From Polaribacter sp. BM10 (GTDB lineage: Bacteria > Bacteroidota > Bacteroidia > Flavobacteriales > Flavobacteriaceae): DNA of 64,000 bases. The DNA is taken from positions 2,562,001 to 2,626,000 of the forward strand of contig NZ_CP019704.1 in the NCBI RefSeq assembly GCF_002005425.1. Reading direction: 5' to 3'. Below the pieces are notes generated by a model. That model ran no database searches. It was not told the DNA's origin and saw only the letters and a program-made list of their open reading frames with translations. Shown here piece after piece: positions 1-64,000 of this stretch. Numbering within the stretch: position 1 is the first letter of the stretch; every line of letters begins with the position of its first letter. The translations under genes and the position numbers were made by a program.

Positions 1-463
1 AGAAATAGCAGCAGTTTATAAAGATGCACCAAATTGTTTATATCTAGGTAGAGGCTTTAATTTTCCTGTTGCTTTAGAAGGTGCTTTAAAACTTAAAGAA
101 ATTTCTTACATTCATGCAGAAGGGTATCCTGCTGCAGAAATGAAGCATGGTCCAATTGCCTTAATTGACGAGAACATGCCGATTTTTGTAATTGCAACAA
201 ACAAAGGACACTACGAAAAAGTTGTAAGTAATATTCAAGAAATTAAATCTAGAGCAGGAAAAATTATTGCAATTGTAACTGAAGGTGATACTCAAGTTAA
301 AGAAATTGCAGATCATGTTATAGAAATACCAGAAACAGAAGAGGCTTTAACACCGTTATTAACAACAATACCTTTTCAGTTATTATCTTACCACATTGCT
401 GTAATGCTAAATAAAAATGTAGATCAGCCAAGAAACCTTGCAAAATCGGTTACGGTAGAGTAA
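1..463 (+). CDS. glmS: Glutamine-fructose-6-phosphate aminotransferase, C-terminal part (partial)
   Basis: Only the last ~153 codons lie in the window; the reading frame is already open at base 2 and ends with TAA at 461-463. The protein part is the second sugar-isomerase (SIS) domain of GlmS, which turns fructose-6-phosphate plus glutamine-derived ammonia into glucosamine-6-phosphate, the first step to UDP-GlcNAc for cell wall and LPS. Visible family signatures are LGRGFNFPVALEGALKLKEI, AEGYPAAEMKHGPIALI and the C-terminal PRNLAKSVTVE, which ends the enzyme in nearly all GlmS proteins. The N-terminal glutaminase domain is outside the window. A strong terminator follows at once. Confidence 0.95.
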   Translation, partial: EIAAVYKDAPNCLYLGRGFNFPVALEGALKLKEISYIHAEGYPAAEMKHGPIALIDENMPIFVIATNKGHYEKVVSNIQEIKSRAGKIIAIVTEGDTQVKEIADHVIEIPETEEALTPLLTTIPFQLLSYHIAVMLNKNVDQPRNLAKSVTVE

Positions 464-482
464 ATAATGATACATATACAAT

Positions 483-512
483 AAAAAAGCCAGCTAATTA
501 GCTGGCTTTTTT
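483..512 (+). terminator. Rho-independent terminator after glmS
   Basis: A perfect 30-bp palindrome with stem core GCCAGCTAA/TTAGCTGGC, flanked by A and T runs, sits 20 bp after the glmS stop. It is symmetrical, so it can also serve the convergent flavoprotein gene on the minus strand. Confidence 0.85.
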
Positions 513-516
513 ATTG

Positions 517-1122
517 TTAAATTTTATGATGAATTTTAACGTGTTTGTTATTGTTCCAAAGAGTTAAAATATCTGTTGCAACTGCAGCTCCACTTCCTGC
601 GGCAATGGCGTATTGACTTCTATGTCCTGCAATTGTTCCGCAGCAATAAAGACCTTTTTTTATAAGGTAATCGTTGTTTAAAAGTTGAATTCTGTCTTTC
701 TCTGGATTTGCTTTTTTATGCGGTATAAGGTACTCCTCGAACCCATCAATAGTAAATGGTTTAGAATAATTTAAAGCTAATACTACTATTTTAGAAAGAT
801 AGGTGTCTTTATTTGTAATAATTTGATAAGTATCTGCCAATTCTTTGACTGCAATTACCTTTTCATTTTCAATTTGCTGAATTTCACTATAAAGTTCTTC
901 TAAATGTTCTTTTCCTTCTGTAAGAATCTCTCTTCCAAGTTTTGCCGGAGCTAAACCTAAAACATTATTAAATAAAGCATTTTGCAGGTGAGAATTTTTT
1001 TGATGCATGATAATTCCGACTTTTTTTTGATCAAAAAAAGGCTTGTCTTTTGCAGAACCAAGAACTAATGCGCACTGTAAACCAGAAACACCACCACCAA
1101 TAATTAAAGCATCAAAAATCAT
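517..1122 (-). CDS. Short FAD-dependent oxidoreductase, thioredoxin-reductase-like
   Basis: A 201-residue flavoprotein. The N-terminus has the dinucleotide-binding motif GGGVSGLQCALVLGSAK, and the C-terminus has a thioredoxin-reductase-like segment GLYCCGTIAGHRSQYAIAAG, matching the second FAD-contact motif in which the loop lies near the isoalloxazine ring. At 201 residues it is about 100 shorter than thioredoxin reductase: the separate NADPH-binding domain and the redox CxxC appear to be absent, so it is not a classical TrxB. The start lies one base after the marC stop on the same strand, so the two are probably co-transcribed. Substrate is unknown. Confidence 0.7.
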   Translation of the reverse strand: MIFDALIIGGGVSGLQCALVLGSAKDKPFFDQKKVGIIMHQKNSHLQNALFNNVLGLAPAKLGREILTEGKEHLEELYSEIQQIENEKVIAVKELADTYQIITNKDTYLSKIVVLALNYSKPFTIDGFEEYLIPHKKANPEKDRIQLLNNDYLIKKGLYCCGTIAGHRSQYAIAAGSGAAVATDILTLWNNNKHVKIHHKI

Positions 1123-1123
1123 A

Positions 1124-1711
1124 TTAAATAAATAAAGCTTTAATATTTTGAGCGAATAATTTTACAGCAATAGCTAATAATATAACACCAAATACTTTTC
1201 TAATTATCTGAATTCCGTTAGGACCAATTAGTTTTTCAATTTTAGAAGATGTTTTTAAAACTACGTAAATTAAAATTACGTTTAATAAAACAGCTGTTAT
1301 AATATTTTCTATATGAAACTCTGCTCTTAAAGATAACAAGGTTGTTAAACTACCAGGGCCAGCAATTAAAGGAAATGCTAAAGGAAAAACAGAAGCTGTT
1401 ATAGCATTTACACCATCTTCACTATCTTTATAAAGAGTGATTCCTAAAATCATTTCTAATGCAATAAAAAACAGAATAAAAGAACCAGCAACAGCAAAAG
1501 AATTTACATCAATACCAATTAAACTTAATAAACTTTGTCCTAAAAACAGAAAAATAATCATAATTACACCAGCAATTAATGACGCTTTTTCAGATTGAAT
1601 GTGGCCTGCTTTCTTTCTTAAATCGATAATAATAGGAATGTTACCAATAATATCAATTACAGCAAAAAGTACCATAAAGGCGGTAAATATCTCTTTAAAA
1701 TTAAAATTCAT
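1124..1711 (-). CDS. MarC family integral membrane protein
   Basis: A 195-residue protein with about six hydrophobic helices. It begins with the MarC-type segment FTAFMVLFAVIDIIGNIPII and contains PLAFPLIAGPGSLTTLL, the conserved mid-protein motif of the MarC/YchE family. The family is widespread and its function is not settled; the old link to multiple antibiotic resistance in E. coli was not upheld. It is the first gene of a two-gene minus-strand unit with the short flavoprotein. A TAATTTTG promoter motif (reverse of 1731-1738) lies about 20 bp before the ATG. Confidence 0.88.
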   Translation of the reverse strand: MNFNFKEIFTAFMVLFAVIDIIGNIPIIIDLRKKAGHIQSEKASLIAGVIMIIFLFLGQSLLSLIGIDVNSFAVAGSFILFFIALEMILGITLYKDSEDGVNAITASVFPLAFPLIAGPGSLTTLLSLRAEFHIENIITAVLLNVILIYVVLKTSSKIEKLIGPNGIQIIRKVFGVILLAIAVKLFAQNIKALFI

Positions 1712-1784
1712 AATCGTTTATTTTATTTTGCAAAATTAGTCAACTTACTTTACTGAAGTGTAAAATTAAAGAAAATAATTATCT

Positions 1785-1792
1785 TATTTTTG
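1785..1792 (+). promoter_or_regulatory. Bacteroidota -7 promoter motif directly abutting the DUF3109 start
   Basis: TATTTTTG fits the TAnnTTTG consensus of the Bacteroidota housekeeping sigma factor. Only four bases (TAGC) separate it from the ATG at 1797, which puts the expected transcription start at or next to the start codon. No -33 element is clear. Confidence 0.55.
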
Positions 1793-1796
1793 TAGC

Positions 1797-2366
1797 ATGT
1801 TTCAACTAGGAAAAACAATAGTATCAGAAGATGTAATCGAAAAAGATTTTGTGTGTAATATTTCTGCTTGTAAAGGTGCTTGCTGTATAGACGGCGAAGC
1901 GGGTGCGCCTTTAGATAAAGAAGAGACCAAGATTTTAGAAGATATATATCCTAAAGTAAAACCTTTTTTAAGAAAAGAAGGAATTGAGGTAATAGAAAAA
2001 GAAGGTACTTGGGTTACTAGCGAATGGGGTGAGTTAGAAACCCCTTTAATTAATGGTGCAGATTGTGCTTACGTAATTTTTGATGAAAAAAATACGGCAC
2101 TTTGTGCAATTGAAGAAGCTTATAATCAAGGTGAAATTGATTGGAAAAAACCTGTTTCTTGTCATTTATACCCTGTTAGAGTGAAAGATTACAGTGAATT
2201 TTCTGCTGTAAACTATCATAAATGGGAAATTTGTGATGATGCGTGTACTCTAGGTAAAGAGTTGCAAGTGCCGGTTTACAAATTTGTAAAGCAAGCTTTA
2301 ATTAGAAAGTTTGGCGAAAATTGGTACGCAGAGTTAGAAAAAGTAGCAGAAAAACATCTAAAATAG
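1797..2366 (+). CDS. DUF3109 family Cys-rich protein
   Basis: A 189-residue cytoplasmic protein of the DUF3109 family, conserved across Bacteroidota and of unknown function. Cysteines are grouped as in metal or Fe-S binding proteins: VCNISACKGACCIDG near the N-terminus, then a Cys in GADCAYVIF, one in TALCAIEE, VSCHLYPVRV, and CDDACTLG. The spacing is reminiscent of the YkgJ/UPF0153 zinc- or iron-chelating group. The message may be leaderless (see the promoter at 1785). The 3' end overlaps the convergent histidine kinase gene by 9 bp. Confidence 0.85.
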   Translation: MFQLGKTIVSEDVIEKDFVCNISACKGACCIDGEAGAPLDKEETKILEDIYPKVKPFLRKEGIEVIEKEGTWVTSEWGELETPLINGADCAYVIFDEKNTALCAIEEAYNQGEIDWKKPVSCHLYPVRVKDYSEFSAVNYHKWEICDDACTLGKELQVPVYKFVKQALIRKFGENWYAELEKVAEKHLK

Positions 2367-4274
2367 AGGAAACATTAAAATAACTTTTGTTCCGCAGATT
2401 TTGTTGTTTTCGTTAACAACATCTTTGTAAGTTAATTCAAAATTATTTTTAAGAGGTTTTGTAAATGTTTCTAATCTATCTTTTGTTAATTCGATGCCAA
2501 TAGATTTTCTTTGAATCGATTTTTTTGCTTTAATTTTAGCAGCAGCTTTTCTACCGATTCCGTTATCTTCTATTTCAATTTTAATATACTCGTTAGATAC
2601 TTTTTCTAACGTAATACTCATTTTTTTATTCTCTTTTTTAGTTGATAAACCATGCCACAAAGAGTTTTCTAGAAAAGGCTGCAAAACTAAAGGAGGTATT
2701 TTAATTGCGTTTAAATTAACTGCATCATCATTTTTAATATGAAAATCAATTTCATTAGAAAAACGAATATTTTCTATACTCATATAAAGTTTCATTGTTT
2801 CTAATTCATCTGCTAAACTAGTTTCTTGAATAGAAGAAGCCTCTAAAATTTTTCGCATCAATTTAGAAAATTTATTTAGGTAAGAAGTAGCTTTTTTTTG
2901 ATCGTTTTCTATAATGTAAAGCTTTATAGAGTTTAATGCGTTAAACATAAAATGAGGATTCATTTGCATTCTTAATGCATCTTGTTTTAAAGAAAGAATC
3001 TTTTTTTCAATTTTAAGTTCTTTTTGCTGACCTCGATAAAACAACGTAACAACTATAAATAAAAGAATACTAATAGAAAAAATTAGTAAATTTCTATTTC
3101 TAGTTACTTTTAAATGTGCAATTTGATTTTTTTTCGCTAAATCTTTAATTTGGTTTTCTGCTCTTTCTTTATTGTATTCGGTAATTAGGTCTCTAACATA
3201 AATTAAATTTCTTGCGTTAAATGTTTTAAAATCTTCTTCTTTTGCAACTTTATAATGGCTGTAAGCTTCTTTATAATTACCTGTTTTGTTGTATAAAAAA
3301 GCCAGGTTTTCGTTTGCTTTTACAACAATTGTTTGAATTTTATGCTTTTTGGCAATTTCTAAAGCAGTAAGTAAATATTTTTTTGCTTCATCATAATTGC
3401 CCAAATATCCGTAGGATAAGCCCAAGGTATTATATGTATTTGATAAATAAAACTTGTCGTTTTCTTCTATTGCTAGCGGTAAAACCGCACTCACAGTTTC
3501 TAATGCTTTTTGATGATTGCCTTTTTTTGTAAGAACATTTGCAATACTATAACCACAAATAATTTTACCAATTTTAGAGTCTATTTGATTGTTATAATCT
3601 AAAGATTTTTTAAAACTTTTTAGAGCTTCATCTAAATTACCCAAAGCTTCGTGAGCAGTACCAATTGTTTTATAATTAATGGCCAAACCTAACTTGTAGT
3701 TTAATTTCTGATGAATTACGATAGATTTTTCGAACTCTTTAAGCGCCAACTTATATTGTTTCAGTGAATTGTAAATATTACCAATTCCGTTTTCTGAAAT
3801 ACTAATTAATTTCTGAATTTCGATACTTGGGTTTTCTACACTTAAACCTTTGTCTAATGCTTCTTTATGGTAATTTAAACCATTAATTATTTCGTCTTGT
3901 CTTCTGTATACAGAGCCAATATTGTTTAAAGTAGTAATTTCGTTTTCTAAACTATTTAATTCTTTGCTAATTTTTAAGGCTTCGTTATATTGAATTAAAG
4001 CTTCATTAAATAAAGAAATATCTCTATAATATTTTCCTAAAGTACTTTTACCGTAAAATAATCCTTCTAAATAATTGTTTTTTTTACTTGTGGCAATGAT
4101 TTCTTCTAAAATTTTTTTGTTTTTCTCGTTACCTTTAAAAATAGAATCAATAGTACTAATGCTAGTGGGTTTATTAAAAATAAGATAAGTTAATTTACTT
4201 TTTAAATCATTTTTTTGACTAAAAAGAATATTCGATAAAAGATAAAACAGAATTAAAAGTATTTTAGACTTCAT
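2358..4274 (-). CDS. TPR-containing sensor histidine kinase, LytS/YehU type
   Basis: A 638-residue sensor. It has a signal peptide (first ~20 residues), a periplasmic block of at least six tetratricopeptide repeats (roughly residues 60-345), one membrane helix near residue 395-412 (NRNLLIFSISILLFIVVTLF), a short coiled coil, then a HisKA_3-like/LytS kinase core. The phospho-acceptor motif is MNPHFMFNALNSIKLYI; ATP-binding motifs are PPLVLQPFLENSLWHG (N box) and IEIEDNGIGR (G1). It lies 3 bp after its partner LytTR regulator, so the two form a two-component system. The signal is unknown; TPRs suggest a protein ligand. Its stop overlaps the convergent DUF3109 gene by 9 bp. Confidence 0.88.
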   Translation of the reverse strand: MKSKILLILFYLLSNILFSQKNDLKSKLTYLIFNKPTSISTIDSIFKGNEKNKKILEEIIATSKKNNYLEGLFYGKSTLGKYYRDISLFNEALIQYNEALKISKELNSLENEITTLNNIGSVYRRQDEIINGLNYHKEALDKGLSVENPSIEIQKLISISENGIGNIYNSLKQYKLALKEFEKSIVIHQKLNYKLGLAINYKTIGTAHEALGNLDEALKSFKKSLDYNNQIDSKIGKIICGYSIANVLTKKGNHQKALETVSAVLPLAIEENDKFYLSNTYNTLGLSYGYLGNYDEAKKYLLTALEIAKKHKIQTIVVKANENLAFLYNKTGNYKEAYSHYKVAKEEDFKTFNARNLIYVRDLITEYNKERAENQIKDLAKKNQIAHLKVTRNRNLLIFSISILLFIVVTLFYRGQQKELKIEKKILSLKQDALRMQMNPHFMFNALNSIKLYIIENDQKKATSYLNKFSKLMRKILEASSIQETSLADELETMKLYMSIENIRFSNEIDFHIKNDDAVNLNAIKIPPLVLQPFLENSLWHGLSTKKENKKMSITLEKVSNEYIKIEIEDNGIGRKAAAKIKAKKSIQRKSIGIELTKDRLETFTKPLKNNFELTYKDVVNENNKICGTKVILMFPLF

Positions 4275-4277
4275 AAA

Positions 4278-5012
4278 TTAAAATTTTTCTAAGAATTCTG
4301 TTTTTTTACTTCTAGAAACCGGTATTTTATGATTGTTTTCTAACACAACATAACCATCGGTTTTTAAGTATTCTTTTACTTTATTTAAATTGATAACATA
4401 AGAATTATGGATTCTAAAGAAAACGTTTAGTGGTAATAAGGCATGAATTTCTTTTATCTTCTTAGTTACCACTATTTTTTTGTTGTTATCAGTAAAAATT
4501 GTTGAGTAATTTCCGTCAGAAGCAATAAATGTAATTTCAGACGGTTCTAAAAAAATAAGTTTACCATCTGTGCTAAGCGTAATTTTTTTAGAAGTCTGAT
4601 TGTCATTAAAATTTAATAACACTTTTTCTATGTCATTAGAATTTATAGATCGTAAATTATACTTTTTTACTTTAGCGATAGTTTCTTCTAAATCATCTGT
4701 ATCAATAGGTTTTAAAAGATAATCAATAGCTTCGTTTTTAAGAGCCTTTATTGCGTATTCGTTATAAGCAGTCGTAATTACAACTGCAAAATTTTTAGTT
4801 GTTAATTTACTTAAAAACTGAAATCCATCCATTGTTGGCATTTCGATATCTAAAAATAGACAATCGATTTCGTTAACAGCTAAATACTTTAAAGCCTCTT
4901 CGGGCTCATTAAAGGTAGCGGCAATATTAATTTCATTTTCAAAATTAGACAGTTCCCAAGATAAGCCTTGTATGGCTTTCGGTTCATCATCTATAATAAC
5001 AGCTTTTATCAT
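4278..5012 (-). CDS. LytTR family DNA-binding response regulator
   Basis: A 244-residue response regulator. The receiver domain fills residues 1-120, with the acidic pocket at VIIDDEP and the phosphorylated Asp in DCLFLDIEMPTMDGFQFL; the switch Lys is in IDYLLKPID. The C-terminal ~100 residues form a LytTR DNA-binding domain (FIASDGNYSTIFT, FFRIHNSYVINLNKVKEY, IPVSRSKK). It is encoded just before the TPR sensor kinase, the typical order for LytS/LytR-type pairs in flavobacteria. Target genes cannot be told from this sequence; the divergent candidate small RNA and TonB-like gene are possible but unproven targets. Confidence 0.92.
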   Translation of the reverse strand: MIKAVIIDDEPKAIQGLSWELSNFENEINIAATFNEPEEALKYLAVNEIDCLFLDIEMPTMDGFQFLSKLTTKNFAVVITTAYNEYAIKALKNEAIDYLLKPIDTDDLEETIAKVKKYNLRSINSNDIEKVLLNFNDNQTSKKITLSTDGKLIFLEPSEITFIASDGNYSTIFTDNNKKIVVTKKIKEIHALLPLNVFFRIHNSYVINLNKVKEYLKTDGYVVLENNHKIPVSRSKKTEFLEKF

Positions 5013-5344
5013 GATTGTAATTTATTCAGAATTGCTATATTATATAAATTTAGTAACACTTTTGCTTAATTAACGTACTTTTTGTCTTATAATTTTTACG
5101 TTTTGATAAAAAACAGACCAATTATACATTTTTAAGAACCATTTGTACAAGTCTAAAATTTAACGCTCTTGTTTATGTTTAAATTTGTGTAGCATTTTAG
5201 GGGAATGCAACAATTTTTTTGAAATTTGAAACTGGTTAACTGTAGGGGGCTAATCAGTTTTATTAAAGCATCACATAAGTGATGCTTTTTTTTATGGCAC
5301 GTTCTTTGTTTTAACAAAGTCTTAACATAAAAAATTTCTTAATT
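5013..5344. other. Intergenic region between lytTR regulator and TonB-like gene
   Basis: 332 bp between divergent genes. The left ~160 bp is AT-rich and should hold the minus-strand promoter of the regulator gene. The right part holds a plus-strand -7 motif (5180-5187), two hairpins and a terminator, described as a candidate small RNA. No protein gene was seen. Confidence 0.7.
5180..5293 (+). ncRNA. Candidate orphan small RNA with own promoter and terminator
   Basis: A TAAATTTG motif (5180-5187) fits the TAnnTTTG promoter consensus and predicts a start near 5191. A hairpin follows at once: GCATT (5192-5196), loop TTAGGGG, AATGC (5204-5208). A second, 10-bp hairpin pairs 5229-5238 with 5251-5260 around a 12-nt loop containing AGGGGG. 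The unit ends in a 10-bp terminator stem (5265-5274 with 5279-5288) followed by nine Ts. No plus-strand gene lies upstream that could own this terminator, so a ~100-nt non-coding transcript is the simplest reading. A 5' leader with early termination for the TonB-like gene downstream is the alternative. Confidence 0.5.
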
Positions 5345-6085
5345 ATGAAAAACCTTAAAAAACTACCTTCAAAGCAATTAGAGAAATTCTCTAACATTTT
5401 TACACAATTAGGTCTTGTACTCGTTCTGTTTATTGTTTATATAACCCTAGAGCACGAAACTTCTAAGAAAACTGTTGCAGAAATAAAAGAGTATTCGTCC
5501 GAAAAAATATATTTAGAACCCACACAGGTTTTCGAATATGTAAAAGAAGTCAAAACAAATCCGAAACCTAAGGCTGTAAAATCACAAATTTTTATACCAG
5601 AAGAGGTTCAGAAAGTTAAAAACGATGTTGTAGAAACTGTAATAGATACATCAGAAGACGAACCCGTTATTATAAATGCTGATGATATTGTAGAGGTTGA
5701 TATTCCTGATGAAGATCCAGTAATTAACGATGTACCGTTTATTAATATAGAAGACGCACCTGTTTTTAAGGGTTGTGAAGGTTTGTCTAAGAAAGAAAAT
5801 AAAATATGTTTTGATAAAAAAATGAAACAGTTTGTGTTACGTAACTTTGATGCAGGTTTAGGTAATGAATTAGGTTTACACTCTGGGGTTCATAAAATTC
5901 AGACACAATTTTTAATTGATGACAAAGGAAACGTTGTCGATGTAAAAATTAGAGCACCACACAAAAGGTTAGAAAAAGAAGCAAGCAGACTGATAAAAAA
6001 ACTGCCTAAATTTACCCCAGGAAAACAAAGAAATAGACCTGTAAGAGTTAGATATAATTTGCCCATAGCATTTAGTGTAGAGTAA
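5345..6085 (+). CDS. TonB-like energy transducer (paralogue 1)
   Basis: A 246-residue protein with a short cytoplasmic N-terminus, one membrane helix (about residues 18-38, IFTQLGLVLVLFIVYITLE), a long acidic/Pro-containing periplasmic linker, and a TonB_C-like domain over the last ~100 residues (PVFKGCEG, then VHKIQTQFLIDDKGNVVDVKI and RVRYNLPIAFSVE). TonB proteins pass proton-motive energy from ExbBD to outer-membrane receptors. The protein is closely similar in layout to the second TonB at 20.0-20.7 kb. ExbB/ExbD genes are not in the window. A two-Cys motif (GC...C) opens the C-terminal domain in both. Confidence 0.85.
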   Translation: MKNLKKLPSKQLEKFSNIFTQLGLVLVLFIVYITLEHETSKKTVAEIKEYSSEKIYLEPTQVFEYVKEVKTNPKPKAVKSQIFIPEEVQKVKNDVVETVIDTSEDEPVIINADDIVEVDIPDEDPVINDVPFINIEDAPVFKGCEGLSKKENKICFDKKMKQFVLRNFDAGLGNELGLHSGVHKIQTQFLIDDKGNVVDVKIRAPHKRLEKEASRLIKKLPKFTPGKQRNRPVRVRYNLPIAFSVE

Positions 6086-6091
6086 TGTTTT

Positions 6092-6118
6092 AAGCCCAAC
6101 CAATTGGTTGGGCTTTTT
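6092..6118 (+). terminator. Terminator after TonB-like gene
   Basis: The perfect palindrome AAGCCCAACCAA/TTGGTTGGGCTT (6092-6115) followed by Ts begins 7 bp after the stop codon. Confidence 0.85.
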
Positions 6119-6142
6119 AGTATTGTATAGTTTAGATTTTGT

Positions 6143-6150
6143 TATTTTTG
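6143..6150 (+). promoter_or_regulatory. -7 promoter motif abutting the deoC start
   Basis: TATTTTTG followed by TAGC and the deoC ATG at 6155. This 15-base arrangement is identical to that at the DUF3109 gene (1785-1799). A TTG 17 bp upstream (6123-6125) could be the -33 element. The message is probably leaderless or nearly so. Confidence 0.55.
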
Positions 6151-6154
6151 TAGC

Positions 6155-6901
6155 ATGAAAATAAATCAATTTTTAGATGCTACCTATTTAAAGACTGCAG
6201 AACAAGCTGGTATAACCGAAGAAGAAAACCTTCAAAATGTTATAAGTTTGGTTGAAGAAGCAATTTTATATGAGTATAAATTGATAATGATTCGTGCCAA
6301 TTATATTAAAACTGCAAGAAGACTTTTAAACGATGCAAAATCAAATGTAGTTATAGGAACTGTTATCGATTTTCCTACCGGAAACTCATCCTTAGAAAAC
6401 AAAATTTTAGAAGCAAAAGAAGCTATTAATTTAACTGCAGATGAATTAGATTTTGTTGTAGATTATAATGCGTTTAAAAATGGCAAAATTTCATCAATTA
6501 AAAAAGAAATAGAAGACTGTACTGCGCTTTGCCTAAAACATAATAAGAAAGCAAAATTTATTATAGAAGTTGCCGCATTATCTAGTGAAGAAATAATTGT
6601 AATTTCACAGCTTATAAAAGAAGTTGTAATTGAAAAGTTTGGATTAGAAAATGCAAAAAATGTATTTGTTAAATCCTCTACTGGTTTTTTTAAAACTGAT
6701 GATAATTCTAGAAACGGCGCAACTTTAGAAACTATAAAGTTAATTCTAGAAAATGCAAAACCGTTAAAGGTTAAAGCAGCTGGCGGAGTTAAAAATTATG
6801 AAATGGCAACTAAAATGATAGATTTAGGAGTTGACCGAATAGGAACTTCTTCTTCTAAACAAATTATAAATAAAATACAGAACGTAAACCAAGGTTATTA
6901 A
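6155..6901 (+). CDS. deoC: Deoxyribose-phosphate aldolase
   Basis: A 248-residue class I aldolase that splits 2-deoxyribose-5-phosphate to glyceraldehyde-3-phosphate and acetaldehyde in deoxynucleoside breakdown. The Schiff-base Lys is K173 in VFVKSSTGF; the second Lys is K207 in KVKAAGGVK; D103 in FVVDYNAF matches the conserved active-site Asp. Length fits the family (about 220-260). It is the first gene of a tight plus-strand unit: the acetyltransferase starts 2 bp after its stop. No other deo genes are near. Confidence 0.95.
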   Translation: MKINQFLDATYLKTAEQAGITEEENLQNVISLVEEAILYEYKLIMIRANYIKTARRLLNDAKSNVVIGTVIDFPTGNSSLENKILEAKEAINLTADELDFVVDYNAFKNGKISSIKKEIEDCTALCLKHNKKAKFIIEVAALSSEEIIVISQLIKEVVIEKFGLENAKNVFVKSSTGFFKTDDNSRNGATLETIKLILENAKPLKVKAAGGVKNYEMATKMIDLGVDRIGTSSSKQIINKIQNVNQGY

Positions 6902-6903
6902 TT

Positions 6904-7485
6904 TTGAAAGATTTTTTTGCACACGAAACAGCTGTTATAGATACAGATTGCACAATAGGCAAAGACACTAAGATTTGGCATTTTAGCCACATAATGTCTA
7001 ATTGTGTTATCGGTAAAGGTTGTAATATTGGTCAGAATGTTGTGGTTTCGCCTAAAGTTGTTTTGGGTAGTAATGTAAAAGTGCAAAATAACGTTTCTAT
7101 TTATACTGGTGTTATTTGCGAAGATGATGTTTTTCTTGGGCCTTCTATGGTTTTTACAAACGTAATAAATCCAAGAAGTGCAATTAAAAGAAAAGACGAA
7201 TATAAAACTACAGTTGTAAAAAAAGGTGCTAGTATTGGTGCTAATGCAACCATTGTTTGTGGTAATAATATAGGTGAATATGCTTTTGTTGGCGCAGGAG
7301 CCGTTGTAACTAAAGAGGTTTTACCATATGCTTTAGTAGTTGGCAACCCTTCTAAACAAATTGGTTGGGTAAGCGAATATGGGCATAGATTAATTTTCGA
7401 TGATAACGGTTTTGCCGTTTGTAAAGAGAGTAATCAGAAATATCAATTAAAAAATAATATAGTTATACAGTTAAAAAATGATTAA
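6904..7485 (+). CDS. Hexapeptide-repeat N-acetyltransferase, WbpD/WlbB type
   Basis: A 193-residue left-handed beta-helix acyltransferase. Repeats of the [LIV]-G-x4 type run from about residue 10 to 150 (TIGKDTKIW, CVIGKGCNIG, VVLGSNVKV, ASIGANATIV, YAFVGAGAVV). The segments GVICEDDVFLGPSMVFTNV and GNPSKQIGWVSEYGHRL are those of UDP-2-acetamido-3-amino-2,3-dideoxy-glucuronate N-acetyltransferase, which adds an acetyl group to an amino-sugar nucleotide for surface glycan. The start is TTG, 2 bp after deoC. The gene overlaps remB by 8 bp. The other enzymes of that sugar pathway are not in the window, so the exact substrate is inferred. Confidence 0.82.
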   Translation: MKDFFAHETAVIDTDCTIGKDTKIWHFSHIMSNCVIGKGCNIGQNVVVSPKVVLGSNVKVQNNVSIYTGVICEDDVFLGPSMVFTNVINPRSAIKRKDEYKTTVVKKGASIGANATIVCGNNIGEYAFVGAGAVVTKEVLPYALVVGNPSKQIGWVSEYGHRLIFDDNGFAVCKESNQKYQLKNNIVIQLKND

Positions 7486-9550
7486 AAAATTTTTCCTTTT
7501 AGTTTTAATATTACCTTCTTTATTTTATGCTCAGTCAGAGAGGTATCCTGTTTTTGATGGTTGTAAAGGATCAGAAATAACATCCATAGAAAACTGTTTT
7601 TACGAAACTACAAAAAAACATTTTTTTGCAGAGTTTAAAACACCTGCAATTGTAGAAAATGAACAATATAAAGGTACAGCAAATGTTTTATTTATAGTAA
7701 CTAAAGAAGGTGATTTTGAGGTTATCTATGTAAACACACCGTACCAAGAAATAAAGAAAGAAGTTTTAAGTGCTTTTAAGGTTTTTACAAGAATTACTCC
7801 TGCAAAATATAATAATAGAAGTGTAGAAATGCAATTTGAATTGCCAATTCAGTTTCCGATTGTAAAAAATAATAAAGAAACCAATGCACCAATAAAAAAG
7901 AGTTTTTTGACTTCGAAAGAAGATTTATCTATAACTGTAGAAAAAAGTAGATTGGCAGATTCTGTTTTTTTAGAACACAATAGCTTGTTAAATATTCCTT
8001 TTACACATCAAAATTATGTAGATTATGAATTTGCATTGCACAAGGCTAGTGGTACGCATACAGCTTCTAAACCATATGTTTATAATGAAATAAATAAATA
8101 TTTAGATTTAAGTAAAGAGAAAACAAAGTTTTTAAAACCGAATAAAGAGTCTTGGTTGGGTAGAAAACTATGGAATGAACATTTACTGCAAGTAAAAAAG
8201 AAAGATTTTTGGTTGACTTTAGATTTTCTAGTTGATGTACAATTAGGAAAAGACAATTCTGATGTTTCTTATACATATAACAACTCTAGAATATTAACTG
8301 TTAATGGAGGTTTGGGTGATAAGTTTTCTTACTCTGCAACGGTTTATGAAAGTCAGGCAAGATTTGCAGATTATGTAAATAGTTTTATTAGTAGCAGATC
8401 TTTATTAACTAGACCAAAAAATTCTGATGGTTTAGTTCCAGGTAGAGGAAAAGCGAAAGCTTTTAAAGATGATGCATTCGATTATCCTGTTGCAGAAGGT
8501 TATTTAGCTTTTCAACCAAATAAATTTATGCAATTTCAATTTGGTAATGGTAGAAATTTTATTGGTGACGGTTACAGATCTTTTATTTTATCGGATGTTT
8601 CTGCACCAACCACTTACTTAAAAATGAAAGTAGATTTTTGGAAACTGCAATACACAAATGTTTGGATGTGGAATACAGAACCATCAATTTCATCTGCTTC
8701 CAATCCTAACGAGCATGCTAGAAAATATATTGCAGCACATTATTTAAGTTTAAATTTAACAGAGAAATTAAATATCGGATTCTTTGAAACAGCAATATCT
8801 ACAGGAGAAAATGGTTTTGATGCAGCGTTTTTTAATCCGGTAATATTTTATAGATCCGTAGAATTTAATAGAGGAGAAGATTCTGGTAATGCTATTATTG
8901 GTTTAACAGGTAAATACAAGTTAAATAACAATGTTTCTTTATATTCTCAATTAATTGTTGATGAATTTTCAGTAGGAAATTTAAATGATTTAGGGAAATG
9001 GCAAAACAAATTTGCGTATCAATTAGGTGCAAAATACTTTGATGCATTTAATGTTGATGATTTATTTCTACAGTTAGAATACAATTATGCTAGACCTTAT
9101 ACTTTTGCTCATAAAACACCTATTTTAAATTATGGTAACTATAGCCAACCAATGGGGCATTTGTGGGGAGCAAACTTTTATGAAGCAATTGCAATTGCAA
9201 GATATAAGAAAGATAGATGGTCTTTTAGTGGTAAGTTAACCTTAGGTAAAAAAGGATTTGACTTTGAGGATGAGGCAATTAGTTATGGTGGTAACATTTA
9301 TCAATCTTATGAAGATAGATTTAGCGATGTTGGTAATGAATTGGCACAAGGTAATACTGCAAATATTTTTATTGCAGATTTACAAGGTAATTATTTAATC
9401 AACCCTTCTAATCGACTAAGTTTATTTGCAGGCTTTACATACAGAAAATTTTCGCCAAAAGTTTCTACTCAAACATATCCTGAAGGAAATACAGTATGGT
9501 TTTCTGCCGGAATACGAGCAGATTTATTTAATTGGTATTTAGATTTTTAA
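7478..9550 (+). CDS. remB: Gliding motility protein RemB with N-terminal TonB_C-like domain
   Basis: A 690-residue exported protein with a signal peptide (KKFFLLVLILPSLFYAQ). Residues ~25-130 form a domain like the C-terminal domain of the two TonB proteins in this window (YPVFDGCKG, then FIVTKEGDFEVIYV and QFELPIQFPI). The remainder matches the RemB family, a surface gliding factor first found in Flavobacterium johnsoniae, with SWLGRKLWNEHLLQVK, YNNSRILTVNGGLG, PVAEGYLAF, FQFGNGRNFIGDGYRS and MGHLWGANFYEAIAIARY; the many alternating Tyr/Phe/Trp strands suggest an outer-membrane barrel. It overlaps the acetyltransferase gene by 8 bp, so translation is probably coupled. Two tandem terminators follow. 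Confidence 0.78.
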   Translation: MIKKFFLLVLILPSLFYAQSERYPVFDGCKGSEITSIENCFYETTKKHFFAEFKTPAIVENEQYKGTANVLFIVTKEGDFEVIYVNTPYQEIKKEVLSAFKVFTRITPAKYNNRSVEMQFELPIQFPIVKNNKETNAPIKKSFLTSKEDLSITVEKSRLADSVFLEHNSLLNIPFTHQNYVDYEFALHKASGTHTASKPYVYNEINKYLDLSKEKTKFLKPNKESWLGRKLWNEHLLQVKKKDFWLTLDFLVDVQLGKDNSDVSYTYNNSRILTVNGGLGDKFSYSATVYESQARFADYVNSFISSRSLLTRPKNSDGLVPGRGKAKAFKDDAFDYPVAEGYLAFQPNKFMQFQFGNGRNFIGDGYRSFILSDVSAPTTYLKMKVDFWKLQYTNVWMWNTEPSISSASNPNEHARKYIAAHYLSLNLTEKLNIGFFETAISTGENGFDAAFFNPVIFYRSVEFNRGEDSGNAIIGLTGKYKLNNNVSLYSQLIVDEFSVGNLNDLGKWQNKFAYQLGAKYFDAFNVDDLFLQLEYNYARPYTFAHKTPILNYGNYSQPMGHLWGANFYEAIAIARYKKDRWSFSGKLTLGKKGFDFEDEAISYGGNIYQSYEDRFSDVGNELAQGNTANIFIADLQGNYLINPSNRLSLFAGFTYRKFSPKVSTQTYPEGNTVWFSAGIRADLFNWYLDF

Positions 9551-9561
9551 TTTTATATAAA

Positions 9562-9676
9562 TTTTTGGTTATTATAATCGAATAATGATTATATTTGCAG
9601 TGTGATTCTTCTATAGAATCACACTTTTTCTTTTTCATAGCAATTTTCCCACTCAATTTATTGAGTGGGTTTTTTA
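9562..9676 (+). ncRNA. Promoter plus tandem terminators: possible very short RNA
   Basis: A TTTG (9564-9567) and TATATTTG (9590-9597) pair, 22 bp apart, forms a promoter-like element. It is followed at once by hairpin 1 (GTGTGATTCT/AGAATCACAC, 9600-9625, then T-rich) and by hairpin 2 (CCCACTCAA/TTGAGTGGG, 9648-9669, then TTTTTT). Both hairpins look like intrinsic terminators in plus orientation. They may simply end remB twice; if the promoter works it would make an RNA of about 25-75 nt. Evidence for an RNA is weak. Confidence 0.35.
9648..9676 (+). terminator. Second terminator between remB and heme O synthase
   Basis: Nine-bp stem CCCACTCAA/TTGAGTGGG with a TTTA loop and a run of Ts. Confidence 0.8.
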
Positions 9677-9724
9677 TTTATTATCAAAACTCTTAAAAGC
9701 TATGGTAGATTCATTTTTATCAAA

Positions 9725-9732
9725 TATCTTTG
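9725..9732 (+). promoter_or_regulatory. -7 promoter motif of the heme O synthase/oxidase cluster
   Basis: TATCTTTG fits TAnnTTTG and predicts a start near 9737. Between this and the ATG at 9751 lies a four-codon open frame (ATG at 9740, TGA at 9752-9754) whose stop overlaps the ATG of the synthase gene. Confidence 0.5.
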
Positions 9733-9750
9733 CAGAATAATGGTAGTAAT

Positions 9751-10653
9751 ATGAATTCAACAGTTATTTCCGATAAGAAAACATCTATGCAAAGTATTAT
9801 TTCAGACCTAAAACAATTAGCAAAAGTTGGTTTGTCTTTAAGTGTTGTGTTTTCTTCTATTGCAGGATATTTGTTAGCAGTAGAAACTGTGAACTATTTT
9901 ACACTTTTTCTTTTAGGTTTAGGTGGTTTTTTTATGGTTGGTGCATCTAATGCATTTAATCAAATTATAGAAAAAGATACAGATGCTATAATGAAACGTA
10001 CGCAAAATAGACCTTTACCAACAGGTAGGATGTCTGTAAACGTTGCGTTAACAATTGCAGTTTTATTCACAATTTTTGGTTTGGCAATTTTGTATAGTAT
10101 AAATCCTAAATCTGCATTGTTTGGTGCAATATCTATATTCTTATACACTTGTGTTTATACGCCTTTAAAATCTGTAACACCATTAACTGTTTTTGTGGGT
10201 GCAATACCAGGTGCAATACCATTTATGTTAGGTTGGGTTGCTGCCACAAACAATTTTGGTATAGAAGCAGGGTTTTTATTTATGATTCAGTTTTTTTGGC
10301 AATTCCCCCATTTTTGGGCGATTGGATGGTTGCAGTTTGAAGAATATAAAAAAGCAGGATTTAATATGTTGCCAATGGGCTCTAAAGACAAAGGCGCAAT
10401 TAAACAAATTATTTTCTACACGGTAATAATGATCTTGGTATCAATAGCACCTGTGTTAAAAGTTTCAGGTTCATTTTATATTCACCCAATAACAGCTATA
10501 ATAGTTGCTTTATTTGGTGTGATGATGCTTTTTTACGGAGTAAAATTATATAAAAGTGAAGATAATATTGATGCAAGAAAGTTAATGTTATCTAGTGTTT
10601 TGTACATAACAGTAGTGCAAATTATATATGTGGTAGATAAATTTTTACATTAA
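9751..10653 (+). CDS. ctaB: Protoheme IX farnesyltransferase (heme O synthase)
   Basis: A UbiA-type membrane prenyltransferase of 300 residues that adds the farnesyl group to heme b to make heme O. Motif NAFNQIIEKDTDAIMKRTQN carries the first Asp-rich prenyl-diphosphate site, and the second loop has FFWQFPHFWAIGWLQFEEYK with the conserved His and Glu. Seven or more hydrophobic helices are visible. An in-frame TTG at 9730 would add seven residues, but it overlaps the promoter motif, so the ATG at 9751 is preferred. It heads the cytochrome oxidase cluster, and the product feeds the heme A synthase encoded at 43-44 kb. Confidence 0.93.
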   Translation: MNSTVISDKKTSMQSIISDLKQLAKVGLSLSVVFSSIAGYLLAVETVNYFTLFLLGLGGFFMVGASNAFNQIIEKDTDAIMKRTQNRPLPTGRMSVNVALTIAVLFTIFGLAILYSINPKSALFGAISIFLYTCVYTPLKSVTPLTVFVGAIPGAIPFMLGWVAATNNFGIEAGFLFMIQFFWQFPHFWAIGWLQFEEYKKAGFNMLPMGSKDKGAIKQIIFYTVIMILVSIAPVLKVSGSFYIHPITAIIVALFGVMMLFYGVKLYKSEDNIDARKLMLSSVLYITVVQIIYVVDKFLH

Positions 10654-10663
10654 AAGAAGACAG

Positions 10664-11248
10664 ATGGAAGAACAAACATTACAACAAGAACTAACTGTTG
10701 CTAGAAAAAAATCTGCAAAACCAATGTTGTGGGTTTCGATGATTAGTATGGTTATGTTTTTTGCGGGTTTAACAAGTGCTTATGTAATAAGCATGAAAAG
10801 AGATGATTGGGTTACTTTTGATTTGCCAATTGCATTTTATACAAGTACAGCACTAATTATATTAAGTAGTATTACATTAATTTTATCTCAAAGATTTTTA
10901 AAACAAAATAAAAGACAATTGTCGCTTATATTTGTAGTAGTTACACTTATTTTAGGTATCGCTTTTATTTGGCAACAATATGAAGGTTTTAACGAACTAA
11001 AAAGTCTTGGTTTGTATTTTACAGGACCAGGTAGCACAGTGTCTACATCGTTTATAATTGGTATCACATTAATGCATGTTTTTCACCTGATAGCTGGTGT
11101 TATTGTGCTTTTTGTTGTTATTTATAATCATTTTAAATATAAATATAAACCAAATGATTTGCTGGGGTTTGAACTTGGCGCTATCTTTTGGCATTTTGTA
11201 GATATACTATGGATTTATCTATTTTTCTTTTTCTATTTTATTAGGTGA
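10664..11248 (+). CDS. Cytochrome c oxidase subunit III family protein (small form)
   Basis: A 194-residue membrane protein with five hydrophobic helices. It shows subunit III features: FFAGLTSAYVIS in the first helix, GITLMHVFHLIAGVIVLFVV with the paired His, and GAIFWHFVDILWIYLFFFFY at the C-terminus. It is shorter than the 260-residue mitochondrial type because helices 1-2 are missing, as in many bacterial oxidases. It is followed by a second, longer subunit III gene, an arrangement usual in Bacteroidota oxidases linked to alternative complex III. Confidence 0.88.
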   Translation: MEEQTLQQELTVARKKSAKPMLWVSMISMVMFFAGLTSAYVISMKRDDWVTFDLPIAFYTSTALIILSSITLILSQRFLKQNKRQLSLIFVVVTLILGIAFIWQQYEGFNELKSLGLYFTGPGSTVSTSFIIGITLMHVFHLIAGVIVLFVVIYNHFKYKYKPNDLLGFELGAIFWHFVDILWIYLFFFFYFIR

Positions 11249-11305
11249 TGAAAAATGATTAATTTTGCGAAACTATTTCTAACATTTAATTAATAGATTA
11301 CATTT

Positions 11306-12280
11306 ATGGAAGCAAATATTGCTGTACCAACTGACAAAAAAGAAACCTGGAGCGGTGGTGGTGTAAAACCATTTGGCGCTAGTTATGGTAAAATGATGAT
11401 GTGGTTTTTCATCTTATCAGATGCATTAACATTTTCAGGGTTTTTAGCTGCTTATGGTTTAACTCGTTTTAAATTTATCGACTCTTGGCCAATAGCAGAT
11501 GAGGTTTTTACTCACGTACCTTTTGTGCACGGAGAATTTCCAATGATTTACGTTGCTATTATGACGTTTATCTTAATATTTTCATCTGTAACAATGGTAT
11601 TAGCAGTAGACGCTGGTCATCAAATGAAAAAAAATAAAGTAGCATGGTATATGTTTGCTACAATTATTGGAGGTATTATTTTTGTTGGTTCGCAAGCTTG
11701 GGAATGGAATACTTTTATTAAAGGTTCTTATGGTGCTGTAAAAACTACAGACGGTAAAGTTTTACAATTTGTAAAAGACGGTAAACAAATTGCTTTAGCA
11801 GATTTTGTTACCGGAGAAAGAACAGATGATAGGGTAGAGCACACTAGAAAAAATGGTTTATGGTTTCAAAGTGAAGAAACAATTGCTACTTATTCTGTAG
11901 CACAAGTTTTAGCTGCTTACAGCGCTAACCCAGATATTCAAGTAAGAACAGAGTTAATAGACAACAAGAAAAAAACAATTTTATCTAGAGAAGAAGGTTC
12001 TTTACAACTAGCTAAAACTAAAATGGTAGTTGAAGGGGCAAACTTAAAAGCAAATGAGTATGGTAATACAATTTTTGCAGATTTCTTCTTCTTTATTACT
12101 GGTTTTCATGGTTTTCACGTTTTATCTGGTATAATAATTAACATCATCATCTTTTTTAATGTAATTTTAGGTACATATGAAAAAAGAGGACATTATGAAA
12201 TGGTAGAAAAAGTTGGTTTATATTGGCACTTTGTAGATTTGGTTTGGGTATTCGTATTTACCTTTTTCTACTTAGTTTAA
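11306..12280 (+). CDS. Cytochrome c oxidase subunit III (long form with inserted loop)
   Basis: A 324-residue subunit III-type protein. Helix motifs are MWFFILSDALTFSGFLAAYGLTRF, FITGFHGFHVLSGIIINIII and KVGLYWHFVDLVWVFVFTFFY, which ends the protein in this family. About 90 mostly hydrophilic residues (roughly 147-243) are inserted between membrane helices and are not part of the classic fold. Subunit III stabilises the core oxidase and its proton uptake. It is flanked by the short subunit III and subunit IV genes; subunits I and II are not in the window. Confidence 0.9.
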   Translation: MEANIAVPTDKKETWSGGGVKPFGASYGKMMMWFFILSDALTFSGFLAAYGLTRFKFIDSWPIADEVFTHVPFVHGEFPMIYVAIMTFILIFSSVTMVLAVDAGHQMKKNKVAWYMFATIIGGIIFVGSQAWEWNTFIKGSYGAVKTTDGKVLQFVKDGKQIALADFVTGERTDDRVEHTRKNGLWFQSEETIATYSVAQVLAAYSANPDIQVRTELIDNKKKTILSREEGSLQLAKTKMVVEGANLKANEYGNTIFADFFFFITGFHGFHVLSGIIINIIIFFNVILGTYEKRGHYEMVEKVGLYWHFVDLVWVFVFTFFYLV

Positions 12281-12298
12281 TAAATAAAATAGATACAA

Positions 12299-12637
12299 AT
12301 GGCACACGCACACGAATCAAACACAAAGAGAATATGGATCGTTTTTGGTATTCTTTCTGTAATAACTTTAGTAGAGGTTTATTTAGGTATTATTAAACCA
12401 GATGCTTTACACTTACATGGTCCAGGAACTAGTTGGTTAAATTGGATTTTTATAATCTTAACTTTAGCAAAGGCTTATGGTATTGCTTGGGTTTTTATGC
12501 ACTTAGAAGGAGAAAAGAAATGGTTTAGAAGATCAATAGTTTGGTCTGGTGTATTTCTAATTTGCTATTTAGTAACCTTACTCTTAATAGAAGGTGGCTA
12601 TTTATTCGATACATTATCACCACTTGTAAAATGGTAA
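12299..12637 (+). CDS. Cytochrome c oxidase subunit IV family protein
   Basis: A 112-residue, three-helix membrane protein that starts with a His-rich stretch (MAHAHES). It shows the prokaryotic COX IV/CyoD-like features LVEVYLGI, FIILTLAKAYGIAWVFMHLEGEKKW and a last helix SGVFLICYLVTLLLIEGGYLF. It is a small structural subunit of the terminal oxidase. It lies 18 bp after subunit III and is followed by a terminator-like hairpin. Confidence 0.9.
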   Translation: MAHAHESNTKRIWIVFGILSVITLVEVYLGIIKPDALHLHGPGTSWLNWIFIILTLAKAYGIAWVFMHLEGEKKWFRRSIVWSGVFLICYLVTLLLIEGGYLFDTLSPLVKW

Positions 12638-12643
12638 TATAAT

Positions 12644-12670
12644 AAAGGTGGTTTTTTAACCACCTTTTTT
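12644..12670 (+). terminator. Terminator-like hairpin after oxidase subunit IV
   Basis: Stem AAAGGTGGTT/AACCACCTTT with a TTTT loop and trailing Ts. It separates the structural oxidase genes from the assembly-type genes that follow on the same strand, so it may lower rather than stop downstream expression. Confidence 0.75.
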
Positions 12671-12714
12671 TATACCCAAAACTTAAGAAGTAACATTTTT
12701 TAAAAGGATTAATT

Positions 12715-13365
12715 ATGAAGTTGTTTACAAAAAAAAGAGTCGTATTATTTTTATTATTTATATTTCCTTTAATCTGTTTCTTATTGCTGTCTACAGGGCA
12801 AAATAATTTCACAAAACTTCCTATTGTTACCGAGCGTGTTTTAGATGTTTCTACGATTGATGAAACTAATACTGTAAAATTATACGATAAAGTTTCTATA
12901 ATCTGCTTTTTGGGTAACGATATCGACAAAAATAAATCGCGTCTTTTTAATTTGAATCAGAAAATATATAAAGAATTTATAGACAACAAAAAATTTCAAA
13001 TAATAGGTATATATCCTTTAGGCAAAGAAGTAGAAGCAAATAATGTAAAAAAGCAATTAGGCGCTTTTACAGACATGAAGAAATGGAATTTTATTGCAGC
13101 ATCCGATGAAAATATTTTAAAGTTTTATAACAGTTTCGAAACTAATGAAGAATTAATTAATTTAGGAAGTTCAAAAGCTTTTTTAGTAGACAAAGGCGTA
13201 AACCTTCGTGGTAGATTAGATGAAAAAGAAGTCTTATTTGGTTATGATATGAATTCTGTGGCAGAGTTAAAAGATAAGTTAAAAGATGATGTTAACGTAT
13301 TATATTACGAATACTACGCAGCTTTTAAAGAGAGAAATAAAAACAAGGCAGAAAGAAAAATTTAA
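12715..13365 (+). CDS. Membrane-anchored protein in the oxidase cluster, thioredoxin-fold-like
   Basis: A 216-residue protein with one N-terminal membrane helix (about residues 8-26, VVLFLLFIFPLICFLLLS). The rest is soluble with a pattern like a thioredoxin fold (VSIICFLGNDID, FQIIGIYPLG, SSKAFLVDKGVNLRGRLD), resembling the SCO protein encoded next to it. It lacks a CxxC or CxxxC motif, so disulfide or copper chemistry of the SCO type is unlikely. The next gene (SCO) starts 5 bp later, which suggests a joint role in oxidase assembly. This role is inferred from position alone. Confidence 0.65.
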   Translation: MKLFTKKRVVLFLLFIFPLICFLLLSTGQNNFTKLPIVTERVLDVSTIDETNTVKLYDKVSIICFLGNDIDKNKSRLFNLNQKIYKEFIDNKKFQIIGIYPLGKEVEANNVKKQLGAFTDMKKWNFIAASDENILKFYNSFETNEELINLGSSKAFLVDKGVNLRGRLDEKEVLFGYDMNSVAELKDKLKDDVNVLYYEYYAAFKERNKNKAERKI

Positions 13366-13370
13366 GTAAT

Positions 13371-14015
13371 ATGAACAAAAAATATTCTTTTATCGGTATT
13401 GCATTTATCATTTTGCTATTTGGTATTTACACTGTGCCAAAAGTTGTAGACAGATTTAAAGATTCTGATTTGGTAAAATTTAATAAAGTGCCAAGTTTTG
13501 AATTTACAAACCAAGAAGGTAAAACAATTACCAATAAAAATTTTGAAGGTAAAGTGCATGTAGTAGAGTTTTTCTTTTCTACTTGTCCTACTATTTGTCC
13601 CATAATGAACCAGAAAATGTTAACTATTCAAGATGAATTTTTTGGGAATCCTAACTTCGGAATAGCTTCTATATCTATTACACCAGAAATCGATACACCA
13701 GAAGTTTTAAAAGAATATGCAAAATCAAACGGAATTACACATAAAAATTGGCATCTGCTAACAGGTAAAAACGATGATGTAGTTTATGCACTTTCTAATA
13801 AAGGATTTAAATTATATGCCGGAAAAGGAGACGAAGAACATGGTGGTTTTGAGCATTCGGGTTTATTTGCGCTAGTAGATAAAGACGGTTACATTCGCTC
13901 TAGAAAAGATGAGTATGGTAATCCTATTATGTATTATAGGGCTATAGAAGAACAGACTTTTCCTGATCAGATTAAAGAATTGAAAGAAGACATTAAAATT
14001 TTATTAAATGAATAA
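13371..14015 (+). CDS. SCO family copper chaperone (SCO1/SenC)
   Basis: A 214-residue protein with an N-terminal membrane anchor (FIGIAFIILLFGIYTVP) and a periplasmic thioredoxin-fold domain. The copper ligands are visible: C72 and C76 in STCPTICPIMN and H162 in GGFEHSGLFALVDKDG. SCO proteins deliver copper to, or reduce, the CuA site of oxidase subunit II. It overlaps the DUF420 gene by 8 bp and follows the CxxC-less thioredoxin-like gene, all within the oxidase cluster. Confidence 0.95.
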   Translation: MNKKYSFIGIAFIILLFGIYTVPKVVDRFKDSDLVKFNKVPSFEFTNQEGKTITNKNFEGKVHVVEFFFSTCPTICPIMNQKMLTIQDEFFGNPNFGIASISITPEIDTPEVLKEYAKSNGITHKNWHLLTGKNDDVVYALSNKGFKLYAGKGDEEHGGFEHSGLFALVDKDGYIRSRKDEYGNPIMYYRAIEEQTFPDQIKELKEDIKILLNE

Positions 14016-14547
14016 TTTAGCACAAGAAAAAAAATATAAAAAAATTATTACAGCCTTATCTATAGTAATTCCTATTGCTGTAGCCGCATTATTTGGTATC
14101 AATTTAAGAGAATTAGGTTTTGATGTAGCACCTTTAAAGTTTTTGCCACCAATTTATGCAACTATAAATGGTATTACAGCAATTCTTTTAATTGCAGCTG
14201 TAATTGCTATTAAAAAAGGAAACAGAAAATTACATGAACAACTTAATAGTTTTGCAATTGCATGTTCTCTTTTATTTTTATTAATGTATATAGCTTATCA
14301 CATGACAACAGATTCTACTACTTTTGGTGGAGAAGGTGTTATTAAATATATATATTATTTTATTTTGATTACTCATATTGTGTTATCTGTTATCGTGATT
14401 CCTTTTGTGTTGATAACATACATGAAAGCAAAATTGGGTAAATTTCCAGAACATAAAAAAGTAGCAAAAAAAACATTCCCTATTTGGCTTTATGTTGCAG
14501 TTACTGGGGTTATAGTCTATCTAATGATATCTCCTTATTATGTATAA
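14008..14547 (+). CDS. DUF420 family membrane protein, CtaM-like oxidase assembly factor
   Basis: A 179-residue protein with five membrane helices and the DUF420 pattern: FLPPIYATINGITAILLI, an internal RKLHEQLNSFAIACSLLFLLMYIAYH and KKTFPIWLYVAVTGVIVYLM. DUF420 proteins include CtaM, needed for aa3 oxidase function in Staphylococcus. The His in HEQL and in AYHMT are candidates for heme or metal contact. It overlaps SCO upstream (8 bp) and the 73-residue gene downstream (8 bp), a tight translationally coupled set. Confidence 0.88.
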   Translation: MNNLAQEKKYKKIITALSIVIPIAVAALFGINLRELGFDVAPLKFLPPIYATINGITAILLIAAVIAIKKGNRKLHEQLNSFAIACSLLFLLMYIAYHMTTDSTTFGGEGVIKYIYYFILITHIVLSVIVIPFVLITYMKAKLGKFPEHKKVAKKTFPIWLYVAVTGVIVYLMISPYYV

Positions 14548-14761
14548 AAACAAAATAGTTTTATTTATAGTAATTTTTTTACTTACTGTTTTTAATGGTT
14601 ATTCTCAGTGCGCTATGTGTAAAGCTGTTGTAGAGAACGGAGATATTTCTATGGCAGAAGGTGTAAATAACGGCATAACATATTTAATGATTTTTCCTTA
14701 TTTATTAATTGGAGTTTTATTTTACACACTTTACAGGTATAAAAAGAAGGCTAAAAATTAA
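14540..14761 (+). CDS. Small membrane protein with Cys pair, oxidase cluster
   Basis: A 73-residue protein: an N-terminal hydrophobic segment likely to be a signal peptide or helix, then CAMCKAVVENG with a CxxC, and a second helix (LMIFPYLLIGVLFYTLYRY). Small proteins of this kind end the SCO-DUF420 cluster in many flavobacteria but have no assigned function. The CxxC facing the periplasm could bind metal or heme, or do thiol exchange with SCO; this is inference. It overlaps DUF420 by 8 bp. Confidence 0.75.
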   Translation: MYKNKIVLFIVIFLLTVFNGYSQCAMCKAVVENGDISMAEGVNNGITYLMIFPYLLIGVLFYTLYRYKKKAKN

Positions 14762-14891
14762 CAAATAAATAAGAGAGATTTACTGTAACATATTTTAATT
14801 TTAGTCGTCTTATTAAAACAAACAAAAAATAAGTTCTATTTATTAGTTAAATACTAGTCTGTTCACTATTCTGGTTTTTAGTAGATTAAGC

Positions 14892-14899
14892 TATTTTTG
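14892..14899 (+). promoter_or_regulatory. -7 promoter motif upstream of tolC-type gene
   Basis: TATTTTTG matches TAnnTTTG and lies about 50 bp before the TTG start at 14952. Confidence 0.4.
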
Positions 14900-14951
14900 T
14901 TTTAATTATTGAAATAATAAATCAATTAACGCAGAATTAAAATTAAAGATT

Positions 14952-16274
14952 TTGAAAACCAAACTTATTTTATTTGTAGCCCTTTGTACCTCAATAGCTA
15001 CTTTTTCACAAAAAAAATGGACATTAAGAGAAGCTGTAAATCAAGCTTTAGCCAAAAACATATCTATACAACAGAATAAGTTAAGTGTAGAATTGGCAAA
15101 AAAAGATGTAGAAATTGCAAAAGGTAATTTTTTACCAAATTTAAATGGTAGTTCTTCTGGTAGATTTGGTTTCGGTTCTTTTATTGATAATATTAGTAAT
15201 GCAAGAATTTCTACGGATAACTTTAATGCTTCTTTTGATTTAAGTTCTAGTGCAACCCTATTTAACGGTTTTAGAAATACAAATACATATAAACAAGCTC
15301 AACTTGGTGTAGAGTCTAGTTTATTAGATTTAAAACAAATAGAAAATGATATTTCTTTAAGAGTTGTAAATACTTTTTTAAATGTATTATTTGCTAAAGA
15401 GAACTTAGAAGTCGCAAAAGTACAAGCAGAAATTAGTAAAAAACAAATTGATGCTGCAAAAGCTAGATTTGATGCAGGTGTAATTGCCAAAGGAGAACTT
15501 TTAAATTTTCAGTCTACAGCAGCTAATGATGTACAAAATGTAATTTTACAAGAAAATGCATTAGACTTGGCATTATTAAACTTAGCACAATTGTTACAAG
15601 AACCTGCAGAGAATTTTGACGTTGCACCTATAGAAGTTGCATCACCGTCATCAGATTTGTTGTATGCGAATTCTTCATCAGTATTTCAAAAATCTTTAAA
15701 TTATATGCCGGAAATAGCAAGAGCTAAATTGGCAATTGACAACGCAAATTTTAATATAGAACTTACCAAAGGTGCTTTTTTACCTACTGTAACTGCTTTT
15801 GCAGGTATGGGAACAGGTTACAGTCATAGGTTTAATGAAATTTTTACAAATGATTATTTTTTCAAACAACTAAATGACAATTTAGGTTATAATGTAGGTG
15901 TTTCTTTAAACATCCCTATTTTTAATAGATTCCAAACTAAAAATAGATTAGCACAATCTAAAATTAATAAAGAAATCTCAGAAACTAGATTAGAAAGTCA
16001 AAAGTTAGCTTTAAAACAAACTATAGAACAAGCCTTTTTAGACGTAAAATCTAGTTTAAAAGCATATGAAGCAGCAAAAATTTCTTTAGAAGCACAAAAA
16101 GAAGCTTTTAAAAACGCACAAGAAAGATACAACTATGGTGCAATGACTTTATTTGATTTTGATTTGGTAAGAACAAGGTTGGTAAATGCAGAAGGGGCAA
16201 TGATTCGTTCTAAATACGATTACGTGTTCAAAACAAAAGTATTACAATTCTATTCAGGAGAATTAGTTTTTTAA
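14952..16274 (+). CDS. TolC family outer-membrane efflux channel
   Basis: A 440-residue protein with signal peptide (LILFVALCTSIATFSQ) and the two-fold repeated long-helix pattern of TolC proteins: LREAVNQALAKNISIQQNKL, LKQIENDISLRVVNTFLNVL, KARFDAGVIAKGELL, and in the second half LESQKLALKQTIEQAFLDV and AQERYNYGAMTLFDF. These trimers form the outer-membrane exit duct of RND and ABC pumps. No inner-membrane pump or adaptor follows in this window, so it stands alone. The start codon is TTG. A terminator-like hairpin follows the gene. Confidence 0.92.
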   Translation: MKTKLILFVALCTSIATFSQKKWTLREAVNQALAKNISIQQNKLSVELAKKDVEIAKGNFLPNLNGSSSGRFGFGSFIDNISNARISTDNFNASFDLSSSATLFNGFRNTNTYKQAQLGVESSLLDLKQIENDISLRVVNTFLNVLFAKENLEVAKVQAEISKKQIDAAKARFDAGVIAKGELLNFQSTAANDVQNVILQENALDLALLNLAQLLQEPAENFDVAPIEVASPSSDLLYANSSSVFQKSLNYMPEIARAKLAIDNANFNIELTKGAFLPTVTAFAGMGTGYSHRFNEIFTNDYFFKQLNDNLGYNVGVSLNIPIFNRFQTKNRLAQSKINKEISETRLESQKLALKQTIEQAFLDVKSSLKAYEAAKISLEAQKEAFKNAQERYNYGAMTLFDFDLVRTRLVNAEGAMIRSKYDYVFKTKVLQFYSGELVF

Positions 16275-16295
16275 AAACCCTCAATATTACATTTT

Positions 16296-16332
16296 AAACC
16301 TCACTCGTTTTATTACTTGTGAGGTTTTCTTT
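16296..16332 (+). terminator. Terminator after tolC-type gene
   Basis: Stem AACCTCAC/GTGAGGTT (16297-16304 with 16319-16326) with a 14-nt loop and a T-rich tail. Confidence 0.65.
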
Positions 16333-16343
16333 TCTTGAAATAC

Positions 16344-16351
16344 TATCTTTG
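16344..16351 (+). promoter_or_regulatory. -7 promoter motif of tsaB
   Basis: TATCTTTG fits TAnnTTTG and lies 14 bp before the TTG start codon, so the 5' leader would be only about 10 nt. Confidence 0.5.
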
Positions 16352-16365
16352 TAAAAAAAAGAACA

Positions 16366-17052
16366 TTGGCAATTATATTAAACATAGAGACATCAACTAA
16401 AAACTGCTCTGTAAACATAGCAGAAAACGGAGTTGTTTTAGCTATGAAAGAATTAAATAATGGTAATTATTCTCATGCAGAAGTTTTACATCCATTTATA
16501 GAAGAAGTACTACAAAAAGCAGCTATAACAAAATCGCAAATAAGTGCAATTGCAGTTAGTAAAGGTCCAGGGTCTTATACAGGACTTAGAATTGGTGTAT
16601 CTGCTGCAAAAGGGCTTTGTTTTGCTTTAAATTGTCCTTTAATATCTATTGATACCTTGACAGCGTTATCTTGCGCCATATCTATTGAAAAAGGATTTAT
16701 CGTACCAATGTTAGATGCAAGGAGAATGGAAGTATATGCAGCGATTTTTAATTCTGAAAATGTTAAAGTACGTGATACAAAAGCTGAAATAATAGATGAA
16801 GGTTCTTTTGCAAAAGAATTAGAACAATCTAAAGTATATTTTTTAGGTGATGGATCTGAGAAATGTAAACAAATTATAACTCATAAAAATGCATTTTTTA
16901 TAGATGAGAAGTTTCCTTCTTCTAAAGAAATGGCAACATTGTCTTATTTAAAATACAAAAAAAACGACATCGAAGATGTCGCTTATTTTGAACCCTTTTA
17001 TTTAAAAGATTTTATTGTTATTCCTGAGAAAAAGAAAAAACCTACTTTTTAA
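16366..17052 (+). CDS. tsaB: tRNA threonylcarbamoyladenosine biosynthesis protein TsaB
   Basis: A 228-residue ASKHA-fold protein, partner of TsaD in making the universal t6A37 modification of ANN-decoding tRNAs. N-terminal ILNIETSTKNCSVNI, the conserved AVSKGPGSYTGLRIGVSAAKGL and the MLDARRMEVYAA motif are those of TsaB. Start codon is TTG; no ATG is suitably placed. The other t6A genes (tsaC, tsaD, tsaE) are not in the window. Convergent with the MscS gene, overlapping it by 11 bp. Confidence 0.94.
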   Translation: MAIILNIETSTKNCSVNIAENGVVLAMKELNNGNYSHAEVLHPFIEEVLQKAAITKSQISAIAVSKGPGSYTGLRIGVSAAKGLCFALNCPLISIDTLTALSCAISIEKGFIVPMLDARRMEVYAAIFNSENVKVRDTKAEIIDEGSFAKELEQSKVYFLGDGSEKCKQIITHKNAFFIDEKFPSSKEMATLSYLKYKKNDIEDVAYFEPFYLKDFIVIPEKKKKPTF

Positions 17053-17842
17053 TTTCCACTTGATGCGGATAAGGTATCTCAATTCCGGCGTTATCTAATG
17101 CTATTTTTGTGTTTTCAGTAACATCAAAATATACTTTCCAATAATCTTCTGTATTACACCATGGCCTTACTGCAAAATTAACAGAACTATCTGCAAGTTC
17201 TAATACTGTAACACTAGGTGCTGGGTCTTTTAAAATATTTGGATGAGAATTCAAAACACCCATTAAAACATCTTTTGTTTGTTTAATATCAGCATCATAA
17301 GAAACTCCAAAAACTAAATCTACTCTTCTAGTTCCTTCTGTAGTAAAATTTATTATGTTTCCGTTAGAAAGTGCACCATTCGGTATAATTATCTCTCTAT
17401 TTGAAAGACCTGTTAATTTCGTTGTAAAAATTTCAATTTCTTTTACAACTCCGGTTTCTCCTTGAGCCTGTATCAGATCTCCAACTTTCATTGGTTTAAA
17501 AATCATTATTAAAACACCTCCTGCAAAATTAGCTAAAGATCCTTGTAAAGCAAGACCTACTGCTAAACCTGCAGCTGCTATAATTGCAGCAAAAGAAGCT
17601 GTTTCTACACCTAACTTTGCTATAACAGTTATAAATAATAATATTTTTAAAACCCAATTAAGTAAATTTCCTAAAAATTTTTGAAGTGTAACATCTACAT
17701 TTCTTTTCTTAAGAATTTTTGTAGTTGTGTTAATAATTATTTTAATTACAACTAAACCAATAATTAACATGGCTAAAGCCATTAAAATTTTTGGTGTGTA
17801 TTCTATCAATACCTCTTTTATATTTTCGATATATTCTTCCAT
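17042..17842 (-). CDS. Small-conductance mechanosensitive channel (MscS family)
   Basis: A 266-residue protein with three N-terminal membrane helices and the MscS core. The pore-lining third helix shows the Ala/Gly-rich pattern ETASFAAIIAAAGLAVGLALQGSLANFAGGVLIM, split here as helix packing residues, followed by the beta domain (FKPMKVGDLIQAQGETG, REIIIPNGALSNGNIINFT) and the C-terminal alpha/beta vestibule. These channels open under membrane tension and release solutes on hypo-osmotic shock. Length is close to E. coli MscS (286). It is followed upstream by the unknown exported protein gene, 9 bp apart. Confidence 0.95.
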   Translation of the reverse strand: MEEYIENIKEVLIEYTPKILMALAMLIIGLVVIKIIINTTTKILKKRNVDVTLQKFLGNLLNWVLKILLFITVIAKLGVETASFAAIIAAAGLAVGLALQGSLANFAGGVLIMIFKPMKVGDLIQAQGETGVVKEIEIFTTKLTGLSNREIIIPNGALSNGNIINFTTEGTRRVDLVFGVSYDADIKQTKDVLMGVLNSHPNILKDPAPSVTVLELADSSVNFAVRPWCNTEDYWKVYFDVTENTKIALDNAGIEIPYPHQVEIKK

Positions 17843-17851
17843 TAAATTTAT

Positions 17852-18526
17852 TTAAATTGAATTATAGTAATTAAATATTTTTGTTACATCTTCAATTTTT
17901 TTTCTATTTAGTTTTTCTTGCTTCATGAAGTTTTTGACCTTTGACGATTTATTGCCAAATAAATTGTAAAAATCTTTCTTACCTTTAGGAAGCTTTATTA
18001 ATTCGTTATTTAAAGCTACAAAATATTCATCATTTTTTGATATAAATTTTGCTTTTTTTGACGATTCAAATTGTGTTTTAGCTACTTTTCCTTCTATAAA
18101 TGCAACATTTTTTTTGGAGTATAAAGAAGCTTTTCCTTTAGTATTAATTTCGAAATATTTTAATTCTCCGTTTAAATTAAGTACAGTAAACTTCTTACCT
18201 AAATTTACAAAATGGATTATTTGATTTTCTGTTTTAGATAAGAAATATACTGTCCCATCTTTAATAAACTCCATTTCATCTGCAAAAATATTGTAGCGAA
18301 AATAAAATTTATCTTTCAAGTCATCTACTTTTGCCTCTTGATATTCTTCAGTTAAAAACCTTAAGTGTTGTGTTTGTGCTGATGCATCTTTAGCGGTTAC
18401 ACCATCAATTTTAGTGTTTGGACCTTTAATTGTTATTGAAAGTCCATTTTGTCTTTCTAATTGTCCAAAAACAATTATTGATTGAGCAAAAAATAATACT
18501 GTTGCTAAAATTTTAATTTTTCTCAT
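17852..18526 (-). CDS. Exported protein of unknown function
   Basis: A 224-residue protein with a clear signal peptide (KILATVLFFAQSIIVFGQ). The mature part has no family signature that I recognise. It is rich in Lys and aromatic residues and has short repeated beta-like strands (FIKDGTVYFLSKTENQIIHF, FISKNDEYFVALNNELIKL), as in many flavobacterial periplasmic proteins. A TAACTTTG promoter motif (reverse of 18542-18549) lies ~16 bp before the ATG, giving a short leader. It is transcribed just ahead of the MscS gene, so the two are probably an operon. Confidence 0.7.
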   Translation of the reverse strand: MRKIKILATVLFFAQSIIVFGQLERQNGLSITIKGPNTKIDGVTAKDASAQTQHLRFLTEEYQEAKVDDLKDKFYFRYNIFADEMEFIKDGTVYFLSKTENQIIHFVNLGKKFTVLNLNGELKYFEINTKGKASLYSKKNVAFIEGKVAKTQFESSKKAKFISKNDEYFVALNNELIKLPKGKKDFYNLFGNKSSKVKNFMKQEKLNRKKIEDVTKIFNYYNSI

Positions 18527-18864
18527 AATTTTTTAATAAAACAAAGTTAGTTATAATGTTAATAAAGACGGTATAGTTTGTTTATAATAGATATTAATAT
18601 TTTTAGTTGTATAACTTCACTAAAGTTCAGTTATTATTACACAAGTTATAAAAAATAAGACACAATCTTCTATATTTAATGTTAAAGCGTGCAATAATCT
18701 TGCCGAAATAAATAATTTATAAAACTCTTGATTAGTTGCTATAACTTTTGTTTGAAATACAAATTATTTGTTTTTTTAGATTAAAAATTTTCTAAAGATC
18801 ATATGTACCCATGAATACAAACTACTATTAAAGAAATATCATTTTTACATACATAACTAGGTAT
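18527..18864. other. Intergenic region, no gene seen
   Basis: About 340 bp of AT-rich sequence. The left end holds the promoter of the minus-strand exported protein (18542-18549). Nothing else that I can support was found; the right end abuts the dodecin terminator. Confidence 0.6.
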
Positions 18865-18898
18865 TACAAAAGGCGATTTTAATAAATCGCCTTTTGTA
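18865..18898 (-). terminator. Terminator of the dodecin gene
   Basis: A perfect 15-bp stem (18865-18879 with 18884-18898) with core AGGCGATTT/AAATCGCCT and a 4-nt loop directly after the dodecin stop. Confidence 0.8.
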
Positions 18899-19099
18899 TT
18901 AGTTTACTTCAAATGTTATTTTTAAGTTGACTCTAAATTCGGTTACTTCATCGTCTTTTACTACTGCACTTTGCGATTGTACAAAAACAGATTTAATGTT
19001 TTTTACAGATTTTGAAGCTTGCTTTACTGCTTTTTTTGTTGCGTCTTCCCAACTTTTATCTGAGTTAGCTAAAACTTCTATTACTTTCATTACTGCCAT
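18899..19099 (-). CDS. Dodecin family flavin-binding protein
   Basis: A 66-residue protein of the dodecin family, which forms hollow dodecamers that store or buffer flavins. MKVIEVLANSDKSWEDATKKAVKQA and the last strand TEFRVNLKITFEVN fit the family fold (one helix on a three-stranded sheet). The ATG at 19099 (MAVMKV) is preferred over an in-frame upstream ATG at 19147 that would add a non-family stretch. Single-gene unit with its own strong terminator. Confidence 0.9.
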   Translation of the reverse strand: MAVMKVIEVLANSDKSWEDATKKAVKQASKSVKNIKSVFVQSQSAVVKDDEVTEFRVNLKITFEVN

Positions 19100-19197
19100 G
19101 TTATGTGATTTTTTAAGATTAATGTTATGTAAATATAAGAAAATCAAGAGATTATTATCGTAATATTTTCCAATGTTAATTTAATGTTATGTAAATG

Positions 19198-19228
19198 TTT
19201 GTAAATTGTTACAAAAGTGTTATATTTG
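19198..19228 (+). promoter_or_regulatory. Consensus Bacteroidota promoter of the MORN-type gene
   Basis: TTTG at 19198-19201 and TATATTTG at 19221-19228, with exactly 19 bp between them, is a full match to the TTTG-N19-TAnnTTTG promoter. The predicted start is about 30 bp before the ATG at 19263. Confidence 0.75.
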
Positions 19229-19262
19229 TAAACCAAGTGTTAACCCTCAAAACAGAAAAATC

Positions 19263-19616
19263 ATGAAAAAAATTTTAACAATAGCATTTTTATGCATCGC
19301 AGCAATAGGATATTCTCAAGATATTAAGCCAACTTATGAAGCAGAAGGAGATTTAGTAAAGGCTACTTATTACCATGAGGATGGATCTATTAGTACAGAA
19401 GGTTATTTTAAAGATAAAAAATTAACAGGAATTTGGACTCGTTTTGATAAAGAAGGAAATAAAGTTCAAATGGCTTTTTATAAAGAAGGTAAAAAAACTG
19501 GAAAATGGTTTTTCTGGAATAATTCTGGTTCTTTACAAGAAGTAACTTACAACAACAATACTATAGAAAGTGTTAATTTGTGGAAAGCTGAAACTAAAGT
19601 AGCTACAAACAAATAA
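19263..19616 (+). CDS. Exported MORN/YwqK-type repeat protein
   Basis: A 117-residue protein with signal peptide (ILTIAFLCIAAIGYSQ) and three short YwqK/MORN-like repeats of about 22 residues: YYHEDGSISTEGYFKDKKL, WTRFDKEGNKVQMAFYKEGK and WFFWNNSGSLQEVTYNNN. Such repeats are often annotated as 'toxin-antitoxin YwqK family antitoxin', but no toxin gene is near and a periplasmic protein cannot be a classical antitoxin. The ATG at 19263 is chosen because it starts the signal peptide. Function unknown. Confidence 0.8.
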   Translation: MKKILTIAFLCIAAIGYSQDIKPTYEAEGDLVKATYYHEDGSISTEGYFKDKKLTGIWTRFDKEGNKVQMAFYKEGKKTGKWFFWNNSGSLQEVTYNNNTIESVNLWKAETKVATNK

Positions 19617-19630
19617 TATTTTTCTAATAT

Positions 19631-19675
19631 AAACACAAAAAAGCCTAAAGTAAAACTTTAGGCTTTTTTGTGTTT
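19631..19675 (+). terminator. Terminator after the MORN-type gene
   Basis: Long stem AAACACAAAAAAGCCTAAAG paired with its complement around an AAA-containing loop, ending in a T-rich tail; 14 bp after the stop. Confidence 0.85.
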
Positions 19676-19971
19676 ATTGATATTCTAACCAAAGTCTTTG
19701 ATGGAATATAAATTTATCTATTAGCTAAATGTATTTAAAATAAGGCTAAGATTATGTTGTAGTTGTGTTTAGCTCTTCTGGTAGAACCAAACCAAAACGT
19801 TAATATTTCTATTTATTAATGAGTTAAAGCTAATGAACGTAATTTGTATTCTTAAAATTTACTTTATGTTTGTTGTTTTATTATTTATAAAGAATTTATA
19901 TTTTAAGGATACAACAAATGTTAATTATTAAATTAACTATAGCTTTCATTTATTACTTAAAATAAAAGCAA
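19676..19971. other. Intergenic region, nothing recognised
   Basis: About 300 bp of AT-rich sequence between the terminators of two convergent genes. No coding pattern, hairpin or promoter of note was seen. Confidence 0.6.
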
Positions 19972-20006
19972 AAAAAAACGCTTAGAACAATGTTCTAAGC
20001 GTTTTG
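19972..20006 (-). terminator. Terminator of the tonB gene
   Basis: Stem AAAACGCTTAGAAC/GTTCTAAGCGTTTT (19975-20005) with an AAT loop; the eight-base T run is on the minus strand, 22 bp after the tonB stop. Confidence 0.85.
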
Positions 20007-20027
20007 ATATATTATAGTTCTTATTGA

Positions 20028-20747
20028 TTACTCTACTAATAAAGAGAAAGGAATGTTGTAACTAACACCAACCGGCTTACCTCTTTGCTTACCTGGTTTC
20101 ATTTTAGGTAATAATTTCATTACTTTAATAACCTCCGCTTTAATTTTTGGGTGCGGTGCTCTTGCTTGTACATTAACAATGTTACCTTGTCTATCAATTT
20201 TGAAACCAATAAATACTCTTTTCTTACCTGGAGAAAGACCTAATTCATTTGGTAAATCTGCATCAAATTTTCTAGAAAAGTGTTTTTGTACCATTTTACT
20301 GAAACAATTTTTTAACTCTTGCTTACTTCCTTTACAACCAGGAAATACTGGAGAATCTTCAATAATCATAAAGTTTACATCTTCTACAACTTCTTCTGCT
20401 TCTTCGATTTCTACAATTTCCTCAACTTCTACAGCTTCTGTTTCATCTGTTTCAGTAGATTCTATTACAGTTTCCTCTACTTCCTTTTCATCTTCTACAA
20501 CTTCAATTTTTTCTGGTGTTGGTGGTGGTGGAGTTTTAGGTTTTACAGGCTCTACTCTTTCAGTAATTGGAATATCTTCTTCCATGTCTGCGTTCATATT
20601 AACTACACCTAAAGAACTTGTAGTTTTGTCGTATGTTTTCTTTTCGATTGCAGCATATGTAACAAATAAGGCTAATACTAAACCTATTTGCATAAATATT
20701 TTACTGTAATTTTCTAAGTTCGATTTCGGGTTTTTCTTTATTTCCAT
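20028..20747 (-). CDS. tonB: Energy transducer TonB (paralogue 2)
   Basis: A 239-residue TonB protein with one N-terminal membrane helix (IFMQIGLVLALFVTYAAIE), a Pro-rich stretch (VKPKTPPPPTPEKIEV), then an unusually acidic Glu/Val linker of about 45 residues, and a TonB_C domain (PVFPGCKG to NIPFSLLVE). The C-terminal domain is nearly the same as that of paralogue 1 at 5.3-6.1 kb (NELGLSPGKKRVFIGFKID vs the same frame there). It lies downstream of vanZ and gcvH on the same strand, the usual flavobacterial order. Energises TonB-dependent receptors such as that at 35.8-38.4 kb. Confidence 0.9.
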   Translation of the reverse strand: MEIKKNPKSNLENYSKIFMQIGLVLALFVTYAAIEKKTYDKTTSSLGVVNMNADMEEDIPITERVEPVKPKTPPPPTPEKIEVVEDEKEVEETVIESTETDETEAVEVEEIVEIEEAEEVVEDVNFMIIEDSPVFPGCKGSKQELKNCFSKMVQKHFSRKFDADLPNELGLSPGKKRVFIGFKIDRQGNIVNVQARAPHPKIKAEVIKVMKLLPKMKPGKQRGKPVGVSYNIPFSLLVE

Positions 20748-20793
20748 TGAATAAGAGTTTTATATAGTTCGCTAATTTAACTAAATTATTGTG

Positions 20794-21186
20794 TTAAATA
20801 CAAGTCTTTTTATTTTTTAACCTCTTTTTTTTTAAAAAAATGCTAAATATTAATAAACCTAATAGTACACCAACAGAATTCGCAATAATATCTAAAAAAT
20901 CGCCTGTTCTATATGTGGTAACAGTTTCTTGTAAAATTTCAATAATTATGCCAAAAGAGATACAACTAATTATAATTAAATAATTTTTATTGAACTTTTG
21001 TAATGCAAAAAGCCAAGACAATGATAAGACAGTATAGGCAAAACTATGTTGCCATTTGTCTATATTGCTAATAGATACATTGTACTTAGGCATTTTTATT
21101 AAGCTTAAGTACAAAATTAATATTGCTATGGCTACAGCAAAAAGTAATTTTTTATCCCTTAATAAGTTTTTCGTAAGCTTCAGCAT
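20794..21186 (-). CDS. VanZ family membrane protein
   Basis: A 130-residue protein with four membrane helices. VanZ-type residues are the conserved [52 protein letters not shown]. VanZ itself gives low-level teicoplanin resistance, but small VanZ-like proteins in Bacteroidota have no shown role. Its start lies inside the gcvH gene: the two genes overlap by 35 bp, so translation is probably coupled. Confidence 0.88.
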
Positions 21187-21532
21187 CTAATAAATTATCT
21201 ATTTGTGAGCTGTCTGATATTTCAATTTTTATCATCCAACCTTTATTATATGGATCTGAGTTTACTAATTCTGGCTCGTCTTCTAACTCTTCGTTAAATT
21301 CTGTTACTTCTCCTTTTAAAGGCATAAATAAATCTGAAACAGTTTTTACAGCTTCTACAGAACCAAAAACTTCTCCTTCTTCTACAGTATCGTCTAAAGT
21401 GTCTACGTCAACATAAACGATATCTCCTAATTCACTTTGTGCGAAATCTGTAATTCCTATAGTTGCTACATTTCCTTCAATTTTTAGCCACTCGTGATCT
21501 TTTGTGTATTTTAATTCTGCTGGAATATTCAT
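21152..21532 (-). CDS. gcvH: Glycine cleavage system H protein
   Basis: A 126-residue lipoyl carrier of the glycine cleavage system. The lipoylated Lys is K63 in [20 protein letters not shown]; the N-terminal [12 protein letters not shown] and the C-terminal [10 protein letters not shown] are conserved. It shuttles the aminomethyl group among the P, T and L proteins, which are not in this window. It follows sprA by 30 bp on the same strand and overlaps vanZ, the standard flavobacterial arrangement. Confidence 0.96.
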
Positions 21533-21562
21533 CTTAATATTATTATTGGTTGTTTATTGTTT

Positions 21563-24500
21563 TTAATTTCCTCCTAAATTATAGATAATGTTAAAGCCAC
21601 CATTTATTGCTTGACGCGGGAAAGTGGTTGATATAGCATATCTAGATGTTTGATGATTGTAATAAAACGATGCCGTTAAATTTGCGCTCAATCTGTAATC
21701 GGCTGTAAATTTAATAGAAAATAATCTTTGTCCGCCACTTATTTGATTATTATCTTCATCTACAGATCTAATTTGTGTTAAATTATCTCTTAAAGAAACA
21801 TCTGCTCTTAAATTAACGTCTCCTTTAAGAGTTGTCTTTTTACCTGTAAAACGAGTATTTACCTTTACATCTTTAAAAACATAACCCAAACCAAAGATAT
21901 ATTCTGTTCCTTTTATATCTGTTAAGGTGCTGTTGTTAAAATTCATTGTTAATGTTCTGTCTCTTTTTACTTCTCCTCTTAAAGAAAAAGAGTTTCTCAT
22001 TTTCATGTCAACTTTAATTAGCGGAGAAAATTCGTCAACTAGAGTTGCAGCAGAAATTAATAATTCTGGTTCGTAATTTCCAGAAGAATTTATTGTGCTA
22101 AGCGGATTATTAGAATCGTATTGTAAATTATTTGTAAAACTAGAAACCGTGTAAGAAGATTTGTAACCATGAGAAACTACAAAGTTGCTAAAGTTCTTCT
22201 TAAAGAAATCTAATTTCATAAGTCCAGTATATCTTAGAGTCCAATTTGGTATCGGAATATTTCTAAACAAACTAGTACTCACTTTATCTGGGCTAGAACC
22301 CGAATATGCAGCCATAAATGCAGGTAATAAAACTTGCTGACTATTGCTACCGTAATTTGTTGCATTACCACCATTTTCTTCAGCTAATCTTTCTGAAATT
22401 GCAGATCTATACGTTCTCATAGTTTCAAAGAGCGCATCACCGTTTTTAAAAGCAGTTGCAATCATAGAATGACTCGTGCTAAAGTTTCCTGTTTCAAAAG
22501 CTGGCGCACTAAAATCTAATGCTCCGTTTGTTGTACCGTTTTCGATGACATCTAATTGCTGAGATAAATCTCTTGTTTTAATTTTATTACCTCTCACATC
22601 AATATTTAAATCTTTAAAAGGCTTAACTGTAAAAGTGTAATCTAATTTATTGTAATGAGTTCTGCTATAGGTTTTATTGTAGTATTCGCTATTATCTGGA
22701 TCTCTTGGGCCAACTAACCAACCGTTTTGTAATGCTTTATTTCTAATGTCTACTTGGCTACCAAAAGCAAAAGAAGTTGGTGCGCCACCTAAAAAGCCAA
22801 TGTCTTCTGTGTAACCTGGTAAAAATTGACCGTTATTTTCTGAATAACTTATTTTACCTTGTTTTACAGAGGTAACTAAATCGTAAACACCTTTTAAAAT
22901 TTGCTTACCTACCGATAATTTTTTCTTAGAATTAACTCGTCCAGGAGCAGGAGGTAAACCACTTCCAAAAATTCCTTTTGCATTTTTTCTTTGATTTTTA
23001 GATAAGAGTAACTTTTCGAAACCTAAGCTTTTATAGAACTTATCGAAAGTTAAAGTTGTATTTAAATTGTGTGTGTTTGAATTTTGAACAACATTACCAA
23101 CCAAATCTACATAAGCAACATCGGTACCATCTACATCTATTGTACTTTGTGCTGCAGCTTGCCAATCAAAATCTGCTGTGTACGCATAATCTGCTTTTAC
23201 CCAACTTAAAAAAGGGACTTTATTTATAGGTAACTGGTAGGTTCCGTTTAACTTCTGATGATAATGGTTTGCTCTACCTGTGTTAAAAAAATCATCAAAA
23301 ATTTGAATATCTTCATTCGTATCAAAAGTATCGTAAATGTAACTGTTGGTTGCATTAAAGTTAAACTGAAGAGATTTAGTTAGATCGAAACCAACAGTAT
23401 AATCCCAGTCAAATAAAAATCTACGCTGTTTTAATGCAGGTTGATCAGATAAACCTGCAACTAAATTTCTAGATTGTTGTTCTGTAAAATTTCTATTAAT
23501 TCTAGAATTTACTGCAACCGTAGATGGTATCGGATTAAAATTAATATCTTTAATTAGTTTTAAATATTTGCTTTGTAAAAAACCTATGTTTTTAAAAGGC
23601 TCTATAGATTTTGGCTGAAAATTATAGTTGTAAGTAGCACCTGCAACTACGTTTTCGTTTACATATTTTTGAATATTGTAATCTCTATGAAACTCTTTGT
23701 TATGAGCATAAGAAACAGAAACATTTTCAACATCATAAAACTTTGGTTTTTTTGTTGAATTCGGGTTTCTATTTTTCTTTACATTGATAAAACTAATACT
23801 TGTTCTTTTAGTATAATCTCTAGAAAACTCGCTATTAGGGTTTTGTTCTAAAGCATCTTCTAAAGTTACATCTTGGTACTGCGGGTCGTATTTTGGATCA
23901 ATAAATTTTTCTCCGATACTATAACTCATAGGTAATTGAATTCCCCACTTCTTAGGCGTTAAAACCTTGCCTAAATTTACAGTTGTAGCAACATCGTATT
24001 GTTTTGTTTCATCTAAACTACGTTGGTTTACTCTATCTTCTACATTACCAAAACCTATTGTAGACATGCTTCCGGCTAAAGAAACGTTTGCAACATCAGC
24101 AAAATTAGCATCTGCATTAACAACTGCGGCCCAACCACCTTTATTGTCAAAACCAGCAGATCGAAGTTCGTTAAACCAAACTTCTGCACTTCTAGGTGAT
24201 AAAGAAATGTTTTTTAAACCTAACATTATTGTTCTTAGTTGTGCTAAAGTTGGGTTTCCTTTTACACTAATTGTATAAGGTAAATCTGGGTCTTGCTCTT
24301 GAGATTGATAAATTTCGTTTACCGGAAAGTTAACATTGTTTCTTTCTAATTTTATCTTACCAAAAGTTTCTAAAAAGGCATCTAAATTATTTGCTTCTGG
24401 CCAAATGTCTAAAGCAGATGTTCCGTTTTTTGTAACTTTTAAAGGCAATTCTATTTGATAAAAATTCTCATTTAAATCGGTTCCTAATCTTATTACAGCA

Positions 24501-27500
24501 GCTAGTTCATTATCGTTAACCACAGCTTCTCTTTCTATTTCTTGTAAGTGCATAAACATTTTTAATTGCTTAAAACGTCTTAAATCTACACTTATGTTTT
24601 TGTAAATAGCTCTTGTTTCTTCTGGTTCTAATCTAGTAACTTTTAGAGTAACCGATTGTTCGTTTTGCAATTGTACTGTTGTGCTACCTTGTAAACGCTC
24701 TCTTTCGATACCTGGTGGTTGTATATAACTTCCTTCATTTTGCTCTATACTTACAACACCAACTTCAAAATCATTTAGTTCGTCTTGGGTTAATTCTCTA
24801 TCTGGGTTTGTAGTTGGGTCTAAAGTTCTAACATACCTTCTCCAGTCACCTCTAACCAAATCTAATTCACCAAAACGTACTACCACTGGCATTCTAAAAT
24901 TGGTTAAAAACATTCTTACAAAACGAATACTATTAAAATCAGAAATGCCATTTACAGGCGTTCCGCTTCTTACCGGAACTCTAAATTGATACCATTTTGT
25001 TTGTTGGGTATTTCCGTTTTCTAAAGTAACTGTTGTTGTTTTTTCATCTACAATATAACCAACTCCTTTTCTTAAATCATTCTGATTCATAGAAATTCTA
25101 TACTCATAATAGCTTTCTACAGTATTCATTGTTTGATCTTTGTTGATGTCTTCTGTATCTGGATACGTTGTAGAAGATGTCGGGTAAGGTTCTGTAGATT
25201 GATTTAAGGTTGGCGAATTACCTTGAGTATTATTGTAGTCTTTATATCTAGTTATTAATGATGCGTTTATTGCGTCTAAATTTGATCCTCTAAAAAACTG
25301 AAAATTATCTGCCGCAGGATCTGTTAAATTTGCATATTGTCCAATTCCTGGTAAATTACGTTCTTCATCATCATTTAAACCATCAAAACCAATATCTTGG
25401 TTTGTTCTTGCATCATCTAATTCATTAAAAGCATAAATTATTGATGGATTTCTAGGAACATCTCCCCAAGTAGTTCTGTTAACATTATTACCATTAACTT
25501 TTAAACCATCTTCTGGTAAACCGTTTTCGTACATTTTACGGTTGTCTTTCAAAATATCTTCAGAAATATTACCAAGATTTATGTACAAATCTCCCACTTG
25601 ATTTGCTGGATTGTTTGGGTCTATGCCAGCAGGTAAACCTTCTTCATTTGTGATAGAGTAATTTTGATAAGGATCCATAATCCAGAATTGCATATACTCT
25701 ACATTTGCTTGATCAAAATTATTTGTTGTTAAAGGTCTCATAATTCCTCCCCATCTAGTTTCTGGGTTTGGTAATGTTACTTTATCGTTTTGTATTGTTG
25801 CTGCAGGATCATAATTATAAGAGCCTCTTTCTGCGGGAAAATAAGCTAAATCTAAAGTTCTAACTAAAGAGTTTTGCGTAATATCTAATTGTACATTAGG
25901 AAACAATTCTCTGTAATTAATTTGTCTTGTTTCTGCTCTAGAAAGTTCGTCGGCATCAATACTTGCAGGCGTATCACCAACACCGTAAAATATTTGATCT
26001 ACGCTATACCAAGCTAATTTTGCTCTTTTGTAATTGTAAGATAACCCATCACTTTCTCCGTTAAAGTTAGGAAAGTATTTAGGTGTACTCGCTTCATACC
26101 AATCTAACGAAGAAAGTAAACTAATTGGCACTTGCGACGCTTCAAAATCATCGATATAAGAAGTTGCTGCACCTGTTACGTCAATTCCGCTTGGTGTTCC
26201 AGGAATCAAATAAGCCATATCACCACGAACAGATAAATTAGAAGGCGCATCTGTATCTACAAACGGTAATTTGTTTGCCAGTTTTGTGAAATAAGGCACT
26301 TCTGTAGCATAATTAAAGTTAAACCCTAACATGGTGTTGTTAATAGGTTCTGCACCAAAATTAACTTTAGGTGTTAAAGGTCTTTCTTCGATATTTAGAT
26401 AAGTTGCACCAACCACAAAATCTTCAGAAAATTTGTGTTCTACATCAATACCAAAAAAAGTTTTTCTTTGCTGATTAAAAACAGCGTTATTTTCTGTAGA
26501 TACGCTAATAGGAACGCCAGAAGCTTGTAAACCCGGATCGATAATTTGTACTCTTCCTAAAGAATAATCTACAACATAATCTACACCTTCTACTAATTGT
26601 CTTCCGCCAGCAGAAACTCTAACAGAACCTCTAGGAACATTGAAAGCGCCAATTGGTATTCCACCAGAATTTTCTGATTTAAAATATCCCTTTAAAAAGT
26701 ATTTGTCTTTATTTTGAAAATTATTTTTAATGTTGATTTTAGTGTTTAAATACAACTCTTTAAATATAAAACCTTCATCTGCAGGGTTTGTTAATTCGTC
26801 TGCTAAATCGTTACCAAAAGGTTCTGGTTCTGGAAAAAAGATAAATCCGTTTTCAGAATTTACGGTAATTCCTTCTACATAATCAAAAAAACCATCTGGC
26901 GATCTAAACTGACTTTGATCTAATTGATCTAGTTTTAAAACTTGTAATAAAGGTAGGTTAGAAATACCTACGGTTGCGGCATTTTGTAAAACATTAGAAG
27001 GTATACCTGTTTGATCGTCTCTGTATTGAATTTCGAAACGGAAACCATCTTGAGTTAATGGAAAAGCGCCTAAAGCATATACGTTCTTCATCATTAAACG
27101 CCAAGTAGGAAAAGCTTCATCTTCTCCGGTAGTTACATTTGTTCTTTTTGTTTGTAAGATTTCTGATCGTAATAACTTTACCGCTAAATTGTTAGGTGCT
27201 TGTATACCATCATTAGAAAACTCACCAACTTTAAAAGAGTTTTTTGTACTTCCTGTTACGTTACCCGCTACTGTATATTCATAAGCAACAGCTAAAACTT
27301 CACCATCATTTAATCTTCTATTTAAAGAAATAAAACCTAATTGCGAATTTAGTCGATATTCGTTTGCATCTAATTTTCTTGCATTTTCTAAGACCGAATA
27401 ATTAGTTCCGTTTTGCATGTTGTATGGTTGTAAAGAGCTATCAACAGTAGAAATATCTCTTATACCGCCTGCAGGAATAATTTCTGTGCCAATTCTATTT

Positions 27501-28678
27501 GCACCATTAAAAGGTAAATTATTGCCAGCAACTTGTGGCTGTGTAATTGCAGGGTTTAATACAACACCATTTTCATCAACCAAAACTTGGTTTTCCGATT
27601 CGCCAATATCAGCAAATGCAACAATACTTCTGTAATCTTCTGTACTTGCGTTTCTATTCGTTATCCAAACTTCTACTCTTGTTATATTAATTGGGCTATT
27701 AATTAACGGATAGTTTTTAAGCGAATTTGCATAATTATCGATAAAATATTGCGATAAGAAAAAGTGTCTGTCATTATCGTAATCTGTAGTTCTTAATTCG
27801 AAAGGTTGTATTGATGCACCGCCTTCTGCAACAACGGTTTTACTTTCTGAGTTTTGCTGAGAAAACACTGCAGTAATATTGGTGTTACCAAACTTTAAAT
27901 CGGTTTTTACACCAAATAAACTTTGGGCTCCGTTTATTAAAGAGTTTTTAATTGGCATAGATACATTACCAGCTTCTAAACCCTGTATGATGTCGTCTTC
28001 GTTTGGTTCGAAACCAACTTTAACTAAATTTTGAAAATCGAAAGAGGCTTGTGTATCGTAATTTGCTGTAAACTCTAATCTACTACCAACTTTAGCTCTT
28101 ATACTTGCGTTAATTTGCTGATCAAAATCAAAAGTGAAATTACTTCTATTTTCTTCAGATATTTGCGGATTATCTGTGTTTTGATAGATAAAACCTAACT
28201 TTAAATTTAAACTACCAGTTGGTGTTACTTTTACTTCTGTACCGCCAAAAATGGTTTCGAAAAACTTGTTGTTTACATAATAAGTTGGCAATAAATCTTT
28301 TTGTGCTTCTTTAGAACCTTTTTTCTTACCATTGGTTGCACTCACTTTATCTTTAAAGTAAAGTAACATGTCTCTTTTTAATCGATATTCTTGGTATTCT
28401 CTAGGCGATAAATAGATAGGAGTTCTTGTGTAGTAATTCCCAATTTTTTCTAAAATTATATATTTATTTAAAACTTTATCAAAAATGATTTCTTTTTTAG
28501 ATAAGTCATCTAAATATAAACCACCTTTTTGGGTGCTTTTAAAATCGTAACGTAAATCTACTTTGTCTTTGTTAACTTTTGTTGAGTCTTTTTCTGTAGT
28601 GTCTTGAGCATAAGTAGATAAACTTACCTTTAAGATAATTGCTATTAATAAAAACGTATTTTTAAAAATTGTACCCAA
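21563..28678 (-). CDS. sprA: Type IX secretion translocon SprA (Sov)
   Basis: A 2371-residue outer-membrane protein, the largest gene of the window. SprA is the 36-strand barrel through which type IX substrates leave the cell, needed for gliding adhesin export. It has a signal peptide (TFLLIAIILKVSLSTYAQ), the conserved N-terminal KSTQKGGLYLDDL and the family segments YTRTPIYLSPREYQEYRL, SRLEFTANYDTQASFDFQN, SQLGFISLNRRLNDGEVLAV and SYIDDFEASQVPISLLS, with a C-terminus of alternating aromatic strands ending RQAINGGFNIIYNLGGN. Length matches other flavobacterial SprA (about 2400). ruvA ends 4 bp upstream of its start, gcvH follows: the conserved order. Confidence 0.95.
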   Translation of the reverse strand: MGTIFKNTFLLIAIILKVSLSTYAQDTTEKDSTKVNKDKVDLRYDFKSTQKGGLYLDDLSKKEIIFDKVLNKYIILEKIGNYYTRTPIYLSPREYQEYRLKRDMLLYFKDKVSATNGKKKGSKEAQKDLLPTYYVNNKFFETIFGGTEVKVTPTGSLNLKLGFIYQNTDNPQISEENRSNFTFDFDQQINASIRAKVGSRLEFTANYDTQASFDFQNLVKVGFEPNEDDIIQGLEAGNVSMPIKNSLINGAQSLFGVKTDLKFGNTNITAVFSQQNSESKTVVAEGGASIQPFELRTTDYDNDRHFFLSQYFIDNYANSLKNYPLINSPINITRVEVWITNRNASTEDYRSIVAFADIGESENQVLVDENGVVLNPAITQPQVAGNNLPFNGANRIGTEIIPAGGIRDISTVDSSLQPYNMQNGTNYSVLENARKLDANEYRLNSQLGFISLNRRLNDGEVLAVAYEYTVAGNVTGSTKNSFKVGEFSNDGIQAPNNLAVKLLRSEILQTKRTNVTTGEDEAFPTWRLMMKNVYALGAFPLTQDGFRFEIQYRDDQTGIPSNVLQNAATVGISNLPLLQVLKLDQLDQSQFRSPDGFFDYVEGITVNSENGFIFFPEPEPFGNDLADELTNPADEGFIFKELYLNTKINIKNNFQNKDKYFLKGYFKSENSGGIPIGAFNVPRGSVRVSAGGRQLVEGVDYVVDYSLGRVQIIDPGLQASGVPISVSTENNAVFNQQRKTFFGIDVEHKFSEDFVVGATYLNIEERPLTPKVNFGAEPINNTMLGFNFNYATEVPYFTKLANKLPFVDTDAPSNLSVRGDMAYLIPGTPSGIDVTGAATSYIDDFEASQVPISLLSSLDWYEASTPKYFPNFNGESDGLSYNYKRAKLAWYSVDQIFYGVGDTPASIDADELSRAETRQINYRELFPNVQLDITQNSLVRTLDLAYFPAERGSYNYDPAATIQNDKVTLPNPETRWGGIMRPLTTNNFDQANVEYMQFWIMDPYQNYSITNEEGLPAGIDPNNPANQVGDLYINLGNISEDILKDNRKMYENGLPEDGLKVNGNNVNRTTWGDVPRNPSIIYAFNELDDARTNQDIGFDGLNDDEERNLPGIGQYANLTDPAADNFQFFRGSNLDAINASLITRYKDYNNTQGNSPTLNQSTEPYPTSSTTYPDTEDINKDQTMNTVESYYEYRISMNQNDLRKGVGYIVDEKTTTVTLENGNTQQTKWYQFRVPVRSGTPVNGISDFNSIRFVRMFLTNFRMPVVVRFGELDLVRGDWRRYVRTLDPTTNPDRELTQDELNDFEVGVVSIEQNEGSYIQPPGIERERLQGSTTVQLQNEQSVTLKVTRLEPEETRAIYKNISVDLRRFKQLKMFMHLQEIEREAVVNDNELAAVIRLGTDLNENFYQIELPLKVTKNGTSALDIWPEANNLDAFLETFGKIKLERNNVNFPVNEIYQSQEQDPDLPYTISVKGNPTLAQLRTIMLGLKNISLSPRSAEVWFNELRSAGFDNKGGWAAVVNADANFADVANVSLAGSMSTIGFGNVEDRVNQRSLDETKQYDVATTVNLGKVLTPKKWGIQLPMSYSIGEKFIDPKYDPQYQDVTLEDALEQNPNSEFSRDYTKRTSISFINVKKNRNPNSTKKPKFYDVENVSVSYAHNKEFHRDYNIQKYVNENVVAGATYNYNFQPKSIEPFKNIGFLQSKYLKLIKDINFNPIPSTVAVNSRINRNFTEQQSRNLVAGLSDQPALKQRRFLFDWDYTVGFDLTKSLQFNFNATNSYIYDTFDTNEDIQIFDDFFNTGRANHYHQKLNGTYQLPINKVPFLSWVKADYAYTADFDWQAAAQSTIDVDGTDVAYVDLVGNVVQNSNTHNLNTTLTFDKFYKSLGFEKLLLSKNQRKNAKGIFGSGLPPAPGRVNSKKKLSVGKQILKGVYDLVTSVKQGKISYSENNGQFLPGYTEDIGFLGGAPTSFAFGSQVDIRNKALQNGWLVGPRDPDNSEYYNKTYSRTHYNKLDYTFTVKPFKDLNIDVRGNKIKTRDLSQQLDVIENGTTNGALDFSAPAFETGNFSTSHSMIATAFKNGDALFETMRTYRSAISERLAEENGGNATNYGSNSQQVLLPAFMAAYSGSSPDKVSTSLFRNIPIPNWTLRYTGLMKLDFFKKNFSNFVVSHGYKSSYTVSSFTNNLQYDSNNPLSTINSSGNYEPELLISAATLVDEFSPLIKVDMKMRNSFSLRGEVKRDRTLTMNFNNSTLTDIKGTEYIFGLGYVFKDVKVNTRFTGKKTTLKGDVNLRADVSLRDNLTQIRSVDEDNNQISGGQRLFSIKFTADYRLSANLTASFYYNHQTSRYAISTTFPRQAINGGFNIIYNLGGN

Positions 28679-28682
28679 TTGA

Positions 28683-29264
28683 TTATAAACTTTTTAAGGC
28701 TAATTTTATAATTTTTTCTACAGAAGCATCTGTATGTTCTTTTAAAATTGCTGTTATTATTTTGTCTGATTGTTTTCTTTGAAAGCCTAAAACTTCTAAA
28801 GCAGATAACGCTTCTTCTTTGTTTGTATTGCTTACTGTTACAGAAACTTCGTCGATATCGAAAGTCTTTAAGATTTTATCTTTTAAATCTACAATAACTC
28901 TTTGGGCTGTTTTTGCACCAATACCTTTTACAGATTGTATTAATTTTACGTCTTCTGATGCTATTGCTTGTTGTATTTCTTCCGAAGTCATAGAAGACAA
29001 CATTGTTCTAGCAATGCTTGGGCCTACACCAGATACAGAAATTAAGAATTTAAATACGGCTCTTTCTGTTTTATTGATAAATCCAAAAAGTGTATGCGCA
29101 TCTTCTCTTATAGAAAGATGCGTATACAGAACTATATTTTCATCTGCAGGCAATGCAGAAAATGTATTTAGAGAAATATGAAGTAAATAACCAACACCGT
29201 TACAATCTACTACAACTTCGGTTGGGCTTTTTTCTACGAGTCTTCCTCTAACTTGTGTAATCAT
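28683..29264 (-). CDS. ruvA: Holliday junction DNA helicase subunit RuvA
   Basis: A 193-residue protein of three domains: OB fold (MITQVRGRLVEKSPTEVVVD), a double helix-hairpin-helix region (FLISVSGVGPSIARTMLSSM, LIQSVKGIGAKTAQRVIVDL) that grips DNA, and a C-terminal UBA-like domain (EALSALEVLGFQRKQSDKII) that binds RuvB. RuvA tetramers bind four-way junctions and load RuvB in recombination repair. It sits between maeB and sprA on the same strand, 4 bp from sprA. Confidence 0.96.
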   Translation of the reverse strand: MITQVRGRLVEKSPTEVVVDCNGVGYLLHISLNTFSALPADENIVLYTHLSIREDAHTLFGFINKTERAVFKFLISVSGVGPSIARTMLSSMTSEEIQQAIASEDVKLIQSVKGIGAKTAQRVIVDLKDKILKTFDIDEVSVTVSNTNKEEALSALEVLGFQRKQSDKIITAILKEHTDASVEKIIKLALKSL

Positions 29265-29300
29265 AAAATTATCTTTTTCAGGCTTCTAAAATACTACTTT

Positions 29301-31583
29301 TTATTTGTTGTTTCTTTTTTCTTTTTGTTGTGCATCTACAACAGCTAATGCTGCCATATTTACCATCTCATCTACACTAGAACCTAATTGTAAAATATGT
29401 ACTGGTTTGTTAAAACCTAAAATTACAGGTCCAATAGATTCTGCACCTTCTACTTGCTTTAATAATTTGTAAGTAATATTTGCAGATTCTAAGTTAGGAA
29501 AAATTAAAACATTTACTTTTTTACCATTTAATTTAGAAAACGGAAATTCTTTAGCAAGCATTTCAGAGTTTAAAGCAAAGTCTGCTTGTACTTCTCCGTC
29601 TATAACCGTTTCTGGAAAGTGACGATGCACATAAGATACCGCTTCTCTAATTTTTTTAGAAGTTTCTGAAGTTGAAGATCCAAAGTTAGAGTAAGATAAC
29701 ATGGCAATATTTGGTTTCATACCAAACATGTTTACAAATTTACCTGTCATTTGAGCAATTTTAGCCAATTCTTTAGCCGAAGGATTTTGGTTAATGGTTG
29801 TATCTGCTAAAAACAAAGGTCCTTGTTTTGTTAACATTAAATTACAAGCTGCAATTTTAGTAACATCTTTATCTCTTTCTATTAACTCTAACATTGGTTT
29901 TACAACCGTTGGGTAAGGTCTAGAATATCCGGTAATTAAAGCATCTGCTTCACCTTCATTTACCATCATTGCTGCAAAATAATTACGTTCTCGCATTAAT
30001 TTTTTAGCTTCAGAAAAAGTTCTACCTTTTCTTTGACGTGTTTTCCAGTAAGCTTCTCCAAAACGGATTCTTCTTTCTTTTTCTTCGTCTGTTTTAGGAT
30101 CTATAATTTGCACATCTGCAGTAAAACCGATTTCTTCTTTCAGTTCTAGAATTACTTCTTTTCGTCCTAATAAAATTACTTTTCCTAATTTTTCTTCGTG
30201 AACTCTTTGTGCTGCTTTTAAAACATCTAAATGATCTGCCTCTGCAAAAACTACACGTTTAGGATTGCTTTTTGCTCTGTTGTGTAAAAGTCTAATTTCT
30301 TTACTACCAGAACCCGAACGCTCCATTAATTCTTCTCTATATCTATCCCAATCTGAAATTGGTTCTAGAGCAACACCAGAATCCATTGCTGCTTTTGCAA
30401 TTGCTGGTGGAATTTCATAAATTAATCTTGGATCAAAAGGTTTTGGGATGATGTATTCTTTCCCATAAGTTAAGCTTACTTCATCATACACAATATTTAC
30501 CTGTTCTGGTACAGATTTTTTTGCCAAGTCTGCTAATGCATGCACTGCGGCAAGCTTCATTTCTTCGTTAATTTTTGTAGCTCTTACATCTAAAGCTCCT
30601 CTAAAAATAAAAGGAAAACCAAGTACATTGTTAACTTGATTAGGATGGTCTGATCTACCGGTTGCCATAATTATATCTTTTCTTGTGGCTATGGCAACAT
30701 CATATTCTATTTCTGGTACGGGGTTTGCCATTGCAAACACAATTGGGTTTTTTGCCATTGATAAAAGCATTTCTGGCGAAACAATATTCCCTTTTGATAA
30801 ACCAATAAATACATCAGAATCTTGCATTGCTTCTTCTAAAGTATTAAGATCTCTGTCGGTTGCAAATTCTTCTTTTTGAGAAGTTAAGTTGCCTCTATCT
30901 TTTCTAATAACTCCTTTACTGTCGCACATTACAACATTTTCTCTTTTTACACCTAATTTTAAGTATAAACGAGTACAAGAAATTGCAGCGGCACCGGCAC
31001 CATTTACTACAATTTTAACTTTACTAATGTCTTTTTCTGTAATATCGATGGCATTTTTTAAAGCAGCTGCAGAAATTATTGCAGTACCATGTTGGTCATC
31101 ATGCATTACCGGAATGTCTAACTCTTCTTTTAACCTTCTCTCGATTTCAAAAGCTTCTGGAGCTTTAATATCTTCCAAATTAATTCCTCCAAAAGTAGGA
31201 GCAATTGCCTTAACCGTTTGTATAAATTGATCTACGTCTGTAGCGTCTACTTCAATATCAAAAACATCAATATCTGCAAAAATTTTAAAAAGTAATCCTT
31301 TACCTTCCATTACAGGTTTAGAGGCATCTGGGCCAATATCACCCAAACCTAAAACTGCTGTACCATTAGATATTACAGCTACTAGGTTTCCTTTTGCAGT
31401 ATATTTATAAACGTTATTTTTATCTTTTGCAATTTCTAAACAAGGTTCTGCTACACCAGGAGAATACGCTAAAGCTAAATCGTGCTGTGTTGCGTATTTT
31501 TTTGTAGGAACAACCGCAATTTTTCCTGGTTTTGGTTTTGCATGATATACTAAGGCTTCGTGTCTTTTTCTAGAATCACTCAT
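29301..31583 (-). CDS. maeB: NADP-dependent malic enzyme with phosphotransacetylase-like domain
   Basis: A 760-residue two-domain protein. Residues ~1-430 are the malic enzyme part ([73 protein letters not shown] for NADP). The C-terminal ~325 residues resemble phosphate acetyltransferase ([34 protein letters not shown]), a regulatory module in MaeB. The enzyme decarboxylates malate to pyruvate with NADP reduction. The ATG at 31583 ([11 protein letters not shown]) is chosen over one at 31610, because the promoter motif TATCTTTG (reverse of 31612-31619) abuts the upstream ATG. Confidence 0.93.
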
Positions 31584-31611
31584 ATAATATTTGTTTGCTT
31601 GTTTAAGCATA

Positions 31612-31619
31612 CAAAGATA
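31612..31619 (-). promoter_or_regulatory. -7 promoter motif of maeB
   Basis: TATCTTTG on the minus strand, matching TAnnTTTG, about 28 bp before the chosen ATG. It supports the downstream start, because the other ATG lies one base after the motif. Confidence 0.55.
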
Positions 31620-31675
31620 GGGTTTTCAATGAAAGACCATATTAAATAACAAAGAATAATCAATTCTAGAGTTGT

Positions 31676-33412
31676 TTAAAAAACCAGTTCTGTAATCTTA
31701 TTGTTTTCTGAATAATTTATAGAAAAATTTAAAGAACTTAAATTGGCAGATAATCTTGCAAACTCATTCTTGTTTGTCCATGTAATTTCTAATTCATTTT
31801 CTTTGGAAGTACTACAAGATATTTTACCTAAAAAAGCGTTAGAAGTATTTCTTAAACGCATAAGTTTAAGTTGGTTTTTAACAATATCTTTTTTTAAGCC
31901 TTCTTCGATGTCTTTATTTGAAAGGGTTGTTCTGTTTATTTCTTTATGACCACCGCTTCCGCCTTTATCTGCGGCAGCATAATTATTTTTACCAGCAAAA
32001 ATATCTAAATACCAAACCTGAGGAATACCTGGCATAAATAATTGAATTGCTCTAGCTAATAATAATTTTTCTTCACTTTCGCCTAGAGCGCTAAAGAATG
32101 TTGCATTTATTTGGTAGTAAGATATTTTTTTTCCTGAAGGATCATATAAATTTTTTACTCTTCCGCCTCGATCCATAATTGTATTCATTATAGTTTCGAT
32201 TTCGGCGTCTTTTAGTAAACCTTTATTGTAATTACCGTTAACTTCTTTTCCTTTTAAATCTAAAACAGGTATACCGTCATGACAACCTAACATATTAACG
32301 GTTTTATAATTTTTAGTAATAATTTCGTCTATCCAAGTTAAAAGCGCTTTGTTGTTTGCTTTTTCTAGGGTGTGAATCATTAAACCAGGTAAGAAAAAAT
32401 CATAAATTTGGTAGGATTCTTTTGCAACTTCATCATGTAAATTTAAACCATATTCTGCATGAATTTCTGGTAATAAAACAAGGTCGTTTTTTTTAGCAAT
32501 TTCATTAATTCTATCTAAATATGTCCAAGTACCAGGTTTGTTAAAAAAATTTGTTTGTCCTATTTCTTTGTGTAAATAAGCAAAAGCATCTAATCTTAAA
32601 ATTTTACAACCAAAACTTTTAACTTTGGCCAAAGTTTCTTCGTAAAACTGCCAAACAAGCTCAGATTTTGCATTCACATCCATCTGACCTAAATAGGTTG
32701 CTTTTTGATTAACAAAGTTTAAAACATCATTTTTAAACTCATTAAAATCATCAAAATTAATAGTTGATAAATCTTGATTAGCGTCTAATGCTGTGTTTAT
32801 TTTTTCTGAAATTATTGCAGCCTTGTTTAAAGGTAAACTAGTGATTTTACATATTTCTTCAGAAGAAATTTTATGATATGTTATGTCTTGATAAAAAGTG
32901 TTCCAATAAGGTTTTTTAGTGCCGTCTGGAAAAGGAACCTTTAATATTGGAAGGCCAGATTTTCTCATGAACAATTTATCTAAAAATTCTTTTTTAGGAA
33001 TTATTATATCATCTTCATTTTTTGTTCCGTTACCTTTCCAAAAAGAATTCCAATTGATAAAAAAGTCTTTGTATTTAGATTTTTCTCCGTTTTTTAATAA
33101 ATCTTTAAATTGAGGTGAAGCTACAGATAAATGATTTAAAACGATATCGAATTTTAGCATTATGTTTAGTTCTTCTAAAGCTTTTAAATCATCTTTAGAA
33201 ACCAAATTAGTATTTAAATTGTAATCGATTATAGAGAAACCTCTATCTAAATCGCTATTAAAAAATGTGGGTAAAATGTAGAATAAAGAGAAAACATCTT
33301 TAAACTCTGGCATTTTAAGCATATTAATAGTGTCTGCTAATTTCTCTCCAATACTATCCGGGTATGCGTTTAACATAACTCCGTTAAAAGTTTTATTTTC
33401 TTCTAGCTTCAT
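31676..33412 (-). CDS. GH13_18 glycoside phosphorylase, probably sucrose phosphorylase
   Basis: A 578-residue alpha-amylase superfamily enzyme. The sequence FYILPTFFNSDLDRGFSIIDY, with the early LPxF and DRGF signature, and LKFDIVLNHLSVASPQFKDL mark subfamily GH13_18 (sucrose, sucrose-6-phosphate and glucosylglycerate phosphorylases). The nucleophile Asp is in KILRLDAFAYLHKE, acid/base Glu in LLPEIHAEYG and the transition-state Asp in LGCHDGIPVLDLKG. Such enzymes convert a disaccharide plus phosphate to glucose-1-phosphate plus the released moiety. With a PfkB kinase next to it and an SLC45-like transporter, sucrose is the likeliest substrate, but glucosylglycerate cannot be excluded. Cytoplasmic; no signal peptide. 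Last gene of the sugar locus. Confidence 0.78.
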   Translation of the reverse strand: MKLEENKTFNGVMLNAYPDSIGEKLADTINMLKMPEFKDVFSLFYILPTFFNSDLDRGFSIIDYNLNTNLVSKDDLKALEELNIMLKFDIVLNHLSVASPQFKDLLKNGEKSKYKDFFINWNSFWKGNGTKNEDDIIIPKKEFLDKLFMRKSGLPILKVPFPDGTKKPYWNTFYQDITYHKISSEEICKITSLPLNKAAIISEKINTALDANQDLSTINFDDFNEFKNDVLNFVNQKATYLGQMDVNAKSELVWQFYEETLAKVKSFGCKILRLDAFAYLHKEIGQTNFFNKPGTWTYLDRINEIAKKNDLVLLPEIHAEYGLNLHDEVAKESYQIYDFFLPGLMIHTLEKANNKALLTWIDEIITKNYKTVNMLGCHDGIPVLDLKGKEVNGNYNKGLLKDAEIETIMNTIMDRGGRVKNLYDPSGKKISYYQINATFFSALGESEEKLLLARAIQLFMPGIPQVWYLDIFAGKNNYAAADKGGSGGHKEINRTTLSNKDIEEGLKKDIVKNQLKLMRLRNTSNAFLGKISCSTSKENELEITWTNKNEFARLSANLSSLNFSINYSENNKITELVF

Positions 33413-33419
33413 TTGTTTA

Positions 33420-34358
33420 TTATTCTAAAAGTTTAGATAAAATATTAATATTGTCTGGTAATCTACCTACGTTTTGTAATTTTAATGCCGCAAGTTGTAA
33501 TGCTACTTTTAAACACTCTTCTATTGGTTTTTCTTTTATGTAAGCAAATAAAAAGCCCGACCAAAAAGCATCTCCTGCACCCGTTGTATCCATTACTTTG
33601 TCAACTTTAATGGCAGGTAAAGTAATTACCTTTTTGTTTTTTTGAGATAATTTTACACCATCTTGACCTAAAGTTAAGCAAACTGTATCTACATTTAAAT
33701 CATGAAAAAACTTAAAAATTTGATCATGAGGAAGTTCTTTTTCAAAAAGTCGTAGCATATCATCTTCGCTAATTTTTATTAACGGATTTAATTTACAGTA
33801 AGCTTCAATTACTTTAAAAGCTTGATCTCTACTTTCCCAAAGTTTCTTTGCGTAATTTAAATCGATGCTTAATTTACAACCTAATTTATATGCTTCTTCT
33901 GCTTTTTTTAGAATTGTACTTTGTGCAGGTTCTTTACTTAAAGCAAAACAAGTAGTATGAAATATTTTTGAATCTGATAATGTTTCTTTAGATATTTGAT
34001 CTTTAGTGATATATCTGTCGGCATCTCTAAAAGGTATAAAATCGGGAGTTCCTTCAGATTTTGAAACAAATATTACACTTGTTGGTTTGTTTTCTAAAAC
34101 CTTTATATTTTCTATATTAACACCAACTTCTTTTAATCTTTTAAAAATGTATTCGCCAAAACCGTCGTTACCAACGGTAGAAACCATTACAGGTTTAAGC
34201 CCTAATCTTGCTGCATTCATTGCTACATTTGTAGGCGAACCACCAAGATATCTATGGTAGTCTCTTGTATTGTTAATTAAAACACCTGTTTGATGACCAA
34301 TAAAATCTACGAGTACTTCACCAACACATAAAATGTCTATATTTCTATTATTGTTCAA
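33420..34358 (-). CDS. PfkB family carbohydrate kinase, probable fructokinase
   Basis: A 312-residue ribokinase-fold sugar kinase. N-terminal ILCVGEVLVDFIG and GGSPTNVAMNAARLGL contact the sugar; the C-terminal DTTGAGDAFWSGFLFAY holds the catalytic base Asp and the anion hole. In a locus with a sucrose phosphorylase-like enzyme the kinase would phosphorylate the fructose set free. Specificity is inferred from context. Separated by only 4 bp from the MFS transporter and 7 bp from the phosphorylase, so a single operon. Confidence 0.87.
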   Translation of the reverse strand: MNNNRNIDILCVGEVLVDFIGHQTGVLINNTRDYHRYLGGSPTNVAMNAARLGLKPVMVSTVGNDGFGEYIFKRLKEVGVNIENIKVLENKPTSVIFVSKSEGTPDFIPFRDADRYITKDQISKETLSDSKIFHTTCFALSKEPAQSTILKKAEEAYKLGCKLSIDLNYAKKLWESRDQAFKVIEAYCKLNPLIKISEDDMLRLFEKELPHDQIFKFFHDLNVDTVCLTLGQDGVKLSQKNKKVITLPAIKVDKVMDTTGAGDAFWSGFLFAYIKEKPIEECLKVALQLAALKLQNVGRLPDNINILSKLLE

Positions 34359-34362
34359 AATT

Positions 34363-35661
34363 TTATTTTTTTAAATTGCTTTTACTTTTAATAAAAAGCG
34401 TAAAAATTGCACTGATAATTAGTAAAACGCCTGCAAAGGTTATTGCGTTTCGAGGATCGTTATCTAAAAAGTTTTTTAAGATATAACCAAACGATAATGT
34501 TTGAATTATCATTGGAATTACAATCATCATGTTTATAATACCCATGTAAACGCCATACCTTTCTTTAGGAATATCGGCAACAACCATTAAATAAGGTATA
34601 CCCATCATGCTTGCCCAACCAATACCAAAGCCTGTTATTGCAAAGAATAATAAATTTTTATTTTCGATATGCGGGAATGCTAAGAAACCAATTGCGGCAA
34701 TTATTAAACAGAAAGCGTGTACTTTTTTAGGACTGAATTTTTTAGCAAAACCAACCAATGCAAATGCTACTAAAAATGTAACAACGTTATACCAACCATT
34801 AACTAAACCTGTCCAGCTTACAGCTTCGCTATAAGCTTCTTTGTTTTCTGGGGTCGCATTCCAAACAGAAAGGGCAACACTTTTAGAAGAGTTTTGCCAA
34901 TAACAAAATAAAGCATACCATTGAAATAAATAAACCAATGCTAACTGCCACATAACTTTTGGCATGTGCTTTATTGCAGAAAATATTTCTATTAGCGGTT
35001 CTAAAATACTTTTCTTTTCTCTTAGTTTTTGTAGCTCTTCTTCTGTTGGCGGAATTTCTTTAGTTTTTTTAATACTCCAAAGAATAGTTGCAATAGAGCA
35101 AACAGCGCCTAAGAAAAATGATGCGTAAACCCAGGTTGGTAATGCGCCAGTTGTTCCTATAAATATTAATGGAAAAATAAATAGAGATAAATTGGCCAAA
35201 ACTTGTCCTAAACCTGTAAAAAAACTTTGCATTTGAAAGCCTAAAGGTTGTTGTTCTGTGTTTAATTTATCGGCGATTAGTGCTCGATAAGGTTCCATTG
35301 CGGTGTTGTTACCAGCATCTAAAATCCATAAAAGGCCGGCTGCCATCCAAAGAGAACTACTAAAAGGGAAAGCAAATAATGTTAGACTACACAAAATTGC
35401 GCCAATTAAAAAATAAGGTTTTCTTCGTCCGAATCTCGGGCTCCAGGTTTTATCACTTAATGCTCCTATAATTGGTTGTACTAATAAACCTGTTACAGGA
35501 CCAGCAAGATGTAAAATTGGAATTTGATCTGGACTTGCACCTAAAAAATCGTAAATTGGTGTAACCGCACTTTGTTGTAAGCCAAAACTATACTGAATTC
35601 CGAAAAATCCAACATTCATGTTTAATATTTGCCAAAAACTTAGGCTAGGTTTTTTTAACAT
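34363..35661 (-). CDS. MFS sugar transporter, SLC45/GPH-like
   Basis: A 432-residue membrane protein with about 12 helices. The SLC45-type signature is plain: NVGFFGIQYSFGLQQS, GLLVQPIIGALSDKTWSPRFGRRKPYFLIGA and MEPYRALIAD, as in plant and animal sucrose/H+ symporters and bacterial relatives. It probably brings a disaccharide across the inner membrane with protons. It follows the TonB-dependent receptor on the same strand after a terminator-like hairpin and overlaps no gene. Confidence 0.87.
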   Translation of the reverse strand: MLKKPSLSFWQILNMNVGFFGIQYSFGLQQSAVTPIYDFLGASPDQIPILHLAGPVTGLLVQPIIGALSDKTWSPRFGRRKPYFLIGAILCSLTLFAFPFSSSLWMAAGLLWILDAGNNTAMEPYRALIADKLNTEQQPLGFQMQSFFTGLGQVLANLSLFIFPLIFIGTTGALPTWVYASFFLGAVCSIATILWSIKKTKEIPPTEEELQKLREKKSILEPLIEIFSAIKHMPKVMWQLALVYLFQWYALFCYWQNSSKSVALSVWNATPENKEAYSEAVSWTGLVNGWYNVVTFLVAFALVGFAKKFSPKKVHAFCLIIAAIGFLAFPHIENKNLLFFAITGFGIGWASMMGIPYLMVVADIPKERYGVYMGIINMMIVIPMIIQTLSFGYILKNFLDNDPRNAITFAGVLLIISAIFTLFIKSKSNLKK

Positions 35662-35695
35662 TATGGTATAATTTTTAAATGATTTTTTAAAATAA

Positions 35696-35733
35696 GAAGA
35701 GGGCCAACAAAATATACGTTGGCCCTTTTCTTA
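35696..35733 (-). terminator. Terminator-like hairpin between receptor and transporter genes
   Basis: Stem GGGCCAAC/GTTGGCCC (35701-35708, 35718-35725) with flanking A and T runs. It follows the receptor stop by about 30 bp on the minus strand. It may cap the receptor transcript and lower expression of the cytoplasmic genes. Confidence 0.75.
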
Positions 35734-35761
35734 ATAACCAAACTTACTATTAACTCAAACT

Positions 35762-38389
35762 TTAAAAACTATATTGTAATGTCATTGTTGTAGAACGACC
35801 AGAAATTGTTCTTGCTGCAGCTAAACCACCAGCAATGTTACCGTTTCCTTCTACTTCTGTAACACCTATTGTATCAAACAAATTGTTAGCATTTACACTT
35901 AAAGATAATCCTTTAGTTAAACTTACTTTTGCTACAGCGTTTATATACGCGTAACCTGGCATAACTAAATCGTTATCATCTTGTGCGTAAGATTCTGATG
36001 TACCTAAAATTGTAATTCCTAATAAGTGTTGCTTACTGGTACCAAAAGAATATGTTGGCGCTAGATTATAAACAAAATCTGCTTGTCTTCTTGGTGTGTT
36101 TCCTTGATTTGCACCACCATCAATTTCTGCTTTTGTATAAGTAACAGAACCATTTATACCGAAGTTACCAAAACTTAATGCAGATTCAACTTCTAAACCT
36201 AATGCTTTAAATGGATTACCAACTGTTCTGTTTAATTCGTTACTAATACCTTCGTCTGTATTACTTACAAAACCAGTAACATTTAAAACACCGTTGTTTA
36301 ATCTCTTTTTTAAACCTACTTCGAATTGAGAAATTTCATCAAATTGAACATCTCCTAAACCATCTGTTCCGTAATTATTTCTATCTGCAGCTCTACCAGA
36401 AGCACCTTTACTATATCTACCAAAAACAGCAGTACCGTTGTTGATTTTATAATTTAAACCAGCAGAGTAAGAAACAAAATTATAATTGTCGCTAATTGCT
36501 TGTCCTGGGTTACCAGCTATAGTTGGTATTGTAGATTCAAAGTCACTAATTTCACCATCACTATCATAATCAAAACCGATTAAATCTCCATTTGCATCTA
36601 AGTTACTTAATTGTCCAGAATTGATAGAACCATTAACATTAACGTTTTCGAAACGGATACTACCATCAAAATTTAATTTTTCAGAAATTTCTGCATCTAC
36701 ACCTACATAAGGAGAATTTACATTGTGTACTGTATTGTATTTTCTTTGACAACAGTTACCCCAAACTGGCTGACCATATGAATAAGCACCACCTTCAGAG
36801 AATCCTTCGAAAATACCAAGTCTAGCTTTACCATCTCCTGCTACTTCAGAAATAGCAGAACTCCATTGCCAACCAATCTTTGTGTTTTGTGTTGCAGAGA
36901 ACATACCAACTGTTAGTCCTATATTATCATTAATTGCTTTAGTAACTTTTACATCGCTAAAAAAGTTGCTTAAATCTTCGATAGTAACATCAAAGTATCT
37001 AATATCTTGTGCTAATCCGTTTGCAGGGTTAAATGGTGTTCCGTCTTTATAAGTTAAGGCGCCAGTTGCACCAGAAGCACCTCTAACTAAAGCTTCTATT
37101 TCTGCTACAGTACCAACGTTAGCTGTAAAAGGAGCATTCCATTGACCAGAGTTGTTAGAATATCTTGCTTTACCGTTTACTTTCCAATCATCACCTAGAT
37201 CAAAAGAGAATTCTGCACCAATTGCCGAACTTACTGGGTTATTACCGCTTCTCATATCGTTTTGAGTAGGATTTCCATCGTATACACTATATGTATTCTG
37301 GATATTTACAGAATGAGGAGAATCTGAAGTAATATCAAAACCAGGTAAGTTTCCAAAAGTTGGGTTTGCATTTGTACCCGTTAAACCTACTGGCATTGGC
37401 ATATACATAACTGTTTTGTCGTTTAAGTATTTAAAATAAGTACGTACATAACCGTTTTTAAACTCTTTTGTTATATTGGCTTTAATTTGACCACCCTTAT
37501 TACCTTGGTAGCCAATGTTTCTTGGGCCTTCGCCAACTCGCATAAAACCACCAACATGATAATACAATCCTTCGCTAATAGGTGTGCCGTATTCAAAATC
37601 TAATCTACTAGATTGAAAGTCTAAACCATAAGTTGCACCAATTGTACCGCCTTCTGTTCTACCAGTTTTACTAATCATGTTTATAATACCAGCAGGACCA
37701 TTTGAAGTTTGTGTAGAGGCAGAACCACCTCTAATTGCTTCAACTCTACCTACATTAGAATCTATACGTAAAAAGTTATCTGCATTACCAAAAGAAGTGT
37801 CTCCAAATAGCATTAGTGGAAGACCGTCTTCTTGTAACTGTAAATATCTAGATCCACCAGAAGAAACTGGTACACCACGTACATTAAAGTTTGCATTACC
37901 TTCTCCACCAGAAGATTCTGCACGAATACCAGGTATGTTTCTAAAAAGTTCACCAGCAGATCTTGGCGAAGCTTGTTCTATTTGTTTAATACCAACTGTA
38001 GAAACAGAAATACTAGATTCTATTTTAGATTTTGGGTTAACAACACCAGTAACTATAATTTCATCTAATGATTGTGCATTTTCTACGATAACGATGTTTA
38101 AAACAATTTTAGGAGAATTAAAATTAACTTCTTTTGTAAAATTGTCGAAACCTAAAGAAGAAGCAACTAATGTATAAACACCTTCTTTAATGTTTTTAAT
38201 TTCATAATTTCCATCAAAATCAGAGCTTGTTCCTATTGTGGTTCCTTTTAAAATGATGTTTACACCAGGAATTAATTCTCCGTTTTGGTCTTTTACTGTT
38301 CCAGAAATACTAGATTGTGCTAATAATGTAGATGTCCCTGCTAGGAATAACATTAAAAGTAAACCTTTAAGATTTGTTAGTTTTTTCAT
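35762..38389 (-). CDS. TonB-dependent receptor with carboxypeptidase-regulatory-like domain
   Basis: An 875-residue outer-membrane transporter. Signal peptide (LKGLLLMLFLAGTSTLLAQ) is followed by a CarboxypepD_reg-like domain (SISGTVKDQNGELIPGVNII, GTSSDFDGNYEI), a plug domain (SIEQASPRSAGELFRNIPGI, with RVEAIRGGSASTQTSNGPAGIINMI) and a C-terminal barrel ending LQYSF. The DEIIVTG TonB-box-like sequence lies ahead of the plug. Unlike the SusC/SusD systems there is no SusD gene next to it, so it may be a SuxA-like receptor. Probable substrate is the disaccharide used by the following genes. Upstream lies the LacI operator region. Confidence 0.9.
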   Translation of the reverse strand: MKKLTNLKGLLLMLFLAGTSTLLAQSSISGTVKDQNGELIPGVNIILKGTTIGTSSDFDGNYEIKNIKEGVYTLVASSLGFDNFTKEVNFNSPKIVLNIVIVENAQSLDEIIVTGVVNPKSKIESSISVSTVGIKQIEQASPRSAGELFRNIPGIRAESSGGEGNANFNVRGVPVSSGGSRYLQLQEDGLPLMLFGDTSFGNADNFLRIDSNVGRVEAIRGGSASTQTSNGPAGIINMISKTGRTEGGTIGATYGLDFQSSRLDFEYGTPISEGLYYHVGGFMRVGEGPRNIGYQGNKGGQIKANITKEFKNGYVRTYFKYLNDKTVMYMPMPVGLTGTNANPTFGNLPGFDITSDSPHSVNIQNTYSVYDGNPTQNDMRSGNNPVSSAIGAEFSFDLGDDWKVNGKARYSNNSGQWNAPFTANVGTVAEIEALVRGASGATGALTYKDGTPFNPANGLAQDIRYFDVTIEDLSNFFSDVKVTKAINDNIGLTVGMFSATQNTKIGWQWSSAISEVAGDGKARLGIFEGFSEGGAYSYGQPVWGNCCQRKYNTVHNVNSPYVGVDAEISEKLNFDGSIRFENVNVNGSINSGQLSNLDANGDLIGFDYDSDGEISDFESTIPTIAGNPGQAISDNYNFVSYSAGLNYKINNGTAVFGRYSKGASGRAADRNNYGTDGLGDVQFDEISQFEVGLKKRLNNGVLNVTGFVSNTDEGISNELNRTVGNPFKALGLEVESALSFGNFGINGSVTYTKAEIDGGANQGNTPRRQADFVYNLAPTYSFGTSKQHLLGITILGTSESYAQDDNDLVMPGYAYINAVAKVSLTKGLSLSVNANNLFDTIGVTEVEGNGNIAGGLAAARTISGRSTTMTLQYSF

Positions 38390-38471
38390 TTTTTTGATTG
38401 TGAATTTAATAATTAGATAATCATTTCTTAAGTAAAGTTAAATTTTAACCCAAATTTTTTATCAGATTAAT

Positions 38472-38493
38472 AAATCGAAAACGTTTTCGATTT
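38472..38493. promoter_or_regulatory. LacI-family operator, site 1
   Basis: A perfect 22-bp palindrome: AAATCGAAAAC joined to its reverse complement. The core TCGAAAACGTTTTCGA, with a central CG, is the LacI/GalR-family pattern. It lies between the divergent receptor and regulator genes, 20 bp centre-to-centre from site 2. Confidence 0.82.
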
Positions 38494-38495
38494 AC

Positions 38496-38509
38496 CGAAA
38501 ACGTTTTCG
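38496..38509. promoter_or_regulatory. LacI-family operator, site 2
   Basis: A 14-bp palindrome CGAAAACGTTTTCG, the same core as site 1, at a spacing of 20 bp (about two helical turns), so both sites face roughly the same side. It overlaps the expected -33 region of the regulator promoter, whose -7 motif TATATTTG is at 38525-38532. Auto-repression follows as a likely consequence. Confidence 0.8.
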
Positions 38510-38566
38510 ATTTATTTAATTGCTTATATTTGAGTACTAATTTAATTTAAATCAACAGATTAAGAT

Positions 38567-39592
38567 TTGGTAACATTAAAAAATATTGCAGAAGAGTTAG
38601 GTATTTCTATCACAACGGTGTCAAAAGCATTAAAAGAATACCCAGATGTTAGTGAAAAAACAAGAAAGCTAGTTAGAGAAACCGCGGCGTTGTTAAATTA
38701 TCAACCAAATTCTTTTGCGGTGAACTTAAGAACTAAAGAATCTAAAACTATAGGTTTAATTATTCCGGTGGTTGTGCATCACTTTTTTTCATCTGTAATT
38801 AAAGGTATTATAGCGCAAGCAGAAAAAAAGGGTTATTTGGTTATAATTCTTCAATCAAACGAATCGTATGAATTAGAACAAAAACAAATTGATTTACTAC
38901 TTAGAAAAAGAGTTGACGGAATTTTAATTTCATTAGCGAATGAAACATCAGACTTTTCACATTTAAACAAAGTTATAAATCAACAAACACCTATTGTGAT
39001 GTTTGATAAAATAGCTAAAGTTGTAAAATGTTCTAAAGTTATTATTGATGATCGAAAAGCTGCTTATACTGCAACACAGTATTTGATAGATATAGGTTGT
39101 AAGAAAATTGCTCACTTTAGAGGTCCTTTGCTTCCTCAAAATTCTATTGATCGATTTTTAGGATATAAAAAAGCATTATTAGATAACGGTTTAGAGTTTG
39201 ATGTTTCTTTGGTTTATACCTGTGAATGTGGTGATATGAGTTTTGAAGAAGGAAAAGCCAATGCAAAACAACTTTTAAAAGATCATGATGATGTTGACGG
39301 AATCTTTATAAATACAGATTTGGTTGCAATTGGTGCTATGAAAGAATTTAACGATCGAGGCGTAAAAGTACCAGAAGATATAAATATTGTGGGGTTTAGT
39401 AATTGGTTTATGGCTTCGGTGATATCACCAAGCCTAACAACTATAAATCAACCAGGTTTAGAAATGGGTAAAAAAGCTTTTAAATTACTTTTTAAAGAAA
39501 TTAAAAGTAGAAAGGCAAATAAGTTGATAACTCATAAACAAGTAGTTTTAGATACAGATTTAGTAGTTAGAGATTCCACTAAAAATAAATAA
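38567..39592 (+). CDS. LacI family transcriptional regulator
   Basis: A 341-residue regulator. The N-terminal helix-turn-helix (VTLKNIAEELGISITTVSKALKEYPDVS) and hinge (RKLVRETAALLNYQPNSFAVNLR) are typical of LacI/PurR. The periplasmic-binding-protein-like core follows from residue ~62 (KTIGLIIPVVVHHFF, VDGILISLAN, GFSNWFMASVISPSLTTINQPG). Start codon is TTG, with no better ATG. Divergent from the receptor gene, with two tandem palindromic operators between them. It probably represses the sugar locus until the disaccharide or a product binds. The inducer is not known. Confidence 0.93.
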   Translation: MVTLKNIAEELGISITTVSKALKEYPDVSEKTRKLVRETAALLNYQPNSFAVNLRTKESKTIGLIIPVVVHHFFSSVIKGIIAQAEKKGYLVIILQSNESYELEQKQIDLLLRKRVDGILISLANETSDFSHLNKVINQQTPIVMFDKIAKVVKCSKVIIDDRKAAYTATQYLIDIGCKKIAHFRGPLLPQNSIDRFLGYKKALLDNGLEFDVSLVYTCECGDMSFEEGKANAKQLLKDHDDVDGIFINTDLVAIGAMKEFNDRGVKVPEDINIVGFSNWFMASVISPSLTTINQPGLEMGKKAFKLLFKEIKSRKANKLITHKQVVLDTDLVVRDSTKNK

Positions 39593-39718
39593 GAGGCAAC
39601 CATTTACATAAAATAGTAGTCTTACTTTTTTGTGAACATTTTATATTTCGTTTAACAAATATTAAACATTTACTAAGTATTTAAAAATTAAGTTTGCAGC
39701 AATCAACCTCAATTATTT

Positions 39719-42193
39719 ATGAAAAAAATTACTTTAATTTTCTTTTTATGCATTGCATTTTCTTTAAAAGCACAAGTAAAAGGAACTGTTACAGACCAAA
39801 AAGGAGATCCGCTATCTTTTGTAAGTGTTTATTTAAACAATACAATTACAGGAACTACAACTAATGAAGAAGGAAACTATCTTTTAAACCTTAAAAAACC
39901 CGGAAAGTATACTATAATTTTTCAGTTTATAGGTTTTACAACTTTAAAAAAGGAAGTAACAATTACAAGCTTTCCTTTTCAATTAAATGCCGTTTTAAAA
40001 GAAGAAAATGTGCAATTAAATGAAATAGTTATTTCTACAAAAGACAATCCTGCAAATAGAATAATTAGAAACGCTATAAAAAGTAAAGATAAGAATACAG
40101 AAAAGTATGCAAATTATACTGCTAAGTTTTACTCTAGAGGTTTGACAAGAATTAAAGATGCGCCAGAAAAATTTTTCGGACAAAGTATGGGCGATTTTGG
40201 TGGAGGTTTAGATTCTACAAGAAGCGGAATTATTTATTTATCTGAAACATTTTCTAAGATTTCTTTTCAAAAAAAACCAAAAAAATTTAAAGAAAAAATT
40301 GTTGCGTCTAAAGTTTCTGGTCAAGATAATGGTGTAAGTTTTAATAGAGCAGAAGAGTCTAATTTAGATTTATACGAAAATAGTATCGAAATTTTTAACG
40401 GTTTAGTTTCTCCTATTTCTACCAATGCTTTTACGTATTATAACTATAAATTGGTAGGAACCTTTTATGATAAAAATCAAAAATTAATAAATAAAATACA
40501 ACTTTTACCAAAGCGTAAAAACGACCGAGTTTTTGAAGGTTTTATTTATATTGTAGAAGACGATTGGGCATTGTATGGTATAGATGTTACCACAACCGGT
40601 GCACAAACTAACATTCCAATTGTAAATACTTTAAAAGTAACTCAAGGGTTTAATTATTCCGAAGAAATAAAAGGTTGGGTTTTAATAAATCAAACATTAG
40701 ATTTCGATTTAAATTTTCTGGGTTTTAAACCTAGCGGAAAATTCTCTTATACCTATTCTGATTATAATTTTAAACCAAACTTTACAGCAACAACTTTTAC
40801 AAATGAGGTTTTGTCTTTTGAAGAAAGCGCCACAAAAAAAGATACTTTATTTTGGAATAAGTTAAGACCAATTCCTTTAACATTAGAAGAAGTAACAGAT
40901 TATAAAGTTAAAGATAGTATTAAGGTGCTAAGAAAATCTAAAAAGTATTTAGATTCTATTGATGCAAAAGGCAATAAATTTGGTTGGCTAGATCCTATAA
41001 CTGGTTACAGTTTTAATAATACTTTCGAAGATAAATCTTTTTCTTACAATGGCCCTTTGTTAAGAACGGGTTTTAATACAGTGCAAGGTTTTTATACAGG
41101 TGTTGGGTTTAATTATTTTAAATCTTTAAATGATACCGGTAAGTGGTGGAGTGCAGGTGTAAATGCTAATTATAGTTTTTCTGAGAAAAAAATAAGGCCA
41201 TCTGTGTATTTTTCTAAAAAATGGAACAATATTTCTAGACCAAGATTATTTGCAAAAATTGGTATTACAACACCGCAGTTTAACGAGAGAAATCCTATAG
41301 CTAGGTTAAACAACTCTTTAAGTTCGTTATTGAGTAATCTTAATTATTTGAAAATTTACGAGAAACAAGCTGCAGAAATTACGTATTCTCAAGAAATTAA
41401 AAACGGAATTTACTTTTCTGGAACTTTAGAATATGCAAATAGAAAACCGCTCTTTAATACCACAGATTTTTCTTGGACTTCAAAAGAAGAAAACGGCGGT
41501 TATACATCTAATAATCCTTTAAATCGCTCAGGTTTTAATACGGCTCCTTTTGCAGAGCATAAAATTGCAACTTTAGATTTAAGAACACGTTTTGTTTTTG
41601 GTCAAAAATTCTTGTCGTATCCAGATAGCAAGCAAAATATAGGAAACAATAAATATCCATCTGTAAGTATTCGATATAGAAAAAGATTTGGAGCTTCTAA
41701 TTCCGAATTAAATTCTGATTTATTTACAACAAACATTAATCATTTTGTAAATGCAGGTAATTATGGTAATTTTAGATATAATTTAAGGGCAGGAATTTTC
41801 TTAAAAAAGAAAAACATTGCTTTTATGGATTATTTACAACCCAACGGAAACGAATTAACATATCCTTTAAAAACCGCAGGAATTAGTAGTTTTGGTTTAT
41901 TAGATTATTATAAACTGTACTCTAATGATAAATATGCAGAAGCCCATTTAGAACATAATTTTAGAGGAGCAATTTTAGGTAAAATTCCGTTATTAAATAA
42001 GCTTAATTTTTACTTGGTAGCAGGTTCTAAAGCAATGGTAATGGAAGATGCAAAACCTTACACAGAATATTCTGTTGGTTTAGATAATTTAGGTTTTGGT
42101 AAATGGCGCTTTTTAAGATTAGATTATGTAATGTCTAATTATAATGGCGTATCAGAAAATGGCTTTTTATTTAGATTTAGCCTTTTTAATTAA
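39719..42193 (+). CDS. DUF5686 protein with carboxypeptidase-regulatory-like domain
   Basis: An 824-residue outer-membrane protein. Signal peptide (ITLIFFLCIAFSLKAQ), then a CarboxypepD_reg-like domain (KGTVTDQKGDPLSFVSVYLN, GTTTNEEGNYLL) and the DUF5686 region that makes up most of the protein (ASNSELNSDLFTTNINHFVN, FRYNLRAGIFLKKK), with a barrel-like end (GFLFRFSLFN). No function is established. It is followed by moaD on the same strand with a 9-bp gap. The LacI gene upstream is separate by 126 bp. Confidence 0.85.
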   Translation: MKKITLIFFLCIAFSLKAQVKGTVTDQKGDPLSFVSVYLNNTITGTTTNEEGNYLLNLKKPGKYTIIFQFIGFTTLKKEVTITSFPFQLNAVLKEENVQLNEIVISTKDNPANRIIRNAIKSKDKNTEKYANYTAKFYSRGLTRIKDAPEKFFGQSMGDFGGGLDSTRSGIIYLSETFSKISFQKKPKKFKEKIVASKVSGQDNGVSFNRAEESNLDLYENSIEIFNGLVSPISTNAFTYYNYKLVGTFYDKNQKLINKIQLLPKRKNDRVFEGFIYIVEDDWALYGIDVTTTGAQTNIPIVNTLKVTQGFNYSEEIKGWVLINQTLDFDLNFLGFKPSGKFSYTYSDYNFKPNFTATTFTNEVLSFEESATKKDTLFWNKLRPIPLTLEEVTDYKVKDSIKVLRKSKKYLDSIDAKGNKFGWLDPITGYSFNNTFEDKSFSYNGPLLRTGFNTVQGFYTGVGFNYFKSLNDTGKWWSAGVNANYSFSEKKIRPSVYFSKKWNNISRPRLFAKIGITTPQFNERNPIARLNNSLSSLLSNLNYLKIYEKQAAEITYSQEIKNGIYFSGTLEYANRKPLFNTTDFSWTSKEENGGYTSNNPLNRSGFNTAPFAEHKIATLDLRTRFVFGQKFLSYPDSKQNIGNNKYPSVSIRYRKRFGASNSELNSDLFTTNINHFVNAGNYGNFRYNLRAGIFLKKKNIAFMDYLQPNGNELTYPLKTAGISSFGLLDYYKLYSNDKYAEAHLEHNFRGAILGKIPLLNKLNFYLVAGSKAMVMEDAKPYTEYSVGLDNLGFGKWRFLRLDYVMSNYNGVSENGFLFRFSLFN

Positions 42194-42202
42194 AAAATAT
42201 AG

Positions 42203-42445
42203 ATGAAAATAAAAACACTCTTTTTTGGTATTACTTCTGATTTGATAGGAGAAAATCAATTAGACTTTGTCTTAGAAAACAATCTTTCAATCAAAGATTT
42301 TAAGCAATTTTTGGTGGAGAAACATCCATCAATAGAAAATATAAATTCTTATGCAATTGCCGTAAATGAAGAATATGCAGAAGACGATTTAATTTTAAAA
42401 GAAAATGATGTTGTTGCTATTATTCCGCCAGTTAGCGGAGGTTAG
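42203..42445 (+). CDS. moaD: MoaD/ThiS family sulfur carrier protein
   Basis: An 80-residue ubiquitin-like sulfur carrier. It ends in PPVSGG, the Gly-Gly tail that is adenylated and thiocarboxylated. The start and mid-part (KIKTLFFGITSDLIGENQL, AEDDLILKENDVVAIIPPV) fit MoaD, the small subunit of molybdopterin synthase, better than ThiS. The large subunit moaE is 370 bp downstream on the same strand, separated by an inverted DUF3817 gene. Confidence 0.88.
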   Translation: MKIKTLFFGITSDLIGENQLDFVLENNLSIKDFKQFLVEKHPSIENINSYAIAVNEEYAEDDLILKENDVVAIIPPVSGG

Positions 42446-42448
42446 CAA

Positions 42449-42721
42449 TTATCTTAAATATTTTTTATCGACATAAAAAGTTCCAAAAGGAATTACAGAA
42501 GCAATTAAAACAATAGCCAATGTTTTATTGTTCCAGTTCATTTCTTTTTTAATAACAATTGCTAAAACAATGTACAACATAAATAAAATTCCGTGTGGCA
42601 TACCTAACATTTTTACATAAGAAGCATCGCCTTGTAAATACTTAATAGGTGTTGCTATAAAAAGTAAAAGTAAATAAGAAACCCCTTCTAACAAGCTAAC
42701 AATTCTAAAGACACTTTTCAT
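42449..42721 (-). CDS. DUF3817 family small membrane protein
   Basis: A 90-residue membrane protein with three helices and the DUF3817 pattern (FRIVSLLEGVSYLLLLFIATP, KYLQGDASYVKMLGMPHGILFMLYIVL, PFGTFYVDKKYL). Function unknown; the YdzA-like family is broad. The ATG at 42721 (MKSVFRI) is chosen over an upstream one at 42751, because a promoter motif (reverse of 42749-42756) overlaps the longer start. The gene lies convergent to moaD and divergent from moaE. Confidence 0.82.
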   Translation of the reverse strand: MKSVFRIVSLLEGVSYLLLLFIATPIKYLQGDASYVKMLGMPHGILFMLYIVLAIVIKKEMNWNNKTLAIVLIASVIPFGTFYVDKKYLR

Positions 42722-42748
42722 TTTTTTGAAGTATAAAATATTAGTTTG

Positions 42749-42777
42749 CAAAGATACATCATGAATTATTATTTTTG
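42749..42777. promoter_or_regulatory. Divergent -7 promoter motifs for DUF3817 and moaE genes
   Basis: Minus-strand TATCTTTG (reverse of 42749-42756) faces left and plus-strand TATTTTTG (42770-42777) faces right. Both fit TAnnTTTG. They place the starts about 25-30 bp ahead of each gene. Confidence 0.55.
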
Positions 42778-42813
42778 CTAAAAGCGTTTAACTTGTTTTA
42801 GATTTAAAAAATT

Positions 42814-43236
42814 ATGCAGAGAACTTCAATAAAAATTACATCAGAAAAATTAGATCTAAATGCTTGTTATGCTTTTGTTGAAGACGATTCTTGTGGTGGT
42901 ATATCTGTTTTTGTAGGTACTGTTAGAAACGATACGGAAGGCAAAGAAGTAAAAAAGTTAGATTTTTCTACGTATAAACCGATGGCGCTAAAAGAAATGC
43001 AGAAAATTGCAGATTTAGCACTCGAAAAATTTGATGTAAAAAAAGTAGCTGTTCATCATGCAGAAGGCGAATTACAAATAAGAGATATTCCGGTAATTAT
43101 TGCGGTATCGTCAAAGCATAGAAAAGCAGCTTTTTTAGCGTGCGAATTTATTATTGATACTTTAAAAGAAACCGTGCCAATTTGGAAAAAAGAACACTTT
43201 TCTGATGGCGAAGTTTGGGTGAACGCGCATCCTTAA
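42814..43236 (+). CDS. moaE: Molybdopterin synthase catalytic subunit MoaE
   Basis: A 140-residue protein of the MoaE family, which with MoaD adds the dithiolene sulfurs to precursor Z. Family motifs are DDSCGGISVFVGTVRNDTEGKEV, VAVHHAEGELQIRDIPVIIAV and TVPIWKKEHFSDGEVWV with the active-site Lys pair. Length is right. The other Moco genes (moaA, moaC, mogA) are not in the window; only the two synthase subunits lie here. Confidence 0.94.
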   Translation: MQRTSIKITSEKLDLNACYAFVEDDSCGGISVFVGTVRNDTEGKEVKKLDFSTYKPMALKEMQKIADLALEKFDVKKVAVHHAEGELQIRDIPVIIAVSSKHRKAAFLACEFIIDTLKETVPIWKKEHFSDGEVWVNAHP

Positions 43237-43257
43237 ATCAATAACAATTGATAGCTG

Positions 43258-44280
43258 TTAATTATTTATGGTTTTTCTACTTTGAAGCCATAAATAAAAT
43301 TGTAAACCAAACAAAATTGCTCCTGCTAATAAATGCACTGCTTGTGTACCAAAAGGAATTTCTGCATAATACATTAAAATACCAGAAATTACTTCGATAA
43401 AAATTAAGGCAACAATCCAATTTACTAATTTATAACCAAGGTTTTTAATTTGGTTTAAGTACAGCATACCGAAGTTTACCAAAACAATTGCAATAGTAAA
43501 AGATCTATGAAAGTAAAATTTAAAACTAGGATTCATTAAACTATAATTCTTGTTTTCGAAACCATATAATTTTACTTGCTCATCAATAAATTGTCTTACT
43601 TGCGTTCCCATTGCAATTTGAATCAAAGAAAAAATTACAGAAACTATTAGTAGTTTGTTAAAAACGGAATTGTATTTAAAAGTTGTTTTTTTATCAGTAA
43701 CAATAAAATTTAATTTTAATAAAAGAGCAATAATTATCAAACCAACCACCATATGAATGGTAATAATTGCAGGTGTTAAATTTGTGTCTACTACCGTTTT
43801 ACCTAACCAAGCTTCAAAAAGCATTAGAAAAAATGCGCCAAAAGCTAACCAAGTAATTCGTTTGTCTTTTTTTCTATTTTTAAAAGCGCTGTATATTAAA
43901 AATAGAAAAACGAAACCAGCTAAAACAGATGCAAGTCTATTTATATATTCCGTCCAAGTATGGTATTTGTTAAATTTTGCGTAATCGTGTTTTGTATAGT
44001 TTACCCAATTATTAATATTAAAGTCTGTTGCTGTTTGTATGTCTTTTTCTGCAACAAATAAAACTTCGTCTTTAATAATTATAATTCCTTTTTTATAATT
44101 GGTGTTTGGTTGCCAAGTAATTTGTTCTTCGGATGTTGGTGGTATATAATAACCAAAACATTTTGGCCAATCAGGACATCCCATTCCAGAACCTGTCATT
44201 CTAACAACAGAACCCGCTAAAAATATTAAATAAACAGAAATTATAGCAATTTGTACAATTTTTGGAAACCTATTTTTCAT
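43258..44280 (-). CDS. ctaA: Heme A synthase (CtaA/COX15)
   Basis: A 340-residue membrane protein with about eight helices, converting heme O to heme A. The conserved VVRMTGSGMGCPDWPKCFGYYIPP is near the N-terminus; the Cys in MGCPDW is followed by others of the COX15 pattern, and His ligands occur in YHTWTEYINRLAS and MVVGLIIIALLL regions. The insertion after the first helix is typical of Bacteroidota. The ATG at 44280 is chosen because TATCTTTG (reverse of 44297-44304) lies just upstream of it. It functionally joins the oxidase cluster at 9.7-14.8 kb, though far away. Confidence 0.92.
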   Translation of the reverse strand: MKNRFPKIVQIAIISVYLIFLAGSVVRMTGSGMGCPDWPKCFGYYIPPTSEEQITWQPNTNYKKGIIIIKDEVLFVAEKDIQTATDFNINNWVNYTKHDYAKFNKYHTWTEYINRLASVLAGFVFLFLIYSAFKNRKKDKRITWLAFGAFFLMLFEAWLGKTVVDTNLTPAIITIHMVVGLIIIALLLKLNFIVTDKKTTFKYNSVFNKLLIVSVIFSLIQIAMGTQVRQFIDEQVKLYGFENKNYSLMNPSFKFYFHRSFTIAIVLVNFGMLYLNQIKNLGYKLVNWIVALIFIEVISGILMYYAEIPFGTQAVHLLAGAILFGLQFYLWLQSRKTINN

Positions 44281-44296
44281 TAGAAAAGTCTTTTTG

Positions 44297-44304
44297 CAAA
44301 GATA
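44297..44304 (-). promoter_or_regulatory. -7 promoter motif of heme A synthase
   Basis: TATCTTTG on the minus strand, about 16 bp before the ATG at 44280. Confidence 0.55.
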
Positions 44305-44692
44305 CTTCAAAAATGGGGTAGCAAAAAGAATTTAAATAGTCTTCTGTTATCTTTAAAAATTCTAAATAACCTTTTTTGATGAAAATTTAATTAAGAGAAA
44401 ACAGTTGATTTTAAAAACCAAATCTGAAATAAAATTGATAAAAAAAAACTTTTTAAATTACGTTTTAAGAATGTCAATAGTAGCAATGGTTTAGCTAATT
44501 TTACTCTTTTAATGGGTTGATTTTTAGTAAAATAAAATAGTGTTAAAATTTAGCGAAAATCATAATTTTTGTCTTTTTGTTAAAAACTTCAAGGGATTTG
44601 TGAATAAGTATGACTTTCATTTTGGAACAAAAAAACCAATCTTTGTAGAACTCGTTTTAACAAATAATAATTCTCAAAAATCTCAATAAAAA
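44305..44692. other. Intergenic region upstream of nrdB
   Basis: About 390 bp, very AT-rich. I looked for NrdR boxes (ACACWATATATWGTGT) and saw none. A near-consensus CAATCTTTG motif at 44637-44645 lies ~50 bp before nrdB and may be its -7 element. No gene or hairpin of note was found. Confidence 0.55.
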
Positions 44693-45664
44693 ATGTCTGT
44701 ATTAGAGCCTATTTTACAACCAAATGACAACCGTTTTGTAATTTTTCCTATCCAACACGATGATTTGTGGGAATGGTATAAGAAACAACAAGCTTGTTTT
44801 TGGACGGCAGAGGAAATTGATCTTACAGCAGATCTTGTAGATTGGACATCTAAGTTAACAGACGATGAGCGTTACTTTATAAAGCATATTTTAGCATTTT
44901 TTGCTGCATCAGACGGTATTGTAAACGAAAACTTAGCAGAAAACTTTGTAAACGAAGTACAATATTCTGAAGCTAAATTTTTCTATGGTTTTCAAATAAT
45001 GATGGAAAACATCCATTCTGAAACATATTCTTTATTAATAGATACTTATGTTAAAGATGAAGTAGAAAAAGACAATTTATTTAGAGCTATTGAAGTTTTT
45101 CCGGCAATTAAGAAAAAAGCAGATTGGGCATTAAAATGGATAGAATCTGATTCTTTTGCAGAGCGTTTAATTGCTTTTGCAGCAGTAGAAGGTATTTTCT
45201 TCTCTGGTGCATTTTGTTCAATTTTTTGGTTAAAGAAAAGAGGTTTATTACCAGGTTTAACATTTTCTAACGAATTAATTTCTAGAGACGAAGGTATGCA
45301 CTGTGATTTTGCGGTACACTTACACAATAATCACATGGTAAATAGAGTGCCAAAAGAGCGTATTTCAGAAATTATTGTAGACGCATTAAATATAGAACGT
45401 GAGTTTATTACAGAATCTTTACCAGTTAGTTTAATTGGTATGAATGCAAAATTAATGACTCAGTACTTAGAGTTTGTTACAGACAGATTGTTATTAGAAT
45501 TTGGATGAGACAAAGTTTACGATGTAACAAATCCTTTCGATTTTATGGAAATGATTTCTTTAGAAGGAAAAACTAATTTCTTCGAAAAAAGAGTATCAGA
45601 ATACCAAAAAGCTGGTGTAAAATCTGGTGGAACAGGAAGTATTAGTTTCGATTCTGATTTTTAA
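44693..45664 (+). CDS. nrdB: Ribonucleotide reductase class Ia beta subunit, with in-frame TGA
   Basis: The R2 subunit that holds the diiron-tyrosyl radical. Codons 1-271 give [17 protein letters not shown] (metal Asp region), [25 protein letters not shown] (ligands and radical Tyr), [12 protein letters not shown] and [15 protein letters not shown]. At codon 272 (45506-45508) the frame has TGA inside LLLEFG-*-DKVYDV. The same frame then continues 51 codons with conserved R2 sequence ([20 protein letters not shown]) and the R1-binding tail SISFDSDF, to TAA at 45662-45664. In relatives this site is usually Cys. Truncation at 271 residues would remove the tail needed for R1 contact. Sequencing error, a true nonsense change, or readthrough are possible. 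Confidence 0.93.
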
Positions 45665-45680
45665 TTATCAGAATACATAA

Positions 45681-45711
45681 AATTAACGCCGTTTATTCTT
45701 AGGCGTTAATT
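45681..45711 (+). other. Hairpin in the nrdB-nrdA spacer
   Basis: A perfect 10-bp stem AATTAACGCC/GGCGTTAATT with an 11-nt loop, about 17 bp after the nrdB stop. No T run follows, so it is not a clear terminator; it may be a processing or stability element between the two subunit genes. Confidence 0.6.
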
Positions 45712-45802
45712 CATACAAAATAAGAAGTAGTAAAAAGAGTATCCTAAAAAATTGGACGTTTTTGTGGGCTCTAATAATTAATAAAAAAAACCAAATAGAA
45801 AA

Positions 45803-48202
45803 ATGTTTGTACTAAAAAGAGACGGTAAAAAAGAGCCGGTGATGTTCGATAAAATCACGGCAAGAGTAAAAAAAATGTGCTACGGTTTAAATAAAATTGT
45901 AGATCCGGTAAAAGTTGCAATGCGTGTAATTGAAGGTTTATATGATGGTGTTACAACATCAGAATTAGATAATTTAGCCGCAGAAACTGCCGCTACAATG
46001 ACAACTGCACACCCAGATTATGCAAAATTAGCTGCAAGAATTGCTGTTTCTAATTTACATAAAAACACTAAAAAATCATTCTCTGAAACAATGGATGATT
46101 TGTATACTTATGTAAATCCTCGTACAAACAAAAAAGCGCCATTATTGGCAGATGAGGTATATAATATCATTAAAGAAAATGCAGAAAAATTAGATTCTAC
46201 TATTATTTACAATAGAGATTTTAATTATGATTATTTTGGTTTTAAAACATTAGAACGTTCATATTTATTAAAATTGAACGGTCAAATAGCAGAACGTCCA
46301 CAACACATGTTAATGCGTGTTTCTATTGGTATTCATAAAAATGATATTGATGAAGCAATTGCTACTTATGAGTTAATGAGTAAAAAATATTTTACACACG
46401 CTACACCAACTCTTTTTAACGCAGGTACACCAAAACCACAAATGTCTTCTTGTTTCTTATTACAAATGCAAGATGATAGTATCGAAGGTATTTACGATAC
46501 ATTAAAACAAACTGCAAAAATATCTCAATCTGCTGGTGGTATTGGTTTGTCTTTGCATAATATTAGAGCTACAGGTTCTTATATTGCTGGTACAAACGGT
46601 ACATCAAACGGTATTGTGCCAATGTTAAAGGTTTTTAATGATACTGCTCGTTATGTAGATCAAGGTGGTGGTAAGCGTAAAGGATCTTTTGCAATGTATC
46701 TAGAGCCTTGGCATGCAGATATTTTCGACTTTTTAGATTTAAAGAAAAACCATGGTAAAGAAGAAATGCGTGCTAGAGATTTATTCTATGCAATGTGGAT
46801 TTCTGATTTATTTATGAAACGTGTAGAGCAAGATGCAGATTGGACGTTAATGTGTCCTCATGAATGTCCGCATTTATACGATACTTATGATGAAGAATTC
46901 GAGCGTTTATACACAAGTTACGAGGCAGCTGGTAAAGGTAGAAAAACGATAAAGGCACGTGAGCTTTGGGAGAAGATATTAGAATCTCAAATCGAAACAG
47001 GTACGCCATATATGTTGTACAAAGATGCAGCAAACAGAAAATCGAATCAGAAAAATTTAGGTACAATTCGTTCTTCGAACTTATGTACAGAAATTATGGA
47101 GTACACAGCAGAAGATGAGGTTGCAGTTTGTAACTTAGCTTCTATTGCTTTGCCAATGTTTATTTCTGAAAGAGAAGGCGGAGAAAAATACTTTAATCAT
47201 AAAAAATTATACGACGTAACTAAAAAAGTAACACGTAATTTAGATACAGTAATAGATGCTAATTTTTATCCTGTTATAGAGGCAGAAAATTCTAATTTTA
47301 GACACAGACCAGTTGGTTTAGGTATACAAGGTTTAGCAGATGCATTTATACAATTGCGTTTACCTTTTACAAGTGATGAAGCCAAAAAGCTAAATCAAGA
47401 TATTTTTGAAACGATGTATTTTGCAGCTGTAACTTCTTCTATGGAAATTGCAAAAGCAAAAGAACCTTACTCTACTTTCGAAGGTTCTCCAATGTCTAAA
47501 GGAGAATTTCAGTTTAACATGTGGGGAATTAAAGATGATGAGTTAAGCGGAAACTGGGATTGGGCTAAGTTGCGTAAACAAGTAATGAAACACGGTGTAA
47601 GAAACTCTTTATTAGTTGCGCCAATGCCAACCGCATCTACTTCTCAAATATTAGGAAACAATGAAGCTTTTGAGCCTTATACATCTAACATTTATACAAG
47701 AAGAGTATTATCTGGTGAGTTTATTGTTGTAAACAAACATTTATTAGAAGACTTAGTAGAATTAGGTTTATGGGATAATGATATGAAAGAAAGTATAATG
47801 CGTGCAAACGGTTCTATACAACATATCGAAGAAATTCCTGCAGAATTAAGAGAGTTGTATAAAACTGTTTGGGAAATGAGTATGAAAGATATTATCGATA
47901 TGGCACGCCATAGAGGATACTTTATCGATCAATCTCAATCGCTAAACTTATTCTTAAAAGATCCAGACTATGGTAAATTAACTTCTATGCATTTCTATGC
48001 TTGGAAATCTGGCTTAAAAACAGGAATGTACTACTTAAGAACAAAATCTGCGGTAAATGCAATTCAGTTTACAGTTTCTAAAGAAAAGAAAGCACAAGTT
48101 ATAGAAGAAGAAAAACCAATGAGCGCTGCAGAATTTAAAGCAATGGTAGATGCTTCTAAAAACGGAGCACCAGACGACGATTGCTTAATGTGTGGTTCTT
48201 AA
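45803..48202 (+). CDS. nrdA: Ribonucleotide reductase class Ia alpha subunit
   Basis: A 799-residue R1 catalytic subunit. An N-terminal ATP-cone ([21 protein letters not shown]) is followed by the catalytic barrel: [77 protein letters not shown], and at the C-terminus CLMCGS with the redox Cys pair. It reduces ribonucleoside diphosphates to deoxy forms. It lies 138 bp after nrdB. The ATP-cone implies dATP feedback control. Confidence 0.96.
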
Positions 48203-48262
48203 TTTTGTCTACAACAATAGAATTTTGAACTTGTTTTAGAATCTTAATAATTTAATATTGAT

Positions 48263-48293
48263 AAAAAGAGAAGTAGAAATGCTTCTCTTTTTT
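48263..48293 (+). terminator. Terminator after nrdA
   Basis: Stem AAAAAGAGAAG/CTTCTCTTTTT with an 8-nt loop and trailing Ts. Confidence 0.85.
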
Positions 48294-48305
48294 ATTTTCT
48301 AATCT

Positions 48306-48968
48306 ATGGAATTAAAATATTACATCATCTTAGGGATATTTTCAGCTTTAGTTATCATATTAAAAAATCAAAATGACGATGATTCTGTAAAAATTGAAAA
48401 GAAAAAAGTTGTTAGAGAAAAATCGAGGATAATGTTACAAAAATTTAAAAATTCTGAAGATATAAACCATCCTATTTCTTATGTCATTATAAAACTTTTA
48501 GAGAATTATCATGTTCACGAGAACCCTGGCAAAGTGCTTACAAATAAAGAAATAGCTGGCATAGAAGATAAATTGAATTTAAGACTTCCAAAATCCTATA
48601 AAATTTTTCTCAAATATTTTGGAGATGGAGGAGATTGGATTTTTACGCAAAATATAGATAGTATACAAAAAGGAGGTTTTTATAAAACATATGATTATCA
48701 CAATCAACTCAAGAAATCTGTTTATTTAGAAGCCGAAAAAATTAAAACAACTACTTTACTCACGCTAATGGTTGAAGATTCTAATGGAGGTGCATGGTGT
48801 TGGTTAACTCATGAAGATAAAAAAGATAATGAATGGGCAATTGCTTATTTTATGGAAGGTAAACTCTATTATAGAGTTGAAAATTTTATAGAATGGCTCA
48901 ATGTTGTTGCATCTAACAATGAGGTTATAAGATTTTATGATAAGGAGGAAAAGTTAGGTTTAGGGTAA
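48306..48968 (+). CDS. SMI1/KNR4 (SUKH) family protein
   Basis: A 220-residue protein with a short N-terminal hydrophobic helix and a SUKH domain from about residue 72: LTNKEIAGIEDKLNLRLPKSYKIFLKYFGDGG, with the characteristic LP.SYK and the GDGG turn, then DSNGGAWCWLTHED and IEWLNVVASN. SUKH proteins in bacteria are often immunity proteins against polymorphic toxins, but no toxin gene lies nearby, so its role here is open. A terminator of nrdA precedes it; the next gene starts 30 bp after. Confidence 0.8.
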   Translation: MELKYYIILGIFSALVIILKNQNDDDSVKIEKKKVVREKSRIMLQKFKNSEDINHPISYVIIKLLENYHVHENPGKVLTNKEIAGIEDKLNLRLPKSYKIFLKYFGDGGDWIFTQNIDSIQKGGFYKTYDYHNQLKKSVYLEAEKIKTTTLLTLMVEDSNGGAWCWLTHEDKKDNEWAIAYFMEGKLYYRVENFIEWLNVVASNNEVIRFYDKEEKLGLG

Positions 48969-48997
48969 AGATTTTGTATTTTCGAAGAAATTTTAAA

Positions 48998-49507
48998 ATG
49001 AAAAAAGCTTTTTTATTATTGGCTATAGTTTTAATCTCTTTTTCTTGTAAAAAAGATAAAGAGGTAAATACGCAGAAACTTAGTAAAGAAACTTCAGAAA
49101 CATTTATCAATTTTGATAAATATACTTTTAATACAGCAGATAATACTAGAGAAAAAATAACCTTATCTAAAAAAACTTCTTATATTTTAGATTTTTGGTA
49201 TTTAGAATGTGAGCCGTGTGTAAAACAACATAAAGAAATTAAAGAATATCAAGATATACTTGCTAAAAATAATACAAAAGTTATAGGTGTTTCTATTGAT
49301 AGAAGTCAGAAAAATTGGAGAAATTATTTAAAAAAACATCAATATAACTGGCAAAATTACAATCAGTTTCAAGAAGAAAATGATTTAAAATACGACTTAA
49401 ATATTAAATTTTTTCCAAGATATTATTATGTCAATGATAAAGGATTTATTTTGCGAAAATTTAATTCTTTCAAGCAAGTAATCAATTATTTAAAAATAAA
49501 AAAATAG
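48998..49507 (+). CDS. TlpA-like thioredoxin-fold lipoprotein
   Basis: A 169-residue lipoprotein: signal peptide with lipobox ending SFSC (lipidation Cys at 19), then a thioredoxin fold. Redox motif is LECEPCVKQH (CxxC), with the preceding FWYLECEPC as in TlpA/ResA (WATWCPPC); the fold continues with VIGVSIDRSQKNWRNYL and a cis-Pro (KFFPRYYYVNDKG). A periplasmic thiol-disulfide reductase or oxidase is likely. The ATG at 48998 is chosen because it starts the lipoprotein signal. It lies 18 bp before dgt. Confidence 0.85.
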   Translation: MKKAFLLLAIVLISFSCKKDKEVNTQKLSKETSETFINFDKYTFNTADNTREKITLSKKTSYILDFWYLECEPCVKQHKEIKEYQDILAKNNTKVIGVSIDRSQKNWRNYLKKHQYNWQNYNQFQEENDLKYDLNIKFFPRYYYVNDKGFILRKFNSFKQVINYLKIKK

Positions 49508-49525
49508 CCCTAAAATAATAGTAAA

Positions 49526-50863
49526 ATGAACTGGGAACAACTCCTTTCTTTAAAACGCTTTGGCGATACTCAAAAAAGACCAAGAATTGCACAAGATGAA
49601 ACACGATTAGGTTTTGATGTAGATTTTGACAGAATTATTTTTTCATCTGCATTTAGAAGTTTACAAGACAAAACACAAGTAATTCCGTTATCTGAAACAG
49701 ACTTTGTACACACGCGTTTAACGCATAGTTTAGAGGTTTCTGTAGTAGGTAGAACACTTGGTAGAAGAGTTGGTAAAGCGTTGTTAGAACGTCATCCTAA
49801 CTTGGTAGATTTGGGTTATACGTTTAACGATTTTGGAGCAATAACTGCCGCAGCGTCTGTTATGCACGATATCGGGAATCCGCCATTTGGTCATTCAGGA
49901 GAAAAAGCAATTGGCGAGTATTTTAAAACGGGTAAAGGTGTAAAATATAAAAATGAGCTAACTGATAAAGAATATCAAGATTTAATTGATTTTGAAGGAA
50001 ATGCAAACGGATTTAAAATTTTAACCGAATCTAGAAAAGGAATTTCTGGTGGTTTAAGATTAAGTTATGCAACCTTGGGTGCGTTTTTAAAATATCCTAA
50101 AGAAAGTCTCCCTAAAAAGCCAACTAATCATATTGTAGATAAAAAATATGGCTTTTTTCAATCAGAAAAAGAAGCATTTTTAGATGTAGTAAAAGATTTA
50201 GGAATGCTCGAAAAAAAATCTGAAGGAATTTCTTTTTATAGACATCCTTTAGCTTATTTAGTTGAAGCTGCAGATGATATTTGCTACACAATTATAGATT
50301 TTGAAGACGGAATAAATCTTGGTTTAATAGACGAAGAATTTGCTTTAGAATACATGATTAAATTGGTAAAAGATACAATCGATATCAAAAAGTATCATTC
50401 TTTACAACATAAAACTGATAGAGTTAGTTATTTAAGAGCTTTAGCAATTGGTGTTTTAATTAATGAAGCAGTAACAATCTTTTTGGACAACGAAGAAGCA
50501 ATTTTAAATGGAACTTTCGAAAAATCTTTACTAGACAAGTGTAAGTTTGAGGCTCAAATTAACGACATAATTAAGATAAGTGTTTCTAAAATATATAAAA
50601 GCACAGAAGTTGTAGAAAAAGAAGTTGCTGGTTATAGAATTATTGCAGATTTATTAGATGTTTTCGTAACAGCATTAAATAATAAGTTTGAAGGTTGTTC
50701 ATCAAATTTTGACAACTTGGTTTTAAATTTATTACCAGAAGAATACAAAACAGAAACATCAAACTTATATGATAGAATAATGCAGATTTGTAGTTATGTT
50801 TCAAGAATATCAGATAGTTATGCCATACGAATGCATAAAAAATTAACCGGTAATATTATATAA
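49526..50863 (+). CDS. dgt: Deoxyguanosinetriphosphate triphosphohydrolase (dGTPase)
   Basis: A 445-residue HD-superfamily enzyme that cleaves dGTP to deoxyguanosine and triphosphate. HD-domain metal ligands are in TRLTHSLEVSVVGR, SVMHDIGNPPFGHSGEKAI (H-D) and LVEAADDICYTIIDFEDG (final Asp). N-terminal WEQLLSLKRFGD and RIIFSSAFRSLQDKTQV are as in type 1 dGTPases. It probably counterbalances the ribonucleotide reductase encoded a few genes upstream in keeping dGTP in range. Directly follows the thioredoxin-like lipoprotein gene. Confidence 0.94.
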   Translation: MNWEQLLSLKRFGDTQKRPRIAQDETRLGFDVDFDRIIFSSAFRSLQDKTQVIPLSETDFVHTRLTHSLEVSVVGRTLGRRVGKALLERHPNLVDLGYTFNDFGAITAAASVMHDIGNPPFGHSGEKAIGEYFKTGKGVKYKNELTDKEYQDLIDFEGNANGFKILTESRKGISGGLRLSYATLGAFLKYPKESLPKKPTNHIVDKKYGFFQSEKEAFLDVVKDLGMLEKKSEGISFYRHPLAYLVEAADDICYTIIDFEDGINLGLIDEEFALEYMIKLVKDTIDIKKYHSLQHKTDRVSYLRALAIGVLINEAVTIFLDNEEAILNGTFEKSLLDKCKFEAQINDIIKISVSKIYKSTEVVEKEVAGYRIIADLLDVFVTALNNKFEGCSSNFDNLVLNLLPEEYKTETSNLYDRIMQICSYVSRISDSYAIRMHKKLTGNII

Positions 50864-50913
50864 AGTTATTAATAATCATTAAATTAGATGCCTTTGTTAA
50901 AACAAGTTTAAGT

Positions 50914-53613
50914 ATGAATAAAAAATCAACTTTTTCTATTATTACAATAATTGGGTTACTAATTTTTGTTTTTTACACAAGTATCTCAGAAATAACTTTT
51001 GAAAAAAAAAAGAAGGAGTATGTTGAATACTTAGCAAATCATCCTTATACTAAAAGAACTCCTCTAACAAAAGAAGAGATTAAGGCAATGCCAAAAAAAG
51101 ACCGACCAGATTTAGCGTTTGAGCAAGACTTTTTAAGAACTATGGATCCTAATACTAAAAAGTTACATCAAGATAGATTGGTAAAGGCTTTAAAATATGG
51201 TAAAAAGGTTAAACAAGAAGCTAGTTCTAAATCTGCAACAACTTTTAACTGGGAGTCTAGAGGTCCAAAAACAGTAGCAGGAAGAGTTAGAGCAATGATG
51301 TTTGACCCTAATGATACCGAAAGTAAGCGTGTGTTTGCAGGTGGTGTAAGCGGTGGAATTTGGAAAAACGAAGATATTACAGATGAAAATTCACCTTGGA
51401 CTATGGTGAATTCTGATATGACGAATTTTGCTATTTCTGCAATGGTTTATGATCCTGTTCAGAATAATACATTTTATGTTGGTACCGGAGAAGGTTGGGG
51501 AAATGCAGATGCTGTAAATGGTGCAGGAATCTGGAAAACTTTAGACGGTGGTTTAACTTGGAGTAATTTATCATCAACTACTAATTTTGAATATGTTTAT
51601 GATATAATTGTTAGAAATGAGAATGGAATAGGTGTTGTTTATGCAGCAATGAAAGATCAAGAAAATATTTTTTCTGAGGATACAGATTTATTTAGATCTG
51701 TAGATGGAGGAAATACATGGTCCAAAGTTTCTACAGAGCCAATTAGAGATTTAGAATTGGCATCAGATAATAAGATTTGGGCAGGTTCTGCATCAGGATC
51801 TATATTTTCATCATCAAACGGTGTAGTATTTACATCTAATTACAGCTCTTCTTTACCTTCTGCAGGAAGGGTTGAGTTAGCTACAGCAAAATCAAATTCT
51901 AATGTAATATATGCTCTAATTGCATCAAGAATAGAAAATTCAAATAGTCCCGATACTTTTGTAACAGGTTTAGGGGAAATTGTAAAAAGTATAGATGCAG
52001 GAGTAACTTTTACAAACTTAGATGAACCATCAGATAGTAGAGATTCTTCGGTACCAAATGATGATTTTACAAGAGGACAAGCTTGGTATGACTTAATTAT
52101 TGAAGTAAACCCAACAAATCAAAATGAAGTTTATGTTGGTGGAATTAATACATTCAAAAGTACAAATGGTGGAGTCTTATGGTCTAAAACCTCTAGTTGG
52201 GACAGTCGTTTTGACAATTCTGTAAGCTATGTGCATGCAGATATTCATAATATTGTTTTTAGACCAAGTAATAATCAATTACTAATAGCTACAGATGGAG
52301 GCGTTTTTTATTCTCCTGATAACTCTAAGAATGTTAATCAAAATTCAATATTTCCAAGAAATCTTAATTTAAATATAACTCAATTTTATTCTGCAGCTAT
52401 AGATCCTGTTAATTTAAATGGTTTTATGGGAGGAGCGCAAGATAATGGTACAGTTTATTTATATGAACCCGGTATTAGTAATACTTTAGAGGTGTTAGGA
52501 GGAGATGGAGGTTTTAGTTTTATAGATCAAACGGCAACAAATGCAACAGAAAGTATTTATTATATAGCTTCTACACAATTTAATGTAAGTTATCTGTATG
52601 ATTCTTCATTTCCTGCCACAGACTATATAACTTTAGTTAATAATAGAGATTCTGGTAATTTTATAAATGCATCAGACTATGATGATGAAAATAATATCTT
52701 TTATTCTTTTAATGATAAGAATGAAATTACAAGAGTTATTTTAAAAGATGATTTTGAAAACCAAGGTTTTAGAGATAATTTTAATGGTGTTCAAGATATA
52801 ATTTCAACACCTCTTTTTGGGAATTCTGATGTAACACATATTAGGGTTTCTCCATACAATGTAGCTGCTAGAAAAGTATTTTTTGGTACAGTTACTGGTA
52901 GGCTTTTAATTTTTGATAGTACAGACGAAAGTTTTCAGATAATTAATGAACCATCTAATGTGTTTGGAGCAATTTCTTGTATTGAACTTGGTGCTTCGGA
53001 TGATGAAATTTTACTAACATATTCTAATTACGGAGTAAAAAGTGTTTGGTACACTACTGATGGTGGAGATAACTGGACAGATGTTGAAGGTAATCTGCCA
53101 GATATTCCTGTAAGATGGTCTTTATTTAATCCTTTAGATAGAAAAGAGGTTTTATTAGCTACTGAAGCAGGAATATGGAAAACAAGCGATGTAACCGCAG
53201 AAACAGTTGTTTGGGAACCTGCATCTTCTGGAATGGGAAATGTTAGAGTAGATATGCTACAGTATAGAGCATCAGATAACTTAATCTTAGCAGCTACTCA
53301 TGGTAGAGGAATGTTTACTTCAAATTTTGTAGACAGTACTGCTTTTGTTACGAGTGTGGTATCTGGTGAAAAATTATTTACGGTTTACCCTACAGTTTCA
53401 AAAGGAGATATTACAGTATTTGCTAAAAACACTTTAGGTAAAGTGAAAATGAATATTTTTGATACTGCCGGAAGACAAGTTTATAGTTCTAGTTTAGATT
53501 TTAGTGTCAATGAAAAACAACCAATTTCATTAAATATTAATTCAGGAATTTATATTGTAAATTTAGTAGATAAGAACAATAACAAATCTTCGAGAAAAAT
53601 TATAATAGAATAA
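50914..53613 (+). CDS. Type IX secreted BNR/sortilin-type repeat protein
   Basis: An 899-residue exported protein. After an N-terminal hydrophobic segment (IITIIGLLIFVFYTSIS) comes a stretch of Asp-box (BNR) repeats, e.g. WESRGPKTVAGRVRAMMFDP, KTLDGGLTWSNLSS, RSVDGGNTWSKVST, YTTDGGDNWTDVEG and KTSDVTAETVVWEPAS, which fold as a beta-propeller. The last ~75 residues (LFTVYPTVSKGDITVFA to RKIIIE) are a type A type IX sorting domain, so SprA exports it and the tail is cut off. A 10-base A run (51002-51011) near the 5' end is within the coding frame. Role is unknown; surface glycan or protein binding fits. Confidence 0.85.
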   Translation: MNKKSTFSIITIIGLLIFVFYTSISEITFEKKKKEYVEYLANHPYTKRTPLTKEEIKAMPKKDRPDLAFEQDFLRTMDPNTKKLHQDRLVKALKYGKKVKQEASSKSATTFNWESRGPKTVAGRVRAMMFDPNDTESKRVFAGGVSGGIWKNEDITDENSPWTMVNSDMTNFAISAMVYDPVQNNTFYVGTGEGWGNADAVNGAGIWKTLDGGLTWSNLSSTTNFEYVYDIIVRNENGIGVVYAAMKDQENIFSEDTDLFRSVDGGNTWSKVSTEPIRDLELASDNKIWAGSASGSIFSSSNGVVFTSNYSSSLPSAGRVELATAKSNSNVIYALIASRIENSNSPDTFVTGLGEIVKSIDAGVTFTNLDEPSDSRDSSVPNDDFTRGQAWYDLIIEVNPTNQNEVYVGGINTFKSTNGGVLWSKTSSWDSRFDNSVSYVHADIHNIVFRPSNNQLLIATDGGVFYSPDNSKNVNQNSIFPRNLNLNITQFYSAAIDPVNLNGFMGGAQDNGTVYLYEPGISNTLEVLGGDGGFSFIDQTATNATESIYYIASTQFNVSYLYDSSFPATDYITLVNNRDSGNFINASDYDDENNIFYSFNDKNEITRVILKDDFENQGFRDNFNGVQDIISTPLFGNSDVTHIRVSPYNVAARKVFFGTVTGRLLIFDSTDESFQIINEPSNVFGAISCIELGASDDEILLTYSNYGVKSVWYTTDGGDNWTDVEGNLPDIPVRWSLFNPLDRKEVLLATEAGIWKTSDVTAETVVWEPASSGMGNVRVDMLQYRASDNLILAATHGRGMFTSNFVDSTAFVTSVVSGEKLFTVYPTVSKGDITVFAKNTLGKVKMNIFDTAGRQVYSSSLDFSVNEKQPISLNINSGIYIVNLVDKNNNKSSRKIIIE

Positions 53614-53633
53614 TTTTATAAAGTTTATAATTC

Positions 53634-53665
53634 AAAAAACGGCACTAATTTTAGTGCCGTTTTTT
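53634..53665. terminator. Bidirectional terminator between the BNR gene and dxs
   Basis: Stem AAAAAACGGCACTAA/TTAGTGCCGTTTTTT with a 2-nt loop. It serves the convergent gene pair and overlaps the dxs stop codon. Confidence 0.85.
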
Positions 53666-55430
53666 ATGCTTTATTAAATCTAGAAATTAAACTATCAATA
53701 TCTAAATTAAGTGTTTGTTGTAGTTTTGTTACACTACCATGTTCAATAAAATCATCTGGTATACCAAGTATTTCTACTTTATTTTGATACCCATTTTCTG
53801 CCATAAATTCTAAAATAGCAGTTCCAAAACCTCCTTTTACTGTTCCATCTTCGATAGTATAAATATTCCGATGCGTTTTAGCTATTTTATGCAAACTATT
53901 TTCATCTAATGGTTTAACAAATCGCATATCAAAATGAGAAAAATCAGAAGGAGAATCTACCGATTTTAAAGCTTCAGAAATATTTTTAGCAATTGTGCCA
54001 ACAGACAAAATAGCCGTTTTATTTCCCTTTTGTAAACAAATACTTTTAGCAATTGTAATTTTTTCGAAAGGTTGTTTCCAGTCAATAATATTACCAGTTC
54101 CTCTAGGGTAACGAATTGCAATTGGTTTTTGTAATCCTAACTGAGCGGTATATAAAATATTTCTTAATTCAATTTCGTTTCTTGGTGCAAAAATAATTAG
54201 ATTCGGAATTAAACGTAGATAAGCTAAATCGAAAACACCGTGATGCGTTGCGCCATCTTCACCAACTAAACCAGCTCTATCTAAGCAAAAAATAACCGGT
54301 AAATTTTGCAAAGCTACGTCATGTATTACTTGGTCGTAAGCACGTTGCAAAAATGTAGAATAGATATTACAATATGGTATTAAATTTTGAGTTGCCATAC
54401 CTGCAGCCAATGTAACTGCGTGTTGTTCTGCAATACCAACATCAAAAGTTCTGTTAGGGTGTTTTTCTAACATTAACTTTAAAGAGCTACCCGTTAACAT
54501 GGCAGGTGTAATACCAACAATTCGTGAATTTTTATCTGCTAGCTCTACAACCGTTTGTCCAAATACATCTTGATATTTGGTATATAAGCTTTTTTCCTTT
54601 TTAATTCTTTCTCCAGAAATTTTATCAAATTTTCCAGGCGCATGGTACGTTACCTGGTCTTCTTCGGCTTTTTTTAAACCTTTTCCTTTTGTGGTAATAA
54701 CATGTAAAAATTTTGGACCTTTAACAGATTTCAAGCGCTCTAATTCCTTTAAAATCTTAGGTAAATCGTGACCATCAATCGGTCCAGAATAATTGAAGTT
54801 TAAAGCTTTAATGATATTATTTTGAGCCGCTAATTTTTTATCACTTTTTACTTTTGTTAAGTATTCTTTTAAAGCCCCAACAGCAGGATCAATACCAATT
54901 GCATTATCGTTTAATATGATTAATAAGTTAGCATTAGAAACACCAGCGTGGTTTAAAGCTTCAAAAGCCATTCCGCTAGCAATAGAAGCATCGCCAATTA
55001 CGGCAATATGATGTCTTTCTGTTTCATTTTTTAAGTTGGATGCTATTGCCATTCCCAAAGCAGCAGAAATGGACGTAGAAGAATGCCCAACACCAAAAGT
55101 ATCAAATTCACTCTCTTTTATAGTAGGAAAACCAGCAATTCCACCAAATTGTCTATTCGTGTGAAATACTTCTTTTCTTCCGGTTAAAATCTTATGACCA
55201 TATGCTTGATGCCCAACATCCCAAACTAATAAATCGTTTGGAGTTTCAAATAAATAATGCAAAGCAATAGTTAATTCTACAACGCCTAAACTAGCACCAA
55301 GATGTCCTTCTTTTGTAGCAACAATATCAATAATAAACGCTCTTAATTCTTTTGCAAGTTGCGGTAACTGATTTGGATTTAATTTGCGTAAATCTTTTGG
55401 GTTTGATATGTTGTCTAACAAATTTGTCAT
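53664..55430 (-). CDS. dxs: 1-deoxy-D-xylulose-5-phosphate synthase
   Basis: A 588-residue thiamine diphosphate enzyme, the first step of the MEP isoprenoid pathway. ThDP-binding GDASIASGMAFEALNHAG and NDNAIGIDP, the conserved WDVGHQAYGHKILTGR and GHSSTSISAALGMAIA, and the transketolase-type GIAEQHAVTLAAGMA and HHGVFDLAYLRLIPN are all present. The ATG at 55430 is chosen over one at 55448. A TATTTTTG motif (reverse of 55438-55445) lies seven bases before this ATG. Divergent from tadA. Confidence 0.95.
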   Translation of the reverse strand: MTNLLDNISNPKDLRKLNPNQLPQLAKELRAFIIDIVATKEGHLGASLGVVELTIALHYLFETPNDLLVWDVGHQAYGHKILTGRKEVFHTNRQFGGIAGFPTIKESEFDTFGVGHSSTSISAALGMAIASNLKNETERHHIAVIGDASIASGMAFEALNHAGVSNANLLIILNDNAIGIDPAVGALKEYLTKVKSDKKLAAQNNIIKALNFNYSGPIDGHDLPKILKELERLKSVKGPKFLHVITTKGKGLKKAEEDQVTYHAPGKFDKISGERIKKEKSLYTKYQDVFGQTVVELADKNSRIVGITPAMLTGSSLKLMLEKHPNRTFDVGIAEQHAVTLAAGMATQNLIPYCNIYSTFLQRAYDQVIHDVALQNLPVIFCLDRAGLVGEDGATHHGVFDLAYLRLIPNLIIFAPRNEIELRNILYTAQLGLQKPIAIRYPRGTGNIIDWKQPFEKITIAKSICLQKGNKTAILSVGTIAKNISEALKSVDSPSDFSHFDMRFVKPLDENSLHKIAKTHRNIYTIEDGTVKGGFGTAILEFMAENGYQNKVEILGIPDDFIEHGSVTKLQQTLNLDIDSLISRFNKA

Positions 55431-55437
55431 GAGAATG

Positions 55438-55445
55438 CAAAAATA
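55438..55445 (-). promoter_or_regulatory. -7 promoter motif next to the dxs start
   Basis: TATTTTTG on the minus strand, ending seven bases before the ATG, so the leader would be 0-3 nt. Confidence 0.5.
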
Positions 55446-55486
55446 CAATTTAACTTTTTGTAATATTGATTTTTATATTTCAAAAA

Positions 55487-55936
55487 ATGATACAACCTTT
55501 CGACGATGTTTATTTTATGAAGAAAGCCTTACAAGAAGCAGAATTTGCTTTTGATAAAGGTGAAGTTCCTGTTGGTGCAATTGTTGTTTTTAAAAATCAA
55601 ATAATTGCAAGAGCGCATAATTTAACAGAAACGTTAAACGATGTAACAGCACACGCAGAAATGCAAGCATTTACAGCTGCCTCAGATTTTATAGGTGGAA
55701 AATACTTAAAAGATTGTGTATTATATGTTACGCTAGAACCTTGCCAAATGTGTGCAGGAGCTAGTTATTGGGCTCAATTAGGAAAGATTGTTTACGGTGC
55801 ATCAGAACCCGAAAGAGGTTTTAGAAATTTAGGAACAAAATTGCATCCAAAGACAGAAATTGTAGCAGGAATTTTAGAGAATGATTGTGCACAGATTTTA
55901 AAACGATTTTTTATTCAGAAACGTAATTTGAATTAA
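55487..55936 (+). CDS. tadA: tRNA-specific adenosine deaminase TadA
   Basis: A 149-residue zinc deaminase that makes inosine at the wobble position of tRNA-Arg(ACG). Zinc ligands and catalytic Glu are H56 and E58 in TAHAEM, C86 and C89 in LEPCQMCAGA. GEVPVGAIVV is conserved. The ATG at 55487 (MIQPFDDVYF) is used, because an in-frame TTG upstream at 55466 overlaps the likely promoter. It is followed 4 bp later by the FAD enzyme gene. Confidence 0.94.
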   Translation: MIQPFDDVYFMKKALQEAEFAFDKGEVPVGAIVVFKNQIIARAHNLTETLNDVTAHAEMQAFTAASDFIGGKYLKDCVLYVTLEPCQMCAGASYWAQLGKIVYGASEPERGFRNLGTKLHPKTEIVAGILENDCAQILKRFFIQKRNLN

Positions 55937-55940
55937 TTTT

Positions 55941-57161
55941 ATGATGCAGAAATATGATGTAGTTGTAATTGGTGGTGGTCCGGCAGGAGGGCAAGTTGCA
56001 AGAAATTTAGCCAAAAAAGGACATAAAATTTTATTAGTAGAACGTTTTCCTTCTTTTTTAGATAATAATTTTTCTAGCGCTGGTATGACATTAGCGCCTT
56101 TAAAAGAATTTGATTTACCAAACAAAGTTATTGGGGCTTATTGGAAAAATATTACCATTCAGTGTACAAAAAACAGTTATTTCTGGAAAGGAAATACAAA
56201 CAAAGGTGTTGTTTTAGATTACGGAAAATTAAAACAATTTTTAGCTGATGATGCAAAGAGTTTTGGCGGAGAAGTTTTAACAGGCTATAAATACATCAGT
56301 AAAAAAGTAAATGAAAAATCTGTAATTGTTTCTTTACAAAAAGCGAAGTCTACAGAAATTATAGAGATAGAAAGTAAATTAGTTGTAGATGCTACAGGGC
56401 CACTTAGAAAGGTAATGTACGATGATAAAGAAGTGCAACCAACAATGAATTTAGGTAGTGGTACAGAATATTTAATAGAAGTTGCGCCAGAAATTTATGA
56501 GAAATACAAAGATCAATTGGTCTTTTTTTTAGGACATAAATGGGCAATTAAAGGATATTCTTGGATTTTTCCGATGGAGCAAAATATCTTAAAAGTTGGT
56601 GCAGGAAAAACACATTTAAAATCTCTTAATCAAGAAAATACAGACAAAACTACTAAGAAAATTACCGAACATATTATTAAAGAATATTTAAAGTGTGATA
56701 CTTATAAATTATTAGATGTTCATGGTGGCATATTAAGATACTCTGAAGGTTTAAAAGATAAATTCTACAATAATAAAGTAGTTGCGGTGGGCGATTCTGT
56801 TTCTGCAATAAACCCAAGAGGTGGTGAAGGAATTAGATATGCAATGCAAAGTGCAGATTTAGCATGTGTTTATATTGATGAATATTTGGTAAAAGGCACA
56901 ACAAACTTTGATAATTATCGAAAAAAATGGCGTAGAAGAAAACTCTTTAAATGGCGTTTAAGTGAAGTTTCTAGTCAAAGAATGTACAGTAAGTATACAG
57001 ATATTCAGATAGAAAATAGGGTACAATTTTTTCATGAAAACTTTAGTACAGACGTTTTAATAGACAGTTTATTTAACTTTAAATACAACCAAGTTGTTTT
57101 ACGATTTTTTCAATTAATTCGATTAAAAATAGAATTCGCTTTTAAAAAAGATCGTTTTTAA
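55941..57161 (+). CDS. Geranylgeranyl reductase-like FAD-dependent oxidoreductase
   Basis: A 406-residue flavoprotein. The N-terminal Rossmann motif VVVIGGGPAGGQVARNLAKKGH binds FAD, VVDATGPLRKVMYDD and VAVGDSVSAINPRGGEGIRYA are the family motifs of geranylgeranyl reductases and p-hydroxybenzoate hydroxylase-like enzymes. Members reduce prenyl chains of lipids or quinones. The substrate is not known here; the dxs gene nearby supplies isoprenoids, which fits but does not prove it. Start codon is ATG at 55941; a second ATG follows at 55944. Confidence 0.8.
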   Translation: MMQKYDVVVIGGGPAGGQVARNLAKKGHKILLVERFPSFLDNNFSSAGMTLAPLKEFDLPNKVIGAYWKNITIQCTKNSYFWKGNTNKGVVLDYGKLKQFLADDAKSFGGEVLTGYKYISKKVNEKSVIVSLQKAKSTEIIEIESKLVVDATGPLRKVMYDDKEVQPTMNLGSGTEYLIEVAPEIYEKYKDQLVFFLGHKWAIKGYSWIFPMEQNILKVGAGKTHLKSLNQENTDKTTKKITEHIIKEYLKCDTYKLLDVHGGILRYSEGLKDKFYNNKVVAVGDSVSAINPRGGEGIRYAMQSADLACVYIDEYLVKGTTNFDNYRKKWRRRKLFKWRLSEVSSQRMYSKYTDIQIENRVQFFHENFSTDVLIDSLFNFKYNQVVLRFFQLIRLKIEFAFKKDRF

Positions 57162-57257
57162 TATATTTTTGTTAAATATTTTATAAAAAAATCTTAAAAA
57201 TTTGCGAGATAGTTTGTTTTAGAGAACTTTACAAGAACTAATTAAATTCTCTTACAG

Positions 57258-59756
57258 ATGAAAAACATTCTATTCTTATTCTTGTCATTATTTGCTACAA
57301 TAGCAATAACTGCACAAGAAACCCCTGAACCAAATTATAGAGCAGCAGCAAAATATTCGCCAAAAAACTTAGCGAAAATGGTGCATTCTACAACTGTTAG
57401 TCCGCATTGGTTAAAAAAAGGGAACCGTTTTTGGTATTCTTACAAAACATCAGAAGGCTCTAATTATTACTTAGTAGATGCAGATAAAAAGTCGAAGCAA
57501 CTACTTTTCGATAATGTTAAAATGGCAAAATGGTTAACAGAAATTACTAAAGACCCATACGATGCAAAACACTTACCTCGTTTTAGTTTTAAATTTAACG
57601 AAGCAGAAAATGCAATTCGTTTTAGAGTAAAATCTACAGAAGAAGTTGCCGTTGTCGAAGATAAAAAAGAAGAAAAGAAAGATTCTACATCGAGTAAAAA
57701 GGCCAAAAATAAAAAGCCTAAAATGGAGAAGAAAACTTATTATTTAGAATATAAGTTAGGCGGAAACGGTTTGACAATAATCAATACTAAAAAGGAAGAA
57801 AAAAAGCCTTGGTTAAGATGGGCAAATGTAGCACCAGATAGTTCTATCGTTTTATATTCTAAAAATTACAATTTGTACTGGATGGATAAAGTTAACTTTA
57901 AAAAGTTTATTAAAGATGAAAAAGATAGTACGGTTGTAGAAAATCAATGGACTAAAGACGGAGAAGAAAACTACGGATACGGCGGCGGTTCTAGAGAAGA
58001 TAATGTAGATAAAGAAAAAAACAAAGACAAGCGTAAAGGTGTTTGGGGAACTTGGTCTCACGATTCTAAAAAGTTTGTATTTCAAAAATCTGACTCTAGA
58101 CATATTAAAGATTTATGGGTAATTAATTCTACAGGTAAAAAAAGACCAACTTTAGAAACCTATAAATACCACATGCCAGGAGAACAAGAATATTATAAAT
58201 CTGAATTATTAATTTTTGATATTCCTTCAAAATCTCACATAAAAGTTCCTTTAGACACAGTACGTCAACAAAGTATTTCTGTGTTTAGAGCACCTAGAAA
58301 ACAATCTAGTAGAGATGATGATTTTAGACCTTCTTTGCTTTTATCAAAAAAAGGGAAAATATATTTTAGTGTAATTTCTAGAGATCGCAAAAAGTATGAT
58401 ATTAATGTTGCAGATCTTAATACAGGTGAATATAAAACGTTAATAGAAGAACGTTTTAATACATACATCGAGTCTCGTCCGTTAATTTTGTTAAACAATG
58501 AAAAAGAAATGTTACATTGGGCAGAACGTGATGGTTGGGCACATTTTTACTTATATGATTCTGACGGAAACTTAAAAAACCAAGTTACAGAAGGAGATTA
58601 CCATGTAGATGGTTTTGCAGGTTTAGATGAAAAAACAAGAACACTTTATTTTACTGCAAATGGTGTTAATAAAAAACAAGATCCTTATTATTTGCATACT
58701 TATAAAATTAATTTAAACGGGTCTGGAATGAAAACATTAGATGCTGGTGACTTTACAGCAACTACTTCTATGGCAGATTCTAATAAGTATTTTGTGAGTA
58801 ATTATTCGAGGGTAAATACAGTACCAAAATCTGAACTTAGAGACGCAAACGGGCGTAAAGTTATGGATTTAGAAACGGCAGATTTATCACAATTATTTGC
58901 ATCTGGTTACAAATTTCCAGAACCGTTTAAAGTAAAAGCAGATGACGGAATTACAGATATTTACGGAGTAATGTACAAGCCTTTTGATATGGATTCTACA
59001 AAAGTATATCCGTTATTAGAATATGTGTATCCTGGTCCGCAAACAGAAGCTGTAAACAAATCTTTTTCTTACAGAATGGATCGTTTAGATAGAATGGCGC
59101 AAGTTGGTTTTGTGGTAATTACTTTAGGAAACAGAGGTGGTCATCCAGATAGATCTAAATGGTATCACAATTATGGTTACGGAAATTTACGTGATTATGG
59201 TTTGGCTGATAAAAAATATGTTGCACAGCAACTGGCTAACAAACACAAGTTTATCGATATCGAAAAAGTAGGAATTTACGGTCATTCTGGTGGTGGTTTT
59301 ATGTCTACAGCAGCAATGTTAGTATATCCAGATTTCTTTAAAGCGGCAGTTTCATCTGCCGGAAATCACGATAATAATGTGTATAATTCTTGGTGGAGTG
59401 AAACGCATCATGGTGTAAAAGAAGAAATAGATGCAAAAGGAAAAATTTCTCATAAATACAAAATTGATGATAATCAATCTTTAGCAAAAAATCTAAAAGG
59501 ACATTTAATGTTGATTCATGGTGATATGGATAATAACGTAAATCCGGCAGGAACGATAAGAATGGCAAACGAATTAATTAAGGCAAACAAACGTTTTAAA
59601 TTTATGATTATGCCAGGACAAAGACATGGTTTTGGTAGTATGACAGAGTACTCTTTCTGGCTAAGAGCAGATCATTTTAGTAAGTATTTGTTAGGCAAAG
59701 AAGCTACTGATACAGATATTTTATTTATGAATTTAAATAAACCAATGAATAGGTAA
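57258..59756 (+). CDS. S9 family peptidase (prolyl oligopeptidase/DPP IV type)
   Basis: An 832-residue exported serine peptidase with signal peptide (ILFLFLSLFATIAITAQ). N-terminal beta-propeller (about residues 60-540) carries a Lys/Glu-rich loop (EEKKDSTSSKKAKNKKPKM). The C-terminal alpha/beta hydrolase domain has the catalytic Ser in GIYGHSGGGFMSTAAML, Asp in IHGDMDNNVNP and His in GQRHGFGSM. It probably removes dipeptides after Pro or Ala, in the periplasm or on the surface. Strong terminator follows. Confidence 0.9.
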   Translation: MKNILFLFLSLFATIAITAQETPEPNYRAAAKYSPKNLAKMVHSTTVSPHWLKKGNRFWYSYKTSEGSNYYLVDADKKSKQLLFDNVKMAKWLTEITKDPYDAKHLPRFSFKFNEAENAIRFRVKSTEEVAVVEDKKEEKKDSTSSKKAKNKKPKMEKKTYYLEYKLGGNGLTIINTKKEEKKPWLRWANVAPDSSIVLYSKNYNLYWMDKVNFKKFIKDEKDSTVVENQWTKDGEENYGYGGGSREDNVDKEKNKDKRKGVWGTWSHDSKKFVFQKSDSRHIKDLWVINSTGKKRPTLETYKYHMPGEQEYYKSELLIFDIPSKSHIKVPLDTVRQQSISVFRAPRKQSSRDDDFRPSLLLSKKGKIYFSVISRDRKKYDINVADLNTGEYKTLIEERFNTYIESRPLILLNNEKEMLHWAERDGWAHFYLYDSDGNLKNQVTEGDYHVDGFAGLDEKTRTLYFTANGVNKKQDPYYLHTYKINLNGSGMKTLDAGDFTATTSMADSNKYFVSNYSRVNTVPKSELRDANGRKVMDLETADLSQLFASGYKFPEPFKVKADDGITDIYGVMYKPFDMDSTKVYPLLEYVYPGPQTEAVNKSFSYRMDRLDRMAQVGFVVITLGNRGGHPDRSKWYHNYGYGNLRDYGLADKKYVAQQLANKHKFIDIEKVGIYGHSGGGFMSTAAMLVYPDFFKAAVSSAGNHDNNVYNSWWSETHHGVKEEIDAKGKISHKYKIDDNQSLAKNLKGHLMLIHGDMDNNVNPAGTIRMANELIKANKRFKFMIMPGQRHGFGSMTEYSFWLRADHFSKYLLGKEATDTDILFMNLNKPMNR

Positions 59757-59787
59757 TCTATCTATTAAATAGATTTGTAATAATAAC

Positions 59788-59821
59788 AAAAAACTCCGAA
59801 TCTTCATTCGGAGTTTTTTTA
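59788..59821 (+). terminator. Terminator after the S9 peptidase
   Basis: Stem AAAAACTCCGAAT/ATTCGGAGTTTTT with a CTTC loop and T run; it can also act on the minus-strand Xre unit. Confidence 0.85.
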
Positions 59822-59835
59822 TGTTTAATTTTTAA

Positions 59836-60042
59836 TTAATCTTCTACATATTCTAAAATATCTGCAGGTTGGCAATCTAAAGCTTTACAAATTGCCTCTA
59901 ATGTAGAAAAACGAATTGCCTTTGCTTTACCCGATTTTAAAACAGATAAGTTTGCAGTTGTAATGCCAATAATTTCTGCCAATTCTTTGCTTCGCATTTT
60001 ACGTTTGGCAAGCATTACATCTAAGTTTACGATAATTGCCAT
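59836..60042 (-). CDS. Xre family helix-turn-helix regulator (YozG-like)
   Basis: A 68-residue regulator with one helix-turn-helix: AKRKMRSKELAEIIGITTANLSVLKSGKAKAIRFSTLEAI, ending CKALDCQPADILEY, the pattern of the Cro/CI-type YozG/YobD small regulators. Such genes commonly sit next to DUF2975 membrane protein genes, as here: it starts one base after the stop of the 308-residue DUF2975 gene. It probably controls its own operon. Confidence 0.88.
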   Translation of the reverse strand: MAIIVNLDVMLAKRKMRSKELAEIIGITTANLSVLKSGKAKAIRFSTLEAICKALDCQPADILEYVED

Positions 60043-60043
60043 A

Positions 60044-60970
60044 TTATATTGTTAAATCGTTTTCTTGTTGAATTTGATTTGCTTTAGAAAGTAAACCACT
60101 AAAGACAAATAAGCCCAAGGCAATAATAATTAATGTAAGGTCAAATTCATATTGAGGTGATATGCTTAAAAAAACATCACTTTGTACAGTGTTTTTAAAA
60201 CTTGCATGATCATAATATAAACTAAATAAGAAACTAAAAACCAAATTAAGGATTTGCCAAATAATAATTAAACTTGCAATTTTGTTTATAATTTTCACCA
60301 ATCCTAAGCTAAATTTGAGTGATGTTTTCAATAGTTGAAAAAGCGTTTTTAAATAGTAAAGTATTAGAATTATTATTATAAATGATAAATAGAATTTTAG
60401 GTTAAAAAGAGTAGATAGTTGCCAGTTTTTTGTGTCAATTTTTAAATTTGTTTTTCCTGAAATCGTGGAAACTTTTGTTGATACATTTTCATTATAACCT
60501 CCGTCAAATTGTATTTTTTTGCCAAAAAATTCTACATCTTTAGAGTTTTCAAAAATACTGTCTAATTTTTCTTTTGTAAACTTACTTTTTCCAAGAAAAT
60601 CAGGATTTACAAAATTTAACCTATCATCAGAATATCTGCTAAAAACCTGATTATCTATAGTGTTACCTAAACTGTCTTTTGTGTAATCTGTAAACCTTTC
60701 ACCTTGATTAAAAGATAAACTAAAATTTACAGGAATTTGCTTATTTGAAATATTGATAGTGGAATTTTTTGAAGTTTGTAAAATTCCGTTTCCTGTATAA
60801 AGAGTAAATGCTAAGGCTACAAAGGAGATTACAATCATCATCCAAAAACTCATTGTAAAAAGAAGATGTAAAAATGTAGTAATTCTTTTTTTCTGAAAAA
60901 CACTGTAGATTAAGAACCCTAAAATACAAAATATTATTATTAATACAGTTGTTTGAAATATAGTTAACAT
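60044..60970 (-). CDS. DUF2975-type membrane protein (long form)
   Basis: A 308-residue membrane protein. Four to five helices flank a hydrophilic, Asn/Lys-rich central segment (about residues 70-180) that is not part of the usual DUF2975 fold. The C-terminal ANQIQQENDLTI matches the DUF2975 ending, shared with the next gene. Function unknown; it is translationally tight with the Xre gene (1 bp) and the second DUF2975 gene (2 bp). Confidence 0.68.
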   Translation of the reverse strand: MLTIFQTTVLIIIFCILGFLIYSVFQKKRITTFLHLLFTMSFWMMIVISFVALAFTLYTGNGILQTSKNSTINISNKQIPVNFSLSFNQGERFTDYTKDSLGNTIDNQVFSRYSDDRLNFVNPDFLGKSKFTKEKLDSIFENSKDVEFFGKKIQFDGGYNENVSTKVSTISGKTNLKIDTKNWQLSTLFNLKFYLSFIIIILILYYLKTLFQLLKTSLKFSLGLVKIINKIASLIIIWQILNLVFSFLFSLYYDHASFKNTVQSDVFLSISPQYEFDLTLIIIALGLFVFSGLLSKANQIQQENDLTI

Positions 60971-60972
60971 AA

Positions 60973-61524
60973 TTATATTGTTAAATCGTTTTCTTCTTTA
61001 ATCATTACTCCTTTTTTAAAAACATCAGACAAAAAGTACATCAAATAGCCCAATATTACAAAAACAACCAATTCAGTTGACATTAAGTCAATAACTGGAA
61101 TACCACCCATTATACAAAACAAAAGAGCAATATCGATTATAAAGGTTCCGAAGGCGAATATGAAAAATGATTTCCCTGCTTTTAAAAATGAGTTACTTAT
61201 TTCATTTTTAAAAATGGTATTATTTTCAAATAATTTAATCGACTCTTTAAGTTGATATAATCCTAATAATATAAAACAGAAAATAAACATGTATGCTATT
61301 GCGAAAATTAAGTAAGTAATTATAGAGACTTCTGCATTGGTATTTGTTAAAGTTATTTTCGAAAAAAAAGGTGCTTCTGGTAAGCTCCATTTTTTTACCA
61401 ACTGAAGTGTCCATTTAAAGTATTCTACAAGTCTTAAAACGGCAAAAATTATTCCAATATAATAAATTGTTTCAAAGGCTTTGAATCCTTTTTTTGATTT
61501 TTCAGATACTGTATTGTTTTCCAT
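60973..61524 (-). CDS. DUF2975 domain membrane protein (short form)
   Basis: A 183-residue membrane protein of the DUF2975 family with four helices (YYIGIIFAVLRLVEYF, YLIFAIAYMFIFCFILLGLY) and the C-terminal EENDLTI. The ATG at 61524 is chosen because an in-frame upstream ATG would add an unlikely stretch. It is the first gene of the three-gene unit with the long DUF2975 gene and the Xre regulator. The last 23 bp of the two DUF2975 genes are identical. Confidence 0.78.
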   Translation of the reverse strand: MENNTVSEKSKKGFKAFETIYYIGIIFAVLRLVEYFKWTLQLVKKWSLPEAPFFSKITLTNTNAEVSIITYLIFAIAYMFIFCFILLGLYQLKESIKLFENNTIFKNEISNSFLKAGKSFFIFAFGTFIIDIALLFCIMGGIPVIDLMSTELVVFVILGYLMYFLSDVFKKGVMIKEENDLTI

Positions 61525-61616
61525 AATAATTATATTTTTATATAGCAAATATATAAAAATTATCGAAAAACAATAATAAAGTACTAAAAAAGAGTAATTT
61601 TATTATTTTAGGATAA

Positions 61617-61647
61617 AAAAAAATCAGAAGTTTAAACGTCTGATTTT
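61617..61647 (-). terminator. Terminator of the BI-1/YccA gene
   Basis: Stem AAATCAGA/TCTGATTT (61621-61628, 61639-61646) with a loop that can pair further; the T run lies on the minus strand. Confidence 0.7.
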
Positions 61648-61674
61648 TCTAAAATTTTTTAAATGAATTGGTTC

Positions 61675-62376
61675 TTAATCTCTAGACATAAATATTTGTA
61701 AAACGTACCAAAATAATAACATTAAAGAAGCAAATAAACCTAAAGAAGCTGGTATATAATCTTCTGTACCAAATTTGTGTATTAAGTTAGATGTTTGGTA
61801 TAAGATAGAGCCGCCAGCTAAAACACACATTCCAACAGAAAACCATAAACCTAAATTAAAACCGAATAACGAACCTGCAACAATTAAACCTAAAGCTATA
61901 AAAAAGCCAATTGTTAAACCTGTTCTTAGAAAAGAAAAGTCTTTTTTAGTTAGAAAAACAACTGCAGAAATACCTGCAAATAAAGCTAAAGTAACTAAAG
62001 CAGCTTGTTGTATTAAATCTTCACTTTCTGTGTAGTAAATGGCAATTGCCAATAATGGCACAAAAATAATTGCCTGTGCAAATACATACAAAGCATAAGC
62101 CATGTATTGTATGTTTTTATCTGCAGTTTTTAAAACTGTGCTTTCTGCATAATTTGTAATCAGCATAAAACCACCCAACATTATTAACCAGCGCCAACCT
62201 TGTGTCATAGACATCATAAAGGTTACAATAGCATCGCTTTGTAATAGTAAATATTCAAATAAAACAAATAAAAGTACGCCACCAGCAACGTGTGCATATG
62301 TTTTTTTGTAGAATTCTACTCGATCTAAATCGGTAGCATTAATTAACATCGTTTTGTTTTCAAACGTATTTTCCAT
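61675..62376 (-). CDS. Bax inhibitor-1/YccA family membrane protein
   Basis: A 233-residue protein with seven hydrophobic helices. It shows BI-1/YccA features: VEFYKKTYAHVAGGVLLFVLFEYLLL, a central MAYALYVFAQAIIFVPLLAIAIYY, and IPASLGLFASLMLLFWYVLQIFM with a charged tail. In bacteria members such as YccA interact with FtsH or act as pH-sensitive calcium leaks. Role here unknown. The gene is monocistronic with its own terminator. Confidence 0.9.
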   Translation of the reverse strand: MENTFENKTMLINATDLDRVEFYKKTYAHVAGGVLLFVLFEYLLLQSDAIVTFMMSMTQGWRWLIMLGGFMLITNYAESTVLKTADKNIQYMAYALYVFAQAIIFVPLLAIAIYYTESEDLIQQAALVTLALFAGISAVVFLTKKDFSFLRTGLTIGFFIALGLIVAGSLFGFNLGLWFSVGMCVLAGGSILYQTSNLIHKFGTEDYIPASLGLFASLMLLFWYVLQIFMSRD

Positions 62377-62445
62377 AGTAATATAATTTTTTAAAAAATA
62401 AAGATATTCTTTTTTAAGCTGAAGTAAAAAAGAGAGAGAAGAAAT

Positions 62446-62880
62446 TTATACTTTCTTTATAACATTGGTTACAATTCCCCAGATAACGAAGTCGTTATCT
62501 TCTGTAATGTTTATAATTGGGTAATTAGGGTTTTCTGGTTGTAACCAAACTTCGTTTTTTTCTACACGTAAACGTTTTACGGTAAATTCGCCATCTAAAA
62601 AGCAAACCGCAATTTTGTTATTGGCAGGTTCTAAACTTCTATCGATTACTAATAAATCGTTATCATCTAAACCAGCATCAATCATAGATTGCCCTTTTAC
62701 TTTAGCAAAAAAAGTAGCGTCTTTGTTTTGTATTAGTTCATCATCTAAAGAAATTCTAGTTTCTCTAAAGTCGTCTGCAGGCGAAGGAAAACCGGCAGAA
62801 ATGCCAACATCAACCAAAACAGCTCCGTCTCCAGAAGAAGCCTTTGGCGTAAAAAAAGTAAGATTTTTAGATGTTGTCAT
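62446..62880 (-). CDS. umuD: UmuD-like autoproteolytic S24 peptidase
   Basis: A 144-residue S24 family protein. The cleavage site is Ala29-Gly30 (ISAGFPSPADD), the nucleophile is Ser65 in KGQSMIDAGL, and the general base is Lys102 in GEFTVKRL. It lacks a LexA-type DNA-binding domain, so it is UmuD not LexA. The self-cleaved form joins UmuC to make the error-prone Pol V. It lies 42 bp after the umuC stop, thus downstream of it, which is the reverse of the E. coli order. Confidence 0.92.
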   Translation of the reverse strand: MTTSKNLTFFTPKASSGDGAVLVDVGISAGFPSPADDFRETRISLDDELIQNKDATFFAKVKGQSMIDAGLDDNDLLVIDRSLEPANNKIAVCFLDGEFTVKRLRVEKNEVWLQPENPNYPIINITEDNDFVIWGIVTNVIKKV

Positions 62881-62922
62881 AATACTTTGCAAATTAAAAC
62901 ATTTCTTTAAATTTTAAAGAGT

Positions 62923-64000
62923 TTATTTTACAATTAAAACTTCGTTAATATTTGTGGTAAATTTTTTAGACAATCGGTTTTGTTTCATTTTCCAGGTTCT
63001 GTTTAAATCTTGATTGCCAAGTTTAATTTTATCGCCTTTAAATTTCTTATTTAAATTGTCTATTGCAGACATTAGTGGTTTGTGTTTCGGGTTTTCATGA
63101 CTAAATAAATTTAGCTGAAAATTATCGTTAGGGACCAAGCCAGAAATAATTACGCCAGCTTTTTTATAGTTAACATCCTTCTTAAAAATAGTTTTTACCG
63201 CGGCAATTGCTGCAGATGAAATTGTTAACGTAGAATCTGTTGGATAAGATAAAAAAACCGTTTTATTTTCTTTTAAATACACTTGATTTTTATCGAAACG
63301 ATTGCTTCTAAGAAATACTGTTATTACATGACAATTCGATTTTTGTTCACGTAATTTTTTAGCACAACTCGATGCAAAAGTAGAAATACGTTCGGTAATA
63401 TTTTCTAGATCTGCATATGTGTTTTCGAAACTTCTTGTGGTAGCAATCATCTTTTTAGAAGTAACAGCATCTTCTAAAGGTATTTTAGAAATGCCTTGTA
63501 AATCTTTTTGCAAACGCCATTCTACAATAGAAAAATTTTTTAAAACCCAATCGCTTGGTAGTTGTGTAAAATCGTAAGCAGTTTCACAACCTTTTGCTTG
63601 CAAACGCTTTTTTAAGCGACTTCCAATTCCCCAAACATTGCCAATTTTAGTCCATTTTAACGCTTTAATTCTGTTTTCTTCAGAATCGATAATACAAATG
63701 CCTTTAGATTGTTTTAAGTTAGAACGCGCAATTTTATTGGCAACTTTGCTAAGGGCTTTTGTTGGCGCAATACCTACACAAGTAGGTATTCCTGTCCATT
63801 TTAAAATTTTACTTCGCATTTTGGTTGCGTAGTTAGACAAATCGTAATTGTCAAAACCCTTTAATTCTAAAAAAGACTCATCAATAGAATACACTTCTAT
63901 ATCCGGAGAAAAACCCGCCAAAATATTCATAACACGCGTACTCATGTCTCCGTATAACGGATAATTAGAAGACAAAACAGTAATATTATTACTTTTACAA
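62923..64000 (-). CDS. umuC: UmuC-like Y-family DNA polymerase (partial)
   Basis: About 359 codons are in the window; the 5' end continues past base 64000. The in-frame codons at the edge read SNNITVLSSNYPLYGDMSTRV, typical of the start of the palm region, so the true start is outside. Visible motifs are YSIDESFLELKG (catalytic Asp-Glu), TCVGIAPTKALSKVANKIAR and the little-finger region (TTRSFENTYADLENITERIS). A 3'-end extension (ERISTF onward to FTTNINEVLIVK) fits UmuC. It makes Pol V with UmuD for SOS mutagenesis and lesion bypass. Confidence 0.94.
   Translation of the reverse strand, partial: CKSNNITVLSSNYPLYGDMSTRVMNILAGFSPDIEVYSIDESFLELKGFDNYDLSNYATKMRSKILKWTGIPTCVGIAPTKALSKVANKIARSNLKQSKGICIIDSEENRIKALKWTKIGNVWGIGSRLKKRLQAKGCETAYDFTQLPSDWVLKNFSIVEWRLQKDLQGISKIPLEDAVTSKKMIATTRSFENTYADLENITERISTFASSCAKKLREQKSNCHVITVFLRSNRFDKNQVYLKENKTVFLSYPTDSTLTISSAAIAAVKTIFKKDVNYKKAGVIISGLVPNDNFQLNLFSHENPKHKPLMSAIDNLNKKFKGDKIKLGNQDLNRTWKMKQNRLSKKFTTNINEVLIVK

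Follow-up and report, generated by a model that had tools for sequence, protein, structure and literature searches.

The window considered here, i.e., the whole stretch of 64,000 nucleotides from Polaribacter sp. BM10 that was analysed, carries the gene nrdB for the small subunit R2 of a class I ribonucleotide reductase (RNR), whose reading frame is interrupted by a TGA, and, 3′ of it, the large-subunit gene nrdA. In window coordinates the features of the locus are the following:

44693–45508, + strand: nrdB (class I RNR small subunit R2) up to the in-frame stop, an ORF of 271 amino acids with a PF00268 match
45506–45508, + strand: the TGA, codon 272 of nrdB, which is TGT in the same-species genome G033
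45509–45664, + strand: conserved same-frame continuation of nrdB, 51 codons followed by TAA
45602–45604, + strand: codon for Tyr304 of nrdB, the Tyr of the C-terminal tail, lost on truncation
45803–48202, + strand: nrdA (large subunit), an open frame of 799 amino acids

The in-frame TGA is present in the assembled sequence as first described, and the description of the earlier note, according to which codon 272 is TGA with the same frame running on for 51 codons to the TAA that ends at 45664, is exact. Translation of 44693–45664 on the + strand with the TGA rendered as Cys yields a protein of 323 residues with the C-terminus SISFDSDF, and the PF00268 profile search of the BM10 genome scores nrdB at 362 bits against a cut-off of 33.6, reading through one internal TGA. 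The extension beyond the TGA is not a product of chance, since the same 51 residues are found, without a single replacement, in the protein of G033, where the site is TGT, and also align with the C-terminus of mammalian R2.

Indeed, the R2 encoded by G033 is identical over all 323 residues, the two nrdB genes differing at nine codons, eight of which are synonymous and the ninth of which is codon 272; behind the TGA there is one difference, the synonymous one at codon 307. A search of the genus with R2 gave matches at E ≤ 0.001 in 151 of 166 genomes and at E ≤ 1e-60 in 105, BM10 included; none of the other 104 genomes of this latter group has an internal stop in R2, BM10 alone having one, and the remaining 46 match more weakly, in most cases through a distant R2 some 428 amino acids long. 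The genus is therefore split with respect to R2, the nrdB type being carried by 105 of the 166 genomes and only the distant type by many of the others, with G147 and G151 carrying both. In the family, R2 is matched at E ≤ 1e-60 in 294 of 397 genomes and, among the matches listed, no internal stop occurs except that of BM10. The codon at the site was read in 112 of the 113 loci fetched (L178, having no anchor motif, was left out), a set that is partly redundant because some contigs appear under two identifiers (e.g., L004/L117, L008/L118 and L013/L119): TGT was found in 74, TGC in 36, CTT in one and TGA in one, namely BM10. The earlier statement that the position is usually occupied by Cys holds, with 110 of the 112 loci in accord. 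The in-frame TGA is thus private to the BM10 assembly among the genomes examined, and its being a trait of the lineage is ruled out by the TGT of the same-species genome, by the 104 genus genomes devoid of stop and by the prevalence of Cys.

Among the relatives whose codon was read, a residue other than Cys occurs in a single one, a flavobacterial metagenome-assembled genome (L162), in which CTT encodes Leu, so that the Cys can be replaced there; in addition, Phe is found at this position in the five PDB sequences listed, all of mammalian R2. As judged from these comparisons, the Cys of codon 272 is well kept yet not catalytic. R2 genes are also found in phages, the proteins of two Tenacibaculum phages (three records) being 81–83% identical to the host nrdB protein and those of two uncultured phage records of 636–642 kb being 68–69% identical to it; the similarity suggests that R2 genes may have been exchanged between phage and host.

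A stop at codon 272 takes away 52 of the 323 residues of R2. The best 14 PDB matches all extend past the cut, ending at query residues 285–323, and the 271-residue product lacks the radical-transfer Tyr of the C-terminal tail; for Tyr304 to be present, the TGA must be either an error or bypassed by readthrough. From its place in the tail, Tyr304 would be the equivalent of E. coli Y356, the tail Tyr that is essential for radical transfer in class I RNRs according to PMC8463856. Since this Tyr is lost, the stop should be lethal if it is fixed and fully effective, there being no other R2 in the cell. A search within one library of papers found no case of an nrdB with a premature stop codon and, as judged by titles, no RNR with selenocysteine or an in-frame UGA.

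What could then account for the TGA? The causes offered in the earlier note were an error in the base, the existence of another RNR and readthrough of the stop, either by near-cognate decoding or as selenocysteine; of these, the base error is the best-supported branch, whereas neither the second RNR nor selenocysteine withstood the analysis. If the TGA were real and dNTPs were provided by another RNR, the distant R2 of about 428 amino acids present in many congeners, and found together with the nrdB type in G147 and G151, would offer a precedent. However, the BM10 genome (3.25 Mb, one contig, 99.79% complete) yields in profile searches a single match to PF00268 (R2), a single match to PF02867 (large subunit; a profile that also matches the Thermotoga, Thermus and Haloferax controls, whose RNRs we take to be of class II) and no match to PF13597 (NrdD), so that the second enzyme would have to lie on a plasmid that was not assembled; this explanation is very improbable. 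The same can be said of an R2 that works in two pieces, in which the TGA would be real and translation would restart at an internal ATG to give the tail as a peptide of its own: in-frame ATG codons do exist behind the TGA, but the gene is whole in the relatives, the cut falls inside sequence carried by each of the best 14 PDB matches, and we know of no two-piece R2. That the TGA encodes selenocysteine has, finally, a negligible probability. As in selenoproteins, the UGA of nrdB falls where the relatives have Cys; unlike the genomes that make them, BM10 has no selenocysteine machinery scoring over the cut-offs. There is no match to SelA (control matches over the cut-off in 1 of 14), the seven matches to SelB are all below the cut-off (best 176.9 vs. 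242.25 bits; controls over it in 2 of 14) and so are the five matches to tRNA-Sec (best 38 vs. 47 bits; controls over it in 5 of 14), which coincide with the Ser, Leu and Tyr tRNAs called by ARAGORN; an unassembled sel locus would therefore be needed. Selenocysteine is rejected on these grounds and because the site, at which mammalian R2 has Phe, is not catalytic. The structural results agree with this rejection and carry a weaker weight: the 100 nucleotides after the TGA fold with −10.8 kcal/mol and a z-score of +1.02, i.e., less stably than shuffled sequences, in a generic fold that is not a bacterial SECIS model, in keeping with the weak and unconvincing stem-loop reported earlier, and an Rfam search returned no element except one chance-level microRNA match on the opposite strand.

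There remains the reading of UGA by the ordinary translational apparatus. The stops of 392 ORFs of at least 150 amino acids compared with G033 are TAA in 336 cases, TAG in 46 and TGA in 10, nrdB included; the nine other ORFs ending in TGA have TGA in G033 too and are followed by the next in-frame stop within 0–10 codons, whereas nrdB, the tenth, has TGT in G033 and 51 codons beyond. The RF2 gene prfB is over the cut-off in BM10 and in all five congeners searched, and the BM10 factor retains the SPF and GGQ motifs, one residue (compared by eye) distinguishing it from RF2 of G033. The prfB gene usually carries a programmed frameshift; in BM10 and the five congeners (L197–L202) it consists of a single open frame without internal stop, so that the frameshift seems to be absent in these six genomes. 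The 16S rRNA segments presumed, from their motifs, to lie around positions 1054 and 1200 look normal in the one operon inspected. None of the 36 tRNAs called by ARAGORN (30 tRNA loci and six further places) has a stop-reading anticodon (TCA, CTA or TTA), the initial scan having scored 150 of 320 candidates, so that a divergent tRNA could be missed. BM10 and G033 have the same tRNA-Trp, in which, numbered by eye, position 9 is A, position 24 is G and the anticodon stem has five pairs; it is thus free of the readthrough-promoting forms of this tRNA that are named in PMC13092985.

On account of these data a reassignment of TGA was rejected, RF2 being intact, tRNA-Trp ordinary, a TCA anticodon lacking among the 36 tRNAs and the nine other TGA ends being shared with G033; a suppressor tRNA was rejected in view of the 36 anticodons, save for a divergent one that the scoring of 150 of 320 candidates could miss; and no alteration of tRNA-Trp, RF2 or 16S rRNA (the last within the presumed motifs of one operon) was seen. 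UGA is reassigned to Trp in genetic codes 4 and 25, and the nrdB case resembles these systems in having an in-frame UGA inside a conserved gene; it differs from them in that BM10 possesses its own RF2, uses TGA as an ordinary stop, has no TCA anticodon among the tRNAs found, and in that its relatives have Cys, not Trp, at the site. With leaky UGA termination, i.e., near-cognate readthrough, the case shares an in-frame UGA that is followed by conserved protein sequence, but here the UGA is not conserved in any relative read, and tRNA-Trp and RF2 are without visible change. Nevertheless, the TGA might be real, recent and strain-specific, with enough full-length R2 coming from low-level readthrough of UGA, for which either an unseen suppressor or the near-cognate tRNA for Trp or Cys would be responsible. 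This possibility, which we regard as unlikely, is favored by the intact frame behind the TGA, where the sole difference from G033 is silent, by the scarcity of TGA, the least used of the three stops in the genes compared, and by the nature of the following base, which is G and not T, a +4U lowering readthrough according to PMC5289835. On the other hand, it is disfavored by the unchanged tRNA-Trp, by an RF2 with both of its motifs, by the normal appearance of the two 16S segments, by the want of a stop anticodon among the 36 tRNAs and by the lack of the TGA in any relative. Of the readthrough proposed earlier, the selenocysteine branch thus falls and the near-cognate branch draws no support from anything found. 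More doubtful still is the specific version in which the sole R2 would be made only through UGA readthrough by unmodified near-cognate tRNAs, competition by RF2 being perhaps weak where TGA is a rare stop.

By far the most probable reading is instead that the TGA is a wrong base in the assembly, due either to a consensus or base-call error or to a minority variant of the culture that was put into the consensus. The TGA is one base away from the TGT of G033, so that a single wrong base suffices to create it, and the presence of TGT in a strain of the same species makes an assembly error a much likelier explanation than a novel mode of decoding. The wrong base is further supported by the private nature of the TGA, by the identity of the protein encoded with TGT in G033, by the presence of a sole R2 and of no other RNR class, by the essential role of the tail Tyr that the stop would remove, by the Cys found in 110 of the 112 loci, and by the absence of selenocysteine machinery, of stop anticodons and of changes in RF2 or tRNA-Trp. 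The living strain would then carry a Cys codon at position 272 and make the full R2 of 323 residues; indeed, since a truncated sole R2 should not be viable, the growing cells would be expected to lack the TGA base. Single wrong bases are ordinary in finished genomes, and single-base consensus errors are known to break genes in finished bacterial genomes; the nrdB case is like these in that a private base, an intact frame, an essential single-copy gene and a normal same-species sequence occur together. It is unlike the case of poor long-read assemblies, in which many frameshifts are usual, no comparable abundance being seen in the 544 kb of the BM10 genome that were compared.

Against a wrong base it can be said that the assembly does not look rich in errors over these 544 kb and that BM10 has a second point nonsense. 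The 544 kb of BM10 aligned with G033 are 97.2% identical and show no flood of errors. Five of 381 G033 ORFs were flagged as disrupted in BM10, three by point nonsense and two with an indel, and, in the opposite direction, nine of 384 BM10 ORFs were flagged in G033, a single one of them by point nonsense and all the others because of an indel in the first 24 bases. In an outgroup-polarised comparison, confined to 30 genes and 51 kb by the small overlap of the G016 stretch, private nonsynonymous/synonymous changes numbered 13/186 in BM10 vs. 29/250 in G033; BM10 has therefore no excess of private nonsynonymous changes, and the idea of an error-rich assembly is not supported. The three point nonsense changes of BM10 are that of nrdB, one to TAA at residue 22 in the counterpart of a G033 ORF of 279 amino acids, and one to TGA at residue 8 of another ORF, which may in truth begin further downstream. 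In the second of these (L091, contig positions 2524353–2525192, about 37 kb before the start of the window) TTA has become TAA at codon 22 with the remaining frame intact; the C-terminal half of the encoded protein resembles what we take to be a LytTR-type DNA-binding domain. Real strain-specific nonsense changes may therefore occur in BM10 as well.

The nrdB TGA does not indicate a new system. If the wrong base is the correct explanation, the case is one for caution, in that an automatic pipeline would annotate nrdB as a broken gene although no other RNR was found in the genome. If, on the contrary, the TGA were real, the gene would be a natural gauge of the minimum readthrough that can be tolerated for an essential, single-copy bacterial enzyme.
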